A DNA stretch of 64,000 nucleotides, taken from NCBI GenBank assembly GCA_007126575.1, contig SLBA01000013.1, positions 1-64,000 of the forward strand, written 5' to 3'. Under the pieces are notes generated by a model. That model searched no databases and was not told where the DNA came from. It worked only from the letters and a program-made list of their open reading frames with translations. This document shows, in pieces, positions 1 to 64,000 of this stretch (position 1 is the first letter of the stretch; every line of letters starts with the position of its first letter). This stretch comes from Gemmatimonadota bacterium (lineage in GTDB: Bacteria; Gemmatimonadota; Gemmatimonadetes; Longimicrobiales; Gaopeijiaceae). Made by a program: the position numbers and the translations under genes.

Positions 1-1103
1 CGTCCCGGAAGGATGACCACACCGGCCTCGTCGAGGGCCCGGCGGGCGAAGGCCATGGAGTCTCCCGAGCCCACCGGCGCCCCGTCGGCGACCGGCACGG
101 GGATCCACAGGTACATCGTCGCCCGGGGGGCCTCGATCTCGAAGCCGGCCGCCCGAAAGGCGCGCACCGCGGCGTCGCGTCGGCTGCGAAAGCGCTCCAC
201 CTGCTCGGGGACCCACGACTCCCAGGCCTCGAGCGCCCCCACCCCGGCCTCCTGTACGGCCAGGAAGGCCCCGGTGTCGATGAAGGTCTTCACCCGCGCC
301 AGCAGACCGAGCACCTCGGCGTTGCCGGCCACCCAGCCCAGCCGCCAGCCGGTCATGTTGTAGGTCTTCGAGAGGGAGTGGTACTCGACCGCCACCTCGC
401 GGGCCCCGTCGAGCTCGAGGACCGAGGGGGGGCTGTAGCCGTCGAAGGCGATCTCGGAGTAGGCGTGGTCGTGGACCAGGAGGATCCCGTGCTCGCGACA
501 GAAGGCGACCGCGTCGACCAGGTACCGGAGGGGTGCGACCGCGCTGGTCGGGTTGTTCGGGTAGTTCAGGATCAGCATGCGGGCCCGCCGCACGATCTCG
601 GGCGGGAGCTCCCGGAAGGGGAGGAGAAAGTCGTGCTCGGGACGCAGCGGGACCAGGTACGGCTCCCCGCCCGCCAGGACCACGCTCCCCCGATAGGCCT
701 GGTATCCGGGATCCGGCATGATCGCCACGTCGCCCGGGTTGAGCAGGGCGAAGGGCAGATGTGCGATCCCCTCCTTCGATCCGATCAGGGGCAGAAGCTC
801 CCGAAAAGGGTCCAGGCGGACCCCGAAGCGCCGGTCCATCCACCCCGCCACGGCCTCCCGGAAGGGCGGGTGCCCCAGCTGGAAGGGGTACCGCGAGAAG
901 GCCCGCTCGCCGGCGGCACGCCGCAGCCGCTCGACCGCCTGGGTCGGGGGGGCCTCGTCGGCGTCGCCCGCCCCCAGGTCGATGACATCGACCCCTGCCG
1001 CCTCGAGGGCACGCCGTCGCTCGGGGATCCCCGCCATCGGGTAGGCGGGCAGCGAGTCGAGGGCGCGCGACCGGGGGGGAAACTCTGGTCGTGCGGCGGT
1101 CAT
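1..1103 (-). CDS. PLP-dependent class I/II aminotransferase, LL-diaminopimelate aminotransferase-like (partial)
   Basis: The 3' end lies beyond the left edge; 367 residues are visible from an ATG at 1103. It is a fold-type I aminotransferase: GSKEGIAHLP (about residues 108-117) and the DPGY loop contact the cofactor, LNYPNNPT (179-186) carries the conserved Asn, HDHAYSEIAFDGY (211-223) the Asp/Tyr pair, and SLSKTYNMTGWR (243-254) the Schiff-base lysine K246. These blocks read most like the DapL branch, which makes LL-2,6-diaminopimelate from tetrahydrodipicolinate for lysine and peptidoglycan; a related aspartate or succinyl-DAP aminotransferase is the alternative. Its start overlaps the stop of the upstream FAH-family gene as ATGA, so the two are probably translationally coupled. 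Confidence 0.85.
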   Translation of the reverse strand, partial: MTAARPEFPPRSRALDSLPAYPMAGIPERRRALEAAGVDVIDLGAGDADEAPPTQAVERLRRAAGERAFSRYPFQLGHPPFREAVAGWMDRRFGVRLDPFRELLPLIGSKEGIAHLPFALLNPGDVAIMPDPGYQAYRGSVVLAGGEPYLVPLRPEHDFLLPFRELPPEIVRRARMLILNYPNNPTSAVAPLRYLVDAVAFCREHGILLVHDHAYSEIAFDGYSPPSVLELDGAREVAVEYHSLSKTYNMTGWRLGWVAGNAEVLGLLARVKTFIDTGAFLAVQEAGVGALEAWESWVPEQVERFRSRRDAAVRAFRAAGFEIEAPRATMYLWIPVPVADGAPVGSGDSMAFARRALDEAGVVILPG

Positions 1104-1768
1104 TCGGCGCCCTCCGCGCCCTCCGCGCCCCAGGACAGCCCGATCCCCGCCTCGACCGGGTTCTCGACCGACCCGACCCCGGGGATCTCCACCCGGACCC
1201 GGTCTCCGGCCTCGAGGGGGCCGACTCCCGCGGGGGTCCCGGTCGCGATCAGGTCCCCGGGCTCGAGCGTCATGATCCGCGAGATCCACGAGACGAGCTC
1301 GCCGAGGGGGAAGATGAAGTCCGTGAGCGCGCCGGCCTGCCGCAGCTCGCCGTTCACCCGGGTCTCGACGGTGAGCGAGAGGATCGAGGGGGGATCGAAG
1401 GGCACCGGCTCCCCCACCGGACAGAAGGTGTCGAAGCCCTTGGCCCGGGTCCACTGGTCATCGTGCCGCTGCAAGCCACGGGCCGTCACGTCGTTGATCG
1501 GGACCACGTGCGAAAGCGCCGTCAGCGCGGTCTCGGGGGTCAGGTGCCGTGCCCGGCGTCCGACCACGAACCCGATCTCGCCCTCGAAGTCGACCCGGCC
1601 CACCCCGGGGGGAAGGGCGATCGGCTCCCCGTTCGCGATCCTGGTGGACGGGGGCTTCAGGAAGATGAGCGGCTCGGTGGGAAGGGCACTCCCCAGCTCA
1701 CGGGCGTGCTCCCGGTAGTTGCGCCCCACGCAGATGATCTTCGTGGGAGGTCCGGGTGACGGGTCCAC
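1100..1768 (-). CDS. Fumarylacetoacetate hydrolase (FAH) family protein
   Basis: About 222 residues, the size of a single FAH/HpcE catalytic domain. Family blocks are clear: KIICVGRNYREHA near the N terminus, the metal-site segment FEGEIGFVVGR, INDVTARGLQ, and GTPAGVGP near the C terminus. Members are Mg-dependent hydrolases, decarboxylases or isomerases of beta-diketo or oxo acids (for example acylpyruvases, oxaloacetate decarboxylase); the substrate cannot be read from sequence. The GTG at 1768 was chosen because it sits just before the conserved KIICVGRNY; a CTG at 1789 overlapping the stop of the upstream small gene is also possible. The gene overlaps the downstream aminotransferase by four bases. 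Confidence 0.85.
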   Translation of the reverse strand: MDPSPGPPTKIICVGRNYREHARELGSALPTEPLIFLKPPSTRIANGEPIALPPGVGRVDFEGEIGFVVGRRARHLTPETALTALSHVVPINDVTARGLQRHDDQWTRAKGFDTFCPVGEPVPFDPPSILSLTVETRVNGELRQAGALTDFIFPLGELVSWISRIMTLEPGDLIATGTPAGVGPLEAGDRVRVEIPGVGSVENPVEAGIGLSWGAEGAEGAE

Positions 1769-1785
1769 CGGGGCGGGCCGGTCGG

Positions 1786-2004
1786 TCAGGGCGCGTACTT
1801 GGTGGGCCCGCGGTACTTGTGGCGCGCGGTGCCGATGATCGCCACGAGGGCGGCGATCGTGTAGAAGGCCATGATGATGATCCACCAGAAGGCGGCGTCG
1901 GGCTGGTCCGCCGCGCTGCCGGCCGACGATGCCCGGAAGGCCATGAGGGCGAAGACGATCCAGATGGCTCCGATGACGAATCCGAAGATGCGGGACATGA
2001 GCAC
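1786..2004 (-). CDS. Small hypothetical membrane protein (72 aa)
   Basis: I do not recognise a family. The 72-residue product has two hydrophobic helices, roughly residues 6-24 and 39-59, joined by a short polar Ala/Ser/Asp loop, and a basic C-terminal tail (HKYRGPTKY), the pattern of a small two-pass inner-membrane protein with its termini probably cytoplasmic. Two methionines (positions 1 and 3) could start it. It lies 17 bases upstream of the FAH-family gene on the same strand and is probably cotranscribed with it. The 75-base gap between it and the helicase stop at 2080 holds only short GC palindromes. Confidence 0.6.
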   Translation of the reverse strand: MLMSRIFGFVIGAIWIVFALMAFRASSAGSAADQPDAAFWWIIIMAFYTIAALVAIIGTARHKYRGPTKYAP

Positions 2005-2079
2005 GTGGGTGCGGGTTCGAACGGACTGCGGGGAATCTCCCCGGCAGCCGGCCGGCCGAAGGGACCGGTCCCCCCTAAT

Positions 2080-4731
2080 CTATTCCCCGGGCGTGGGCGG
2101 GCAACCGGGGGCGGAATCCTCGGGGGGTCCGGCCGCGGGGTCGGGGGGCCCCGCGGGGGTCTCGTAGAAGCTCCGGAGGCGCCCGCGGACCTCCTCCCAG
2201 GGACCCTTCACGAGGGGGGCGTCCGGGAGCGCCGCCCGGAGCCGCCGGCCGTAGCGCGCGGTCAGGATCCGGCGGTCCAGGATCAGGACCGTGCCCCGGT
2301 CGGCGCGTGACCGGATCAGCCGCCCGAAGCCCTGCTTGAGCCGGAGCGCCGCGAGGGGCACCTGGTAGCCCATGAACCCGTTGCCCCCACGCCGCTCGAT
2401 CGCCTCGGAGCGGGCCTGGGTGATCGGCTCGGTGGGCACGCGAAAGGGGATCTTCTGCAGGACCAGGGCGCGCAGGGGGTCGCCCGGCACATCGACGCCC
2501 TCCCAGAAGGACGAGGTCCCAAGGAGGACCCCCCGGCCCGAGCGGGTGAAGTCGGCCAGGAGCCGGCTTCGGGGCGCCTCGCCGTGCACCAGGAGGGGGT
2601 ACCGGCGGTCCAGCCCCGCGGCGCGCAGGTGGGCGGCCGCCGTGTCGAGGGCCCGGTACGAGGTGAACAGGACGAAGACGCCGCCGTCGGTGAGGGTGAC
2701 CAGGTCGCCCACGACCCGCGCGGTCGCCTCCTGGAAGGGCCGCCAGTCGCGCTGCTCCGGCAGGTCGGTGGGGACCCCGAGTAGCGTCTGGCTGCGATAG
2801 TCGAAGGGAGATTCGAGGAGAGCCTCGACGACCTCGACCTCGGTCCCGGACGAGGCGGCGTCCGCGGACCCGACGCCGCCGGTCCCACCGCGGGTCTCGC
2901 CGGCGAAGATCCCGGGGATCGGGCTGCCGTCGCTGAAGGTGTCGACCAGCGAGGACTGGGCATCGTCGGGCTCGGGCTCGTCGGTCAGACCCAGGCGGCC
3001 GCGCATGAAGCGGAAGTCCCCGTCGCCCACCGAGAGCGTCGCCGAGGTGAGGATCGCGGTATCGACCTGCTCGAAGAGCGAGGCGCGCAGGAGGGGACCG
3101 GGCTCGACCGGGGCCGCCGCCATCGTCACGTTGCGCAGGGGCTCGCCGGGGCGGCCCCGACCCTCGATCCACCGCACGAACCGATCACCCTCGTCGCCGG
3201 GGTCGAGGACCAGCGAGAGGGCGGTCCGGGCATGCTCGAGTCGCCGCTCGACGGCGCGCAGGTCGAGGAGGCGGCCCTCCATGCGGTGGCGCCGCTCCTC
3301 CTCCATCTCGATCCGGACCCGCAGCTCCTCGACCTCGCGGCCGAGGCGGCCGAAGGCGGCCAGGAGTCGATCCAGGCGCTCGACCATCGCGGGGTCGCGG
3401 GTGGGGTCCCGGGGATCGCCGCGCCCCAGCCGGAGCGGGTCGTCGCCCGGTCCCGGCACGCGCGGCTCGAGCGCATCGAAGAAGCCGGTGAGGGCCTCGC
3501 GGGCACGACCCACCCCCGGACGCAGGTGCTCGCGGATCCGATCGAGCACCGCCGAGGCCCCGGCCGCCGGCGACTCGGCGCGCAGGTCGGACTCGACCGC
3601 GGCCAGGACCCCCTTCCCGTTCCGATCCAGACGGGCCAGGAGGCGAAAGAGGCCGGTGCGCGACGCCTCGGCGCCCAGGTGCGAGGTGGCGGCGTCCTCG
3701 ACGTTGTGGGCCTCGTCGAGCACCACGTGGCGGTACGGTGGGAGGACGGCGGGCGCGCCCCAGTTGTCGGTCTGGCGCCGAAGGGCCAGGTCGGCGAACA
3801 GGAGCGCATGGTTGGCCACCAGGAGGTCGGCCGACGACGCGGTCCGGCGGGACCGCTGGTAGAAGCACTGCTGGAAGAACGAGCAGCGTGCTCCCAGGCA
3901 GATGTCTCCGTCGGAGCGGACCTCGTCCCAGACCTCGGCCGAGGGGGCGGCGGCGAGATCGGCGAGGGAGCCGTCGGAGGTCGATTCGGCCCACTCACGC
4001 AGGCTCTGGAGCTCCTCGGAGCGGTCGTCCTCGAAGAGGGTCGGCGCGGACTCCGAGGCCAGGAGGAGGCGCCGGATCGAGACGTAGTTCCCCCGGCCCT
4101 TCACCAGCGCCCAGCTGAGCTTCTCGCCCACGAGCCGACGGACGAGGGGAAGATCCTTCCCGGCGAGCTGCTCCTGAAGGTTGATCGTGTTCGTCGAGAC
4201 CACGGTGCGCTCCCCATTCCTGAGCGCCCAGAGCGCGGCGGGCAACAGGTACGCGAGCGACTTTCCCGTTCCGGTCCCCGCCTCGGCGACGAGCACCCCG
4301 CCCTCGTTGAAGCGGCTGCCCACCGCGCGGGCCATGGTCCGCTGGCTCGGTCGGTCCTCGAAGCCCCGGTGGAGCTCGCTGAGCCCTCCCCCGGGCCGGA
4401 GGAGGGCGTCGAGGTCGTCGAGGTCCAGGATCTCGCGGACCCGCGGTTCGGGGGGCTCCACGACCACGTAGAGCTCCTCGCCTCGGTTGTCGGTGATCGC
4501 CGTCCCGAGGCCCTCCTCGTAGACCCGTGCGGCGAGGGCGAGATCGGCGTCCGAGGGCTCGAGGATCCCCGAGGGGTGGTTGTGCACGATCACCTCGCCC
4601 GCCTTCGCGTCGCGGGCGGCCGCGAGGACGGCGTGGTGGTTGCCCCGGGCGACCGCCCGGGGACGAACCAGCTCACGCTCGGGGGTGAGCTCCGCCAGGA
4701 AGCAGACCTCGCGCCCCCCGGCGCGCTCCAC
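2080..4731 (-). CDS. DinG-family DNA helicase with N-terminal RadC-type JAMM domain
   Basis: 883 residues from the GTG at 4731. Residues 1-100 hold a RadC/JAMM domain: Glu8 in GREVCFLAEL and H50-x-H52-x(10)-D63 in HNHPSG...PSDAD match the metal-binding motif HxHx10D exactly. Residues 125-850 are a superfamily 2 XPD/DinG helicase: Walker A AGTGTGKS (151-158), a Fe-S-type insert with C278-x4-C283-x5-C289, the DEAH box in VLDEAHN, and C-terminal motifs TSSFWEGVD and KQGFGRLIR. The cysteine that normally precedes the insert is Ser218 (GNYVS). The open frame continues upstream, and the residues read there (RIRLHPEASRTLRDE) fit the domain, so the real start may be a CTG at 4806 that overlaps the preceding gene's TGA. 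DinG enzymes unwind 5'-3' and clear R-loops or D-loops. Confidence 0.9.
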   Translation of the reverse strand: MERAGGREVCFLAELTPERELVRPRAVARGNHHAVLAAARDAKAGEVIVHNHPSGILEPSDADLALAARVYEEGLGTAITDNRGEELYVVVEPPEPRVREILDLDDLDALLRPGGGLSELHRGFEDRPSQRTMARAVGSRFNEGGVLVAEAGTGTGKSLAYLLPAALWALRNGERTVVSTNTINLQEQLAGKDLPLVRRLVGEKLSWALVKGRGNYVSIRRLLLASESAPTLFEDDRSEELQSLREWAESTSDGSLADLAAAPSAEVWDEVRSDGDICLGARCSFFQQCFYQRSRRTASSADLLVANHALLFADLALRRQTDNWGAPAVLPPYRHVVLDEAHNVEDAATSHLGAEASRTGLFRLLARLDRNGKGVLAAVESDLRAESPAAGASAVLDRIREHLRPGVGRAREALTGFFDALEPRVPGPGDDPLRLGRGDPRDPTRDPAMVERLDRLLAAFGRLGREVEELRVRIEMEEERRHRMEGRLLDLRAVERRLEHARTALSLVLDPGDEGDRFVRWIEGRGRPGEPLRNVTMAAAPVEPGPLLRASLFEQVDTAILTSATLSVGDGDFRFMRGRLGLTDEPEPDDAQSSLVDTFSDGSPIPGIFAGETRGGTGGVGSADAASSGTEVEVVEALLESPFDYRSQTLLGVPTDLPEQRDWRPFQEATARVVGDLVTLTDGGVFVLFTSYRALDTAAAHLRAAGLDRRYPLLVHGEAPRSRLLADFTRSGRGVLLGTSSFWEGVDVPGDPLRALVLQKIPFRVPTEPITQARSEAIERRGGNGFMGYQVPLAALRLKQGFGRLIRSRADRGTVLILDRRILTARYGRRLRAALPDAPLVKGPWEEVRGRLRSFYETPAGPPDPAAGPPEDSAPGCPPTPGE

Positions 4732-4802
4732 CTCGTCACGCAGGGTCCGCGAGGCCTCGGGGTGCAGGCGGATCCGGGGCCGGGAGAGGGGGTCGGGCGG
4801 GC

Positions 4803-6086
4803 TCAGGTCTTGAGCGGCGTGGGCTTGGCCGCGGGAAAGAGGATGTTGTTCAGGATGAGCCGGTATCCGGGAGAGTTCGGGTGCAGCCCCAGGTTCGTCG
4901 GGGCATCGCCGATCTGGTGCTCCGGGTCCTCGGGGTCGTGCCCCCCGTAGAAGGTCCAGGAGCCCTCGCCGGCCATCCCCGTCAGGTACTTCACCCGGTT
5001 GCCCTCACGGGCCAGAATCGTGGCGCCGGGCTTCAGGCGATCCGCACGAAAGGCGGTGGTGAGCCCATAGAAGTCGGGAATCACCGATTCGTGGTTCTGC
5101 ACGAGCATCGAGGGGATGGGATCGATCTTCGCGCTGAACTCGAAGAGGGTGAAGGCGCCCAGGGGCTCCCGCCACGGCGTGTTCACCTGGTGCGAGTCGA
5201 TGTCGGAAAAGGCGTTGATCGAGGCCGAGGTCTGGATGTCGGCGCCCTGGAAGGCGAGAGCGCGATCCCAGTCCATCCGCTCCGAGGCGTCGGGGTCGGG
5301 GGACCGACCGTTCGCGTACGAGGCGGTGATGTCGACGCTGTGGCTCGCAAGGGCCAGGTCGAGGGTCTCGGTCGCGGAGCACATCGCGAAGAGGAATCCG
5401 CCCTCGACGACGAAGCTCCGGATCTGTTCGGCCACGGCTCGCTTGAGCTCGGGCACGTTCGGGTGGCCGAAGCGACGCGCCATCTCCTCGTTGCGGCGAA
5501 CCTCGTCCTGCAGCCAGCCCGTGCCGGCATAGGTGAGGAAGAACTTGGAGTACTGACCGGTGAAGTCCTCGTGGTGCAGGTGGAGCCAGTCGAAGTCTTC
5601 GAGCCGTCCCTCGAGCACTTCGGCGTCCCAGATCGTTTCGTAGGGAATGTCGGCGTACTCGAGCGCGAGGGTGACCGCGTCGTCCCACGGGGGGGTGTTC
5701 GGCGGGGTGTAGATCGCCACCCGGGGGGCGGTCTCGAGGGGGACGGCCTCCATGTTCTCGTTCTGGATCCGGGCGCGGATCCGGGCGAGCTCCCCCCCCT
5801 CGATCGGGGTCACGCTCACCCCGCGCAGGGCGGCCTCGCGTCGGACCCCCTCGGTGTCGGGCAGCAGGAAGCTCCCCCCCCGGTAGTTAAGGAGCCATTC
5901 GGCCTCGAGCCCGCCGTCGATCACGTGGTATGTGAGCCCGTACGCCCGAAGGTGGTTCGCCTGATCCCGGTCCATGGGAACGAGAAGGTGCTGTGCGGAG
6001 AGCGCCCCCGCCCCGTCTCCGACGACCGAAAGGCCCGCGGGAACAGCCAGCAGGATGAGGCAGGCGAAGAGCAGGGAGCGGATCAT
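4803..6086 (-). CDS. Exported protein of the family often mislabelled asparagine synthetase B
   Basis: 427 residues with an N-terminal signal peptide (MIRSLLFACLILL..., cleavage near 28-30). The body resembles an exported family widespread in Bacteroidota and relatives that databases often name asparagine synthetase B, although no asparagine synthetase motifs are visible. Recognisable blocks are LLVPMDRDQANHLRAYG, the WLLNYRGGSFLLP segment, PWDDAVTLALEYA, WLHLHHEDFTGQ and GGFLFAMCSATET. The last block, with a Cys after a hydrophobic strand, looks like the nucleophile region of a class I glutamine-amidotransferase/ThuA-like fold. An aspect such as envelope carbohydrate or peptide turnover is possible, but the function is unknown. 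It is immediately upstream of the RadC-DinG gene with stop and possible start overlapping. Confidence 0.7.
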   Translation of the reverse strand: MIRSLLFACLILLAVPAGLSVVGDGAGALSAQHLLVPMDRDQANHLRAYGLTYHVIDGGLEAEWLLNYRGGSFLLPDTEGVRREAALRGVSVTPIEGGELARIRARIQNENMEAVPLETAPRVAIYTPPNTPPWDDAVTLALEYADIPYETIWDAEVLEGRLEDFDWLHLHHEDFTGQYSKFFLTYAGTGWLQDEVRRNEEMARRFGHPNVPELKRAVAEQIRSFVVEGGFLFAMCSATETLDLALASHSVDITASYANGRSPDPDASERMDWDRALAFQGADIQTSASINAFSDIDSHQVNTPWREPLGAFTLFEFSAKIDPIPSMLVQNHESVIPDFYGLTTAFRADRLKPGATILAREGNRVKYLTGMAGEGSWTFYGGHDPEDPEHQIGDAPTNLGLHPNSPGYRLILNNILFPAAKPTPLKT

Positions 6087-6122
6087 CGGGGGCCACCGGG
6101 GCTGGAGTCGGTCATTGGGGAC

Positions 6123-6929
6123 TCACTCGTCGAGGTCGGGAGAGTTCGGTCCGGGAGCGTCCCCGGGCGTCACCCCTCGGCCGATCGCCTCCTGGCGGAG
6201 CCGTCGGGCCTCGGGCGCGACCGGGTGAGACGGCCTGCGGACCAGGAGCTCCTCGAGCAGGGTGAGACCCCCCGGGGCCCGCTCGGGATCCGCAAGAAGG
6301 TGGCGAGCGAGGCGGAGCGCCGCTTCGGGAAACTCGCGGGCGTCAGGCCAGTCGCGGACGATCCGTTCGCGAATCTCCGCTCCCGTCCGGGGGTCGACGG
6401 GGTCCGCCAGCGCGGCGGCCAGCGCCAGGAGAGGGGCAACCGAAGGAGCGCTCACCTCGGCGTCGGCCGGAGGGACGTCTCCCGGATCGGCCTGTGCGTC
6501 GGCCTCCACCCGGGCCAGGAGTCCGCGAATCTCCTCGAGGGCCTCGGCCTCGGCTCCCTCGTGGCTGTTCAGCACCGCGCGCGCCGACGGTCCCACCCAC
6601 TCGCCCGGAACGCTCCGCGAGAGGGCCAGGAGCTGAATCCAGGGCGTCGCCAGATCGGCGGGCAGGGTGCCGGCGAGCCGGGCGAGCTCGACCGTGCCAC
6701 GCTCACGGGTGTCGGCGTCTTCGAGGAGCGCCACCACCTCGGCCGGGGGAAGGGGGGCCGCGTCGGCCTGCGGGGTGGGCATACCGTCGCGGACGTCCTG
6801 CGCCACCAGGCCGGAGACCAGCGTAGGCGGCCCCAGCCAGGGGAGCAGCCCCAGGAACAGGAGAGAAACGAGAACGGCGACGGAGCCGGGGGCGAAGGTC
6901 GAGCCCGTCCGAGTGCCCTGAGATCTCAC
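6123..6929 (-). CDS. Exported or anchored helical-repeat (TPR-like) protein
   Basis: About 268 residues from a GTG that overlaps the stop of the DUF4175 gene (GTGA). The N terminus is basic and followed by a hydrophobic stretch (SVAVLVSLLFLGLLPWL), a signal peptide or anchor. The rest is alpha-helical and Ala/Leu/Glu/Arg-rich with TPR-like helix pairs, best seen near the C terminus (FPEAALRLARHLLADPERA followed by LTLLEELLVRRPSHPVAPEARRL). No catalytic motif is visible. Tight coupling to the DUF4159 and DUF4175 genes suggests a periplasmic scaffold working with those membrane proteins; this is inference from context. Confidence 0.6.
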   Translation of the reverse strand: MRSQGTRTGSTFAPGSVAVLVSLLFLGLLPWLGPPTLVSGLVAQDVRDGMPTPQADAAPLPPAEVVALLEDADTRERGTVELARLAGTLPADLATPWIQLLALSRSVPGEWVGPSARAVLNSHEGAEAEALEEIRGLLARVEADAQADPGDVPPADAEVSAPSVAPLLALAAALADPVDPRTGAEIRERIVRDWPDAREFPEAALRLARHLLADPERAPGGLTLLEELLVRRPSHPVAPEARRLRQEAIGRGVTPGDAPGPNSPDLDE

Positions 6930-9900
6930 CGCCCACCTCCTCCGGGCTCGGAGCCGGGGGGCGGGGTGTCGCTCCCCCTCCGGTTCAGCCGGTCGAAGTA
7001 CTCGAAGACCAGCCTCCTCTCGGCGGGCGAGAGCCGCTCGAGGGCGGCGGCCGAGGGGAGCGGGATCTGGCTCCCGCTCAGGAGGCCGGGGGGGAGGGCC
7101 CGGACCTCGGGGCGATCGAAGTCGCCCGCCGGGGTCCCCTCCCGCTCCTCGGTGGGGCCGTCGCGCTCCAGGCTCCGTCCGGCCTCGAGCAGCCGCTCCA
7201 GGAGCGACGCCTGACTCTCGAGCACCTCGGCGTCGAGACGTCCCTCTGCGATCAGATCGGCGATCCGCCGGGCCTCGTCGGACATCTCGCGCAGGGGGTC
7301 CTCGGCGCCCTGCTCCGCGCCCAGACGGTCCGCCAGGTCTCCGAGCGCCCCCGCCATCGCCTCCTGCGCCGAGACCAGCTCCTCGGTGCGTGCCGCCGCC
7401 CCTTCCGCTCCCTGGTCCTGCGAGAGCGACGCCGTCTCCTGGTTCATCGACTCCTGGTCGCCGGCGAGCCCCTCGAGCTCCTCGGCCAGCTCCTGCGCCT
7501 CGCTCGGAGGGGGCGGCTCCCCGACCTGCTCCATTCCGGCCAGCGCAAGGAGCGCCACCTGGTTGAGCGCGGCCTGCGCCTGTCCGGCGGCCGTGAAGGG
7601 GCCGGCCCGGGGGGTGGCGCCCCCGCGGAGTCCCTCGGCGGACCGCTCCACGGCGGCGAGTGCCTGACCGACCGCGACCGAGAGCTCCCGACCGACAGCT
7701 CCGGCCTGGCGGGTCGCGAGCCCCAGGAAAGTCCCGAGATTCCGGACCGACTCGATGAGCACGACCTCGCGGGCGAGCAGTTCGGCGCGCCGGCTGGATC
7801 CCGCGGTGCGGAATTCCTCGCGCAGCTCGGCCTGAATCCGGGCCAGCGAGAGCGCATCCTGCGCGCCGCGCAGGAGGGCGTCGCGCACCTGGTCCTCCCA
7901 CTCCTCGAGCCACTCCATGCGGGCGGACTCGAGCGCCTCGGCCGCCTCGCGGGCATCCTGAGCGGCCTGATCTCCCCGCTCGCCCGCCGTGGCCTCGTCT
8001 CCCTGCCGAGCCGCCTCGGCGGCCTCCCGCATCGCTTCTCGCGCCTGATCGAGCCGCTCGCGGGCCTCGTCGGTGCGCTCGGCCGCCCCCTGGTCCCCGG
8101 CTTCCCGGAGCCGGTCCCCGAGTTCCTCGAGGCGCTCATCGAGAGCACTCACCTGCGCCTCGAGCGCGTCCTGGGCCTCGGCCGCCCCCTCGGCTCCCGC
8201 CTCGAGCTCGGCCTGCAGCGAGTCCTGCGCCTGGGCGAGCGACGCAGCCTCTTCCTCGACCCCTTCGAACGCGCTCTCGAGCGCCGCGCGCCGGAACCGC
8301 TCGATCGCCTCCTCGAGCCGATCCCTCAGCTCCTCCTGCCAGGCGGCCAGCTCGGCCGGATCGAACTCCTCTGACATCCGGTCCTCGACGCCCTCGGCCC
8401 ACTGCTCCATCAGCCGATCCATGCGAGCCGCGGCCTCCTCGCCTCCGGCCTCCTCGAGGAGCTGCTCCAGCTCCCGCATGCGATCCTGCAGGCCCGGGTC
8501 GAGCCCCCCACCCTCGAGGCTCTCGCGGGTCCGTGCCAGCTCCTCGCGCAGCGCCTCGACATCGCGGGCGAGCTGGGACTGCTCCTCGAGGGTCGAGCGG
8601 AGGGCCTCGCGGGACTCGTAGTCCCGAGACTCCATCCCCGTGGCGCTGCTCGTCTGGCCCGAGGCCCGGGCCTCGCGGGCCCTATCGCGCAGCTCCTCTT
8701 CTCCCTGGCGGGCCCGCTCCGCCAGCGACTCGACCTCGCGGGCGGCCTCCTCGACCCGGTCCCGGGCGCCCCCCCTCAGGGCCCGGGCGTCGGGCAGCGT
8801 CAGAACCAGCTCTTCCGAGCTTCCGATCCCCGGCCCGGGCGCGCGGTCCGCCGCACGGGCCACGATCCGAACCACCGACCCCGGCTCGAGCCCCCATTCG
8901 GAGAGATCCAGCGAGGGCTGAAGAAGGACTTCGCGACGATCGTCGGCCTCGGTCCGGTTGCGAAGGGGCTCGGACCTCCGCCCGTCGGGTCCTTCCGTCA
9001 CCACCTCGAGCTCGACCCAGTCGAGCCCCCAGTCGTCGGTGGCCACGATGCGCAGGGGGAGGCGGAGCGAAGGGGGAAACTCCCGCACCCCCCCATCGGT
9101 ATCGAGACGCACCAGGGGAGGCGCGTCGGGGATCAGGTCGATCCGCAGTGGATCCGGGAGTCGAACCCCGGCCGGCATCTCGCCGACGAGCGCCCATGCG
9201 AACTCCCCGGACTCCCGAGGGCGCCACTCTCCCCCGAAGCGATCGCCCTCGAGGGGAGCACGGAGCGCGACCCCTCCGTCGGGCCTGCGCAGCTCGACCG
9301 CGACCGCCTCGCCGGCGATTCGGCCCGAGACCTCGAGCGTCGATCCGACGGGGAGCTCGAGAGACGCCGGAAGCGAGGCGTGACGCTCCGGCGGGAGCCC
9401 GGTGTACGCCGGGAACCGGATCTCGAGGACCAGCTCGCTGAACAGGAGCGGGTCCTCGGGGCGCAGCTCGAAGACCTCGGAGCGCGCGCCATCGGGGGCG
9501 ACGACCCAGTAGCGGATCGAGGCATCGAGAGGAGGCAGGAGCCCCGATGTCGTCCCGGCCTCGACTGGAAGGGTCCGCTGTTCGGGAAGCTGGCCGCGGC
9601 TCTCCCAGTGAAGGATGACCCGGTCGCGACCGTCCGCCTCGACCTCGACTTCGACCTCGGTGCCGCGGGGAGCACCCGCATCTCCGGGCGTGACCCTCAG
9701 GGGAGCCAGCGGCTCGGGCAGGAGGACCCCGATCGGGGACGCCAGCCCCGCCCAGGCGGCGCGGGTACGCTCCGGGGTCGTCAGGTACAGCCCCATCGCC
9801 ACCGTGACCGTGCCCACCACCAGGAGGGTGGCGCCCCTCAGCAGGCGCGAGGTGTCCCGGTGCCCGTCATGGGCCAGGTGGTCCACCCGGCGCGGGATCC

Positions 9901-10300
9901 GGGCCATCAGCGCCTGCTCCCCGGCCCGGACGAGGGTCTCGGAGGCCCCGAGCCCGGTCCCACGGCCCAGTTCGAGCTGGGCCCGGACGGCACCGTCGGG
10001 AAGCGACGAGCCGCGTTCGATCTGCGAGGCGATCCGGGACTCCTCGCTCCAGCGCGAGACCCGACGCCAGCTCCAAAGGGCCAGCCCTCCCGCGCCGGCG
10101 ATCACCACCAGCCACACGACCAGGGGGAGCGGGGACCCGGGCCGCCACCCCTCGCTTCCGACCAGGAGCCACCCCGCGGGAAGGACGAGCACCAGCGTCC
10201 CGAGCGCCACCAGCAGGGCTCCCCCGCCCGCCCGCCGACGGAGGGCGGAGCGGCAGGCCGACACCAGGTCGCCCAGGCTCGTGGGACGCAGCGGGGTCAT
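6926..10300 (-). CDS. DUF4175-like large membrane protein with long coiled coil
   Basis: About 1124 residues from the ATG at 10300, which overlaps the DUF4159 stop as ATGA. Hydrophobic helices lie at about 28-48, 58-77 and 154-173. They are followed by a beta-rich region (180-500) with Ig-like character and DUF4175-type blocks, and then a very long Glu/Ala/Arg/Gln-rich coiled coil (about 500-830) with heptads such as ARDVEALREELARTRESLE. The C-terminal third is again helical and ends in a low-complexity GSEPGGGGR tail. DUF4175 proteins typically sit beside DUF4159, MoxR, DUF58 and BatA genes in a membrane-stress or assembly cluster of FCB bacteria; no biochemical role is established. Base use matches its neighbours. 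Confidence 0.75.
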   Translation of the reverse strand: MTPLRPTSLGDLVSACRSALRRRAGGGALLVALGTLVLVLPAGWLLVGSEGWRPGSPLPLVVWLVVIAGAGGLALWSWRRVSRWSEESRIASQIERGSSLPDGAVRAQLELGRGTGLGASETLVRAGEQALMARIPRRVDHLAHDGHRDTSRLLRGATLLVVGTVTVAMGLYLTTPERTRAAWAGLASPIGVLLPEPLAPLRVTPGDAGAPRGTEVEVEVEADGRDRVILHWESRGQLPEQRTLPVEAGTTSGLLPPLDASIRYWVVAPDGARSEVFELRPEDPLLFSELVLEIRFPAYTGLPPERHASLPASLELPVGSTLEVSGRIAGEAVAVELRRPDGGVALRAPLEGDRFGGEWRPRESGEFAWALVGEMPAGVRLPDPLRIDLIPDAPPLVRLDTDGGVREFPPSLRLPLRIVATDDWGLDWVELEVVTEGPDGRRSEPLRNRTEADDRREVLLQPSLDLSEWGLEPGSVVRIVARAADRAPGPGIGSSEELVLTLPDARALRGGARDRVEEAAREVESLAERARQGEEELRDRAREARASGQTSSATGMESRDYESREALRSTLEEQSQLARDVEALREELARTRESLEGGGLDPGLQDRMRELEQLLEEAGGEEAAARMDRLMEQWAEGVEDRMSEEFDPAELAAWQEELRDRLEEAIERFRRAALESAFEGVEEEAASLAQAQDSLQAELEAGAEGAAEAQDALEAQVSALDERLEELGDRLREAGDQGAAERTDEARERLDQAREAMREAAEAARQGDEATAGERGDQAAQDAREAAEALESARMEWLEEWEDQVRDALLRGAQDALSLARIQAELREEFRTAGSSRRAELLAREVVLIESVRNLGTFLGLATRQAGAVGRELSVAVGQALAAVERSAEGLRGGATPRAGPFTAAGQAQAALNQVALLALAGMEQVGEPPPPSEAQELAEELEGLAGDQESMNQETASLSQDQGAEGAAARTEELVSAQEAMAGALGDLADRLGAEQGAEDPLREMSDEARRIADLIAEGRLDAEVLESQASLLERLLEAGRSLERDGPTEEREGTPAGDFDRPEVRALPPGLLSGSQIPLPSAAALERLSPAERRLVFEYFDRLNRRGSDTPPPGSEPGGGGR

Positions 10301-11004
10301 GGCGCCGTCTGGCTCAGCGCGAAGACGAAGAGGTTCACCCCCATCCTGAGGGCTTCCTCGTGCTTCTCCGGCGGATTTCCGTGCACCTCGGCGTCCTCCC
10401 ACCCATTCCCGAGATCGGTCTCGTAGCTGTAGAAGACCACGAGACGCCCCTCTTGGAAGATCCCGAAGCCCTGCGGGGGATGCCCGTCGTGCTCGTGGAT
10501 CTTGGGCAGTCCCTCGGGGAACTCGTACACGGCGTGGTAGACGGGGTGGTCGGGGGGGAGCTCCACCATCTCGCGGTCCGGAAAGAGGAGCGCCATCTCG
10601 CGACGGAAGGCCTCGTCCATCCCGTAGTTGTCGTCAGCGTGCAGGAACCCGCCCCCCTCGAGGTAGCTGCGCAGCCGCTGCCTCTCCTGGGGGGTGAAGA
10701 CCACGTTGCCGTGCCCGGTCATGTGCAGGAAGGGGTGGTCGTTCAGGGAGGGGTCCATCGGGGTCACGACCGCCTCGCGCTCGGCCACCGGGATTCCGGT
10801 CCGTTCCCGGATCGCCCGCAGCAGGTTCGGGAGCGAGGAGGGGTTCGCATACCAGTCGCCCCCGCCCCCGTATTCGAGCCGCGCCACCGTCAGCCGGGGA
10901 TCCGCGTCACCGTCGAGGCCGGACGCGACCGTCGGCCCGGGCCCGGAGACGCCGAGACCGGGAGCCGTGATCAGGGCCGCCAGAAGGAAGGCCGCCGTCG
11001 TCAT
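10297..11004 (-). CDS. DUF4159 domain-containing exported protein
   Basis: 235 residues. The N terminus is a short signal peptide (MTTAAFLLAALITAPGLG). The rest matches DUF4159: VARLEYGGGGDWYANP, the central GHGNVVFTPQERQRLRSYLEGGGFLHADDNYG, HPVYHAVYEFPEGLPKIHEHDG and an FYSYETDLGNGWED segment near the C terminus. The domain is related to ThuA and glutamine-amidotransferase-like folds but lacks an evident catalytic Cys, so a binding or structural role is likely. It is coupled by four-base overlaps both to rsmI upstream and to DUF4175 downstream, forming one operon. Confidence 0.85.
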   Translation of the reverse strand: MTTAAFLLAALITAPGLGVSGPGPTVASGLDGDADPRLTVARLEYGGGGDWYANPSSLPNLLRAIRERTGIPVAEREAVVTPMDPSLNDHPFLHMTGHGNVVFTPQERQRLRSYLEGGGFLHADDNYGMDEAFRREMALLFPDREMVELPPDHPVYHAVYEFPEGLPKIHEHDGHPPQGFGIFQEGRLVVFYSYETDLGNGWEDAEVHGNPPEKHEEALRMGVNLFVFALSQTAP

Positions 11005-11906
11005 GATCGCTCTTCGTCCACTGCTTCACCCTCCGGTTCGAGCCCCGCGCCGCCGCCGGTGAGCGGCTCGTCCTTGAGGCCCTGGATCAGGGCATAGGCC
11101 TGATTCCTTGGAATGTCCAGCCTGCGGGCCACCTCGCGGGCGGCGCGCGACGGCGAGGTCCCCCGGGCCAGGAGCGCCGAGCCGAGGGATCTCGCGGCCT
11201 CGCGGTCCACATCGGCACGATGGCCCGGCGGGGGCGCGGGCTCGATGACGACCGTGACTTCACCTCGTGGGGGAGACTCCTGATAGTAGCGGGCGAGGGT
11301 GTCCATGGTTCCCCTTCGGGTTTCCTCGTGGCGCTTCGTCAGCTCTCTCGAGACCGAGCCCCGCCGCTCGCCCCCCCCTTCGCGCCCCGCCAGCTCGGCC
11401 AGCAGCTCCGCCAGCCTCTCCGGCGACTCGAAGAGCACGACCGTCTCGCGGCTCGAGCCGACCCGGTCGAGCATCTCCCGTCGCTCCCGTCCCTTGCGGG
11501 GAACGAACCCCAGGAAGGTGAAGGGGAGCGCGGGCAGCCCCGACGCCACCAGGGCCGCCAGGACCGCCGAGGGGCCGGGGATCGGGACGACTTCGTGGCC
11601 CGCCTCGAGGACGGCCTCGACCAGCCGCTCACCGGGATCCGACACCAGGGGTGTGCCGGCATCGGAGACCAGCCCGACATCATGGCCCTGCGAAAGGTGA
11701 TCCAGGACCTCGCGGATTCGCTGGGTCTCGTTGTGCCGGTGACACGAGCGCAGTGGAGTCCTGATCCCCAGGTGCGTCAGGAGGATCGAGCTGCGACGAG
11801 TGTCCTCGGCAAGGAGGAGCGCCACCCGCTCGAGGACCTCGCCGGCCCGCGGGGACAGGTCCGACAGGTTTCCGATCGGTGTGCTGACAATGTAGAAGGT
11901 GCCCAT
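11001..11906 (-). CDS. rsmI: 16S rRNA (cytidine(1402)-2'-O)-methyltransferase RsmI
   Basis: About 301 residues starting MGTFYIVSTPIGN at 11906; longer in-frame starts upstream (to 11960) would run into a terminator hairpin. RsmI methylates the ribose of C1402 in the 16S rRNA decoding centre with S-adenosylmethionine. Tetrapyrrole-methylase-fold signatures are clear: STPIGNLSDLSPRA, AEDTRRSSILLTHLGI, LVSDAGTPLVSDPG, IPGPSAVLAALVASGLP, and LGFVPRKG. A C-terminal helix-turn-helix-like segment (SPSRAAREVARRLDIPRNQAYAL) is typical of the family. It is the first gene of a run continuing into DUF4159 with a four-base overlap. Confidence 0.95.
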   Translation of the reverse strand: MGTFYIVSTPIGNLSDLSPRAGEVLERVALLLAEDTRRSSILLTHLGIRTPLRSCHRHNETQRIREVLDHLSQGHDVGLVSDAGTPLVSDPGERLVEAVLEAGHEVVPIPGPSAVLAALVASGLPALPFTFLGFVPRKGRERREMLDRVGSSRETVVLFESPERLAELLAELAGREGGGERRGSVSRELTKRHEETRRGTMDTLARYYQESPPRGEVTVVIEPAPPPGHRADVDREAARSLGSALLARGTSPSRAAREVARRLDIPRNQAYALIQGLKDEPLTGGGAGLEPEGEAVDEERS

Positions 11907-11943
11907 GGGCGGGAAGATAGGCAGGAAGGCCATCGATACGAAA

Positions 11944-11974
11944 CGACCCGCCCGGCGCACGGCCGGACGGGTCG
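11944..11974 (-). terminator. Intrinsic terminator after trxA
   Basis: A 13-bp stem (one G-U wobble) pairs 11944-11956 with 11962-11974 around a five-base loop. On the minus strand it is followed by TTTCGTAT. It lies about 95 bases past the trxA stop and just ahead of rsmI, so it should separate the two, although the run of T is short. Confidence 0.6.
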
Positions 11975-12068
11975 GGGGACTCCCCGCAGTCGAGGCGGGG
12001 GGTCACGGGGTCGATCGGAAGGATCCGGTGGGCTCCCCGGGTGCGGGGTCCCGGGATCCGGTCGGATC

Positions 12069-12404
12069 TCAGATGTGTTCCTTGATCTTCTTCTCGAGGT
12101 GCGCCTTCGGCACGGCCCCCACGACGGTGTCGACCAGGTCACCGTCCTTGAAGAAGAGGATCGAGGGGATCGAGCGGATTCCGAACCGGCTCGCGGTCTT
12201 CGGATTCTGGTCCACGTCGACCTTGGCCACGGCGACGCCCTGGTCGGCGTACTCTCCCGCGAGCTCCTCGACGATCGGCCCCACGATCCTGCAGGGTCCG
12301 CACCACTCGGCCCAGAAATCGACCAGGGAGAGCCCTGACCGATCTTCTATCGCTTCGGTGAAGGTGCTGTCGGTCACCGTCACCGTCTTTGCGTCCGTCG
12401 CCAT
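12069..12404 (-). CDS. trxA: Thioredoxin
   Basis: 111 residues, normal length for TrxA. The redox motif WCGPC is present (C35, C38) inside VDFWAEWCGPCR, followed by the buried KVDVDQNP strand and the cis-proline loop IRSIPSILFF. It is a cytoplasmic disulfide reductant for reductases and repair enzymes, recycled by thioredoxin reductase (not in this window). A strong Shine-Dalgarno AAGGAGT precedes the ATG by about six bases. It is apparently transcribed alone and ended by the hairpin at 11944-11974; it is divergent from mce. Confidence 0.97.
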   Translation of the reverse strand: MATDAKTVTVTDSTFTEAIEDRSGLSLVDFWAEWCGPCRIVGPIVEELAGEYADQGVAVAKVDVDQNPKTASRFGIRSIPSILFFKDGDLVDTVVGAVPKAHLEKKIKEHI

Positions 12405-12517
12405 TCTCGTTACTCCTTAATTCCGCCCGCCGGAACCCGCGGCCGGATTCCTTTCGCGGGCCTCGTGATTGAGGCCCCTCGGTCCCGGGCATTCACCCGA
12501 AGCTGAGGATTCCACTG

Positions 12518-12913
12518 GTGCCGTCTCTTCCGATCGACCACATCGCGGTGGCCGTCCGATCCGTGCAAACGGCGGCTACTCTTTACGAACTCCTGAGCGG
12601 GGACCGTTGTTCCCCCCCCGAGGAACTTCCCGAACAGGGAGTCCGGGTCGCATTCGTCGGTGATGTGGAGCTCCTGGAGCCCCTGGGGCCCGATACGACG
12701 GTCGCCCGATTCCTGGACCGTACCGGTCCGGGCCTGCATCACATCGCCTACCGCGTGCCCGACCTGCAGGCCGCCCTCGACCGCCTCGCCGGCGAGGGGC
12801 TGGAGCTGATCGACCGGACCCCGCGCCGCGGCGCTGGCGGGCACCTCGTGGCCTTCCTGCACCCGAAGAGCACCGAGGGGACGCTGATCGAGCTCGTCGA
12901 GGGCCCGGTCTGA
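12518..12913 (+). CDS. mce: Methylmalonyl-CoA epimerase (VOC superfamily)
   Basis: 131 residues from a GTG at 12518 preceded by GAGG. Two VOC half-domains are visible: IDHIAVAVRSV at the N terminus and HHIAYRVPDLQAAL in the second half, with the metal ligands expected at His8, a His of HHIAYR and the final Glu of LIELVE. The epimerase interconverts the (S) and (R) forms of methylmalonyl-CoA in the propionyl-CoA pathway to succinyl-CoA. The length is that of single-domain bacterial epimerases. No mutase or carboxylase gene lies nearby, so a related glyoxalase-type function is a lesser alternative. Confidence 0.88.
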   Translation: MPSLPIDHIAVAVRSVQTAATLYELLSGDRCSPPEELPEQGVRVAFVGDVELLEPLGPDTTVARFLDRTGPGLHHIAYRVPDLQAALDRLAGEGLELIDRTPRRGAGGHLVAFLHPKSTEGTLIELVEGPV

Positions 12914-12941
12914 ACCGAATCGGAGCGAAGCGGCCTGAATC

Positions 12942-12972
12942 GGACTGAACCCCGAGGGCCCCGGTTCAGTCC
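12942..12972. terminator. Hairpin between convergent mce and lipoprotein genes
   Basis: A perfect 10-bp stem pairs 12942-12951 with 12963-12972 around an 11-base C-rich loop. It lies between two convergent genes and overlaps the last codon of the minus-strand lipoprotein gene. There is no T-tract on either side, so factor-independent termination is uncertain. Confidence 0.45.
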
Positions 12973-13496
12973 TCCCCGGTGATCCGCGTCACCGCGATCT
13001 CTTCGACCAGCCAACGCCCGTCCCTGCCCTGCACGAGCACGAAGGGGACGTCGGCGTGCTCCACCTGGCCCTGCACGAGATCCACTCCGACACGGATCGC
13101 GGGTCGGGACCGGCCGGGCACATTCGATTCGGATCGCACCCGGAACTCGTCATGCTCCAGGATGCTGGCCAGGATGTCCATCGAAAGCTCGACATCCTGG
13201 CGGTCCCGGCACCGGGTCGAGAGCGAGATCCACGATCCCATCCGCTTGAAGGCGCAGCCGAGCGTGCTTCCCGTCTGGTCGATCACCGGTCCGTTGGTCG
13301 TACCGAAGATTCGGGACATGGCGTCCAGGTCGCGCACGTTCACGGCCTGCAGAAAGCGCTCCACCGAGACCACCGGACTGGTGGCGGCCATCGACGAAGA
13401 CGAGCCCGAGGGCGCTCCCCCCGAGGCGCATCCCGCGATCAGAAGGGGGAGTACCGCGAAACAGAGGATCCCGAAGATCCCACGCGCGTTGGTCAT
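12966..13496 (-). CDS. Hypothetical lipoprotein with NTF2-like features
   Basis: About 176 residues from the ATG at 13496. The N terminus is a lipoprotein signal peptide with lipobox LIAGC, followed by a Ser/Gly linker and then a conserved-looking domain beginning VVSVERFLQAVNVRDLDAMSRIFGT. That pattern (a helix with FLQAV and a D-D-M element, then strands ending in WLVEEIAV) resembles SnoaL/NTF2-like cone folds. Two Cys (in LGCAF and TRCRD) may pair. Probable location is the periplasmic face of a membrane. Function is not recognisable; neighbours give no hint. Confidence 0.65.
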   Translation of the reverse strand: MTNARGIFGILCFAVLPLLIAGCASGGAPSGSSSSMAATSPVVSVERFLQAVNVRDLDAMSRIFGTTNGPVIDQTGSTLGCAFKRMGSWISLSTRCRDRQDVELSMDILASILEHDEFRVRSESNVPGRSRPAIRVGVDLVQGQVEHADVPFVLVQGRDGRWLVEEIAVTRITGED

Positions 13497-13635
13497 GTCC
13501 GCTGGCCCTGGAGAGGGGTGAGAGCGGGGGTACCGGAGAGGTTCTCCGGACCCCGACACGGCTCGGGCGGGGGCGAGCACCCCCGCCGCCGGAGGGTAGA
13601 GCGCTCCGCAACCGCCGTCAACCCGCGCCCGGCGT

Positions 13636-16263
<2,628 letters not shown>

Positions 16264-16343
16264 TTCGGTCTACTCCTTCGGGGCTGAAGCCGGGGCTGCG
16301 GCACGGACGACCCCCGTCCTGCCATAATGACCGACCCTGGCCT

Positions 16344-16372
16344 TCGATACGCGGTGGTTCCCCCTGTATCAA
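16344..16372 (-). promoter_or_regulatory. Putative clpB promoter
   Basis: On the minus strand TTGATA (16367-16372) and TATCGA (16344-16349) are separated by 17 bases, fitting a sigma70-type promoter with a leader of about 75 bases. The leader contains a short hairpin with a GGGGT loop at about 16304-16318. A 7-bp GC stem (16381-16387 with 16403-16409) lies just upstream and may end transcription of the M48 peptidase gene. Confidence 0.5.
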
Positions 16373-16420
16373 CTCAAGATCCGGGCCAGCCCGAACGTCG
16401 CCGGCCCGGACCCGTCCGCT

Positions 16421-17860
16421 TCAGGGGAGCTGACCGCCGACCACCCGCTTCATGAGGGTGCCCGAGGGAACCGTGTCACCCGGGCGAAAGCGGTTGATCG
16501 TCGAGATGACCTCGTTGGAGACGGTCGACGGATAGGCCTCGATGAACGAGGTGAAGGTGTGGGTTCGATCGGTCCGCACGATCTCGATCGTCCGCGGCTG
16601 AACGTTCAGGAAGCGGGCCTCGGTGAGCTGGCGGAAGCTCCCGGTCGCCCCGCGCAGCGCGGATGCCCGGGCATCCCAGCGGGACTCCACGGCGTACCCG
16701 AGCAGGCGATAGACGGCGCCCCCGTACTCCACGAAGTCGACGGTCCCCCGCAGCGTCCCCTGGTCGGTGACCGCACGAAAGTCGGCGCGGGCGGCGGGGA
16801 GGCCGTTGATGGGCTCCTGACGCAGGTTCGACCCCGTGACATTGTCGGCCGAGAGAAAGGCGGTCCTGGCGGCCGTGGCGCTCGACTCCGACGCGAAGGT
16901 GATCAGAAGCATCGCATCCTCTTCGGGGCTGATCGCCTGCACCCCCTCCTTCTGGTTCACCCGACTCCAGCCGGCCGGAAAGTCCATCCGGAAGGCGAGG
17001 TCCGGGTGATAGAAGACGTCATCGCGAAAGAAGCCCTCCCTCGGGTTCGGGCCGAACGTCATTCCATCGAGCCGCTGCAGGTAGCTGTCGCGCTCGACCC
17101 GCTCGCCGGAGACCTCACCGGACTCCACTCGGCTCAGGATCCGATCCCGTCGGTTGAGGGGATCGGGGTGGCTCGACAGCCAGTTGGGAATCCGGTCGCC
17201 CTCTTCGGCACCCGAGGCGTTGTAGAGCATCTCGAAGGTGGCCGCCATCTCGCGGGGGTCGTAGCCCTCGTCGGTCATGTAGCGCAGGCCCAGATCGTCG
17301 GCCTGCCGCTCGTCGTCGCGGCTGTAGGAGAGGAAGAGGAGCCCGACCCCGAAGCTCGCCAGCTCGCCCCCGATGCCTTCGAGCTGCGGGACGAAGATCA
17401 TCCCGGCACCCAGCGTCACCTGCGCCAGCTGCGCCCGGCTCACCCGCGACACCCCGTGGCGCGCCGTGACGTGGCCGATCTCGTGTCCCAGCACCCCCGC
17501 GAGCTCGGCCTCCGACGAGAAGTGGCTCAGGATCCCCCGCGTCACGTAGATGTAGCCGCCGGGCAGCGCGAAGGCGTTGATGACGGGGTCGTCGATCACC
17601 CGGAAGGTCCAGGGGAGGTTCGGCCGCTCGGAGTCGCGTGCCATCCGTTCGCCCAGCGCCTGCACGTAGGCCTGCAGCTCGGGATCGTCGTAGACCCCGA
17701 GGGAGCGGGAGATGTCACGGTCGGCCTCGCGGCCGATCTCGATCTCCTGGGCCTCGGAGATGAGGGTGAACTGCCGCTGTCCCGTCACCGGATTCACTGC
17801 ACACGACGTGACGCCGCCGCCGATCAGAGTCAGGGTCAGGAAGAGGAGGATGGTACGCAT
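16421..17860 (-). CDS. M48-family metallopeptidase, lipoprotein
   Basis: 479 residues from the ATG at 17860. The N terminus is a signal peptide whose lipobox-like VTSC predicts a lipoprotein. The M48 catalytic centre is plain: HEIGH in LGHEIGHVTARHG, followed by the third zinc ligand in the SRDDERQADDLGLRYM helix. Such BepA/LoiP-like peptidases degrade misfolded envelope proteins. Residues after about 290 form a separate beta-rich region, ending in a LysM-like segment (RTHTFTSFIEAYP...FRPGDTV) that might bind peptidoglycan or glycan. The gene is 60 bases downstream of the M14 peptidase gene on the same strand, probably one transcript. Confidence 0.9.
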   Translation of the reverse strand: MRTILLFLTLTLIGGGVTSCAVNPVTGQRQFTLISEAQEIEIGREADRDISRSLGVYDDPELQAYVQALGERMARDSERPNLPWTFRVIDDPVINAFALPGGYIYVTRGILSHFSSEAELAGVLGHEIGHVTARHGVSRVSRAQLAQVTLGAGMIFVPQLEGIGGELASFGVGLLFLSYSRDDERQADDLGLRYMTDEGYDPREMAATFEMLYNASGAEEGDRIPNWLSSHPDPLNRRDRILSRVESGEVSGERVERDSYLQRLDGMTFGPNPREGFFRDDVFYHPDLAFRMDFPAGWSRVNQKEGVQAISPEEDAMLLITFASESSATAARTAFLSADNVTGSNLRQEPINGLPAARADFRAVTDQGTLRGTVDFVEYGGAVYRLLGYAVESRWDARASALRGATGSFRQLTEARFLNVQPRTIEIVRTDRTHTFTSFIEAYPSTVSNEVISTINRFRPGDTVPSGTLMKRVVGGQLP

Positions 17861-17919
17861 CGCTCGAGAAGCCTTTTCTTCCGCCCGGGGCTCCCGTCGG
17901 TCGTCGGGCGGGATCCCGG

Positions 17920-20469
17920 TCAGAAGTTCGGTGAAAGTAGAATCGCGTTCATGTACAGGGGCCAGCCGGAGTACCAGAAGCCCCGGAAGATGGGGTCGTC
18001 GGCGAAGAGGATCACCCGTCCACTCCCGAGCCGGCGCTCCACCAGCCATGCACTTCGATCGAGGCGCTCGAGGTTGGATTCCGAGATCACCCCCGAAATC
18101 CGATCGAGGCCTTCTGGAAAGTACCCCACAGTCTCGTAAGTGGACGAAGGCTCGAATCCGACGCCCGACGAAAGCACGAAGAGTCGGTCCGGCTGGTCCC
18201 CCCCGACGGCGGCCCCGAAGGTGAGCGGATGGTCGGGGTCCATCACGACCGGCAGAATCGTGCCCGGAACCCGCTCCATCCACTGCTCCATGCTCCGTTC
18301 CTCGCGCGTGCGGAGATCCCGCTCGAGCCGCTCGTCACGCTCCAGATCGTCCTCGTCGAGCGCGTCTCTCTCCTCGACCCCGGCGAAGCCCGCGCCGATC
18401 CGCTGCGCCGCGCCGGACACCGCCACGAGGGTGCCACCCGCCCGAACCCAGCTCTCGAGGCGCTCCATACCCCCCGATCCGAGCCCGCTCTGCGGATTCC
18501 CCGAGGGAAGGATCACGACATCCCACGCCGACAGGTCCATCGAGCCGGCATCGGATAGATTCACCGCATCGAAGGGCAGGTCCACGACCTGCTCGAGGAA
18601 GTGCCAGTGAGCCCCGAACGAGGTCGAAGCGGTGCCCTCGCCTCCCATCAGTGCGACCCGGGGCAGCTGGATCGCCGCCTGGTCGTTCGTCCCCAGGTCG
18701 GGACCCGTGGTGCTGTATCCGGTGGCGATCGGGGTGATCAGGCCGCCGAGTCCGGCGTCGGTGATCCGACGATCCAGCTCGTCGTTTCGGCCCTGCGGGA
18801 AGAAGAGGGTCCCCCGCGGGTAGTGCGTGCCTTCGAGCGAGAAGGTGTCGGACATCGCGTAGGCGCGCCCCCCCTCCTCGAGGAACTGGATCAGGCCCCG
18901 GGTGTGCCCGAAGGACGGGGGCAGGAGGTACCCGTAGCGCCCGCTCGACGCGATCGGCGCACCCATCCGGTCGCGGGGCGAGGTCACCGGACGCCATTCT
19001 CCCCCCGACGCCCCCGAGGCGTAGTGCGCTTCGACCCCGTACGCGTAGGGGAGCGCCCAGGCGGTGATGTCGTACGACGAGGTGCCGTCGAGCGGGTTTT
19101 CGGGCCGGAGGAGGGCTCCCGCGAGGCGCCCACGGGCCTGGCGAGCCCGCACCCGGTGGGTTCCGGCCGGGAAGGCGTCTCTCGCCTCATACCCGGGGTA
19201 CGCCGCGAGCGAGAACGAGCTCTCGGAGACCAGCTCCTCGACCTCGACCCCGTGGCGCAGTAGGAGAGCCACGAGGGCGTCGAGGCGCGCGGGGTCGTCT
19301 CCGGGGACGAGGTACCAGTCGTCGAGGCCCTCATCGATCTCGCGGTGGAAGGCCGCGAACCCCTCGAGGAGCTCGGACTTGCCCTCCATCGTGGTGATCA
19401 GGGTGGCATGGCCGGTGGTGCGGTGCCCGAAGGCGCGGTCGCGCAGGGTGAGCACGGTGCCGTCGGGCCGCTCCACCTGGCGCCCTCCGAAGCCACCCCC
19501 GCCCTGCTCGTAGGTCATTCCGATCGCACCCACGAGCGACGGCCACGAGTCCCCGTACCCGGGGTAGAAGAGATCGAAGTTCTGCCCCGTGTAGTAGAGG
19601 AGGCCCTCGGCGTCCATCGCCCGGGCGTTTCCGGCCCCGAACCGCTCTCCCCAGTCGAGGATGTGGTCCGGGAAGATCGTGTTGATCGGAGTGGCCGCCG
19701 GAAAGAAGAAGTACGAGGAGCGGTAACCCATCTCGTGAAAGTCGACATGGACTTGGGGATTCCACTGCATCCACCGCTCCGCCCGCTGCTGACTCTCGAT
19801 CTGCGTCAGCCACGCCCAGTCCCGGTTCAGGTCGAACAGATAGTGGTTGGATCGCCCCCCGGGCCACGGCTCCCTCCGCTCCCTCAGCTCCAGATTCGTG
19901 TTGTTCCGGGTCTGGGCGGTCGCCGTGTAGAAGTTGACGTAGCGATCGCGCCCGTCGGGGTTGGCGGAGGGGTCCATCACGACGATCACCGAATCCAGGA
20001 CGCCCGCGAGCGCCGGGTCTCCGGACGCCAGGTCCCAGGCCGTCCAGATCGCCGCTTCGGGCGAGGAGCTCTCGTTGCCGTGCACTCCGTAGGTGAAGTA
20101 CACGACCGCCGGATTCGTGCGGGCGATCTCAGCCGCACGCTCCGCCGGGGTCGAAGGATCGGTCAGCTCCCGATTCCGTGCGAGGATCCCCTCGAGGTCC
20201 GCATGATGGTCGGGTCGGGCGATCACCACCTGAAGCAGGGGCCGTCGCTCGTAGGTCAGTCCATAGTCGTCGAGGGTCACGAGCTCCGAGGCCTCGGCAA
20301 GCGCCCGCATGTACTGTTCGATGCCCCGCATGTCGGTGAAGTGCTCGCCGATCTCGTAGCCCAGCACCTCGGCGGGTGTGGGGACGGACTGCGCCTCGAG
20401 GGTGAGGGGGAGAACGGGCAGCAGGAGCAGAGCGAGCAGGCCCCCGATGGGGCGGAGCACAGCAGTCAT
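17920..20469 (-). CDS. Exported M14 zinc carboxypeptidase with C-terminal GATase-like domain
   Basis: 849 residues from the ATG at 20469 with a signal peptide ending near LTLEA. The N-terminal half is an M14 domain: zinc ligands in YGVHGNESSSPE (H and E) and a later His in VHVDFHEMGY, with the substrate-binding segment around MDPSANPDGRDRY and DLNRDW. The C-terminal half contains a class I glutamine-amidotransferase-like Rossmann unit (PRVALMGGEG..., WDVVILPSGNPQ..., LESWVRAGGTLVAVSG) without an obvious Cys nucleophile. It probably trims peptides in the periplasm. A promoter is proposed at 20544-20573, and the leader holds a 7-bp GC hairpin at 20503-20518. Confidence 0.9.
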   Translation of the reverse strand: MTAVLRPIGGLLALLLLPVLPLTLEAQSVPTPAEVLGYEIGEHFTDMRGIEQYMRALAEASELVTLDDYGLTYERRPLLQVVIARPDHHADLEGILARNRELTDPSTPAERAAEIARTNPAVVYFTYGVHGNESSSPEAAIWTAWDLASGDPALAGVLDSVIVVMDPSANPDGRDRYVNFYTATAQTRNNTNLELRERREPWPGGRSNHYLFDLNRDWAWLTQIESQQRAERWMQWNPQVHVDFHEMGYRSSYFFFPAATPINTIFPDHILDWGERFGAGNARAMDAEGLLYYTGQNFDLFYPGYGDSWPSLVGAIGMTYEQGGGGFGGRQVERPDGTVLTLRDRAFGHRTTGHATLITTMEGKSELLEGFAAFHREIDEGLDDWYLVPGDDPARLDALVALLLRHGVEVEELVSESSFSLAAYPGYEARDAFPAGTHRVRARQARGRLAGALLRPENPLDGTSSYDITAWALPYAYGVEAHYASGASGGEWRPVTSPRDRMGAPIASSGRYGYLLPPSFGHTRGLIQFLEEGGRAYAMSDTFSLEGTHYPRGTLFFPQGRNDELDRRITDAGLGGLITPIATGYSTTGPDLGTNDQAAIQLPRVALMGGEGTASTSFGAHWHFLEQVVDLPFDAVNLSDAGSMDLSAWDVVILPSGNPQSGLGSGGMERLESWVRAGGTLVAVSGAAQRIGAGFAGVEERDALDEDDLERDERLERDLRTREERSMEQWMERVPGTILPVVMDPDHPLTFGAAVGGDQPDRLFVLSSGVGFEPSSTYETVGYFPEGLDRISGVISESNLERLDRSAWLVERRLGSGRVILFADDPIFRGFWYSGWPLYMNAILLSPNF

Positions 20470-20543
20470 GGACGCATTCCGGGAAAGCGGGAGTGGTGCG
20501 CCGGCGGACCCGTCCGCCGACCTGTACGGTATACAACGCTCGC

Positions 20544-20573
20544 AAGGTACCGGGAGGCGCGATCCCGGGGCAA
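20544..20573 (-). promoter_or_regulatory. Putative promoter of the M14-M48 peptidase operon
   Basis: Minus-strand TTGCCC (20568-20573) and TACCTT (20544-20549) are separated by 18 bases. The start site would lie about 70 bases ahead of the M14 ATG. The rest of the 200-base divergent region before the plus-strand lipoprotein shows no clear promoter for that gene, only a TATACA at about 20531. Confidence 0.45.
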
Positions 20574-20668
20574 CCGGGCAGCGCGATCGTTTGACGACGC
20601 GCCCGGGTGGCCGCGAGCTTTCGACCGATCCCGTCCTTCGACCCCCGAGACTTTCGACCCCCAGGTTC

Positions 20669-21121
20669 ATGCACCGTCGATTTTCGCCGCTCGCCCTCGC
20701 CCTCTCCGTGCTCTTCGCCGGCTGCGACTCGGGGTTTCCCGCCTCGAGCTCCTCGAACACCATCTCCGAGGACACCTTCGTCGAAGCGATGGTGGAGCTG
20801 CGGCGTGCGGCCGTCGAGGAAGAGGACAACCGGATCCGTCCGGAGCGGCGAGACCAGATCCTGCAGGCCCGGGGACTGGCGAACGACGACCTGATCCGGT
20901 ACGTCGACGTGCACGGGACGAATGTTCCGCTCATGAACCGGGTCTGGACCCGCATCGAGGCGCGGCTCACCGGCCAGGACCCCGAAGAGTTCGAACTCGA
21001 TGCCGAGGACTTCGACACCATCCCCGGCCTCGAGCGCGACCCGCTGAACCCCGAGGAGCCGCCGACCGAGGCGCTGCCCGGGGGCGAAGGGCCGCCTCCC
21101 CCCCCACCCCCCGGGCTCTGA
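20669..21121 (+). CDS. Small hypothetical lipoprotein
   Basis: 150 residues from the ATG at 20669. MHRRFSPLALALSVLFAGC is a lipoprotein signal peptide with Cys19 as the lipidation site. The mature part starts with a Ser-rich linker and then a charged helical region (TFVEAMVELRRAAVEEED..., LIRYVDVHGTNVPLMNRVWTRIEARL), ending in an acidic then Pro-rich tail (PPPPPPPGL). I recognise no family; the helical core resembles short periplasmic chaperone-like or SurA N-like segments only loosely. It is divergent from the M14 gene. Confidence 0.65.
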   Translation: MHRRFSPLALALSVLFAGCDSGFPASSSSNTISEDTFVEAMVELRRAAVEEEDNRIRPERRDQILQARGLANDDLIRYVDVHGTNVPLMNRVWTRIEARLTGQDPEEFELDAEDFDTIPGLERDPLNPEEPPTEALPGGEGPPPPPPPGL

Positions 21122-21149
21122 TCCCGCGGACGGCGTGGCGGGGTCCGGG

Positions 21150-21758
21150 TCAGAAGACCCGGAAGCTCATCCCGATGGCGAGCGCCTTCCGGTCACCGAG
21201 GCTCCCCGCGAAGCGAACCGCCCAGCCCGGGTCGAAGGAGATGTCGACTCCCAGGTCCACCGAGAGGTTGAGGTTCAGGTCGCTCCCGTCGCCGAAGAAG
21301 GCGTCGAGGGTGACGCGGGGCGCCACGTACGGGTTGAACCACACCCCGTCGGCCTGGACGGAGCGACCGAAGGAGAGGGCCAGCGGGAAGCTGAGGATGA
21401 CGTCATCGGCGACCCCCAGCCCCGCACCCACGACCCAGCTCATGTTCACGGGAAACTCGTTCGACGCCTGCACGATCAGACCCGAGATGTCGACGCCGCC
21501 GTAGACGCTCACGTTGTCACGCCGGTCTTCGGCGATCCCCAGCCGGTACCCGACACCCGCACCGCTCGAGGGCCGCCAGGTCGACAGGACCCCGATCCCG
21601 CTGCCCGGGGACGGATCCACCAGGTAGACCCCCCATCCGGCCGGGGTCTCGGGCGACACCATCAGGGGGGCGTCCCACACCACCTGCGCCTCGGCGTCGG
21701 TCGCCGAGATCGAGGCGATAAGTCCAACGGCCAACAGCGCGGTCATGACTCTGCGCAT
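21150..21758 (-). CDS. Probable outer-membrane beta-barrel protein
   Basis: 202 residues from the ATG at 21758, with GGAGAG at a good distance. A signal peptide (MRRVMTALLAVGLIASISATDAEA) precedes alternating strands rich in Gly, Val, Asp and aromatic residues, e.g. WGVYLVDPSPGSGIGVL, FPVNMSWVVGAGLGVAD and LNLNLSVDLGVDISF. The chain ends SFRVF, a C-terminal aromatic as expected for a BAM-assembled barrel. Function is unknown. It is convergent with the plus-strand lipoprotein (28 bases apart) and downstream of guaA, from which a hairpin may separate it. Confidence 0.65.
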   Translation of the reverse strand: MRRVMTALLAVGLIASISATDAEAQVVWDAPLMVSPETPAGWGVYLVDPSPGSGIGVLSTWRPSSGAGVGYRLGIAEDRRDNVSVYGGVDISGLIVQASNEFPVNMSWVVGAGLGVADDVILSFPLALSFGRSVQADGVWFNPYVAPRVTLDAFFGDGSDLNLNLSVDLGVDISFDPGWAVRFAGSLGDRKALAIGMSFRVF

Positions 21759-21795
21759 CGCGAAACTCTCCTCAAGGGATCTGGCTGGTTCGGGT

Positions 21796-21821
21796 GTGGT
21801 CCTCGACTGCCGAGAGACCAC
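21796..21821 (-). terminator. Hairpin between guaA and the barrel gene
   Basis: A 10-bp stem (21796-21805 with 21811-21821, one bulged A) closes a five-base loop. It follows guaA by about 45 bases on the minus strand but has no T-tract, so it may instead be an RNA element in the leader of the barrel gene. Confidence 0.35.
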
Positions 21822-21867
21822 ATTCATTGGCTATGAAGACACCATCGGGCCCGGAAGGGGTCCGGAA

Positions 21868-23424
21868 TCACTCCCACTCGATCGTGGCCGGAGGCTTCGA
21901 CGAGATGTCGTAGGTCACCCGGTTCACGCCGGTGACCTCGTTGATCAGCCGGGTCGACATGCGATGCAGGACATCGTGGGGAAAGGGATACCAGTCGGCG
22001 GTCATCCCGTCCCGCGAGGTCACGGCCCGCAGCGCCACCACGTTCTCGTAGGTCCGGCCATCGCCCATCACTCCGACCGACTTGACCGGCAGGAGGACCG
22101 CGAATGCCTGCCAGATCTCGTCGTAGAGCCCGGCCTCGCGGATCTCCTCGAGGTAGATCGCGTCCGCCTCGCGCAGTACCGCGAGCCGCTCCTCGGAGAC
22201 CGCCCCCAGCAGCCGGATCGCCAGCCCGGGACCGGGGAAGGGATGGCGTCCGACGAAGTCCTCCGGCAGTCCGAGTTCGCGGCCCACGTTCCGGACCTCG
22301 TCCTTGAAAAGCTCCCGGAGGGGCTCGATGAGCTCGAACTTCATGTCGTCGGGAAGTCCGCCCACGTTGTGGTGGGTCTTGATCGTGACCGAGGGCCCCC
22401 CGGTGGACACGGACTCGATCACGTCGGGGTAGAGGGTTCCCTGGACGAGGAACCGGGCGTCGTCGCCCTCCGACTCGGCGGTGCGCTCGAAGACCCGGAT
22501 GAAGGTGTTTCCGATCCGCCTGCGCTTCTCCTCGGGATCGGCGACCCCCTCGAGCGTCGCGAGGAACTCCTCGCGGGCGTCGACCACGATCAGGCGAATT
22601 CCCATGTGCTTGCGGAAGGTCCGCTCGACGCTCTCGCGCTCCCCTTTTCGCAGGAGCCCGTTGTCGACGAAGATGCAGGTGAGCCGGTCTCCGATCGCCC
22701 GATGCACCAGGGCCGCGGCCACCGAGGAATCGACCCCTCCGGAGAGGCCGCAGATCACGTGGTGCTCTCCGGCGGTCTCGCGGATCGCCGCGACCGCTTC
22801 GTCCACGAAGGCCCCGGGGGTCCAGGTCGGACGGCACCCGGCGATCTCGAAGAGGAAGTTCGAGAGGATCTCCTCGCCCCGGATCGTGTGCGCCACCTCG
22901 GGATGGAACTGGACCCCGTAGATCTCGCGATCCTCAGCGCGGAAGGCGGCCACCGGAAGGGTCGAGGTGGACGCCATGGCCCGATACCCCTTCGGCGGGC
23001 GGTCCACATGATCTCCGTGGGAGCACCAGATCCGCGTGGGCTCGTCGCGATCGAAGCCCGCGAAGAGAGCCTCGGGCTCGGCCACGGTGAGTTCGGCCCG
23101 ACCGTACTCGCGCTGCCCGTTGTGCACCGTGGCCCCCTCGAGGTGCGCGATGAGCTGCATCCCGTAGCAGATCCCCAGCACGGGGATCCCCTCGGTGAGC
23201 AGCTCGGGGTCCAGGGAGGGCACCTCGGCGTCGTAGACCGACGCGGGTCCCCCGGAGAGGATGATCCCGCTCGGTGCCCACTCCCGGATCCATTCGAGGG
23301 ACCGGTCGGGGGAATGGATCTCGCAGAACACGCGCTCCTCGCGGATGCGACGGGCGATCAGCTGGGTGTACTGCGACCCGAAGTCGAGGATCAGGATGCG
23401 GTCGTGCTGTTCGGTATGGCTCAT
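21868..23424 (-). CDS. guaA: GMP synthase (glutamine-hydrolysing)
   Basis: 518 residues. GuaA amidates XMP to GMP using glutamine and ATP. The N-terminal class I GATase has the nucleophile Cys86 in GICYGMQ and the His-Glu pair in FHPEVAHT; the central ATP pyrophosphatase PP-loop is LSGGVDSS (about residue 228); the C-terminal dimerisation domain ends KPPATIEWE as in the family. Full length and all catalytic residues are present. It follows proS by 47 bases and appears to be the last gene of the long mreB-led run. Confidence 0.97.
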
Positions 23425-23471
23425 CGGGTGCGGCTCTCGGGTCGAGGGTTGGGATCGGGGGCCGGCAAGGA

Positions 23472-24938
23472 TCAGTAAGCCTTGGCCCAGACGACCTCCA
23501 TCTTGGACGGCGCGTCCCCCCCGATGCAGCGCTCCGGAGGCGACTCGGACCGGAAGGCCGGATCCGGAATGCAGCGCAGGGTGGCCTTTGTCGTCTCCTG
23601 GATGCGGCGCTCGACCTCGGGATCTCCACTCCATCCGGTGTAGACGAAGCCTCCGCCCGGAGCATCGACGCGCTCCTGCAGCTCTTCGATCGAAGTTACT
23701 CCACGGTACGAGCGGGCCTCCCGAGCTTCGACGGCACGCTCCAGAAGGTAGCGCTGGAATTCTTCGAGCCGGCCGGGAATCGAGGCAAGCGCCTCGTTCT
23801 CGTCGAGGAACGCCTTGCGGTCCTCTCCCTCGGGGGTGACCCGGCGGACGAGGACCACCTGGTTCTTCGCCAGGTCCCGGGGTCCGATCTCGATCCGCAG
23901 CGGCACGCCCTTGCGCTCCCATTCCCAGAACTTGGCGCCGGGGTTCAGGTGATCCCGGTCGTCGACGCGGACGCGGACCCCCGCCTCCTGGAGCCGGGAA
24001 CGGATCTGGTGCGCCCGCTCGACCACCGCGGTCCGCTCCTCCTCCTTCCGGAAGATCGGCACGACCACGACCTGCACCGGGGCCAGCCTCGGGGGAAGCA
24101 CAAGCCCGTCGTCGTCGCCGTGCGTCATCACGAGCCCCCCGACCAGCCGGGTCGAGACGCCCCACGAGGTGTTCCACGCGAAGGCCTCGACCCCCTCCTC
24201 GTTCTGGAAGGTCAGCTCGAACTGCTTCGAGAAGTTCTGACCGAGGTTGTGCGAGGTCCCGGCCTGGAGCGCCTTGCCGTCCTGCATCATCGCCTCGCAG
24301 GTGTACGTCCGAAGGGCACCGGCGAACTTCTCGGACTCGGACTTGAGCCCGGTCACCACGGGCATCGCGATCCAGTCCTGCATGAACTGCCGATAGACCT
24401 CGAGCATCCGCCGGGTCTCCTCTTCGGCCTCGGGCTCCGACGCGTGCGCCGTATGGCCCTCCTGCCAGAGGAACTCCGACGTGCGCAGGAAGAGGCGGGT
24501 GCGCAGCTCCCAGCGCATCACGTTCGCCCACTGGTTCATGAGGATCGGCAGGTCCCGGTACGACTGCACCCACTTGGCGAACATCGAGTAGATCACCGTC
24601 TCGGAGGTCGGCCGGATCACCAGCGGCTCTTCGAGCTCCTTGCCCCCGGCGTGGGTGACCACGGCGAGCTCGGGCTTGAACCCCTCGACGTGCTCCTTCT
24701 CTCGCTCGATGAAGGACATCGGAATCAGCAGGGGGAAGTAGGCGTTCTCGTGCCCCGTCGCCTTGAACATGTCGTCCAGCGCCCGCTGCATGTTCTCCCA
24801 GATGCCGTACCCCCAGGGCCGGATCACCATGCTCCCGCGCACGGGGGAGTGGTCGGCCAGCTCGGCCCTCAGAACGAGTTCGTTGTACCACGCGCTGAAG
24901 TCCTCGGCGCGGGGGGTCAGCTTGCGGTCGTCAGCCAT
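23472..24938 (-). CDS. proS: Prolyl-tRNA synthetase, archaeal/eukaryote type
   Basis: 488 residues. It charges tRNA-Pro. The compact form without the bacterial editing insertion, with motif 2 in [20 protein letters not shown] and the C-terminal zinc-like/extension domain that ends in a terminal Tyr (WAKAY), identifies the type 3 class IIa enzyme shared with archaea and eukaryotes. Motif 1 ([10 protein letters not shown]) and motif 3 ([14 protein letters not shown]) are intact. This type occurs in several bacterial phyla by old transfer and is not a recent acquisition: base use is like its neighbours. It sits between a small membrane protein gene and guaA. Confidence 0.95.
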
Positions 24939-24996
24939 TGCGGTCTTCCTGATGGGGATTCGAGGGGTGTGAAGTGGGTCGAGCGAGTCGGGCGGG

Positions 24997-25335
24997 TCAT
25001 GTCGGAGGCCGCTCCGGGCGCTCGGAGTCGGGAGGCCCATCCTCGCGTCCCTCCCTCGCACGGCGCCGCTTTCCGTTTCCGCGGAGTTCCCGACCGAAGA
25101 CGAAGAGGCCCGGCACGGCGAGCAGGAGGATCGAGATGACCGCCCAGGTGGCCCGGAAGGGGAGCTCGGTCCCGACGCTCAACAGGAAGGCCACCGCCGC
25201 GCCCCCGAGCAGCGCCACGAGCACCGCGAAGGACAGGATCAGCCACTCCAGCACGTCCAGCCGGCGTATGGCCCGATCCATCTCCTCGCGGGTGCCGTCG
25301 TATTCCGTGGGGTCCGAGTCGTCCGGATACGCCAT
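24997..25335 (-). CDS. Small hypothetical two-helix membrane protein
   Basis: 112 residues. An acidic N terminus (about 1-28) precedes two hydrophobic helices (roughly 30-52 and 62-80), then a strongly basic segment (GRELRGNGKRRRARE) and a Pro/Glu-rich tail. By the positive-inside pattern both ends are likely cytoplasmic. No family recognised. It starts four bases after the hisS stop and is probably translated with hisS and proS. Confidence 0.6.
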   Translation of the reverse strand: MAYPDDSDPTEYDGTREEMDRAIRRLDVLEWLILSFAVLVALLGGAAVAFLLSVGTELPFRATWAVISILLLAVPGLFVFGRELRGNGKRRRAREGREDGPPDSERPERPPT

Positions 25336-25339
25336 CCGG

Positions 25340-26635
25340 TCATTCGCCTCCGAGGAGCCGGCGCAACGAGACCGTGGTCTCGTTCCCGTCCGCCATGGTC
25401 CGCATCACGGCCTCGCCCCGCTCGATCTCGTCGGGGCCGAGGATCACCGCCTGACGTGCGCCTTCCGAAGCGGCGGCCTTGAACTGCTTTCCGACCGACA
25501 TGCCCCGAAGGGGGAGGATCACCGACTGTCCCTGGCTCCGAAGCTGCGCCGCCACGCGACGCGCGAGCCCCCGGTCGGAATCGTCGATCGAGATCACGAA
25601 GAAATCCACCCCGCGATCGTACTCGGGGCTCAGCCCCTCGTCCGCCAGGAGTTCGGAGAGGACCACGTCGCCCATTCCGAAGCCGACGGCGGGAAGCGAC
25701 TCCCCCCCGACCTTCTCGAGCAGGTTGTCGTAGCGTCCCCCCCCGCAGAGCGCGCGCAGCTCCCCGCCCCGATCGAAGATTTCGAACACCGGCCCCGTGT
25801 AGTACGCCAGCCCGCGGACGATCGTGAGGTCGAATTCAACGTACGCTCCGAAGCCGAGCTCCTCCATGATGCCGACAAAGGCCTCCATGGCCTCGAGACC
25901 CTCGGTCACGGCGGGATCGTCTCCGAACGACGCCCGGACCCCGTCCAGCCCGGGCTCGTCGAAGAGGCTCCGCACCTGTCCGGCCGCTTCGGGGGTCAGG
26001 CCGACCTCGTCGACCAGGCGCTCGATGGTCCGCTCCCGGGGCTCCCGCTCGACCTTGTCGACGATCGAATAGGCCGCGAGAAGCTCCGCATCGGGGACCC
26101 CCGCGCTGCGCAGCAGAGCCGCGAGAAGCCGGCGGTCCGACACCCGGGCACGAATCCGGTCGGGGCCCAGCCCGAGGGCGCGCAGCGCGGTGAGCGCCAC
26201 CCCCAGGACCTCGGCATCGGCATCGACCGAGTCCTCGCCCACGAGATCGACATTCCACTGGTAGTGCTCGCGGAGCCTTCCCCGCTGGGTCCGCTCGTAC
26301 CGGAAGAGCTGGGGGATCGAGAACCAGCGGATCGGCTTCGGCATCGAACGGCTGCGATCCGCCAGGATTCTCGCCAGCGAGGGGGTCATCTCGGGGCGCA
26401 GGGCGACCTCGCGTCCCCCCTTGTCGGTGAAGGCGTAGAGCTGTTCGACGATCTCCTCGCCACTCTTCTCGACGTAGAGGTCGAGGGACTCGAGGGGAGG
26501 GCCGTCGTACTCCTGGTACCCGAAGGCGACCGAGGCCTGCCGGAAAGCCTCGAAGAGCCGGGAGCGGAGCTGGAGTTCCTCGGGGGGAAAATCACGAAAC
26601 CCGCGTAAGGTCTTGAATTTCTGGGGCTTTGACAT
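25340..26635 (-). CDS. hisS: Histidyl-tRNA synthetase
   Basis: 431 residues, normal bacterial length. Class II motifs are intact: GFRDFPPEE near the N terminus, ALRPEMTPSLAR, motif 2 RYERTQRGRLREHYQWN, and the HisA signatures RGLAYYTGPVFE and CGGGRYDNL. The C-terminal anticodon-binding domain is present (DRGVDFFVI...), which argues against the regulatory paralogue HisZ. It starts nine bases after folC stops. Confidence 0.97.
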   Translation of the reverse strand: MSKPQKFKTLRGFRDFPPEELQLRSRLFEAFRQASVAFGYQEYDGPPLESLDLYVEKSGEEIVEQLYAFTDKGGREVALRPEMTPSLARILADRSRSMPKPIRWFSIPQLFRYERTQRGRLREHYQWNVDLVGEDSVDADAEVLGVALTALRALGLGPDRIRARVSDRRLLAALLRSAGVPDAELLAAYSIVDKVEREPRERTIERLVDEVGLTPEAAGQVRSLFDEPGLDGVRASFGDDPAVTEGLEAMEAFVGIMEELGFGAYVEFDLTIVRGLAYYTGPVFEIFDRGGELRALCGGGRYDNLLEKVGGESLPAVGFGMGDVVLSELLADEGLSPEYDRGVDFFVISIDDSDRGLARRVAAQLRSQGQSVILPLRGMSVGKQFKAAASEGARQAVILGPDEIERGEAVMRTMADGNETTVSLRRLLGGE

Positions 26636-26643
26636 GGGCGAAT

Positions 26644-28002
26644 CTATTCGAATTCGTCGGACGGGGGCAAGGCTTCCGGAGGGACCAGTCCACGGAGCTC
26701 GAGGGCCGATCCGACGGTGTACGCCGAACCGGTGACCACCACGGTTCCCCCTCCCCGGGTGAGTTCGCCGGCGCGCTGGAGCGCACCCTCGAGATCGTCG
26801 ACGACGAACAGGTCGAGCTCGGGCAGGCGGGCCAGCGCCTCGTCCGGATCCCATCGTCGCTCCACCGGAGCGCCGGGAGGCACGGTGAGCAGGATCAGAT
26901 CGACCGCGCCCGAGAGTTCGCCGAGCATGGCCTCCCAGTCCTTGTCGCCCAGGATCCCCACCACCGCGATCACCGGAGATCGATCGGCGAGCCGGGGGAG
27001 CGCCCGGGCGAGCGAGACCATCCCGTCGGGATTGTGCGCCACGTCGAAGAGCCACAGACGGGGAGGGGCGTCGACGAGCTGGAGCCGGCCCGGGATCCGG
27101 ACCGATTCGACCCCCTCGCGGACGGCGCGGGCCGAAGGGAGGAGGCGGGGCGGGAGACTCTCGAGCGACTGCACCGCCAGGGCGACGTTCTCGAGTTGAT
27201 GGTCGCCGAAGAGGGGGGCACGCAGGGTGAGGGGGCCCCAGCGACGGGTCGTGAGCTGAAGCTGCAGCCCGTCCCTGCCCCACCCTCCGGTCGGCACCCG
27301 GACCCGGGTCAGGGGCGCCCCCAGGGCGGCGGACTCCTCGGTGAGGACCTGCAGGACCCCCGGATGCCGGGCCGTGGTGTAGGCCGGGACCCCCGCTTTC
27401 AGGATTCCGGCCTTCTCGCGGGCGATCTGCTCCACGGTGTCGCCCAGCCAGTCACGGTGCTCCAGCGAGACGTTCGTGATCGCGGTCAGGACCGGGGAGA
27501 CGACGTTCGTCGCGTCGAGACGGCCTCCGAGCCCCACCTCGACCACGGCGACATCGACCTCGCCCCGGGCGAAGGCCAGGAAGGCGAGCGCGGTGCACGC
27601 CTCGAAATAGGACGGCTGGAAGCGGACGACCGCGGAGCGGAGTTCGGCCGCGTGCTCTTCGAGCAACGAATCCGCGAGGGGCCGACCATCGATCAGGATC
27701 CGCTCTCGAAAGGAGACCAGATGGGGCGAAGTGTACAGCCCGACCCGGAATCCGGCCGCCCGCATGATCGACGCCCAGATCCTGGCAACCGATCCCTTCC
27801 CGTTGCTCCCCCCCACGTGAAGGACGGGAAGGCTCCGGTGGGGCGAACCGACCGAGGCCAGGATCCGGTCCATCCGACCGAGGCCCCAGTGAACGGAGCC
27901 GGTAAGAGGGGGAAAGAGGCGGGCCGCCAGCGGATCCCCCGACGGCGGCCCGAAGCCTCCCCTTCCCTTCGCCGGTCCGGCGGAGGGCTCCGGGGGGGTC
28001 AA
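26644..28002 (-). CDS. folC: Folylpolyglutamate / dihydrofolate synthase
   Basis: About 452 residues. The Mur-ligase-type ATP loop is VLHVGGSNGKGSVARI, followed by SPHLVSFRERI and the carbamylated-Lys region; the C-terminal domain has LWLFDVAHNPDGM. FolC adds glutamate to dihydropteroate and to reduced folates. The start is best set at a TTG (28002) that overlaps the accD stop as TTGA, leaving the typical short lead into the GLGRMDRIL helix. It is followed at once by hisS. Pairing with accD upstream is common in many bacteria. Confidence 0.93.
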   Translation of the reverse strand: MTPPEPSAGPAKGRGGFGPPSGDPLAARLFPPLTGSVHWGLGRMDRILASVGSPHRSLPVLHVGGSNGKGSVARIWASIMRAAGFRVGLYTSPHLVSFRERILIDGRPLADSLLEEHAAELRSAVVRFQPSYFEACTALAFLAFARGEVDVAVVEVGLGGRLDATNVVSPVLTAITNVSLEHRDWLGDTVEQIAREKAGILKAGVPAYTTARHPGVLQVLTEESAALGAPLTRVRVPTGGWGRDGLQLQLTTRRWGPLTLRAPLFGDHQLENVALAVQSLESLPPRLLPSARAVREGVESVRIPGRLQLVDAPPRLWLFDVAHNPDGMVSLARALPRLADRSPVIAVVGILGDKDWEAMLGELSGAVDLILLTVPPGAPVERRWDPDEALARLPELDLFVVDDLEGALQRAGELTRGGGTVVVTGSAYTVGSALELRGLVPPEALPPSDEFE

Positions 28003-28928
28003 CCCCGGACGTCCTTTCCGGACTCGCCGGGTGCGGCCGCCGGCAACGCGGAGCTCTCGGGGGAGCCCCGGGCGAAGCCTGGCCCGTCGTGCACGAACAT
28101 GTGGCGGATGAGTCGGGCGACGGTCTCCTTCATCTCCCGGCGGTCGACCACCCGGTCCACCATTCCATGGGTGAGGAGGAACTCGGCGCGCTGAAACCCC
28201 TCGGGGAGCTCCTGCTTGATGGTCTCCTCGATCACCCGGGGGCCCGCGAACCCGATCAGGGCGCCGGGCTCCGCGAGGTTGGCGTCGCCGAGCATCGCGA
28301 ACGAGGCGGTCACCCCTCCGGTGGTGGGGTGGGTCAGGATCGATATGAAGGGAATCCCCGCCTCGTGCATGCGGGCGAGGACCGCCGAGGTCTTGGCCAT
28401 CTGCATCAGAGAGTAGATGCCCTCCATCATCCGGGCCCCGCCCGACGCCGACACCAGGACGAGGGGGCGCTCCTCTTCGAGGGCGAGCCGTCCGACCCGG
28501 GCGATCTTCTCGCCCACCACGGATCCCATCGAACCGCCGATGAAGGAGAAGTCCATGATCGCAAGGGCGATCGGCTGTTCCTCGAGGAGCGCGCGGCCGG
28601 TCACGACCGCGTCCCCACGCCCCGTCTTCTTCTCGGCGGCCTCGAGCCGCTGGGCGTATCCCTTCAGGTCGGTGAATTCGAGGGGATCGGCGCTCCGCAA
28701 CGCGGTCTCGGTCTCGACGAAGCTCCCTTCGTCGGAGAGGATCCGCAGGTAGTCGGCGACCCCCACCCGGAAGTGGTGTCCGCAGGCCGGGCAGACGTGC
28801 AGGTTCTGTGCGAGCTTCTCCCGATAGAGGATCTCTCCGCACCCCTCGCACTTCACGAAGACGTCGGACGGAAGATCCCGTCGGTCCCCTGACTTCAGGG
28901 GCTTCTTCGGCTTTCGAAACCAGGCCAT
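27999..28928 (-). CDS. accD: Acetyl-CoA carboxylase, carboxyltransferase beta subunit
   Basis: 309 residues from the ATG at 28928 (MAWFRKPKKPL); an in-frame GTG two codons earlier is also possible. AccD and AccA transfer the carboxyl group from biotin to acetyl-CoA, the first step of fatty acid synthesis. The N-terminal zinc ribbon is intact (CEGCGE...CPACG), and the crotonase-fold core shows SFIGGSMGSVVGEK, SASGGARMMEG and HPTTGGVTASFA. accA is not in this window. It lies 25 bases downstream of rodA. Confidence 0.97.
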   Translation of the reverse strand: MAWFRKPKKPLKSGDRRDLPSDVFVKCEGCGEILYREKLAQNLHVCPACGHHFRVGVADYLRILSDEGSFVETETALRSADPLEFTDLKGYAQRLEAAEKKTGRGDAVVTGRALLEEQPIALAIMDFSFIGGSMGSVVGEKIARVGRLALEEERPLVLVSASGGARMMEGIYSLMQMAKTSAVLARMHEAGIPFISILTHPTTGGVTASFAMLGDANLAEPGALIGFAGPRVIEETIKQELPEGFQRAEFLLTHGMVDRVVDRREMKETVARLIRHMFVHDGPGFARGSPESSALPAAAPGESGKDVRG

Positions 28929-28952
28929 GAACACGCCTTTACATTTAGGAGG

Positions 28953-30185
28953 CTACTCTTCCTGTGCCATGCGTACCGCGAGGCCGGTCATGACCCAGCA
29001 GGTGAGCAGGAAGGTTCCTCCGTAACTGACGAACGGAAGCGGGATTCCCGTGATCGGCACAATTCCGACGGTCATTCCCACATTGATGAAGATATGGACC
29101 ACCCACGCCCCGAAGATACCGAAGAGCACCAGCCCGGCAAAGGGATCCGAGACCTTCTCGGCCATGAGCACCAGGCGATAGAGGAGCGCTGCGAAGAGAG
29201 CGATCGCAAGGGCGGCGCCGACGAAGCCGAGCTCCTCGCCTATGACGCTGAAGATGAAGTCGGTGTGCTGTTCGGGGAGGAAGTCGAGGCGCTTCTGGGT
29301 CCCCTGGGTGAACCCTTTTCCGGTGAGGCCTCCACTGCCGATCGCCACCTTGGACTGGATCAGGTTCCACCCGGCGCCCCGGGGGTCCATGCCCGGGTCC
29401 AGGAAGACGAGCAGGCGATTGCGCTGGTACTCGGCGAGAGAGCTCCATACGGGAAGCGCGATGGTCCCCGCCGCCAGGTTGGCGAGCACGACCCCCGCCG
29501 ATTCGATCAGGTAGAGCCGGTATCGGAAGAGGTAGACCACCAGGACCAGCGCCACGAAATACACCGACCACACGATGGTGTTGAAGGCGAGGATCAGCGC
29601 CACGCCGGGGCTGGCCAGAAGGAAGAGGTGAAGGAGCGGCGTACCTGACCAGAAGAGGACTGCGAAGAGGATCCCCACGAAGGCCAGCGCGGTCCCGAGG
29701 TCGGGCTGGAGCACCACGAGCCCCAGGAGCACTCCCACGATCGCCGAGGGGGCCACCAGGTCGCGAACCCCGGCCGGAGGCGACTCCCGCGAGGAGAGGA
29801 ACCAGGCGATTCCCAGAACGGCCGCCACCTTGGCGAACTCCGAGGGCTGGAAGCGGAGCGGGCCCACCTGGATCCACCGTCCCACACTCTCCGCCGGGCC
29901 CGCCCCCGTGCCGATGACCAGGACCGCCGCCAGGAGCACCACCGCAGCCAGATAGGAGGGGAGCGCCGCCCACTCGATCCACCGCCCCCGGACCCGGCTC
30001 ACGAAGGTGAAGACCACGAGCGAGAGTGCGAGCCAGACGAGCTGCCGGCGCCAGGCCCCGGTGACCACGGGGCTCGGGACGTTGAGCACCCCGGCCGAGT
30101 AGATCATCGCGATCCCGAAAAGGGAGAGCGTCAGCGCCAGACCGACGAGGATCGGGTCCCCGGCCCACCTGCGAAAGAGCGTCAA
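28953..30185 (-). CDS. rodA: Rod-shape SEDS glycosyltransferase RodA
   Basis: About 410 residues with some ten hydrophobic helices, the SEDS topology. It polymerises lipid II glycans for cell-wall elongation with PBP2. SEDS signatures are visible: RFQPSEFAKVA, QPDLGTAL, the LQ..PDLG loop, GAGWNLIQSKVAIGSGG, TDFIFSVIGEELGFVG and the C-terminal GIPLPFVSYGGT. The start is a TTG at 30185 that overlaps the mrdA stop as TTGA, which couples the two partners translationally. Confidence 0.96.
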   Translation of the reverse strand: MTLFRRWAGDPILVGLALTLSLFGIAMIYSAGVLNVPSPVVTGAWRRQLVWLALSLVVFTFVSRVRGRWIEWAALPSYLAAVVLLAAVLVIGTGAGPAESVGRWIQVGPLRFQPSEFAKVAAVLGIAWFLSSRESPPAGVRDLVAPSAIVGVLLGLVVLQPDLGTALAFVGILFAVLFWSGTPLLHLFLLASPGVALILAFNTIVWSVYFVALVLVVYLFRYRLYLIESAGVVLANLAAGTIALPVWSSLAEYQRNRLLVFLDPGMDPRGAGWNLIQSKVAIGSGGLTGKGFTQGTQKRLDFLPEQHTDFIFSVIGEELGFVGAALAIALFAALLYRLVLMAEKVSDPFAGLVLFGIFGAWVVHIFINVGMTVGIVPITGIPLPFVSYGGTFLLTCWVMTGLAVRMAQEE

Positions 30186-32056
30186 GGGTCGTCCGGCGTG
30201 GGTCGGTTCTGTCGCTCCCAGGCCCAGGGCGCGGGGATTCCCGCGTCGAGGTGCTCCCCGAGCGTCTGGATCGTGTCCACGGGAATCCCGTACTTGCGCC
30301 GAAGGTGGAAGTCGGCCGCCTTGGCGGCGATCGGGGCCGCGACCGACGACCCGGAGTCCCCCTCCTCGACCAGGACCACGACCACGATCTCGGGGGCCGA
30401 CCCGAAGGGGCCGGCCATCCCGGCGAACCATGCGTGCGGGAGTCGATCGCCCATGACATCGTGCTGCGCCGTGCCCGTCTTGCCGATCAGCTCCCAGTGC
30501 TCGAGGGTCGAGCGAAACGCCGTCCCCGATGCGGTGACCTGGCGCAGGCTCTCCTGCAGCGACGCGGTCGAGGCCTCGGTCAGGTCCAGCGACCAGGCCG
30601 GCTGGAGCTCCTCGCCTTCGATCGGGCGGCGGAGCCGGGGCGCCGGGGCGCCCTCTCCCCGCGCGAGCGCCAGGTAGAACTGCGCCATCTTGAGGGGCGT
30701 CTGGTCGTTCGGCCCCTGCCCGATCGCGATCGAGAGCACCTCGTTCTCGGCAGCCCGGTAGTTCCACCTGCGTTCCCACCAGTCGAGGCCATCGGGAAAC
30801 TCGCCGGACGTCTCCCTGGGCAGGTCGACCCCGCACGGCTCGCCGAAGCCGAGACGAGTCCCCTCTTCGACGATTCGTTCGAGCCCGATCCGCACCCCCA
30901 CCTGGTAAAAGTAGACGTTGCACGACTGCGCCACGGCGCCGGCCAGGTCCTGGTACCCGTGCCCGTTGGGATTCCAGCACCGTCGGGTCACGTTCTGGAA
31001 ACGGAACGAGCCCGTGCAGGGAACCGGCATGACCTCGTTCGGCTCGAGGACCCCGAGCTCCATCGCGATCGCCGCGGTGGCCAGCTTCCACGTCGAGGCC
31101 GGGGGGTATCGGCCCATCACGGCCCGGTTGAACAGGGGCTCCGCGGGGTCGGTGTCCAGCGCCTGCCAGCGGTCCCGCGAGATCCCACCGACGAACTCCG
31201 ACGGATCGTAGGAAGGGGCCGAATAGAGGGCGAGAATCCCTCCGTCCTCGCTGTTGAGCGCCACCACGGCACCCCGCATCGAGTCCGGGAAGATCTCGTG
31301 AATGTAGTTCTGCAGCGCCAGGTCGAGATGCAGGTGCAGGTCCTCGCCCGGGATGGCGGGGGCCGCGGCATAGCCCTCGAAGGAGCCCACCACTCGCCGC
31401 AACGCGTCGACTTCGACATACCGGATCCCCTGCACTCCCTGCAGCAGCTCCTCGTACTGCCGCTCCAGCCCGTCCTTGCCCAGGATCATGCCCCGCTCGT
31501 AGTCCGTGAACCGGGGGCTCTCGAGCTCCTGCGGCGACACCTCGCCCACGTACCCCAAGACATGCCCGAGGGCGGGCCCGTGGATGTATCGCCTGCGTGG
31601 GCGGGTCTCGAGGAAGGCGCCCGGGAACTCCGGGCGCAGCTCCGCCATCGCCGCCACCTCCTCGTCCGTCAGGTTCGCCTTGACGAGAAGGGGGAAGCGG
31701 CGATTCGAACGGAAGGTCTCGACCAGCTCCTCGACCCGCTCGTCCGAAAGGGACAGGTAGGGTTGGAGCCGGCTCAGCGAGATCGCGATGGAGTCGACCT
31801 CGGCCGGAAAGAGCGAGAGCGAGTACGAGGGCACGTTGTCCGACACGATCTCGCCATAGCGGTCGAACACGGTGCCCCTCGGCGCCGGGATCGGCAGGAC
31901 ACGCAGCCGGTTGGATTCCGACTGAAGGGCCCAGGCCGTGCCCCGTACCACCTGCGCCCTGAAGAAGGACGCCAGCAGGATGAGCATGAGGATGCCGATG
32001 GCGGCGGCCGCGAGGCGCGCTCGGACGCGACGTTCGTTCGGATGGGCTGCCCTCAT
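30182..32056 (-). CDS. mrdA: Penicillin-binding protein 2 (elongation transpeptidase)
   Basis: 624 residues from the ATG at 32056. One membrane anchor (about 14-34) precedes the pedestal domain (APRGTVFDRYGEIV) and the transpeptidase domain: active-site Ser321 and Lys324 in PPASTWKLA, S-C-N (378-380) and KTGTAQ (526-531). It crosslinks peptidoglycan during elongation, in complex with RodA. Cysteines near the SxN motif (C347, C360, C379, C408) are more numerous than usual and may form disulfides in the periplasm. It follows mreD by 82 bases. Confidence 0.96.
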   Translation of the reverse strand: MRAAHPNERRVRARLAAAAIGILMLILLASFFRAQVVRGTAWALQSESNRLRVLPIPAPRGTVFDRYGEIVSDNVPSYSLSLFPAEVDSIAISLSRLQPYLSLSDERVEELVETFRSNRRFPLLVKANLTDEEVAAMAELRPEFPGAFLETRPRRRYIHGPALGHVLGYVGEVSPQELESPRFTDYERGMILGKDGLERQYEELLQGVQGIRYVEVDALRRVVGSFEGYAAAPAIPGEDLHLHLDLALQNYIHEIFPDSMRGAVVALNSEDGGILALYSAPSYDPSEFVGGISRDRWQALDTDPAEPLFNRAVMGRYPPASTWKLATAAIAMELGVLEPNEVMPVPCTGSFRFQNVTRRCWNPNGHGYQDLAGAVAQSCNVYFYQVGVRIGLERIVEEGTRLGFGEPCGVDLPRETSGEFPDGLDWWERRWNYRAAENEVLSIAIGQGPNDQTPLKMAQFYLALARGEGAPAPRLRRPIEGEELQPAWSLDLTEASTASLQESLRQVTASGTAFRSTLEHWELIGKTGTAQHDVMGDRLPHAWFAGMAGPFGSAPEIVVVVLVEEGDSGSSVAAPIAAKAADFHLRRKYGIPVDTIQTLGEHLDAGIPAPWAWERQNRPTPDDP

Positions 32057-32138
32057 GGCACTCTCTGCGTTTGAACTCGATCCACGGATGCCTGGGCGCG
32101 AACGACCGGGGGTCCGGAGGGGACGCCGCGCTCGGTCC

Positions 32139-32621
32139 TCATGCCTCGGACGCCTCGATGACACCGGCCAGGATCAGGAAGACCACCCCCACTCCCGCCG
32201 CGTACACCGCGGCGATCGGCCCCTGAACCAGGAGCACTTCGCCGGCGCTTCCCCTGAGAGTCTCTCCGGCGAAGACCCAATGTAATGCATACCGAAGCCA
32301 GCTTCCGATCGCCAGATAGCCCAGAAAGAATCCTGCGGACTCGGCCACGAAGAGGTCGCGGGAGCGTGCGCCCAGGATCCCGAGGAGGGTCAACGTCAGG
32401 GTGTTCGCACCAAAGGCCAGGATCGAGAACGCATCCTCGAGGAGGCCGAAGCAGAAGCCGATCGCGGCCGCCTTTCCCGCCCGGAGCTCGCGGGCCAGGA
32501 GGAGGAGGGCGACGGTGAGCAGGTCCGGCGCCCAGATCCCGATCCCGAGGCCCACCTGAAGAAAGAAGTGAACGGTGGGCAGGAGGAGAGCGATCGCCCA
32601 GACGAGGAACCCCCGACTCAT
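32139..32621 (-). CDS. mreD: Rod shape-determining protein MreD
   Basis: 160 residues with five to six hydrophobic helices and the MreD block FGLLEDAFSILAFGANTLTLTLLG. MreD links MreC and MreB to the RodA-PBP2 synthase in the inner membrane. The ATG overlaps the mreC stop as ATGA. Identity rests on this block, length and position between mreC and mrdA. Confidence 0.93.
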   Translation of the reverse strand: MSRGFLVWAIALLLPTVHFFLQVGLGIGIWAPDLLTVALLLLARELRAGKAAAIGFCFGLLEDAFSILAFGANTLTLTLLGILGARSRDLFVAESAGFFLGYLAIGSWLRYALHWVFAGETLRGSAGEVLLVQGPIAAVYAAGVGVVFLILAGVIEASEA

Positions 32622-33631
32622 GGTCGTCCCGAAGGGTCGAGGGTGTCCGGGAGGACGTCCAGGAGGGTATCCGGGAGGGGGTCCGGAGGCGGAAGGATCA
32701 CCGCACCCCCTCCGTCTCCGTCGGCCGGATCGAGCCCATCCGCCGGGGGATCCTCCACCGGGAGGCTGTCGGGGAGGGGCTCATCGGACCAGAGATGGGT
32801 CAGCTCCCTGACCGGCTGTCCTTCCTCGCCGGTGATCACGAGCACGTGCGTCACACTCCCCGGCTGGATGGCCGGCTGGATCCAGTACCCCCGTCGCCAG
32901 CCGGCCTCGGCCTCGGCGAGAGAGAGGATGCGCCCGACCTCGATCCCGCGGGGGTTGAATGGCCCCAGTCCCGAGGTGATGACCGGCATGCCCTCCTCGA
33001 GCGACGTGTTGAAAGGGATGCCGTTCAGGAGGAGTCGGTCCTCTTCGCGGAAGGCGCCGAAGCGGGGCTCGACCACCCCGAAGGACTCGCCGTCGGCCGT
33101 CATGACGTGAACCCGGAAATCCGGGTGGCTCCAGTCCATGGCGAGCGACGTGCCGGGCCCGACCTCCCGGATGCTCCCCACGAGCCCCTCCGCCACCACG
33201 ACCGGATCGTTCACCTGCACCCCGTCCTCGGTTCCGACATCGAGCAGGAACATGCTCTCGGAGCCACGCGTTCCCGAGCGGATCACGCTGGCGGACACGA
33301 AGGTGGGACCGGCCCTCTCCCGGAGCTCGAGGAGGCCGCGAAGCTGGAGGTTCTCGACGAGCAGGGTCCTCTGCGAGGCCAGGACCGCCGAGGTGGAGTC
33401 GAGTCGGGCCTGGAGCTGGTTGATCTCGGCCGACCGGATGCGGGTCTGGTTCAGGGATTCCTGCGTCCAGAGGAAGGGCGCGAGCACCGTCGACCGGAGC
33501 GCTCCCGAGATGCCCTGCTGAAGCTGAACGGGGAGCACGAAAAGGGTCACCGCCAGGAGCAGGAACCCCAGCGACAGGGTGAGCTCCCGGCGACGTCCGC
33601 TCTCGCCGTTCTCTACATCGAATGAAGCCAT
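32618..33631 (-). CDS. mreC: Rod shape-determining protein MreC
   Basis: 337 residues: cytoplasmic N terminus, one membrane helix (about 18-38), a coiled coil (about 60-105), and the two beta-barrel domains with RSGTRGSESMFLLDVGTEDGV, ...DPVVVAEGLVG and PVITSGLGPFNPRGIEVG. The C terminus is an unusual Asp/Pro-rich repeat-like tail (about 285-337; PPADGLDPADGDGGG, then PDPLPDTLLDVLPDTLDP) that is not part of the family core. It acts in the periplasm as a PBP2 activator. Confidence 0.95.
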   Translation of the reverse strand: MASFDVENGESGRRRELTLSLGFLLLAVTLFVLPVQLQQGISGALRSTVLAPFLWTQESLNQTRIRSAEINQLQARLDSTSAVLASQRTLLVENLQLRGLLELRERAGPTFVSASVIRSGTRGSESMFLLDVGTEDGVQVNDPVVVAEGLVGSIREVGPGTSLAMDWSHPDFRVHVMTADGESFGVVEPRFGAFREEDRLLLNGIPFNTSLEEGMPVITSGLGPFNPRGIEVGRILSLAEAEAGWRRGYWIQPAIQPGSVTHVLVITGEEGQPVRELTHLWSDEPLPDSLPVEDPPADGLDPADGDGGGAVILPPPDPLPDTLLDVLPDTLDPSGRP

Positions 33632-33704
33632 ACCCGAAGGGGTCCGGAGCCGGGCGCGGAGGGAGAGGGCGTGGACCGAAGCTCCCGGTCCGCACCCCGG
33701 GCAG

Positions 33705-34748
33705 TCACGTTACGAGCACGTTCCGATACTTCTGCAGGTCGTCGAGGATCCGTCCGGCGCCCCGCACCACGCAGGTGAGGGGCTCCTCGTCGACGTGGAT
33801 CGGGAGGTTGGTTTCGAGCGAAAGGAGGCGGTCGAGCCCCCGGATCATGGCCCCCCCTCCGGTCATCACGATTCCCCGGTCGACGATGTCCGAAGAGAGT
33901 TCGGGAGGGGTGATCTCGAGGGCCCGCCGGACGGCCTCGACGATCGCCTGGATCGGCTCCTGAATGCACTCCCTGACCTCTTCGGAGCTGACCGACACCG
34001 TCTTCGGAATCCCCGAGACCAGGTCACGACCCTTCACGTCCATCGAACGCTCCTCGCCCCCCTCCCAGGCGGAGCCGATCTGGATCTTGACCGCCTCGGC
34101 GGTCGGTTCCCCGATCAGGAGATTGTAGTTCTTGCGCAGGAAGGTGACGATCGCGGAATCCAGTTCGTCGCCCCCGACACGGATCGAGGTGTTCGAGACG
34201 ATTCCCGAGAGCGCGATCACCGCGATCTCGGTCGTCCCCCCCCCGATATCGATCACCATGTTTCCGGTCGGGGTCTCGATTGGGAGTCCGACCCCGATCG
34301 CCGCCGCCGTGGGCTCCGCCACCATGTAGACGGCCTTCGCCCCGGCCGCCATGGCCGAGGACCGCACCGCGCGACGCTCCAGTTCGGTGATCCCCGAGGG
34401 GACGCCCACCACGACCCGGGGCTTGATCCGGAAGATCCGCTTCGAGGTGACCTGCTTGAGGAAGTGCCGGAGCATCATCTCGGTCACGTCCACATCGGCG
34501 ATCACGCCGTCCTTGAGCGGGCGCACCGCCTCGATGTTCTCGGGGGTCCGCCCCAGCATCCTTTTCGCCTCGAGACCGATCCCGAGGATCCTCCGGGACC
34601 CCTTCTCGACAGCCACGACCGAGGGCTCGTTCAGGACGATCCCCTCGCCCTTCACGTAGACCAGGGTATTCGCCGTCCCGAGGTCCACCGCGATGTCATT
34701 GACGGGAACGAGAGAACCGGAGTTGAACCACTTCGAGAAGGATGACAA
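33705..34748 (-). CDS. mreB: Rod shape-determining actin homologue MreB
   Basis: About 347 residues from a TTG at 34748 (SSFSKWFNSG...NDIAVDLGTANTLVY). The actin ATPase blocks are all present: DLGTANTLVYVKG, VIDIGGGTTEIAVI, GGDELDSAIV and TGGGAMIRGLD, plus the membrane-binding hydrophobic N terminus. A GTG at 34820 is an alternative start giving 24 more residues; anything further upstream would precede the promoter at 34867-34895. It is the first gene of the mreBCD-mrdA-rodA group and of a longer co-directional run. Confidence 0.96.
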   Translation of the reverse strand: MSSFSKWFNSGSLVPVNDIAVDLGTANTLVYVKGEGIVLNEPSVVAVEKGSRRILGIGLEAKRMLGRTPENIEAVRPLKDGVIADVDVTEMMLRHFLKQVTSKRIFRIKPRVVVGVPSGITELERRAVRSSAMAAGAKAVYMVAEPTAAAIGVGLPIETPTGNMVIDIGGGTTEIAVIALSGIVSNTSIRVGGDELDSAIVTFLRKNYNLLIGEPTAEAVKIQIGSAWEGGEERSMDVKGRDLVSGIPKTVSVSSEEVRECIQEPIQAIVEAVRRALEITPPELSSDIVDRGIVMTGGGAMIRGLDRLLSLETNLPIHVDEEPLTCVVRGAGRILDDLQKYRNVLVT

Positions 34749-34866
34749 GGTTGAAACCCGTGGGGGGCCGGAGGAGGTGGGCGAAGCGTCGTATTCTTGA
34801 ACGGTAAAACCGGCGCTCACCCGTCCCGACCGCAACCCGTGTCGGCGGGAAAAACGAGCGCCCTCG

Positions 34867-34895
34867 ATTGTAAAGGCAGGAACGGGTGTTTGCAA
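34867..34895 (-). promoter_or_regulatory. Sigma70 promoter of the mreB operon
   Basis: On the minus strand TTGCAA (34890-34895) and TACAAT (34867-34872) are exactly 17 bases apart, the best promoter in the window. Transcription should begin at about 34860, leaving a leader of 40 to 110 bases depending on the mreB start. It lies in the 230-base gap behind dut, in which no clear dut terminator is visible. Confidence 0.8.
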
Positions 34896-34982
34896 GACGC
34901 GTTCCCGCCTGTGTCGCGCTTCGGCGCATCGGTCACGGAGTCTTCGAACACCCCGCTCCCACGGGCGTCTGCTGCCCCGGGA

Positions 34983-35420
34983 TCAGCGCGTTCCCGTACT
35001 CCCGAAACCACCTCGTCCCCGCTCGGAAGCGGAAATAATTTCGACTTCCTCGATCCCGGGGACCGAAAAGCGGGAAAAAACCAGTTGGGCGATCCGCTCC
35101 CCGCGATCGATCCGAACCGGCTCAGAGCCCAGGTTGAGAAGGATCACCCGGAGCTCGCCCCGATAGTCGGGATCGATCGTCCCGGGGCTGTTCGGGATCG
35201 TGACTCCATGCCGCAGGGCGAGTCCCGACCGCGGCCGGATCTGACATTCGATCCCGGGCGGCATCTCCATCTCGAGGCCCGAGGCGACCAGCCTCCTCGC
35301 TCCCGGTTCGAGAACGAAAGCCTCTTCGCACGAACGCAGGTCGAATCCGGCCGAACCTTCGGTGGCACGGGCCGGGAGGGGCAGATCCGGATTCGACGCC
35401 AGGCGCCGAAACCGCACCAC
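34983..35420 (-). CDS. dut: dUTP diphosphatase
   Basis: 145 residues, the usual trimeric dUTPase size. It hydrolyses dUTP to dUMP, keeping uracil out of DNA and feeding thymidylate synthesis. The motifs run in order: AGFDLRS, PRSGLALRHG, PGTIDPDYRGEL with the catalytic Asp, RIAQLVFSRF and the C-terminal lid GRGGFGSTG. Two adjacent GTG codons (35420, 35417) follow a GGGAGG Shine-Dalgarno; the second has the better spacing. It is 56 bases after ald. Confidence 0.96.
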   Translation of the reverse strand: MVRFRRLASNPDLPLPARATEGSAGFDLRSCEEAFVLEPGARRLVASGLEMEMPPGIECQIRPRSGLALRHGVTIPNSPGTIDPDYRGELRVILLNLGSEPVRIDRGERIAQLVFSRFSVPGIEEVEIISASERGRGGFGSTGTR

Positions 35421-35476
35421 TCCCTCCCGACCCTCCCGGCCCTCCGGATCCGGACTCGACGAGTCGCGGCGTCCGC

Positions 35477-36595
35477 TCACCGGCTCAGTACCGCCTCGGG
35501 CTCCACGAACTCCATGTCGAACGCCTCGGCCACCCCTTCGTACGTGACGTCTCCGTGGACCACGTTCAACCCCAGCAGCAGGGCCGGGTCTTCGAGACAC
35601 GCCGCCTTCCACCCCTTGTTGGCCAGTGTGATGGCGTAGGGGAGTGTGGCGTTCGTGAGTGCCAGGGTGCTCGTGCGGGCCACCGCACCGGGCATGTTGG
35701 CCACGGCGTAGTGGATGACCCCGTCGACCTCGTAGATCGGGTTCTCGTGCGTCGTGGGATAGATCGTCTCCACGCAGCCTCCCTGGTCGACCGCCACGTC
35801 GACGATGACCGCGCCGGGAAGCATGCGCTTCAGGTCCTCGCGCTTGACCAGCGAGGGCGCCTTCTTGCCCGGAAGGAGCACCCCCCCGATGAGCAGGTCG
35901 GCCTGTTCGATCTGCTCCAGGATGTTGTAGCGGTTGGAATACAGGAGATTCACGTTCGCCGGCATCACGTCGGAAAGGTAGCGCAGACGCGGGAGCGAGA
36001 TGTCGAGCAGGGTGACGCGGGCGCCGAATCCCGCTGCCATCTTCGCCGCGTTCGTGCCGACGACCCCGCCGCCGAGAATCACCACGTGGGCGGGCAGGAC
36101 CCCGGGAACGCCCCCCAGGAGGAGGCCGCGTCCGCCATAGAACCGCTCCAGGTACTTGGCACCCTCGAGGATCGAGAGCCGGCCCGCGACTTCCGACATC
36201 GGAGTGAGCAGCGGCAGTTCGCCGTTCGAGAGCTGCACCGTCTCGTACGCCACCGCGATCGACCCGGACTCCATGAGGGCGCGGGTCAGCGGCTCGGACG
36301 CCGCGAAGTGGAAGTACGTGAAGAGGAGCTGATCTTCCCGGATCAGCGACCATTCCGGCTCGATGGGCTCCTTGACCTTCACGATCATCTCCGCCGTGGC
36401 CCAGACCTCTTCGGCCGTGTCGAGGATGGTCGCTCCGGCCTCGAGGTAGAGGTCGTCGGAAAATCCGCTCCCTTCACCGGCTCCGCCTTCGATGACGACC
36501 TCGTGCCCGTGCTGGACGAGCGCCGCCGCCCCGGCGGGGACGAGGGCCACCCGATATTCGTTCGCCTTGATCTCCTTCGGTACGCCGATCCGCAT
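35477..36595 (-). CDS. ald: Alanine dehydrogenase
   Basis: 372 residues starting [18 protein letters not shown] at 36595, full length. Ald interconverts L-alanine and pyruvate with NAD. Visible signatures are the N-terminal substrate domain with R15, KVKEP, the HFAAS block, the NAD Rossmann loop [17 protein letters not shown], and [12 protein letters not shown]. It is downstream of the M16 peptidase by 176 bases. That gap contains a minus-strand TTGACC at 36717-36722 but no matching -10 element. Confidence 0.95.
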
Positions 36596-36771
36596 ATCTC
36601 GATGATCCGTTGAGGAAACGCTGTCGCGAACACTGGGCCCGAGGGGTTCGAAGGGCCGACATCCGCGCATGGAGTACTTCGGTAACGAGGGCGAAATCTC
36701 GCCTCTTTCCGAAGGGGGTCAACCCTTGTCCCGCCCCCGACCGGCTCCGCCCGCCCCCGATCCTCGGGAAC

Positions 36772-38058
36772 TCAGGCCGGTCCGAGCCGGAGGAGGGCCT
36801 GAGCCTCGGGAGCCAGATACCTTAGGGCGACCTCGGCCACCTCGTCGCGCGAAACCGTCTCGATCCGCTCCAGTAGCTCGTCCAGGGTCAGGTAGGGCTG
36901 GTCGTACAGGGCGAAGCCGGCCAGCCGGAAGAGCCGGGCCGCGGTGGACTCCAGCGAAAGCATCACCTGGCCCTTCACCTGGTCCTTGACCGCGCGCAGC
37001 TCGTCGAGGGGGAGCCCCTGGCTCGAGATCAGCGCCATCTCCTCGCGAATCGCGTCGATCGCCCGCTCCGTCCATTCGGGGCGTGTGCCCACGTACACAC
37101 CCGACACCCCGGCGCGTGAATAGAACGACTGGAACGAGTACACCGTGTAGGCGAGCGCCAGCTCCTCGCGGATTCGCTGGAAGAGCCGCGAACTCATCCC
37201 GCCTCCGAACGCCGACGAGAGGAGTACGAGGGGGATCCTCTCCGGAGCCGAGCGCGGCGGAGTCCGCGCCCCGAAGACGATATGGGTCTGCGCCGACGCC
37301 CGCTCGACATGCCGGTGGCCCCCCGCCTCCGGCTCCGGGAGTTCCGGGATCGAAGCGCTCCTCCCGCGCTCCAGGTGACCGAACTTCGCCTCGACGGTGT
37401 CGAGGATCCGGTCGTGGTCGAGGTGCCCGGCCGCCGCGACGATCAGCTCCCCGCCCCGGTACCGCTCCCGGTGGATCCGGTGCAGCGTCTCAACCTCGAT
37501 CGCCCCGACCGATTCGCGACTTCCCAGGATCGAGCGGCCATAGGGGTGACGCCCCCAGAGTAGCTCTCCATGCAGTTCGAAGACGAGGTCGTCGGGGGTG
37601 TCCTCGACAGTGCTGATCTCCTCGAGCACCACCTCGCGCTCCAGATCCAGGTCCTCGGATCGAAGCACCGGGTTCAGCACCAGGTCGGAGAGGACATCGA
37701 GGGCCACGGGAAGATGTTCGCTCAACACCCGGGCCTGGTATGAGGTGTGCTCCCTCGAGGTAAAGGCGTCGAGCGAGCCTCCCAGGCGTTCGAGGGCCAT
37801 GGCGATCTCCCGGGGATTGCGCTCGCCCGTCCCCTTGAACACCATGTGCTCGAGCAGGTGGCTCGCCCCGGATTCCTCCGGCCCTTCGTGGACCGAACCC
37901 TGCCGCACCCATACCCCGAGCGAGACCGAGCGCACCCCGGGGATCGACTCGGTGAGGACCCGGATCCCATTCGGCAGTATGGAGCTGCGCATCCGCCCCA
38001 CCGCGATGCCGTTGTCGGCACGTCCACGGTCCGACCCTGACTCCACGAACCCGGTCAT
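36772..38058 (-). CDS. M16-family zinc peptidase
   Basis: 428 residues from the ATG at 38058 with GGAGGG nine bases upstream. The inverted zinc motif is HLLEH (H67, H71) with Glu70 as base; the third ligand lies in the LEREVVLEEISTVEDTPDD helix. The C-terminal M16 half shows GMSSRLFQRIREELALAYTVYSF. This one-domain-pair form (PqqL/YmxG-like, also near the mitochondrial processing peptidase) is commonly beside pnp and dut in bacteria, as here. No signal peptide; probably cytoplasmic. It must be read through from the pnp terminator or use a promoter I cannot see. Confidence 0.92.
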   Translation of the reverse strand: MTGFVESGSDRGRADNGIAVGRMRSSILPNGIRVLTESIPGVRSVSLGVWVRQGSVHEGPEESGASHLLEHMVFKGTGERNPREIAMALERLGGSLDAFTSREHTSYQARVLSEHLPVALDVLSDLVLNPVLRSEDLDLEREVVLEEISTVEDTPDDLVFELHGELLWGRHPYGRSILGSRESVGAIEVETLHRIHRERYRGGELIVAAAGHLDHDRILDTVEAKFGHLERGRSASIPELPEPEAGGHRHVERASAQTHIVFGARTPPRSAPERIPLVLLSSAFGGGMSSRLFQRIREELALAYTVYSFQSFYSRAGVSGVYVGTRPEWTERAIDAIREEMALISSQGLPLDELRAVKDQVKGQVMLSLESTAARLFRLAGFALYDQPYLTLDELLERIETVSRDEVAEVALRYLAPEAQALLRLGPA

Positions 38059-38081
38059 GTGGTCAACCCTCCGGATCTGAA

Positions 38082-38123
38082 ATCGGAAAACGCCGGAGCC
38101 GGGGACCTGCCCCGACTCCGGCG
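38082..38123 (-). terminator. Intrinsic terminator of pnp
   Basis: A GC-rich stem runs 38091-38123: eight pairs, one C-A mismatch, five more pairs, and a five-base loop. On the minus strand it is followed by TTTTCCGATTT. It lies 24 bases past the pnp stop. Confidence 0.8.
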
Positions 38124-38146
38124 CTGCCGAACGGTTCCGAAATCGA

Positions 38147-40285
38147 TCATCCGCGACTGGCGGCCTCGACTTCGGCGACCTTCTCGCCTTCCTCCTCGAT
38201 CGCCGCGCGACGCGAGAGACGCAGTCGACCCTTCTCGTCGATGGCGAGGAGCTTGACCCGGGTGATGTCTCCCCGGTTGAGCACGTCTTCGGTCTTCTCG
38301 ACCCGCCCGTCGGCGAGCTCCGAGATGTGACAGAGCCCTTCAACTCCCGGGAGGATCTCGATGAACGCCCCGAAGGTGGTCGTGTTCTTTACCGGTCCCT
38401 CGTAGACCCGGCCCACCTCGGGATCCTGCACGATCGCCTCGATCATCTCGCGGGCCCGATCGGCGGCCTCGCCGGAAACCGCTGCAATCTTCACGACGCC
38501 GGAGTCCTCGATGTCGATCTTGGCTCCGGTCTCGTCCTGAATGGCGCGAATCGTCTTCCCCTTCGGTCCGATGATCTCGCCGAGCTTCTCGGGGTTCACC
38601 TGCATCGAGGTGATCCGGGGCGCGTGCGGAGACAGCTCGTCTCTCGGGGCGTCGAGGGTGGCATCCATCACGTCGAGGATGTGGAGGCGTGCCGTGCGGG
38701 CCCGGCCGAGCGCATCGACCAGGACCTCGCGGGTGAGTCCCTCGACCTTGATGTCCATCTGGATCGACGTGACGCCCTTCCGGGTGCCGGCGATCTTGAA
38801 GTCCATGTCTCCGAGGGCGTCCTCGACGCCGAGGATGTCGGTCAGGACCGCGGTACGGTCCCCTTCCTTGATGAGCCCCATCGCCACACCGGCGACGGCG
38901 GCCTTGAGCGGGACCCCGGCCGCCATGAGGGCCAGCGAGGTACCGCAGACCGAAGCCATCGACGAGGACCCGTTCGACTCCAGGACGTCGGAGACCACCC
39001 GGATCGTGTAGGGGAAATCATCGTAATCGGGCAGGAGCGGCTGGATCGCCCGCTCGGCCAGGGCACCGTGCCCGACCTCCCGTCGCGAGGTTCCGCGCAT
39101 CGGGCGGGCCTCTCCGACACAGAAGGGAGGGAAGTTGTAGTGCAGCATGAACGACTTGCTGATCTCCTCCGGCACGTCGATCGAGTCGATCCGCTGCTCG
39201 TCGCGCGAGGTCCCGAGCGTCGCAACGGCGAGTGCCTGGGTCTGTCCGCGGGTGAAGAGCGCCGACCCGTGCGTGCGGGGAAGGATGCCGACGTCACAGT
39301 TGATCTCCCGCACGGTGTTCAGGTCCCGTCCGTCGGAGCGGACCCCGTCGTCGAGGATCTGCCGGCGCATCGCGGCCTTCTCGAGCCCGCGCATGATATC
39401 GCCGATCTCACCCGAGGCATCGGACCAGTCCTCGTCGGAGAGTTCCTCTTCGAGGCTGCCCTCGAGGTCGCCACGCACGGTCGCGAGCGCCTCCTTGCGA
39501 GCCGTCTTGTCCGCGATCGACATCGCCTCGCGAATGCGCGCGCCCACCATGCCCTCGATCCGATCGGCGAGCTCGCTGGGCGGGGTCTGCGCCTCCCACT
39601 CCATCGTGGGCTGACGCAGGCCGTCGAGGAGCTCCGCCTGGATCTCGATGAGCTGCCGGATGCCCTCGTGGGCGATCTCGAGCCCCTCGGCGATCTCCTC
39701 CTCGGGGACCTCGACCGCTCCACCCTCGACCATCAGGAGGGCGTCGGCCGAGCCGGTCACGACGATGTCCAGGTCCGAGTACTCGAGCTGCTGGAAGGTC
39801 GGGTTGAGCACCCAGGTCCCGCGGATCCGACCGATGCGGACCGAGGCGACCATCGTGTCGAAGGGCACCTTCGACATGTTCAGCGCCACCGACGCGCCCA
39901 GGAGCGCGAGGGTGTCGGCGTCATTCTCCTGGTCGGCCGAGAGGATGTTGCAGACGATCTGGGTTTCGTTCATGAAACCCTCGGGAAAGAGCGGTCGGAT
40001 CGGCCGGTCGATCTGGCGCGCCGAAAGGATCTCCTTCTCGCCCGGGCGCCCCTCACGCTTGAAGAAGCCTCCGGGAATCTTGCCGGCCGCGTAGGTCTTC
40101 TCGCGGTATTCCACCGTCAGCGGGAAGAAGGGCAGGTGGGTCGGACGGTCCTGCACCGCCGCCGTACAGAGCACCACGGTCTCGCCGAACTGCACCAGGC
40201 AGGAGCCCGGCGCCAGGCGAGCCATGCGGCCCGTCTCGAGGATGAGGGTACGGCCCGCGAATTCACGTTCGATTCTTTTCATCAT
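38147..40285 (-). CDS. pnp: Polyribonucleotide nucleotidyltransferase (PNPase)
   Basis: 712 residues, normal length. It degrades RNA phosphorolytically from the 3' end. Two RNase PH domains flank an alpha-helical domain: first core from residue 1 to about 220 with FFKREGRPGEKEIL, second with DGRDLNTVREI and the catalytic EVGHGALAERA and DILGVEDALGDMDFK region; then a KH domain (PEKLGEIIGPKGKTIR) and an S1 domain (GRVYEGPVKNTTTFGAFIEILPG). ATGATG gives two adjacent start choices. It follows rpsO, as in most bacteria, but is separated from it by a strong terminator. Confidence 0.97.
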   Translation of the reverse strand: MMKRIEREFAGRTLILETGRMARLAPGSCLVQFGETVVLCTAAVQDRPTHLPFFPLTVEYREKTYAAGKIPGGFFKREGRPGEKEILSARQIDRPIRPLFPEGFMNETQIVCNILSADQENDADTLALLGASVALNMSKVPFDTMVASVRIGRIRGTWVLNPTFQQLEYSDLDIVVTGSADALLMVEGGAVEVPEEEIAEGLEIAHEGIRQLIEIQAELLDGLRQPTMEWEAQTPPSELADRIEGMVGARIREAMSIADKTARKEALATVRGDLEGSLEEELSDEDWSDASGEIGDIMRGLEKAAMRRQILDDGVRSDGRDLNTVREINCDVGILPRTHGSALFTRGQTQALAVATLGTSRDEQRIDSIDVPEEISKSFMLHYNFPPFCVGEARPMRGTSRREVGHGALAERAIQPLLPDYDDFPYTIRVVSDVLESNGSSSMASVCGTSLALMAAGVPLKAAVAGVAMGLIKEGDRTAVLTDILGVEDALGDMDFKIAGTRKGVTSIQMDIKVEGLTREVLVDALGRARTARLHILDVMDATLDAPRDELSPHAPRITSMQVNPEKLGEIIGPKGKTIRAIQDETGAKIDIEDSGVVKIAAVSGEAADRAREMIEAIVQDPEVGRVYEGPVKNTTTFGAFIEILPGVEGLCHISELADGRVEKTEDVLNRGDITRVKLLAIDEKGRLRLSRRAAIEEEGEKVAEVEAASRG

Positions 40286-40329
40286 TTCGTCTTCTCTTCG
40301 TTTCCTGCAGGATCAGGAGAACCTCTGGA

Positions 40330-40350
40330 TCCGGAAGGCGTCCTTCCGGA
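40330..40350 (-). other. Hairpin in the pnp leader
   Basis: A perfect nine-base stem pairs 40330-40338 with 40342-40350 around a three-base loop. It sits about 45 bases upstream of the pnp start codon. A stem in this place is the kind of element that RNase III and PNPase use for autoregulation in enterobacteria; the equivalence here is inference. I see no convincing promoter in the rest of the 40286-40492 gap. Confidence 0.5.
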
Positions 40351-40492
40351 CAAGGTTCATGAACAGGGCTCCCCCGGTCGGGAAACGGGCCGGTGCGACC
40401 GCCGTGTCCCGGGGACCCCCGTGGGGGCCGCCGGGAGATCCGGCAGGATGTGGTGAGGTCGACCGTGTCCGGTCCCTGGAGGGTCCGAGCCC

Positions 40493-40530
40493 AAAAAAAA
40501 GGCACGGCGACCCGATCGGGTCGCCGTGCC
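40493..40530 (-). terminator. Strong intrinsic terminator of rpsO
   Basis: A perfect 13-bp stem (40501-40513 with 40518-40530) with a GATC loop is followed on the minus strand by eight T (40493-40500). It begins nine bases past the rpsO stop, so pnp is largely transcribed separately. Confidence 0.92.
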
Positions 40531-40538
40531 GGCTGACG

Positions 40539-40808
40539 CTACTTCCGCAGCCCCAGGTCTTCGATCAGACTGCGATACTGATCCAGATCACTCCGTTTCA
40601 GGTATTCGAGCAGTCTGCGACGGCGACCGACCATCCGGAGAAGTCCTCGCCGGCTGTGGTGGTCACCCTTGTGATCCGAAAAATGGTCCCGAAGCTCGTT
40701 GATCCGCTGGGTAAGCAGAGCGATCTGAACCGCGGTGCTGCCCCTGTCCTTCTCGTGGAGCTGGTATTTTTCAACGATCGCGTTCTTTTCTTCCTTCGTC
40801 ATGGTCAT
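40539..40808 (-). CDS. rpsO: 30S ribosomal protein S15
   Basis: 89 residues from the ATG at 40808, or 87 from the ATG at 40802; the first gives the family's usual 88-89. It binds the 16S rRNA three-way junction early in 30S assembly. [33 protein letters not shown] and the [20 protein letters not shown] block are typical S15. It has its own promoter, a structured 80-base leader and a strong terminator. The GGAGG at 40822-40826 is unusually far (13 bases) from the first ATG. Confidence 0.97.
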
Positions 40809-40892
40809 GGCTTGACCGGTGCCTCCGCAAGAGTCTTCGCTGCAGGGGAAGCCAACCTCTGTCGGCGTCTTTTCCCTAAACGTGTTCAAGCC
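40809..40892 (-). promoter_or_regulatory. Structured rpsO leader, candidate S15 autoregulatory site
   Basis: The predicted transcript begins at about 40892 with GGCUUGA, which is complementary to UCAAGCC immediately before the ATG (40809-40815), closing a 7-bp helix. Inside it two hairpins fit: one with 40872-40876 paired to 40846-40850 and, above a five-base bulge, 40861-40866 paired to 40851-40856 (loop AGAG); another at 40827-40840. Together they form a three-way junction, and the upper stem contains a G-U next to a C-G pair as in known S15 sites. Base pairs were read by eye, not by a folding program. Confidence 0.5.
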
Positions 40893-40896
40893 TTGA

Positions 40897-40925
40897 AAAG
40901 TAAGCCCGAAAGCGCGGGCGGACAA
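40897..40925 (-). promoter_or_regulatory. rpsO promoter
   Basis: Minus-strand TTGTCC (40920-40925) and TACTTT (40897-40902) are 17 bases apart. The start site would fall at about 40890-40892, at the first base of the leader helix. The -35 overlaps the end of ribF. Confidence 0.6.
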
Positions 40926-40936
40926 GGTCTTTCGGC

Positions 40937-41926
40937 TCACTTGGCTCCCGAATCCGACGACGGCTCCGAAAAGGGCGCCTCGCCCGCTTCGGCCAGGATG
41001 GCCCGGGCTTCCTCCACATCCTTCTCCATCTGCCGGACGAGCGTGTCGACGCCGCTGAAAGGGAGCACCGGGCGAAGGTGTCGGATCAGGTCGACCCGAA
41101 CCTCCTCTCCGTAGATGTCGGCATCGAAATCCATCAGGTGGAGCTCGATCGAGGGCGGCGAGCCCCGGAAGGTCGGTCGAGGCCCGAGGTGCAGGGCACC
41201 GTCGAAGGTGCCGGACCTGAGAACCCCCCGTACCGCATAGATCCCGGCGGGAGGCAGGAGCTTCCGTGAATAGGCGACACGCAGGTTCGCGGTGGGGAAG
41301 CCGAGCTGGGCTCCGCGCCCCTCGCCGCGAACAACCACCCCGCGAAAGGAGTACGGCCGGCCGAGGCCACTCCCGGCCAGGTCAATCCGTCCCTCCGAGA
41401 CCGCCTTTCGGATGCGTGTCGAGGAGACCGGCTCGTCACCGACCTCGATCGGGGCGACCACATCGACCGCGAACCCGCGCCGGGCACCGATTCGGCGCAG
41501 GGTGTGGGCATCGCCACTTCGTCCCCGGCCGAACCCGTGATCGTACCCGATCACGAGCTCCGAAACCCGGAGTCGATCCACCAGAACCGCGTCGACGAAC
41601 TCCTCGGGAGAAAGCCGGGACAGCTCCTTCGTGAAGCGCAGGAAGACCGCCCAGTCCAGCCCGCTCTCGGCCAGGATCTCCTTCTTCTCGTCGGGAGTGG
41701 TCAGGAGCCGCGGGGCGATCTCCGGCCGCACGATCGTCAGCGGGTGAGGGTGGAAGGTGAGCAGGACCGCGCGTGCGTCGGACGCGACGGCCCGGGCCCG
41801 GATCTCATCGAGAACCGCCCGGTGCCCACGGTGCACGCCATCGAAGGTCCCGACCGTGACGACGGTCCCCCGTCCATCGGAGGGGATGCCGGGCGGCGCC
41901 GGGAAGCGGGGGGCGCCGGTGCTCAT
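40937..41926 (-). CDS. ribF: Bifunctional riboflavin kinase / FAD synthetase
   Basis: 329 residues from the ATG at 41926, which overlaps the truB stop as ATGA. The N-terminal FAD synthetase domain shows [13 protein letters not shown] and ISSTRIRK-like [11 protein letters not shown]; the C-terminal flavokinase domain shows LGFPTANLR and the [17 protein letters not shown] block. It converts riboflavin to FMN and FAD. The end carries a short Glu/Ser tail. It follows the usual truB-ribF-rpsO order. Confidence 0.96.
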
Positions 41927-42843
41927 CCGGACCCTCGCGACGCCGTGGCGAACACCTTCGAGGGACGCAGCCGCTCCCCTTCCCTGCGACCGACGCAGAT
42001 CAGTTCGTCGCGGCCCACGACCGCGGCCGGCCGACCCTCGTCGAGCACCTCCGACCCCGAGACCTCGGAAAGATCGGGGCTCTGGCCGTGAATCAGGCGG
42101 GCGGTGGTCACCTCGTCGACCTCGAGTCGGGGAAGGTGCCCCATCGCCTCGAGGGGCGTGAGCCACGCCCCGGAGAGCGACGCGCCCCCCTCCATCTCCC
42201 CGACCGGAATGGCATCGGCCACCTCGAAGTTGCCGATCCGCGTGCGTCTGAGCCAGGTCAGGTGCCCGCCCACCCCGAGCGCCTCCCCCAGGTCCCGGGC
42301 GATCGCCCGGACGTACGTGCCCGTCGAGCAACGCACCCGAAAGGTCAGGTCCGGGGGCGTCCAGTCGAGAAGCTCGAGCTCGTGGATGGTGATCCGGGCC
42401 GGTGCGAGCTCCACCGCCTCCCCTCGGCGCGCCTTCCGGTACGCCCGCTCGCCATCGACCTTCTTGGCGGAATAGCTGGGGGGAAGCTGGTCGATCGGCC
42501 CGGTCAGCGATGCGAGCGCGTCGAGAAGGCCGCTTTCGGTCACCTCCCGCCAGGCCTCGCTGGTCGCGATGACCTCTCCCTCGGGATCCAGCGTGCTCGT
42601 GACTGTTCCCAGCCGCGCGACGGCCTCGTAGCTCTTGTCCAGATCGCCCAGGTACTCGGTGAGCCGGGTGGCGGGACCCACCCCGAGCAGGAGGAGGCCC
42701 GAGGCGAACGGATCCAGGGTCCCGGCATGGCCGACCCGCCGTTCGGAGAGGGCCCGCCGGGCGATCCGGACCACGTCGTGCGAGGTCGGCCCGATCGGCT
42801 TGTCGACCCGCAGGAACCCCGAGCGCGACACCGTCGAGGTCAC
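41923..42843 (-). CDS. truB: tRNA pseudouridine(55) synthase TruB
   Basis: 306 residues from a GTG at 42843 that overlaps the rbfA stop as GTGA. The catalytic Asp is in HAGTLDPFASGLL; DKPIGPTSHDVV, KSYEAVARLG, PPSYSAKKVDGERAYRKAR and the STGTYVRAIARDLG block are the TruB motifs. It makes pseudouridine 55 in the T loop of tRNAs. Normal length with a C-terminal PUA-like region. Confidence 0.96.
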   Translation of the reverse strand: MTSTVSRSGFLRVDKPIGPTSHDVVRIARRALSERRVGHAGTLDPFASGLLLLGVGPATRLTEYLGDLDKSYEAVARLGTVTSTLDPEGEVIATSEAWREVTESGLLDALASLTGPIDQLPPSYSAKKVDGERAYRKARRGEAVELAPARITIHELELLDWTPPDLTFRVRCSTGTYVRAIARDLGEALGVGGHLTWLRRTRIGNFEVADAIPVGEMEGGASLSGAWLTPLEAMGHLPRLEVDEVTTARLIHGQSPDLSEVSGSEVLDEGRPAAVVGRDELICVGRREGERLRPSKVFATASRGSG

Positions 42844-43241
42844 TCCGGGTCGGGTGATTCGGAGTCGGGTTCAGGTCGGAGGCCGAGACCGCGCTCCTCG
42901 GGGGGAATCACTTCCCGCAGGATCGACTCGATCCGCTCCGCCCGCTCCAGCGTCCGATCCACCTGAAAGCGGAGTTCGGGAACCCGGCGGAGGGTGAGCA
43001 GCTCTCCCAGCTTTCGCCGAATGAAGGGGCTCGCGGCCTCGAGGCCCTCGAGGAGTTCGCCCTCGTCCTCTCCGGTGAGCCCGGGACGCACGAAGATCCG
43101 TGCCATCCACAGGTCGGGGGTCACTTCGACGCCCGTCACCGTGGGCAGGCCCACTCGGGGATCGCGGACCTCGGTCCGGAGGATCTGGGTGACCTCCCGC
43201 TTGAACTGTTCGTTCAGTCGGGCAATTCTCTTTCCGGGCAT
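42840..43241 (-). CDS. rbfA: Ribosome-binding factor A
   Basis: 133 residues. MPGKRIARLNEQFKREVTQILRTEVRDPRVG is a typical RbfA N terminus, with the KH-like core ending in RVPELRFQVDRTLERAERIESIL. RbfA matures the 16S rRNA 5' region on the 30S subunit. The C-terminal 20 residues are acidic and Pro-rich. It follows DUF503 by ten bases. Confidence 0.95.
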   Translation of the reverse strand: MPGKRIARLNEQFKREVTQILRTEVRDPRVGLPTVTGVEVTPDLWMARIFVRPGLTGEDEGELLEGLEAASPFIRRKLGELLTLRRVPELRFQVDRTLERAERIESILREVIPPEERGLGLRPEPDSESPDPE

Positions 43242-43251
43242 CTCGAAACCT

Positions 43252-43533
43252 TCAGCGCTCTTCGCGCAGCGTTCGTCCGACTACGGCTCGTGGATCATCG
43301 GCCACGAAGCGATCGATGGCGGTCGCCGCCCGGTCTGCGGAGGGGCCGTCGGAAGCCACGAGGGCCACCGTGATCTCGGCCCGGTCGTGCACGTCCTGAA
43401 ACCCGGTTTCCGCGACGGAAACATTGAACTTGTTGCGAAGGCGGTCCTTGAGCGACCGGACCACCGTCCGCTTCTCCTTCAGGGAACGACAGCCGGGGAT
43501 GTGCAGCTCCCAGCTCAGTACGAGGACGGTCAA
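43252..43533 (-). CDS. DUF503 family protein
   Basis: About 93 residues from a TTG at 43533 that overlaps the infB stop as TTGA. The core LVLSWELHIPGCRSLKEKRTVVRSLKDRLRNKFNVSVAE matches DUF503 (YlxP-like), a small ferredoxin-fold protein almost always lodged between infB and rbfA. A role in ribosome or translation is presumed from that position; the biochemistry is not known. Confidence 0.9.
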   Translation of the reverse strand: MTVLVLSWELHIPGCRSLKEKRTVVRSLKDRLRNKFNVSVAETGFQDVHDRAEITVALVASDGPSADRAATAIDRFVADDPRAVVGRTLREER

Positions 43534-46262
43534 TCGTCGCGGGCTTCCGATCCGGATCCGGCGAGCGTCCGGGCGAATTCCTCGACCTGGAAGCACTCGA
43601 TCACATCGCCGACCTTCACGTCGTTGAAGTTCTCGATCCCGATTCCGCACTCGTACCCTTCACGTACCTCGCGGGCATCGTCCTTGAAGCGCTTCAGCGA
43701 CTCGAAGGCCCCGGTGTAGACGACGACCCCATCACGGATCACCCGGGCCTGCGCCCGCCGGTCGATGACCCCGTCGGTCACATAGCAACCGGCGATCGTC
43801 CCGACCCGCGAGATCTTGAAGACCTCGCGGACCTCTGCGGCACCGAGCACGCTCTCACGCTCCTCGGGCGAGAGGAGACCCTCCATCGCCTGCGTCACCT
43901 CGTCGACCGCCTCGTAGATGACGTCGTACATCCGCAGGTCGACCCCGGCCTGCTCGGCCAGGTTCCGGGCATTCGTGTCGGGCCGGACGCGGAATCCGAT
44001 GATCACGGCCCCGGCCGTTTCGGCCAGGAGGACATCGGACTCGTTGATCGCACCCACGCTTCGATGGATGATCTGAACCTTGACCTCTTCGGTGGAAAGC
44101 TGCTCCAGCGAGTCGGCCACGGCCTGTACCGATCCATCCACGTCGGCCTTGACGATCAGGGGCAGCACGCTGACCTCACCCGCCTGCATGAAGTGGGCGA
44201 AGTCGCCGAGCTTGAGACCGCGGTCCTTGACGCGCAGCTGCTTCTCGCGCTCCAGCCTGCGGCGCGTCTGCGAGATCTCGGCCGCGCGATCCGCGTCCAT
44301 CGCCTGCAGGGTGTCTCCGGCCTGGGGCACCCCGGAGACGCCCAGGATCTGGACCGGAACTCCCGGTCCGGCGGATTCGACGGCCTGACCACGCTCGTCG
44401 AGCATCGCCCTCACCTTTCCGTCGAACTTGCCGCAGACGAAGGAGTCGCCCACCCGCAGCGTTCCCTTCTGGACCATCACGGTCACGACCGCACCCTTCC
44501 CGACATCGAGCTTCGCCTCGACCACCGCACCCTGCGCGTCACGATCGGGATTCGCCTTCAACTCGAGGATCTCGGCCTGAAGCAGGATCTTCTCGAGGAG
44601 GTCGTCCATGCCAAGCCCCGTCTTCGCCGAAATCTCGGCCATCAGCACGTCGCCGCCGAACTCCTCGGCGGTCACCTCGTACTGGAGGAGCTCCTGACGG
44701 ACCTTCATCGCGTCGGCCGCGGGGAGGTCCATCTTGTTGATCGCCACCACGATCGGCACCCCTGCGTTCTTGGCGTGCGAGATCGCCTCCTTCGTCTGGG
44801 GCATGATCGAGTCGTCGGCCGCGACGACCAGGACCACGATGTCGGTCAGATCCGCACCTCGGGCACGCATCGCCGTGAAGGCGGCGTGACCCGGGGTGTC
44901 CAGGAAGGAGATCGCCCGTCCATCGTCGAGTTCGACGTGGTAGGCCCCGATGTGCTGGGTGATGCCCCCGGACTCGCCCGCCACCACGTTCGTCTTGCGG
45001 ACCGAGTCGAGCAGGAGCGTCTTTCCGTGGTCGACGTGACCCATGACCGTCACCACCGGCGGGCGCGGCTTGAGCAACGCGGGATCCTCGATCTCTTCGA
45101 CCTCGTCGACCGCGGATTCCTGGTACTCCTCTTCCCGTACCGCCTGGAAGTTGAACTCCTCGAGGAGGAGCTCGATCTGGTCGAAGTCGAGCCGCTGGTT
45201 GATCGTGACCATGAGCCCGAGATTCTTGAAGGCGGCGCCGACCAGCTGGGTCGAGGGAACGTCGATCAGCTCGGAGAGCTCGGCCACCGTCAGGAACTCG
45301 TTCACCTTGACCGTCTTGGCCTCCTCCTCCTCGCGCTGGCGCTCCTCTTCCTCGCGCTGCTCCATCTCTTCGCGAGACGGCCCGCTGCTCCCCTTCTTGC
45401 GCCGCTTCTTTCCACCGCCACCGCCGCCCTTGATCTCGGCCATGACGCGCTGGATGTTGTCCTGGACGGCATCCTGGTCGACCCGCTGGCGCCGCTTGCC
45501 CTTCTTGCGATCCTTCCGACGGCCGTCCGAGGTGAACCCGTCGGCCTGAATCCGGACCTGACCCCCCGGACCCGCGCTGGCTGCGGGGGTCGGACGTGGG
45601 GCCGCTTCGGGCGCGTCCTTCCGCGCCGACTTGGGCTTCACCTTGCGACGAGGCCGGGCGTCCTCCTCGGTCTCCTTCGCCCCGGGGGTCGCGCCCTCGG
45701 CTTCCTTCGCCGCCGATTCGGGCGGGGGCGTCGAGGCTGCGGCTGCAGGCTCGGGCTCCGGGGTCTCGTCCGCTTCCGCGGCGGCGGGGGCGGCAGCATC
45801 CGACTCGGCGGCGACGTCGGCCGGCTCCTCCGCGGAATCGGCTTCGACTTCGTCATCGGCCTCGGGGGCAGCCGCTTCCGGCGCGCCCTCCTCCGGTCCG
45901 GCGTCCGCGACCGGTGCCTCGCCGGACACCTCATCGTCCACATCCGCTTCGACGGCCTCGGCTGCGGCGTCCGACGCCTCGGTCTCGTCCTCGACCTCGG
46001 GCTCGGGTTCGGGCTCTTCGACCTTGCGGCGCCTGCGGCGACGTGTGGTCGGCTGCGATTCCTCGATCGCCGCCTGCACCGCGTCCGACACGGACTTCTT
46101 CCCGGTCCGACGCTCCCGCTCGACGCGTGCGAGGACCTTGGCGACGGCGGCATCCCGGATTCGGGTGTCTCCATCACGGGCAGCGATCCCCATGGCGCGC
46201 AACAGTGCCAGAAGGTCTTCAGTCGAGACCTTCAGGTCTTCAGCTAATTCAACGACCCGCAT
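43530..46262 (-). CDS. infB: Translation initiation factor IF-2
   Basis: 910 residues. It is the GTPase that places initiator tRNA on the ribosome. An N-terminal IF2N motif ([25 protein letters not shown]) is followed by about 250 residues of Glu/Ala/Pro-rich low complexity and basic patches ([14 protein letters not shown]), a second IF2N (about 320-370), the GTPase domain from about 400 (GHVDHGKT near 407, [14 protein letters not shown]) and the C-terminal fMet-tRNA domains. YlxQ lies 21 bases upstream. Confidence 0.97.
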
Positions 46263-46283
46263 CAGATCCAGGTTCCTCCTCGT

Positions 46284-46622
46284 TCACGCAGCATTCCACC
46301 CCGTGGGGGGAAGCGTGCGTGCAAGCGATTCCGCAAACGATTCCACCGTTACTGCGACCACCGACACGGGCGCCATTCCCATGGCACCCCCGAGGGTGGC
46401 CTGTCCTGAAACCCAGCGCACCGGAATCTCCCGGTGCTGCAGGATCCCCTTCACCTTCGCCAGCTGCACCTCGGAGGCGTCTCGGGCGACGAGGACCAGT
46501 CGAGCCTCGTCTGCCTGCAGACACTTCCGGGCGCGATCCACTCCCGGTGCCGTCGCGCCCGCTCGGCGCGCCAGCCCCAGGAGTCCCAGAGACTCAGCCT
46601 CCGGACTTCTCTTCAACGCCAT
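46284..46622 (-). CDS. L7Ae/L30e-family ribosomal protein (YlxQ-like)
   Basis: 112 residues from the ATG at 46622, which lies inside the end of nusA (29-base overlap). SLGLLGLARRAGATAPGVDRARKCLQADEARLVLVARDAS is the L7Ae fold; members bind kink-turns. Its place between nusA and infB is that of B. subtilis ylxQ, where a YlxR gene usually precedes it; here no ylxR is visible. Alternative in-frame starts (a TTG at 46616) would shorten the overlap. Confidence 0.85.
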   Translation of the reverse strand: MALKRSPEAESLGLLGLARRAGATAPGVDRARKCLQADEARLVLVARDASEVQLAKVKGILQHREIPVRWVSGQATLGGAMGMAPVSVVAVTVESFAESLARTLPPTGWNAA

Positions 46623-48066
46623 CCTCTTCGTCGGACTCCGATGCCTCTTCCGATGGCACCTTGACCGCGAGCTCCTCCTGCTCGGCCTCGTCGAACTCGG
46701 AATCGACGGGCGCCTCGCCCTCGGACTCCTCCGCGGATACCGGCTCCGGAGCCTCCTCGACGATCTCCTCTTCGACCGTCAACTCCTCGATCGTGCCCAT
46801 CACCTCGTCGACCCCCGCGTCGTCGAGCCCCTCGAGCTTTTCGAGGTCGGGACGATCGAGGTCGATGATCTCCAGAAAGGTACTATATCCGGCAGCCGAA
46901 AGCGCGGCCAGTGTGTCGGTCTCGAACCCGAGTTCCTCGAGGGGGAAATCCGAGGTTTCCAGCGACTCGTCCTCGCTCGATCCACCGAAGAGCGCCGCGT
47001 CGGCCCCGCGCTCCATCCACTCGCGCGACCCGTAGAGGTCGATCTGCCACCCGATCAGCTGCGATGCGAGCCGAACATTCTGACCGTTGCGGCCGATGGC
47101 CAGCGACAGCTGGTCCTCGTCGACGATCGCGGTGATGACCATGCGTTCGGGGTCGGAGATCACCTTCGACACCCGGGCCGGAGCCAGGGAGCGTCGGGCG
47201 AAGATCTCGGGATCCGGGTGCCAGGGAACGATATCGATCCGCTCCCCGCCCAGCTCCGATACGACCGCCTGCACACGCGACCCCTTGAGGCCCACGCACG
47301 CTCCGACCGGGTCGATCGACTCGTCCCGGGACGAGACGGCGATCTTGGTTCGACCGCCGACCTCACGCGCCCGTGCCTTGATCTCGACGATCCCCTGGTA
47401 GATCTCGGGCACCTCCAGCTTGAAGAGGGACTCGACGAAGAGGGGGTCGGCTCGTGACAGGATCAGTCTCGGTCCCTTCGGCGTCTCGTCGACCTTCTTG
47501 AGCACCGCGCGGATCGGATCGCCCTGCCGGAACCGCTCCCGGGGATTCTGGTCCTTCCACGGGATGATGGCGTCCGCATCGCGAGCCAGGTTCAGCATCA
47601 CGACGATCTTGCCACGCTCGTTCTGCTGGACCTCTCCCGAGAGAAGTTCACCGACCCGATCCAGGAACTCGTCGCGAATACGCTCCCGCTCGCCCTCTCG
47701 GACGAGCTGGATGATCCGCTGCTTGACCGCGGTGACCGCGTTCCAGCCGAACTCCGAGAAGTCGACGGGGATCTCCATGACGTCTCCGACCTCGAACGTC
47801 GGATCGTCCCACTGGGCCTTCTCCAGCGAGATCTCGGCGGACGAGTCCTCGACCTCTTCGACCACCCGCTTGAGCACGACCATCTCGATCTCGCCCGAGG
47901 CTTCATCGATCTCGATTTCCGGGCGCACGTTGGGTCCGAAGATCCGCTGAAGGCCGGCAGTGATGCCGTCCTTGATCAGATCGTTCATCTCCTCGGGGGA
48001 GAGGTTTTTCGTGGCCGCCATCTCGCGGATGGCGGCGACAATCTGTCCGGCGTTGGTCATGGTCAC
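46594..48066 (-). CDS. nusA: Transcription termination/antitermination factor NusA
   Basis: 490 residues (488 if the second ATG at 48060 is used). N-terminal domain (1-130) binds RNA polymerase; the S1 domain (about 135-200) and two KH domains follow, with GACVGLKGSRVQAVVSEL and AIGRNGQNVRLASQL as KH cores. One acidic-repeat helix-hairpin unit (about 395-445) is present, and the protein ends in about 45 residues of acidic low complexity. It promotes pausing, intrinsic termination and antitermination, and may act on its own leader (see 48676-48699). Confidence 0.96.
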   Translation of the reverse strand: MTMTNAGQIVAAIREMAATKNLSPEEMNDLIKDGITAGLQRIFGPNVRPEIEIDEASGEIEMVVLKRVVEEVEDSSAEISLEKAQWDDPTFEVGDVMEIPVDFSEFGWNAVTAVKQRIIQLVREGERERIRDEFLDRVGELLSGEVQQNERGKIVVMLNLARDADAIIPWKDQNPRERFRQGDPIRAVLKKVDETPKGPRLILSRADPLFVESLFKLEVPEIYQGIVEIKARAREVGGRTKIAVSSRDESIDPVGACVGLKGSRVQAVVSELGGERIDIVPWHPDPEIFARRSLAPARVSKVISDPERMVITAIVDEDQLSLAIGRNGQNVRLASQLIGWQIDLYGSREWMERGADAALFGGSSEDESLETSDFPLEELGFETDTLAALSAAGYSTFLEIIDLDRPDLEKLEGLDDAGVDEVMGTIEELTVEEEIVEEAPEPVSAEESEGEAPVDSEFDEAEQEELAVKVPSEEASESDEEDGVEEKSGG

Positions 48067-48114
48067 CTTCTCAGCGCAGGGGACGGGCGAGCGGGCTGCC
48101 GCCCTTCGCGTCCG

Positions 48115-48630
48115 TCAATCCTTGTCATCCCACCGGAACAACAGGTGGGCCCTCTCGATCTCGTCACTCGACAGCACGAGACGTTCTCCATCGGCGAGGC
48201 GAATTCGAACCCGGAATCGACCGGACTCCTCGCCTCGCTCCTCCTCTACCCCCTCCAGCTCGGCTTCGAGCCGGGCGGAGGGCCTGCCCTCGGGCGGTTT
48301 CTTCAGCTTCACCACCACCTCCTCACCCGCAAACCGCCGAAAATCACGCTCCCGGTTCAGCGGGCGCTCCACGCCCGGTGACGACACCTCGAGCGTATAC
48401 CGCTCCGCAAGTGCCGGGTGCTCGTCGAGCCAGGGCTCGAGCTCCCGGCTCACACGGACACAGTCACGCACCGTCACCCCGTCGCCCGGCTTCGAGTCGG
48501 GGCGATCCACCCGCAGGCGGATGATCGGCCGCGCGCGACTCCCCGCCCACTCGACCTCCACCAGTTCCAGGGAAAGCTGAGCCACCCGTTGCTCGAGTTC
48601 CTCGGCGATCTCGGGAATCGGTCTGGCCAT
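48115..48630 (-). CDS. rimP: Ribosome maturation factor RimP
   Basis: 171 residues from the ATG at 48630. The SELVEVEW-like LELVEVEWAG, IIRLRVDRPD and DCVRVSRELEPWLDE blocks and the VSSPGVERPL motif identify RimP, needed for 30S assembly. The C-terminal SH3-like domain is present (LRLADGERLVL). It is the first gene of the nusA operon, preceded by a promoter and an intrinsic terminator, a layout that suggests attenuation. Confidence 0.95.
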   Translation of the reverse strand: MARPIPEIAEELEQRVAQLSLELVEVEWAGSRARPIIRLRVDRPDSKPGDGVTVRDCVRVSRELEPWLDEHPALAERYTLEVSSPGVERPLNRERDFRRFAGEEVVVKLKKPPEGRPSARLEAELEGVEEERGEESGRFRVRIRLADGERLVLSSDEIERAHLLFRWDDKD

Positions 48631-48675
48631 GTCAGCGTCCCTCTTTTTTACTCCGTGGGCCCTGAGTATCAGAGC

Positions 48676-48699
48676 AAAAAAAAGCGGGGGCTGCCCGCT
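48676..48699 (-). terminator. Intrinsic terminator in the rimP-nusA leader
   Basis: A six-pair stem (48683-48688 with 48694-48699) is followed by eight T on the minus strand (48676-48683). It lies past the murA stop (48803), but also between the promoter at 48749-48777 and the rimP ATG at 48630, so operon transcripts must read through it. A G-run just upstream of the stem could pair competitively with its C-rich half. A second small hairpin (GGCGA/TCGCC) sits at the 5' end of the leader. Confidence 0.7.
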
Positions 48700-48748
48700 C
48701 CCCCACTCCACGATCGATCCGCCACTGGGCGATTTTCACTCGCCATAT

Positions 48749-48777
48749 ATGATAGTCCGTTCGCCCCTGCGCTTCAA
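48749..48777 (-). promoter_or_regulatory. Promoter of the rimP-nusA-infB operon
   Basis: Minus-strand TTGAAG (48772-48777) and TATCAT (48749-48754) are separated by exactly 17 bases. The start site would be at about 48742, giving a leader of about 110 bases that includes the terminator at 48676-48699. Confidence 0.7.
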
Positions 48778-48802
48778 GGCCCCGCGGTCAGGCGGGCCCG
48801 GC

Positions 48803-50107
48803 TCACATCTCCCCCTCCGGAATCCGTCGGATCTTCGCCCCGAGGGCGCCCAGGCGGTCGTCGACCCGCTCGTACCCCCGTTCGATCTGCCGGATGTTGT
48901 GGATCCGACTCACGCCTTCGGCCGCGAGGGCGGCCAGGAGGAGCGCCATCCCGGCCCGGATATCGGGGCTTTCGAGGGACGCCGCCCGGAGCGGAGACGG
49001 GCCGACCACCACGGCGCGGTGGGGGTCGCAGAGGATGATCCGGGCACCCATCCCGACCAGCTTGTCGGTGAAGAACATCCGGGACTCGAACATCTTCTCG
49101 TGGATCAGCACCGTGCCCTCGGACTGCGTCGCCGTGACGAGCGCAATCGAGGTGAGGTCGGCGGGAAAGGCGGGCCATGGTCCGTCGTCGACCTTGGGCA
49201 CGTGTCCGAAGGCGTCCTGCTGGATGACCCGCTCGCGATCCCCGTGCACCACAAGGGTCCCCCCCTCGATCGAGCAGTCGACCCCGAGCCGACGGAATCC
49301 GATCAGGGTGGAGTCGAGGTGCTCGATCGGCGCGTCCTCGATCCCGATCCGACTTCCGGTGACCGCGGCGAGTCCGATGAAGGAGCCGGTCTCGATGTGG
49401 TCCGCCCCGATCCGGAAGGTGGCGCCGCCCAGCTCGGAGACGCCGGTGATCTCGAGGGTGTGGGTGCCGACCCCCTCGATCTTCGCTCCCATCTCGTTCA
49501 GGAGGAGACAGAGGTCCTGGACATGGGGCTCGGCGGCGGCATTGCGGAGCACCGTCGTCCCCCGCGCCAGAACGGCCGCCATGACCGCGTTCTCGGTCGC
49601 CGTGACCGAGGGTTCGTCCATGAAGATGCCGGTGCCTCGCAACTGCTCGGCGCGGATCTCGAACTCCTCTCCCTGAAGCGAGATCGTGGCACCGAGTGCC
49701 TCGAACGCCAGAAAGTGACTGTCGAGCCTGCGGCGACCGATCACGTCTCCACCGGGCGGAGGCAGGCGCACCGAGCCGAAGCGGGCGAGAAGGGGTCCGG
49801 CCAGGAGGATCGACGCGCGGATCCGCTCGGCGAGCTCCGGGTCGGGGCGTCCGACGGTGACGTTCCCGGCGTCGATCACGACCTCACCGGGCCCGACCCA
49901 CTCCACCTCGGCCCCGAGATGTTCGATGATCTCGAGCAGGGTCTCGACGTCGCGGATCCTGGGCACGTTCAGGAAGCGCACCGGCTCCGCACTGAGCAGC
50001 GCGGCGGAAAGACAGGGGAGTGCGGCGTTCTTGTTGCCGGTCGGACGGATGACACCCTGGAGCTTGTGTCCTCCCTCTACTTCGAAGACGGCCATGGCCT
50101 CGGTCAC
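48803..50107 (-). CDS. murA: UDP-N-acetylglucosamine 1-carboxyvinyltransferase, Cys-to-Asp variant
   Basis: 434 residues from a GTG at 50107 or 430 from the ATG at 50095. MurA adds enolpyruvate to UDP-GlcNAc, the first committed step of peptidoglycan synthesis. Blocks are typical: TGNKNAALPCLSAALL, RASILLAGPLLARFG, the TENAVMAAVLA segment and HIETGSF. The flexible loop reads PPPGGDVIGRR, with Asp121 (codon 49745-49747) where fosfomycin-sensitive enzymes have Cys. This swap keeps activity and gives fosfomycin resistance in mycobacteria and chlamydiae. Confidence 0.96.
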   Translation of the reverse strand: MTEAMAVFEVEGGHKLQGVIRPTGNKNAALPCLSAALLSAEPVRFLNVPRIRDVETLLEIIEHLGAEVEWVGPGEVVIDAGNVTVGRPDPELAERIRASILLAGPLLARFGSVRLPPPGGDVIGRRRLDSHFLAFEALGATISLQGEEFEIRAEQLRGTGIFMDEPSVTATENAVMAAVLARGTTVLRNAAAEPHVQDLCLLLNEMGAKIEGVGTHTLEITGVSELGGATFRIGADHIETGSFIGLAAVTGSRIGIEDAPIEHLDSTLIGFRRLGVDCSIEGGTLVVHGDRERVIQQDAFGHVPKVDDGPWPAFPADLTSIALVTATQSEGTVLIHEKMFESRMFFTDKLVGMGARIILCDPHRAVVVGPSPLRAASLESPDIRAGMALLLAALAAEGVSRIHNIRQIERGYERVDDRLGALGAKIRRIPEGEM

Positions 50108-50123
50108 TTTCGGAGATGGGTCG

Positions 50124-50145
50124 GGTGAGGTTCGGATACCTCACC
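50124..50145. repeat. Perfect inverted repeat in the murA upstream region
   Basis: An 8-bp palindrome (50124-50131 with 50138-50145) has a six-base spacer and lies 17 bases upstream of the murA GTG, between it and the divergent coiled-coil gene. It could be an operator or a leader hairpin. A second inverted repeat (50195-50200 with 50207-50212) lies nearer the plus-strand gene. No regulator is identified. Confidence 0.4.
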
Positions 50146-50230
50146 TCCACCGGAAAAGCTATCCCGCCCGAGGGATCGGGTACACCCCCGGACTGGAACC
50201 TACGGGGGTTCCTCTGTTACTCTTTCAGGT

Positions 50231-50827
50231 ATGAAGATCTTGCTATCCTCCGCATTTGGGACTCTCCAGCTTCAGGCCGACACGGTGGTTTCGATCGCCG
50301 CGCGGGACGGGTACGACCTGATGGTCGCCGTGGCCGCAGGCCTGATCGCGGCCACCTTCCTGGCCGTGCTTCTCGGCCTCCTCTACCTGTTCGTTCAGGC
50401 TCGCAACACCGTCCGCGCCGTCGAGCGCATCCGGCGCAGCCTCCTCGAGGATCCGGCGGTCGAGAGCCTGCGCAACACCGCGGCGAACGTCGAAGGCATA
50501 TCGGAGGTGGTCCGCGATGAGGTGACCGAGCTCACCCGTTCTCTGGGTGCGGTTTCCGAGCGGGTTCAGCAGGCGTCGGACCGGATGGAGGAGCGAATCG
50601 AGGAATTCAACGCCCTGATGGAGGTGGTCCAGTCCGAGGCCGAAGGGGTATTCCTGGACACCGCATCCACCGCGCGCGGCGTCCGGAGTGGAGTGAACCG
50701 ACTGGGCACCCCTCGCCCGGCCCGCAACGATCGCGAAGACCCCGACGACGGGGAGTCACCCCGGGATCGGCCCGACCCATCGCCCCCCCACGGGGCCTCC
50801 GGAACTCCGACCGACACGATGCCATGA
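50231..50827 (+). CDS. DUF948-like membrane-anchored coiled-coil protein
   Basis: 198 residues. One hydrophobic helix (about 30-55, AVAAGLIAATFLAVLLGLLYLF) is followed by a long heptad coiled coil (about 60-135) and a Pro/Asp-rich tail. The arrangement matches DUF948-type proteins, which are thought to act at the cell envelope. The ATG is ten bases behind AGGT only, so initiation may be weak. It overlaps the next gene as ATGA. Confidence 0.65.
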   Translation: MKILLSSAFGTLQLQADTVVSIAARDGYDLMVAVAAGLIAATFLAVLLGLLYLFVQARNTVRAVERIRRSLLEDPAVESLRNTAANVEGISEVVRDEVTELTRSLGAVSERVQQASDRMEERIEEFNALMEVVQSEAEGVFLDTASTARGVRSGVNRLGTPRPARNDREDPDDGESPRDRPDPSPPHGASGTPTDTMP

Positions 50828-51243
50828 ATGAAGAGATCGACGACGCCCTCCCCCGGGTCTCCCGAGACAGCCTGGAGTTTTCCGCCGCGCTGCTCATCGG
50901 AGCCGCAATCGGGCTGATCACGGCGCGCGCCCTGCGTCCGGAGCGAACCCCGCGCGAGCGGATTCAGCGACGGCTCAGGGGACCGGCGAAAAGCGTCCGG
51001 CGGCGCGGCCGCGACGTCCGTGACAGTGCCCGGGACGTACGCGAGAGCGCCGGAGACACGGTGCGAAAGAGTGGGCGCCTCGGCGAGGAGCTTCGAGAGC
51101 TCGGCGCCGAATTCGTGCGGGCCACCCGGGAGGAGATCGAATCCGCCCGGCCGACCGGTTCGAACGGGAGCGGGGCGAAAGGGATCGGGGCCGCACTCGA
51201 CGCGCTTCGCGCCTTTCGTACCAGGATCTCCCCCCGCGATTGA
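50824..51243 (+). CDS. YtxH-like amphipathic membrane protein
   Basis: 139 residues. A hydrophobic helix (about 19-38, EFSAALLIGAAIGLITARAL) is followed by an Arg-rich, strongly amphipathic helix with a repeating RDVRDSARDVRESAGD pattern, as in YtxH/apolipoprotein-like stress proteins. No catalytic residues. It starts on the stop of the coiled-coil gene and ends on the TTG start of the phospholipase-like gene, so the three are one transcription unit. Confidence 0.6.
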   Translation: MNEEIDDALPRVSRDSLEFSAALLIGAAIGLITARALRPERTPRERIQRRLRGPAKSVRRRGRDVRDSARDVRESAGDTVRKSGRLGEELRELGAEFVRATREEIESARPTGSNGSGAKGIGAALDALRAFRTRISPRD

Positions 51244-52241
51244 CCCGAACCCCCGTGGGATTCCTCGCAGGTTCCGTACTCTGGGCCATCGTCTGGCTCC
51301 TCCTCACCCCCGGGGACCTCCTGGCCTGGGGTCCGGCCACGCATATCGCGATCGGAGAGGCCGTCCTCGCCTCGAGCCACCTCCTGCCCCCGGCGATCCG
51401 GGAGGTCATCGAGCGCTTCCGCACCCCCTTCCTCTATGGATCGGTAGCGGCGGACATCTCCTTCGCCAAGAAGTACGCTCCCGCCGGCCGACATTGCCAT
51501 CACTGGCACGTGGGCGAGGAGATCCGCAACGAGGCCGACACCGAGGAGCTCCACGCGATGTCGCTGGGGTACCTTTCGCACCTGGCCGCCGACACCGTCG
51601 CCCACAACTTCTACGTCCCTCGTCGCCTTCTTCTGACGAGCACCTCGCAGTCGGTCGGCCACACCTACTGGGAGCACCGGATGGACGTGCACCTGGGCGA
51701 GCGGTTCCTGACCGGCGCCCGGGACATCGTCCTGCATCACGACCACCGCGACGCCGATGACCTCCTCGATCGGGTGCTCTCGAAAACCCTCTTCTCCTTC
51801 CGGACCAACCGCCGGATCTTCCGGGGCATGGTGGCCTTCCAGGACGACGAGCGATGGAAGCAGATCTTCTCGACGATCCTGCAGCGTTCCCGCTTCGACC
51901 TGCCCGGAGAGCTTCGAAACCAGTACATCCGGCTCTCGTACGACTTCGTCATGGAGTACCTGTCGGAGGGCAGGGACTCCCGGGCGGCCAGGCTCGATCC
52001 GATCGGCGACATCAACCTGCGGACCGCGAAGTCGGCGCGCCGGGAGGGGCTGGCCGAAACCGGAAGTCGCGAGCCGGAGTTCATGCGCGACTGGGCCGAT
52101 CGCTTCTTTCCCCTGCCCGACGGCCCCCTCCTCTACGTCCCCCGGGCCCCGAGAACCCGGGTCCCGGGTCTCTGGCTGCCTTCGGGGCTCGAGGACGCAC
52201 CGCCCGACCCCGATCCCTCGGGAGCCGAATCCCCGACCTGA
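51240..52241 (+). CDS. Zinc-dependent phospholipase C family protein
   Basis: 333 residues from a TTG that overlaps the preceding stop (TTGA). An N-terminal hydrophobic stretch (residues 8-25) looks like a signal or anchor. The metal-binding pattern of zinc-dependent phospholipase C/S1-P1 nucleases is visible: W30 and H35 near the start of the mature region in WGPATHIAI, DI in YGSVAADI, HHWHVGEE, GYLSHLAADTVAHNFYVP and HTYWEHRMDVHL. The C terminus is Pro-rich. Probable role is cleavage of phosphodiesters at the envelope; substrate unknown. Convergent with uvrD. Confidence 0.8.
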   Translation: MTRTPVGFLAGSVLWAIVWLLLTPGDLLAWGPATHIAIGEAVLASSHLLPPAIREVIERFRTPFLYGSVAADISFAKKYAPAGRHCHHWHVGEEIRNEADTEELHAMSLGYLSHLAADTVAHNFYVPRRLLLTSTSQSVGHTYWEHRMDVHLGERFLTGARDIVLHHDHRDADDLLDRVLSKTLFSFRTNRRIFRGMVAFQDDERWKQIFSTILQRSRFDLPGELRNQYIRLSYDFVMEYLSEGRDSRAARLDPIGDINLRTAKSARREGLAETGSREPEFMRDWADRFFPLPDGPLLYVPRAPRTRVPGLWLPSGLEDAPPDPDPSGAESPT

Positions 52242-52311
52242 CGCACGAGGGGCCGGGATTCCCGATCGATCCCCCGACCCCGGACATCGACCCACCCTCG
52301 CCAGATCCCCG

Positions 52312-54627
52312 TCAGAAATCCCGTTCGAGCCTTGCGTAGCGGGCGAGCAGCCGCTTCGTGCCGGCCGTATCGAAGTTCACCGTGACCTTCAGGTCTCGCC
52401 CGAAGCCCGACACCTCGACCACGGTGCCGGAGCCGAAGGTCTGGTGCGAGACCCTCTCTCCCTTCACCAGGTGAGGGGCATCCTGATTCAGCCCCTCCTC
52501 GAAGATCTCCTCCTCGCGGGCCTCGCGGGCCTTCTTCGCGGCCTCCCTCGTGCGGGCCGATCCGAACTCGCCCTCGCCCCCCCCCCTGCCCCGTGGCGAG
52601 AACTGGGCCCGCTGACGCTCGAGGGTGGGAGATCGGCGGGTCTCGAGGAGGGCCTCCGGAATGTCCTCCACGAACGACGAGAGCTTGCCGAACATGAAGT
52701 CGCCGGCCCGACGCCGCTCGCGGGCGTGCGTCAGGTAGAGCTTGTCCTCGGCCCGGGTGATCCCCACGTAGAAGAGTCGCCGCTCCTCTTCGAGCTGGGT
52801 GGGGTCGTCGTAGGCCCGGCCCAGCGGGAAGAGCCCGTCCTCGAGCCCGGCGATGAAGACCGTCGGGAACTCGAGTCCCTTGGCGTTGTGAAGGGTCATG
52901 AAGGTCACAGTGTCCGCGTCGTCGTCGGCCCGGTCCAGGTCGGTCACGAGCGCCACCCGCTGCAGGAAGAGGTCCAGCTCGGTGAAGTGGTCCGGGGGGG
53001 CCTCCTCCCACTCCTCGGACAGCTCGGCGTCGAAATCGAGCGCTCCCGCGATCAGTTCCTTCACGTTCTCGGCGCGGTCCTCTCCCTCGGGCCCCTCGTC
53101 GCGCAGGTGCGTCAGAAGGTCCAGCTCCTCGATCAGCTCCTCGATCAGGTTGCCGACCGCGAGCTGCGCGGCCCGCGCCGAGAACCGCTGGATCAGCTCG
53201 ACGAATGCGGGGAGGGCTTTCGAGGCCCCGGCCGGCAGGTTGGGCACCTCGTCGGCCCTCGCCGCCGCTTCGAGCGGCTGGATCCCCTCGCGGGTGGCCC
53301 AGTCCAGAAGTCGTTTCTGCGAGGTCTTTCCGATGCCCCGCTTCGGGTAGTTGACCACCCGGATGAAGGCCCCGGCATCACGAGGGTTCGAAATCAGCCG
53401 CAGGTACCCCAGCAGGTCCTGGATCTCCCTTCGTTCGTAGAAGCGCACCCCACCGACGATCTGGTACGGAATCCCCCGCCGCCGGAACGCGTCTTCGAGC
53501 GCCCGGGACTGGGCGTTCGTGCGGTAGAGGATCGACACGTCCCGATACTCGAACTCCCCCTCGGCGCTGCGGCGGGCCTCGATCTCGTCGGTGATCCAGC
53601 GCGCCTCGTCCCGCTCGTCGGCCGTCTCGACCAGGGTGATCCGGTCGCCCTCCTCGCGGTCGGTGCGCAGCGTCTTCTCCTTCCGGTGCAGGTTCCGGCG
53701 AATCACCTGGTTGGCCGCCGCCAGGATCACCGAGGTCGAGCGGTAGTTCTGCTCAAGGCGCACCACACTCGCGCCCTGGTAGGTGCGCTCGAAATCGAGG
53801 ATGTTGCGGATGTCGGCCCCACGCCAGCCGTAGATGGACTGATCGTCGTCGCCGACCACCATCAGGTTGCGGTGCCCGGCCGCGAGGAGCTCCAGGAACC
53901 GGAACTGCGCCCGGTTCGTGTCCTGGTACTCGTCGACCAGGATGAAGGCGAAGCGCTCCTGGTAGCGGCTCAGAAGCGCCGGATTCGCCTCGAGAAGCTC
54001 GACCGGCTTGACGAGAAGGTCGTCGAAGTCGAACGCGTTCTGGTCCCGCAGCGACTTCTGGTAATCGGGGAAGATCTGCGCCACCGTGCGCAGGAAGAGG
54101 TCGAACCCCTCTCCGTGCATCTCGGCGAATTCCTTCGGGGTGATCAGCTGGTTCTTCGCGTCGGAGAGTGCGGAGCGGACCGCCTTGGGCTTCCACCGCT
54201 TCGGGTCGAGCTCCAGCCGATCCATGACCCGCTTGATCTCGCGGAGGCTCTCTTCGGCGTCGAAGATGGTGAAGGTGGAGTCCCACCCCAGGAGTTCGGC
54301 GTGACGCCGCAGGAAGCGGGCCCCGAGCGAGTGGAAGGTCCCCATCCACGCGCCCACGGGATCCCGGCCCAGGAATCCCCGGACGCGCTCGCGCATCTCG
54401 CCGGCCGCCTTGTTGGTGAAGGTGACGGCCAGGATGCGGTCGGCGGGAACCCCGTGCTCCTGGACCAGCCGGGCGATCCGGACGGTGAGCACGCGGGTCT
54501 TGCCGGAGCCGGCCCCGGCGAGCACGAGGATCGGGCCCTCGACATGTTCGACGGCGCGTCTCTGCTCGGGATTGAGGCCCTCGGTCTGGTCCGGGCCACG
54601 GTCGGTAAACAGCGAATTCTGACTCAA
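52312..54627 (-). CDS. UvrD/PcrA/Rep-type DNA helicase
   Basis: 771 residues from a TTG at 54627. Superfamily 1A motifs are complete: Walker A LAGAGSGKTRVL (about 37-48), TFTNKAAGEMRERV, FHSLGARFLRRH, DEYQDTN, VVGDDDQSIYGWRGA, QNYRST, and in domain 2A TLHNAKGLEFPTVFI and YVGITRAE. The C-terminal 60 residues form a Tudor-like domain (VSHQTFGSGTVVEVSG) as in PcrA, which contacts RNA polymerase. It fits UvrD and PcrA equally well. The gene is 89 bases behind the histidine kinase on the same strand. Confidence 0.92.
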   Translation of the reverse strand: MSQNSLFTDRGPDQTEGLNPEQRRAVEHVEGPILVLAGAGSGKTRVLTVRIARLVQEHGVPADRILAVTFTNKAAGEMRERVRGFLGRDPVGAWMGTFHSLGARFLRRHAELLGWDSTFTIFDAEESLREIKRVMDRLELDPKRWKPKAVRSALSDAKNQLITPKEFAEMHGEGFDLFLRTVAQIFPDYQKSLRDQNAFDFDDLLVKPVELLEANPALLSRYQERFAFILVDEYQDTNRAQFRFLELLAAGHRNLMVVGDDDQSIYGWRGADIRNILDFERTYQGASVVRLEQNYRSTSVILAAANQVIRRNLHRKEKTLRTDREEGDRITLVETADERDEARWITDEIEARRSAEGEFEYRDVSILYRTNAQSRALEDAFRRRGIPYQIVGGVRFYERREIQDLLGYLRLISNPRDAGAFIRVVNYPKRGIGKTSQKRLLDWATREGIQPLEAAARADEVPNLPAGASKALPAFVELIQRFSARAAQLAVGNLIEELIEELDLLTHLRDEGPEGEDRAENVKELIAGALDFDAELSEEWEEAPPDHFTELDLFLQRVALVTDLDRADDDADTVTFMTLHNAKGLEFPTVFIAGLEDGLFPLGRAYDDPTQLEEERRLFYVGITRAEDKLYLTHARERRRAGDFMFGKLSSFVEDIPEALLETRRSPTLERQRAQFSPRGRGGGEGEFGSARTREAAKKAREAREEEIFEEGLNQDAPHLVKGERVSHQTFGSGTVVEVSGFGRDLKVTVNFDTAGTKRLLARYARLERDF

Positions 54628-54715
54628 GTCTGGTGAACGGGTTGGAGTGGAATGGACATCGTCTTGCGAAGCCTCTGGAGGCTCCTGCGGGGCTCGGGCG
54701 GTGGACCGACCTCGG

Positions 54716-55906
54716 TCAGCGATCCACCGTGGGGATCCGGATCTGGAACACCGTTCCGGTGGCCCCGCTCCGAAGCAGCTCGATCCGGCCGTTGTGGATC
54801 CGCTCCACGATCCGCCGGGTCAGGGAAAGACCGACTCCCCATCCCCCGCTCTTGGTCGTGATGCCGGGGTCGAAGAGTCGGTCGCGAATCCCCGGGTCGA
54901 CCCCGGGACCGGAGTCCTCGACCTGAAGGGTGACCCATCCGTCCTCTCGATGGAACCCCCTCAGGACGATCCGCCCCCCGCGACCCCCGAGGGCATCGAG
55001 CGCGTTCTTCATGAGGTTCTCGAGCGCCCACGACAGGAGGACCTCGTTTCCGAGGACCTCGGGCAAGTCGGGTTCGATCTCGGTGTCGAGGCGCAGCTCG
55101 GCCCCGAGTCGCGGAATCCTGGCCCGCAGGTAGCGCTCCACCCCGCCGAGGACCCCACCGATCTCGAGCGGGGTCAGCTTCGTGTCGCGTCCGATGAGCT
55201 CGAAGCGCCGGCTCACGCGCTCCAGACGGTCGACATCTTCGGCGATCTCCCCGGCGACCTGCGGGTCCTCGAGATCGCCGGGTCGCTCACCGGCAGGCAG
55301 CCGCAGGACCTCGAGCCACCCCTTGAGCGACGAGATCGGGGTGCCGAGCTGGTGAGCGAGCTCGCGGGCCATGGCGGTCCAGGCACGATCCGCCTCGGCC
55401 CGTCGCTGCGCCCGAACCACCATCACTCCGACCAGGAAGAGGAGGAGAAAGCCACTGACCTGAAGCCAGGGAATCCAGCGGAGACGCTGCAGTTCGGGGG
55501 AATCCCCGAAGTAGATGCGGTTCAGCTCCGGGTCACCCACCGGGGGATTGCGAAGGGCCAGCCGGTCCGCATACTCCCGGGCCCGTTCCTGTCCCGCCGG
55601 GGTCATCAGGTCGACGTCGAAGGGAAGGTTCACCGCGTCGAGGATCGTGTCGCCGGGTCCGGTCAGGATCAGGGGAATCCCGGACTCCAGGATGATCTGC
55701 TGGAGTCGGACCAGCATCTCGACCCCCTCGTCGCTGACCGGGTCGTCCGGATCGGTCATCCCCGACTGAACCTCGGCCGAGAGCCGGGCGAGCGTCTCGT
55801 TGTCGGCACGAACCGCGTTGATGATCTGCTCCGTGTAGACCAGGTACCACCCCAGGAGCGCGACGAAGAGGAAGGCCAGCGCGATGGACCACCGACCCCT
55901 CAGCAC
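54716..55906 (-). CDS. Sensor histidine kinase with atypical H-box
   Basis: 396 residues. Two membrane helices (about 7-25 and 147-165) flank a 120-residue extracytoplasmic sensor. The phosphoacceptor is His185 in LAHQLGTPISSLKGW, a non-canonical H-box (usually HE-x-RTP) that occurs in this lineage. The ATPase domain has the N-box (ALENLMKNALDAL), GVDPGIRD..FDPG and GWGVGLSL. Signal unknown. The nearest response regulator is on the plus strand at 58028 and is divergent, so a pair is possible but unproven. Cotranscribed with serS. Confidence 0.88.
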   Translation of the reverse strand: MLRGRWSIALAFLFVALLGWYLVYTEQIINAVRADNETLARLSAEVQSGMTDPDDPVSDEGVEMLVRLQQIILESGIPLILTGPGDTILDAVNLPFDVDLMTPAGQERAREYADRLALRNPPVGDPELNRIYFGDSPELQRLRWIPWLQVSGFLLLFLVGVMVVRAQRRAEADRAWTAMARELAHQLGTPISSLKGWLEVLRLPAGERPGDLEDPQVAGEIAEDVDRLERVSRRFELIGRDTKLTPLEIGGVLGGVERYLRARIPRLGAELRLDTEIEPDLPEVLGNEVLLSWALENLMKNALDALGGRGGRIVLRGFHREDGWVTLQVEDSGPGVDPGIRDRLFDPGITTKSGGWGVGLSLTRRIVERIHNGRIELLRSGATGTVFQIRIPTVDR

Positions 55907-55925
55907 GAGCCCCCCCCCGCGGCGG

Positions 55926-57203
55926 TCAGGGGACGAGTCGGTCCAGGCCCATCCGATCCCGGATCACCTCGGGGATCTCCACACTCCCGTCTTCGGCCTG
56001 ATAGGTCTCGAGGATCGCGACCATCAACCGTGGCAGCGCCAGGGCCGAACCGTTCAGGGTGTGGGGGAACTCGGGCTTCTCACCGGGAGCCGGACGAAAC
56101 CGGATGTTCGCTCTGCGGGCCTGGTAGTCCGTGAAGTTCGAGCACGACGAGACCTCGAGCCATCGCTCCACCCCGGGGGCCCAGACCTCGAGATCGTAGG
56201 TGAGCGCTGCCGAGAAGCCGAGGTCTCCGGCCGCGAGGCGAACCACCCGGTAGCTCAGCCCCAGCCGCTGCAGGATCGTCTCGGCCTCGGCCGTCAACTC
56301 CTCGAGCGCGTCCCTGCTCCGGTCCGGATGCTCGATGCGGACCAGCTCGACCTTCTCGAACTGATGCACCCTGAGCAGGCCCCTCGTGTCCTTCCCCGCA
56401 GCCCCGGCCTCACGTCGGAAGCAGGGAGTCGACGAGGTGTAGCGGATCGGAAGCTCCTCGGCCGACAGGATCTCGTCGCGTCTCAGGTTCGTCAGGGGGA
56501 CCTCGGCGGTGGGGATCAGCCAGAGGCCATCCCGATCGGTCCGATACGACTCCTCGGCGAACTTCGGGAGCTGGCCGGTGCCCGTGAGCGATTCCTCGGT
56601 CACCAGGTACGGGAGGTGAAACTCCTCGTACCCGTGCTCGTCGAGATGCACCTGTAGCATCCACTCGATCAGGGAGCGCTGCAGGCGCGCCCCCGCTCCC
56701 CGGAGCACGGGAAATCCCGATCCCGAAACCTTGGCACCCCGTGGGAGGTCCAGGATCCCCAGCGTCTCCCCCAGCTCCCAGTGGGGCCGGGCATCGAAGG
56801 GGTGCCGGAGCGGCTCGCCCCAGCTGCGGATCAGCTCGTTGTCCTCCTCTCCCCCTGGTTCCACCTCGGGGAGCGGCAGGTTCGGCGTCACCAGGAGCAA
56901 CTCCTGGATCTCGTGGTCCGCATCGGCCACCGTGGCGTCGAGCTGCGAGATCCGAGCTCCGACCTCACGCATCTCCAGGATCAGGGCCTCGGCATCCTCT
57001 CCGGCGCGCTTCTTCTCTCCGATGGTGCGCGAGACCTCGTTGCGCCTCGCCTTCAGCGCATCGGCTTCGGTGATCGCTGCCCGACGCACCTCGTCGAGCT
57101 CCAGAACCCGATCGATCGCGCCGACGTTTCCACCCGCTCCCCGCACGGAAAGTGCCGTGCGGAAGCGGTCGGGGTCGGCGCGAAGGCCTCGCAGATCTAG
57201 CAT
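55926..57203 (-). CDS. serS: Seryl-tRNA synthetase
   Basis: 425 residues, normal length. The N-terminal tRNA-binding coiled coil (about 25-100) is followed by a class II catalytic domain with motif 2 (FRREAGAAGKDTRGLLRVHQFEKVEL) and motif 3 (LNGSALALPRLMVAILE). All substrate-binding residues appear intact. It charges tRNA-Ser and tRNA-Sec. It is seven bases behind the lipoprotein gene. Confidence 0.97.
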   Translation of the reverse strand: MLDLRGLRADPDRFRTALSVRGAGGNVGAIDRVLELDEVRRAAITEADALKARRNEVSRTIGEKKRAGEDAEALILEMREVGARISQLDATVADADHEIQELLLVTPNLPLPEVEPGGEEDNELIRSWGEPLRHPFDARPHWELGETLGILDLPRGAKVSGSGFPVLRGAGARLQRSLIEWMLQVHLDEHGYEEFHLPYLVTEESLTGTGQLPKFAEESYRTDRDGLWLIPTAEVPLTNLRRDEILSAEELPIRYTSSTPCFRREAGAAGKDTRGLLRVHQFEKVELVRIEHPDRSRDALEELTAEAETILQRLGLSYRVVRLAAGDLGFSAALTYDLEVWAPGVERWLEVSSCSNFTDYQARRANIRFRPAPGEKPEFPHTLNGSALALPRLMVAILETYQAEDGSVEIPEVIRDRMGLDRLVP

Positions 57204-57210
57204 TCAGGAC

Positions 57211-57768
57211 TCAGCTCGGGGGGACGAGGCTGCGGTTGTTGCAGTCCGGACTCGTGTCGAAGAGGAAGCGGAGCACCCCGTTCGCGTCGTCGATCTCGAG
57301 GGGCTCCACCTTCCCGTAGTAGGAGCACTGCTGTCCGAAGCGCCCGGGCTGCCGGTGGGTCCGGATCACGTAGATCGTCCCCATCTCCAGGGGAACCGCC
57401 GACCGCGTCACGTACGCGGCCGTGTCGCGGGGTGCCTCGCGCACCTGTTCGTAGCTCACGTTCGGAATCCGTGCGATCCCGGCGTCGGAGGTGACCCCGA
57501 GGGCGCGCGGGGGCACGAGGACCAGCGCCCCCCCCTGCCGATCGAGGGCGAAGTCCCAGCGGCCGATCGCCTCCGGGCTCTCGAGGACCACGCGCTGGCC
57601 CTGAAGCATCTCGAAGGCCGAGGGACGGTTGCGCTCCTCCCGGTCGAGCGAGTAGATGACGCGCTCTCTGGGGTCTTCGGTCCAGCGGACCAGGAAGGGA
57701 TCATCGCCGCATGCCACCGTCGCCATTGCGACGAGGATGAGGGCGGGGATGACGCGTCGAATGGCCAC
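57211..57768 (-). CDS. Hypothetical lipoprotein
   Basis: 185 residues. MAIRRVIPALILVAMATVACG ends in a lipobox with Cys20. The mature part is beta-rich with no recognised family; the C-terminal part has paired cysteines (GQQCSYYGK and DTSPDCNNR) that could form a disulfide in the periplasm. It is the first gene of the serS-kinase-uvrD operon, with a good promoter 90 bases upstream. Confidence 0.65.
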   Translation of the reverse strand: MAIRRVIPALILVAMATVACGDDPFLVRWTEDPRERVIYSLDREERNRPSAFEMLQGQRVVLESPEAIGRWDFALDRQGGALVLVPPRALGVTSDAGIARIPNVSYEQVREAPRDTAAYVTRSAVPLEMGTIYVIRTHRQPGRFGQQCSYYGKVEPLEIDDANGVLRFLFDTSPDCNNRSLVPPS

Positions 57769-57855
57769 AGATGACTCCCGGAAGTACGAATGAGTGTCTC
57801 GGCGCCCGGTCCATCGGGCTCCTCTCCCCCCGCTCCGCGGATCGGCGAGAGGTGA

Positions 57856-57885
57856 AGACTACCCGAAAGTGCGAGGTGGTGTCAA
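57856..57885 (-). promoter_or_regulatory. Promoter of the lipoprotein-serS-kinase-uvrD operon
   Basis: Minus-strand TTGACA (57880-57885) and TAGTCT (57856-57861) are separated by 18 bases. The start site would lie near 57849. It faces away from the plus-strand promoter at 57907-57935, with the two -35 boxes 21 bases apart. Confidence 0.65.
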
Positions 57886-57906
57886 CCCCGAAAGGCCCCG
57901 CCTTTC

Positions 57907-57935
57907 TTGACTTTACACCGTGTGCGCCGTAGGTT
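57907..57935 (+). promoter_or_regulatory. Promoter of the response regulator operon
   Basis: TTGACT (57907-57912) and TAGGTT (57930-57935) are 17 bases apart, giving a leader of about 85 bases to the ATG at 58028. Confidence 0.6.
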
Positions 57936-58027
57936 CCCGCCCGAATTCCAAACGGCGTCCTTCCGGGGGCTCCAGGGGGTCGAACTTCCGCCTAAGTCGA
58001 CGTCTCCGCTCCTCGAATGGAGGGTTC

Positions 58028-58432
58028 ATGGCGCAATTCGTACCTCCCCGCCCCGCCGGTTCACTCCGTCTTCTGGTCGCCGAAGACGAGCCCCACATCC
58101 GGCGCATCCTCGTGACGCTCCTGGAGGCGTCGGGCTTCCAGGTCGATGTCGCACGAAATGGACGCGAGGCGCTCGACCGGCTTCGAGGAGATGCTCGCTA
58201 CGACATGGTTCTCACCGATCTGCTGATGCCGGAGACCACCGGTCTCGAACTGCTCGAGCTCATTCGCGACCTCCCGGGACGCCGCGACCTTCCGGTGATC
58301 GTGCTGACCGCCAAGGGGCAGGACGCCGACCGGGATCGGGCCTATGCCCTGGGTGCGGCCGACTTCATCACGAAGCCCTTCTCGCCGAAGAAGCTCCTCA
58401 ATCGAGTGGACCAGATCCTTGGACAGTCCTGA
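58028..58432 (+). CDS. Single-domain response regulator
   Basis: 134 residues from the ATG at 58028 with GGAGGG six bases ahead. It is a receiver domain without an output domain: acidic pair in LVAEDEPH, the phosphoacceptor Asp in DMVLTDLLMPETTG, Thr in VLTAKG and the Lys in FITKPFSPKKLL. Such proteins act by protein-protein contact. It overlaps the next gene by 14 bases. The kinase is unknown; the histidine kinase at 54716-55906, which is transcribed from the divergent promoter, is a candidate. Confidence 0.93.
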   Translation: MAQFVPPRPAGSLRLLVAEDEPHIRRILVTLLEASGFQVDVARNGREALDRLRGDARYDMVLTDLLMPETTGLELLELIRDLPGRRDLPVIVLTAKGQDADRDRAYALGAADFITKPFSPKKLLNRVDQILGQS

Positions 58433-59516
58433 CCCACCGATCTCGGCCGTGATCCTCGCCGGGGGCGTCGGGTCCCGTTTCTGGCCCGCCAGCACTCCGT
58501 CGCGCCCGAAGCAGCTGCTCCCCCTCGCGTCCGAGAACCCCCTGATCGTCGACACCGTGACCCGGGCGCTGCGGCTGGTCCCCGACACTCGACTGCACAT
58601 CCTGACCGGCGAGCACCTGCGGGAGCCCTTCCGGAGCGTGCTCCCCTCCCTTCCCTCCAGTGCCTACTGGATCGAACCCCGGGCCCGTGGAACCGGGCCG
58701 GTGCTCGCCTGGGCCGCCCATCGTCTCGTCCGCGAGGACCCGGACGCGGTGATGGTCTCGCTGCACGCCGATCACGCGATCGCACCCACTGACGCGATGG
58801 TGGAGCTGCTGGGTGCCGCCGGGTCCTTCGCGGCACGCGAGGGCCTCCTCCTGACGATCGCGATCCCTCCGACTCGCCCCGAAACGGGCTACGGCTGGAT
58901 CCGCCCGGGGGAGCCGCTCGCGGATCGGCCGGGGTTCCGCGCCTGGCGGGTGGGCGCCTTCGTCGAGAAGCCGGAGCTCGAGACCGCCCGGAGATACCTT
59001 TCCGAAGGCTACCTCTGGAACTCCGGAATCTTCGTCTGGTCCGCCGCCACCTTCCTCGAGGAGCTCCGCCGGCTCAGCCCCGAGATCGGTCCCCACCTCC
59101 CCTTGCTCGACACGGGAGACGAGGCGGCCTTCTTCGACGCCGTCGAGGGGATTTCGGTCGACGAGGCCGTCCTGGAGCGGTCCGACCGGATCGGAACCGT
59201 CGAGGCGACCTTCGAGTGGGACGACGTGGGCAGCTGGAGCTCCCTGGCCCGTTCCCACCCCCCGGACGACGGGGACAATGCGACGCAGGGACCCGTGTAC
59301 GCCCTGGACGCCCGACGCAACCTCGTCTGGTCCGACGAGGGTCCCGTCGTCCTCTGGGGGGTCGACGACCTCGTCGTGATCCGCTCCGGAGGCCTCACCG
59401 TGGTGGCCCCGCGGGACCGGAGCCCGGAGTGGAAACAGCTCCTCGACGCCCTCCCCCCCGAGCTCCGCGAGGAGGCGGACCAGCGCAGCGGCGACCCCCC
59501 GGAGGACACCCCATGA
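58419..59516 (+). CDS. manC: Mannose-1-phosphate guanylyltransferase
   Basis: About 365 residues from a TTG at 58419, the only start near the conserved ISAVILAGGVGSRFWPAS. The nucleotide-binding PKQLLPL, SLHADHAI, GYGWIRPG, VGAFVEKPE and WNSGIFVW blocks are those of GDP-mannose pyrophosphorylase, which makes GDP-mannose for glycans. The C-terminal isomerase cupin of bifunctional ManC is absent, so it is the single-function form. It overlaps the response regulator and the next gene (ATGA). Confidence 0.88.
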   Translation: MDSPDPPISAVILAGGVGSRFWPASTPSRPKQLLPLASENPLIVDTVTRALRLVPDTRLHILTGEHLREPFRSVLPSLPSSAYWIEPRARGTGPVLAWAAHRLVREDPDAVMVSLHADHAIAPTDAMVELLGAAGSFAAREGLLLTIAIPPTRPETGYGWIRPGEPLADRPGFRAWRVGAFVEKPELETARRYLSEGYLWNSGIFVWSAATFLEELRRLSPEIGPHLPLLDTGDEAAFFDAVEGISVDEAVLERSDRIGTVEATFEWDDVGSWSSLARSHPPDDGDNATQGPVYALDARRNLVWSDEGPVVLWGVDDLVVIRSGGLTVVAPRDRSPEWKQLLDALPPELREEADQRSGDPPEDTP

Positions 59517-60868
59517 CGGTCGAATTCTGGATCCTCGAGGACACCGGCCGACGTCTCTGGGCCCCCTTCGCCGGAACCCGTCCCGTCGGTGAACTCCTCT
59601 TCGGCACCTGCCTGCTCAGGGAACGGCTCGAGCGGTGGTTCGCAGAACCGACGCGCGGGTACCTGGCGCCGGACTCCCTGGTCGGCTTCGACGAACCCGG
59701 CGCGCCCCCGGTATACGGGGCTTCGGCAGCGATCGGACGTGGGGGCGACGAGGGGTCGGCGCTGCGCCTCGTGCTGAGCAGCCGCTTCGTGCCCGACCCC
59801 TCGGACCGGGCGCAGGCTTCGGAAGGCGCACTGGCGTCGCTCGTCGACGAGGTCCCGGATGCCGGCGCCCACCCCATCCCCATCGTGACCGGGGAGGACC
59901 GGAGCGACACCCCGACCGGCGTCGGCTGGATCCTCCCTCCCGGTGTGTCCCTCCCCCACGCTGCCGGAACCCCTCGACTGCCTGTGCCCGGCGAGGACAG
60001 CTCGGGAAGCGGAGCGCGCTCCGCACTCCGAATCCGCGGAGAGCTGCTCGAGGGCCCGTGGTCGCTCATGGCGCGAAATCCCGATCGGATCCGAATCGAT
60101 CTCGAGACCGACCGCCCGGGCGCCCGCGCCGGGTCGGTGGAGATCCGGGACCTTCGATCCGCCGAGCTGCGGGGCGTCGAGATCCTGGGCTCGCACCCCG
60201 TCACCGCGGAGCCCGGGGGGCGGATCGATCCCCAGGTGGTCCTCGACGCCCGCGACGGACCGATCCACCTGTGCTCGGGCGTTCGGATCGACCCCTTCAC
60301 GCACCTCGTCGGGCCGGCGTGGATCGGCCCCGACTCGAGTCTTCTGGGGGGACGCATCGCCTCGTCGAGCGTGGGGCCGACGTGCAAGATCCGGGGTGAG
60401 GTCGAGGCGAGTGTCGTGCTGGGGTTCAGCAACAAGGCGCACGACGGGTACCTGGGGCACGCCGTGGTGGGCCGCTGGGTGAACCTCGGGGCCGGCACCA
60501 CGAACTCCGATCTCAAGAACAACTACAGCCCGGTCCGAGTCGAGCTCGGCCGCGAGCAGACGGTGGACACCGGGCTCCTCAAGGTCGGCGTCTTCCTGGG
60601 CGACCACGTGAAGACGGGGATCGGGATGATGCTGAACACGGGGACCGTGGTGGGGGCCGGGAGCAACCTGTTCGGGGGGATGATGCCCCCGCGCTGGGTT
60701 CCGGCCTACTCGTGGGGCTCGGGGGATCGGCTCGTCCCCTTTCGGCTGGACCGCTTCCTCGAGGTCGCACGGCTGGCGATGGGGCGCCGCTCGCAGTCGC
60801 TCCCGGATTCGATGGCCGAACTCCTCGGGGAGCACTGGAAGCAGACGCACGGGGGACGGGTCCGGTGA
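59513..60868 (+). CDS. GlmU-family sugar nucleotidyltransferase-like protein
   Basis: 451 residues. It resembles the FCB-group glmU-family proteins (predicted UDP-GlcNAc diphosphorylase/acetyltransferase). The N-terminal half has family blocks such as FWILEDTGRRLWAPFAGTRPVGELLFG but not a canonical GxGTRM loop. The C-terminal third is a left-handed beta-helix with hexapeptide repeats (PAWIGPDSSLLGG, CKIRGEVEASVVLG) and NLGAGTTNSDLKNNYSPVRV. Acetyltransfer or nucleotide transfer is inferred. Its start overlaps manC, pointing to a shared sugar-nucleotide pathway. Confidence 0.75.
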   Translation: MTVEFWILEDTGRRLWAPFAGTRPVGELLFGTCLLRERLERWFAEPTRGYLAPDSLVGFDEPGAPPVYGASAAIGRGGDEGSALRLVLSSRFVPDPSDRAQASEGALASLVDEVPDAGAHPIPIVTGEDRSDTPTGVGWILPPGVSLPHAAGTPRLPVPGEDSSGSGARSALRIRGELLEGPWSLMARNPDRIRIDLETDRPGARAGSVEIRDLRSAELRGVEILGSHPVTAEPGGRIDPQVVLDARDGPIHLCSGVRIDPFTHLVGPAWIGPDSSLLGGRIASSSVGPTCKIRGEVEASVVLGFSNKAHDGYLGHAVVGRWVNLGAGTTNSDLKNNYSPVRVELGREQTVDTGLLKVGVFLGDHVKTGIGMMLNTGTVVGAGSNLFGGMMPPRWVPAYSWGSGDRLVPFRLDRFLEVARLAMGRRSQSLPDSMAELLGEHWKQTHGGRVR

Positions 60869-60911
60869 TCGCCCCCGCGCCTCTTCCGGACCTCGGGTCG
60901 GCGGGACCCCG

Positions 60912-61733
60912 ATGAAGGTCGCCATGCTCGGAAGTGGAAGTCGGGGGAACGCCACCCTCATCCGCGCGGCGGGTCGGACGATCCTCGTCGATGCCGGATT
61001 CAGCGGACGTCAGCTGGCCCTCCGGATGGAGAGCCTGGGGGTGGACCCGGAATCGGTCGACGCGCTCGTGATCACGCACGAACACGGAGACCACACGCGG
61101 GGGGCCGGGATCTTCGCCCGCCGGTACGGCACCCCGATCTACATGAGCGTCAACACCCGGGAGGCCTGCGCCGCGCTCTTCCGGGGCAGGGAGACCATCC
61201 ACCCCTACACCCCCGGTCGCCCCTTCATGCTCGGAGAGCTGCGGATCGATCCCTTCCTGACGGTCCACGATGCCGTGGACCCCGTGGCCGTGACGGTCAG
61301 CTGCACCCGAAGCGGTCTCCGGGTGGGGGTCGCGACGGACCTGGGGCGGCCCACCGCGGGAATCCGCCACTCGCTCCGGGAGTGTCACCTCCTGATCCTC
61401 GAGGCGAACCACGACGAAGGCCTCCTCCGCGCGGGCCCCTATCCGCCCACGGTCCAGGGACGGATCGCCTCGTCGCACGGCCATCTCTCGAACCATGCCG
61501 CGGCCAGCTTCGCCCTCGAGCTCCTCCATCCGGAGCTGTACGGGATCGTCCTGGCCCACCTCTCCGCGGAGTGCAACCGGCCGCAACTCGCCCGGCAGGT
61601 CGTTCGCGAGGCCCTCGAGAGCCGTGGGTACCGCGGCCTGGTGCAGGTGGCGCCGCAGGACGAGCCCACCCCCTTCTACGACCTCGAGGAGCTCCGGATG
61701 CGGAGCGGGCCCGCGCAGCTTCCCCTCTTCTGA
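60912..61733 (+). CDS. MBL-fold metallo-hydrolase (WalJ/YycJ-like)
   Basis: 273 residues. A metallo-beta-lactamase fold with SGSRGNATLI at the N terminus, the HxHxDH motif in VITHEHGDHTRG, and further ligands in ATDLGRPT and in SSHGHLSNHAA. The single-domain form beginning with a GSGSxGN loop matches WalJ/YycJ proteins, reported to be exonucleases with a role in cell-wall or DNA metabolism. It is 43 bases after the glmU-family gene and is convergent with rseP. Confidence 0.85.
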   Translation: MKVAMLGSGSRGNATLIRAAGRTILVDAGFSGRQLALRMESLGVDPESVDALVITHEHGDHTRGAGIFARRYGTPIYMSVNTREACAALFRGRETIHPYTPGRPFMLGELRIDPFLTVHDAVDPVAVTVSCTRSGLRVGVATDLGRPTAGIRHSLRECHLLILEANHDEGLLRAGPYPPTVQGRIASSHGHLSNHAAASFALELLHPELYGIVLAHLSAECNRPQLARQVVREALESRGYRGLVQVAPQDEPTPFYDLEELRMRSGPAQLPLF

Positions 61734-61767
61734 CGCCCCCGAACGGTCACGACGCCGGCACCATCCT

Positions 61768-61784
61768 CGGCCCCTTCGGGGCCG
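61768..61784. terminator. Hairpin between convergent MBL and rseP genes
   Basis: A perfect seven-base GC stem (61768-61774 with 61778-61784) closes a TTC loop. It lies between two convergent stops but has no T-run, so termination activity is uncertain. Confidence 0.4.
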
Positions 61785-61793
61785 GTGCGTCGA

Positions 61794-63179
61794 TCAGAGG
61801 CCGAAGAGCCGGAGAAAGTCGTTTCCCAGGGCCAGGACCATGATCCCGATCAGGACCACGAATCCCACCTGGCTCCAGCGCATTCGCTGCTCCACCGAGA
61901 CCGGGCGACCCCGGACCGCCTCGATCCCCAGAAAGACCAGATGCCCCCCGTCGAGGACCGGGATGGGCAGAAGGTTCAGGATCGCGAGATTCACCGAGAA
62001 GAAGGCCATGAATCCCAGGAAGACGGGAATCCCCTGGGCGGCGGCCTGCCCCGACGCCTCGCCGATCGTGACGATGCTGCCCAGGTTCCGCGGTGACATC
62101 TGCCCCGTGAAGAGATCCCGCAGGAATCCGAGGATCAGTCCGGTGACCCAGACGGTGTCCTCGTACCCCGACTGGATCGCCTCGATGGGGCCGACGGGCA
62201 CGTAGGCGGTCCCGGACGGCACGGGGCTGGCGCCGATCTGGCCGATCGTGATCGTCTCCCCGGTGTCGATGTCCTCGCCCCGGACCAGGTTCGGCGTGAC
62301 GGTGCGGACCACCTCGCTCCCCCCACGCTCGAGGGTGAGGCGGGTCTCGGCTTCCGGACGATCCCGGATCATCGCCGTGAACTCGTCCCAGAGCCGAATC
62401 GGGATGTCATCGACCGCGAGCACCCGGTCGCCCTCCTGGATGCCCCCCCGGTCCGCCGGAGATCCGGGCAGGACCCCGGCAATGACGGGCGCGATGTAGT
62501 ACCCGATCGCCCGCACACTACGATCGACCGCCTCGGGGTCCCCGGGAAGGTCGATCATCACCGAACCCTCGGGGTTGCGGTAGGCGACCTCCACCGAGCT
62601 TCCCGGCTCCTGCGAGCGCAACGCATCGCGCACATCGCCCCAGTGCCGCAGGTCGCGGTCCCCGATCCGGGTCAGCGCCGCACCGACCGGAATCTCCTCG
62701 AGCGCCTGCATGCCCGGGGCCAGCATGTCGGAGCGGATCTGCCCCAGTTCGAGGGTGTCGGGCACCGGCGTGCCCCAGCCCAGGGCGATCACGAAGTAGG
62801 CGAAGAAGGCGAAGAGCATGTTCATGATGACCCCGGCCGAGATCACCCAGGCGCGAGCCCAGACCGGCTTCGAGTCGTAGTCGGAGTCGGAGGGTGTCCG
62901 GCGAGGCCGTTCGGCGCCATCGCCCTCCCCGGCCGAGGCTCCCCCCTCGATCTTCTCCATGACCTCGTCGTCCATCCCCCCCATCTTCACGTAGCCGCCC
63001 AGGGGGATCGCGGCGAGGATGTACTCGGTGCCTCCCCGCTCGAACCCGGCGACGCGCGGGCCCAGGCCGATCGAGAAGCGCTCGACCCGGACACCGACGG
63101 ACTTGGCGGCCCAGAAATGGCCGAGCTCGTGCACGAATATGAGCACGCCCAGAACGATGATGGTTGCGATGATCGTCAT
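61794..63179 (-). CDS. rseP: Site-2 intramembrane zinc protease RseP
   Basis: 461 residues. The first helix carries HELGH (VHELGHFWAAK) and the last part NLLPIPVLDGGHLVFLG, the second metal-binding motif; two PDZ-like regions lie between. RseP cuts membrane-bound anti-sigma factors and remnant signal peptides. A charged insert (about 70-95, EKIEGGASAGEGDG) precedes the second helix. It follows dxr by 21 bases, a usual order. Confidence 0.95.
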   Translation of the reverse strand: MTIIATIIVLGVLIFVHELGHFWAAKSVGVRVERFSIGLGPRVAGFERGGTEYILAAIPLGGYVKMGGMDDEVMEKIEGGASAGEGDGAERPRRTPSDSDYDSKPVWARAWVISAGVIMNMLFAFFAYFVIALGWGTPVPDTLELGQIRSDMLAPGMQALEEIPVGAALTRIGDRDLRHWGDVRDALRSQEPGSSVEVAYRNPEGSVMIDLPGDPEAVDRSVRAIGYYIAPVIAGVLPGSPADRGGIQEGDRVLAVDDIPIRLWDEFTAMIRDRPEAETRLTLERGGSEVVRTVTPNLVRGEDIDTGETITIGQIGASPVPSGTAYVPVGPIEAIQSGYEDTVWVTGLILGFLRDLFTGQMSPRNLGSIVTIGEASGQAAAQGIPVFLGFMAFFSVNLAILNLLPIPVLDGGHLVFLGIEAVRGRPVSVEQRMRWSQVGFVVLIGIMVLALGNDFLRLFGL

Positions 63180-63200
63180 ACGTCAGTCAGGCTCCAGCCC

Positions 63201-64000
63201 TCAGGAATCGTGGCGCGAGATCCAGTCGTGCACGAACCGCCGCGCCTCACGGTCCGACTCCTGTACCCCGACCAGCGAGATCGGATCATCCGAGGTACCC
63301 ACGAGTCCCTCGATGGCGTCATGCACCGCCTCGGCCATCGCGGGAAAGCCGATCCGCTCCGTCAGGAAGGCCTCGACCGCGATCTCGTTCGCGGCGTTGA
63401 AGATCGCCGGAGCCAACCCACCCTTCCGACCTGCGTCGGTCCCGACCCCGAACATCGGGAAGGCGGCGTGATCGATCGACTCGAAGGTGAGCGGAGAGGA
63501 ACGGACCGCGTCGAAGGTCCGAAGACTCCGATCGTCCAGGCGCTCGGGGAAGCTGAGCGCATACAGAATCGGCAGCTCCATGGTCGGAAAGCCCATCTGG
63601 GCCATCACCGACCCGTCGATGAACTCCACCATCGAGTGGATCACCGACTGCGGGTGCACGACCACGTCGATCGACTCGTAGGGGATCCGGTAGAGGACAT
63701 GGGCCTCGATGACCTCGAGCGCCTTGTTGGCCAGGGTGGCCGAGTCGATCGAGATCTTTGCGCCCATGCTCCAGGTGGGATGCTTGAGCGCGTCTCCGGG
63801 CCGGACCGACCCCAGACGCGACGCGTCCCATCCCCGGAAGGGTCCGCCCGACGCGGTCAGCAGGAGGCGGGACACGGTCCGGCGCTCCCCTCCGTTCATG
63901 CACTGGAGGATGGCCGAATGCTCGGAATCGACGGGCACCAGTTCGCCGCCACCCTCCTCCCGGGCCGCCATGACGAGGTCCCCGCCCGCAACGAGCGATT
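63201..64000 (-). CDS. dxr: 1-deoxy-D-xylulose-5-phosphate reductoisomerase (partial, 5' end cut)
   Basis: The gene runs off the right edge; about 266 residues of the C-terminal part are visible. DXR motifs: PVDSEHSAI with the metal-site residues, TASGGPF, TWSMGAKISIDSATLANKALEVIEAHVLY, HPQSVIHSMVEF and the helical C-terminal domain. It makes MEP from DXP in isoprenoid synthesis. The N-terminal NADPH domain lies outside the window. It is immediately upstream of rseP on the same strand. Confidence 0.95.
   Translation of the reverse strand, partial: SLVAGGDLVMAAREEGGGELVPVDSEHSAILQCMNGGERRTVSRLLLTASGGPFRGWDASRLGSVRPGDALKHPTWSMGAKISIDSATLANKALEVIEAHVLYRIPYESIDVVVHPQSVIHSMVEFIDGSVMAQMGFPTMELPILYALSFPERLDDRSLRTFDAVRSSPLTFESIDHAAFPMFGVGTDAGRKGGLAPAIFNAANEIAVEAFLTERIGFPAMAEAVHDAIEGLVGTSDDPISLVGVQESDREARRFVHDWISRHDS

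Follow-up and report, generated by a model that had tools for sequence, protein, structure and literature searches.

The rpsO leader of many Gemmatimonadota carries a conserved core of 32-34 nt just upstream of the start codon. From comparison of sequences, we consider it likely that this core makes the leader a compact, lineage-specific S15-responsive element, in which S15 binds the core, stabilises a helix (P1) and hides the Shine-Dalgarno (SD) sequence. The conserved element is probably a previously undescribed switch that limits S15's own production. S15 autoregulation is a textbook case of one protein that is served by several unrelated RNA operators. The features of S15 leaders found here are a 5' leader of rpsO with a predicted promoter, mimicry of the U-G/C-G motif and overlap with the SD.

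The stretch of DNA analysed (the window) comprises 64,000 nucleotides of a Gemmatimonadota bacterium (positions 1 to 64,000 of contig SLBA01000013.1). The rpsO locus in the window has the following features.

40539-40808 (or from 40802), minus strand: coding sequence of rpsO (S15), flanked by ribF (end 40937) and pnp
40806-40808 and 40800-40802, minus strand: first ATG and second in-frame ATG of rpsO
40920-40925, minus strand: -35 element TTGTCC of the rpsO promoter
40897-40902, minus strand: -10 element TACTTT of the rpsO promoter
40889-40892, minus strand: GGCU, the predicted mRNA 5' end, also the 5' strand of a helix proposed earlier
40501-40530, minus strand: strong terminator-like hairpin between rpsO and pnp, which is context and lies outside the operator

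The two ATG codons at 40800-40808 (ATGACCATG) are spaced by six bases; the usual N-terminus of S15 matches the second, and the more usual SD spacing comes from the first. The hairpin downstream of rpsO, which can be likened to the E. coli rpsO-pnp terminator, has 13 GC-rich base pairs followed by eight T. Therefore, rpsO may be largely monocistronic. The promoter reads TTGTCC-N17-TACTTT-N4-GGCT, placing the 5' end at GGCU (40892). We collected 110 rpsO leaders from the window genome and its relatives, of which 82 had a scored promoter. This hexamer class and the 17-nt spacer are present in nearly all of these 82 leaders and N4-GGCT in most.

The conserved part of the leader has the consensus GCUUCC-CNNG-CAGC-N2-5-GACUCYUG-N-GGAGGC, with an apical loop whose length differs by single bases among cores. 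In the window it consists of the following elements.

40821-40852, minus strand: the whole core, GCUUCCCCUGCAGCGAAGACUCUUGCGGAGGC, defined by alignments and by pattern matches that precede rpsO in 73 of 73 cases
40847-40852, minus strand: 5' strand of P1, GCUUCC (anti-SD), in which C40851 and U40850 contribute the pyrimidines of the U-G/C-G motif
40840-40841, minus strand: invariant AG (100/100)
40831-40835, minus strand: conserved GACUC (CU 100/100, final C 99/100, GA 94-95/100)
40821-40826, minus strand: 3' strand of P1, GGAGGC, which includes the SD, GGAGG

Among genomes in which rpsO was found, the core lies upstream of it in 56 of 67 from family f1, 12 of 12 from f2 and 17 of 18 from f3, three families of one order. 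Two more f1 genomes carry a degenerate core. A clear core was not found in eleven f1 genomes, notably of genus g25, and none of the 13 genomes examined at first from other families in the class has it. The rpsO leaders of three g25 genomes (G026, G053 and G066; leaders L105, L103 and L102) have neither the core nor a GGAGG near the start, and they carry a GGAACA- or GGAAACA-like sequence directly before the start codon; the element may have been lost or replaced in this genus. Separately, leaders of families f4 and f5 (L019, L021-L024, L064, L095) have AUCGAGGGAUAA-type repeats near the rpsO start codon; these may represent a leader element of another kind.

We scanned the GTDB genome collection (about 85,000 species) with the pattern GCTTCCCNNNNAGCN{2,6}ACTCYNGNGGAGGC. 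The scan returned 73 stretches, and the S15 gene directly follows every one of them. Almost all bear titles of Gemmatimonadetes/Gemmatimonadota, Gemmatimonadales, Longimicrobiales or BD2-11. A few are titled Gammaproteobacteria; these are probably mislabelled bins, because some carry the leaders of f1 genomes (G056, G063). A covariance model of the core, R1, gave one strong match, at rpsO, in each core-bearing genome, including the window genome. Weaker matches in other families had E values of 6e-5 or worse and far lower scores. They sit away from rpsO wherever its position is known and were treated as chance. The idea that such weak matches are rRNA, raised for those in family f7, in genus g25 and in a few others, was rejected, as those fetched were not rRNA.

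P1 pairs GCUUCC with GGAGGC in six base pairs, and 97.9% of cells are paired over 95 distinct sequences. None of 500 shuffles paired as highly, and slid versions of the helix reached 46-79%. Conservation leaves little variation in which to test for covariation over most of the core. The only covarying pair of P1 is the basal one (4-39), which is G-C in 83 sequences and A-U in nine. The A-U cases are all in family f3, together with A.C and A.G intermediates; therefore, the independent covariation events at P1 are few. The compensatory change from G-C to A-U also bears on whether the block acts as RNA at all. A long, near-invariant block could instead be a DNA element, for example the binding site of a regulator, or a short stretch of coding sequence. 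We regard this as scarcely credible, since the block falls downstream of the predicted start site and upstream of the start codon, includes the SD and shows this compensation at the base of a helix. The coding reading is further disfavoured because the single-base variation in loop length breaks any frame.

The third pair of P1 (6-37) is U.G in 94 of the 95 distinct sequences and is never U-A or C-G. C would pair better with G, and the retention of U.G is therefore what recognition of the wobble would predict; its U, however, can also be accommodated in other pairings. S15 recognises a U-G/C-G signature in helix 22 of 16S rRNA. The U.G of P1 and the C-G pair preceding it form 5'-GG-3'/3'-UC-5', in the orientation of G666.U740 and G667-C739 of helix 22. 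The same run of G-C, C-G and U.G as in P1 is present in Gemmatimonadota 16S rRNA, as seen in one family member (L202), rRNA having not been found in most relatives. The preliminary description had noted a G-U next to a C-G and proposed an S15-type regulatory leader. Such a leader is very probable, but its conserved part is one irregular hairpin that includes the SD (40852-40821), not the three-way junction suggested there.

In E. coli S15, His42, Asp49 and Ser52 are reported to read U-G/C-G (PMC8470358). These residues are invariant in all 79 alignable core-bearing genomes (13 of the 110 genomes could not be anchored in the alignment). They are also invariant in genomes that lack the core, and thus permit binding and do not indicate it. 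We weighed a function independent of S15, in which the core would be an element of translation or mRNA stability (an initiation enhancer, an RNase site or a site for another factor). The SD is part of the conserved block, and binding of S15 to the core is something that we infer, which leaves room for such a function. It nevertheless appears improbable, because the core is confined to rpsO and carries the pairs that S15 recognises, including an invariant wobble.

Folding gave a graded picture. In isolated cores, the mean pair probability of P1 is 0.86, and P1 lies within 0.2 kcal/mol of the minimum free energy (MFE) in 88 of 95. In whole predicted leaders, P1 exceeds a probability of 0.5 in 31% only; in the window leader it costs 5.3 kcal/mol relative to the MFE. 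The core offers other pairings: the CU of GACUC with AG, and CUCY (40833-40830) with GGAG. The latter alternative SD hairpin is paired in 99.7% of cells and is the one chosen by RNAalifold. Since the SD strand is common to both helices, the core could be a switch of two competing hairpins or of a pseudoknot-like kind, CUCY/GGAG against GCUUCC/GGAGGC, with S15 choosing between the states. This is modelled on E. coli and mycobacteria, and the leaders of E. coli and M. smegmatis do adopt two conformations (PMC8470358). But no covariation supports CUCY/GGAG, and in isolated cores it is weaker than P1 by a mean of 4.5 kcal/mol. Its 5' partner hairpin, GCUUC/GCAGC, has a near-constant U.Y mismatch, and a non-exhaustive search saw no conserved third strand for a pseudoknot. 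We therefore think a two-state switch unlikely. GCUUC/GCAGC was also considered as the main fold and was rejected, with 71.6% of cells paired.

The preliminary description had placed a three-way junction in this leader, closed against the start codon by a 7-bp helix between GGCUUGA (40892-40886) and the following strand.

40809-40815, minus strand: UCAAGCC, 3' strand of the 7-bp helix, not conserved

The two strands are indeed exactly complementary, and UCAAGCC abuts the ATG at 40808-40806. The predicted start falls exactly at GGCU and leaves the 5' strand in the transcript. The closing helix and two inner branches are present in the MFE structure of the window leader. This fold (40892-40790, 103 nt) has an MFE of -32.2 kcal/mol and a z of -1.34, and 17 of 200 shuffles are at least as stable; when a longer stretch is folded, the closing helix is lost and z is -0.10. 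The junction exists as a predicted fold of the window leader, but its stability stands out only weakly from chance and it is not conserved. Covariation of the closing helix over relatives, proposed as a check, fails: of the close genomes, only the window genome and one congener (G000 and G001) have an exact helix. In G002, also of this genus, the helix is broken, with GTCGGAT ahead of the ATG. Averaged over the 82 leaders, the longest run of complementarity between the initial 10 nt and the segment from SD to AUG is 3.45, which is at chance level (3.54 +/- 0.08 after permuting the segments). The 7-bp helix was therefore rejected as a conserved element. Moreover, the junction would pair the conserved core strands with other, non-conserved partners, and its GGCU strand is a generic promoter feature. 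In 12 genomes, GGCT downstream of TTG-N17-TAnnnT gave 84 matches, compared with 31 for the control tetramer GCGT. Judged from these genomes, GGCU at +1 is a general promoter or initiation feature of the lineage, and GGCU as an rpsO-specific RNA element was rejected on the same enrichment. Taken together, an S15 operator formed by a three-way junction at the start codon is very improbable. The long GGAGG-to-AUG spacing to which the same description pointed holds for the window, where it is 13 nt to the first ATG; among leaders with the core the mode is 10 nt (range 4-20). As an observation in its own right, TTG-N17-TAnnnT-N4-GGCT promoters are enriched across the genomes of the order, which suggests that GGCU is a preferred initial transcribed sequence.

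The preferred reading, a single S15-responsive hairpin, can be put as follows. The transcript would start at GGCU (40892), and the core (40852-40821) would fold into one irregular hairpin in which P1 encloses the SD strand. The region from AG to GACUC would close or decorate the apex. When S15 is in excess over 16S rRNA, it would bind this hairpin by contacting the U-G/C-G motif and probably also the conserved apex. Bound S15 would stabilise P1, hide GGAGG and block initiation of its own gene; both repression and its direction are predictions of the model. A more ambitious form of this model is that a single hairpin of 32-34 nt reproduces both halves of the rRNA site of S15, which we consider possible but doubtful. 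In that form, the U-G/C-G pairs would form the base, and some ten layers above them an AG/GAC apex would resemble the h20-h21-h22 junction; this likeness of the apex to the junction is only suggestive. Recognition and the regulated site would then be the same base pairs, with the SD itself forming the base strand. If this is true, the element would be among the smallest known S15 operators, with neither pseudoknot nor three-way junction.

A further independent S15 operator would inform estimates of the frequency and simplicity with which such operators arise, and it would come from a phylum in which the control of translation has received little attention. An unusually compact element with the recognition pairs on the SD would allow a clean test of the sufficiency of U-G/C-G at the SD. 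The approximately 95 distinct aligned homologues are a ready record of the positions that tolerate change.

Known S15 leaders come from E. coli, Geobacillus, Thermus, Rhizobium, Actinobacteria and Chlamydia (PMC4684408, PMC4137082, PMC8470358), and further rpsO leaders from Flavobacteria and archaea (PMC7247131). Where S15 autoregulation has been characterised, it acts at the initiation of translation (PMC10931766). The preliminary description knew of none from this lineage, and this still holds: no S15 leader from Gemmatimonadota is reported in the open literature that we searched (subscription papers lay outside the search). In Rfam release 15, no S15-leader family matched the window stretch up to E = 5 and no family at all matched in 16 relatives up to E = 1. 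HOTTIP and other weak Rfam matches in the window scored far below the gathering scores and were dismissed.

The E. coli leader, in which S15 acts through a pseudoknot and ribosome entrapment, shares with the Gemmatimonadota leader the gene, the U-G/C-G motif and the overlap with the initiation region. It differs in its pseudoknot, for which a non-exhaustive search of the Gemmatimonadota core saw no third conserved strand, and in its loop-1 A, which is read by Arg58. Position 58 is mostly Lys in Gemmatimonadota (67 of 79, with Met in six and Arg in five), although the S15 of the window has Arg. The mycobacterial and actinobacterial leader shares U-G/C-G, an SD in or near the structure and regulation at the level of initiation, which is proposed for Gemmatimonadota. 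Hairpins exchange with a pseudoknot in both E. coli and mycobacteria, and the mycobacterial/actinobacterial leader needs a pseudoknot or kissing loops (PMC8470358), whereas the Gemmatimonadota core is one irregular hairpin. The Geobacillus and Thermus leaders show a similar partial mimicry of the rRNA site and a proposed block of ribosome binding, but they are three-way junctions; the Gemmatimonadota core has only 32-34 nt and no conserved junction. The leader of the alphaproteobacterium Rhizobium radiobacter likewise has a conserved GU/GC stem-loop and the SD in the 3' strand of a helix. By its description, it is set apart by separate stems H1 and H2 with a linker of up to 400 nt, whereas GU/GC and the SD lie in one helix in Gemmatimonadota. 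The candidates of Chlamydia, Flavobacteria and archaea (PMC4137082, PMC7247131) are likewise lineage-restricted upstream of rpsO, in other lineages. Because the Gemmatimonadota leader would work like an S15 leader, without a three-way-junction fold or the Arg58 feature that marks the E. coli type, we regard it as a variant within the S15 leaders.
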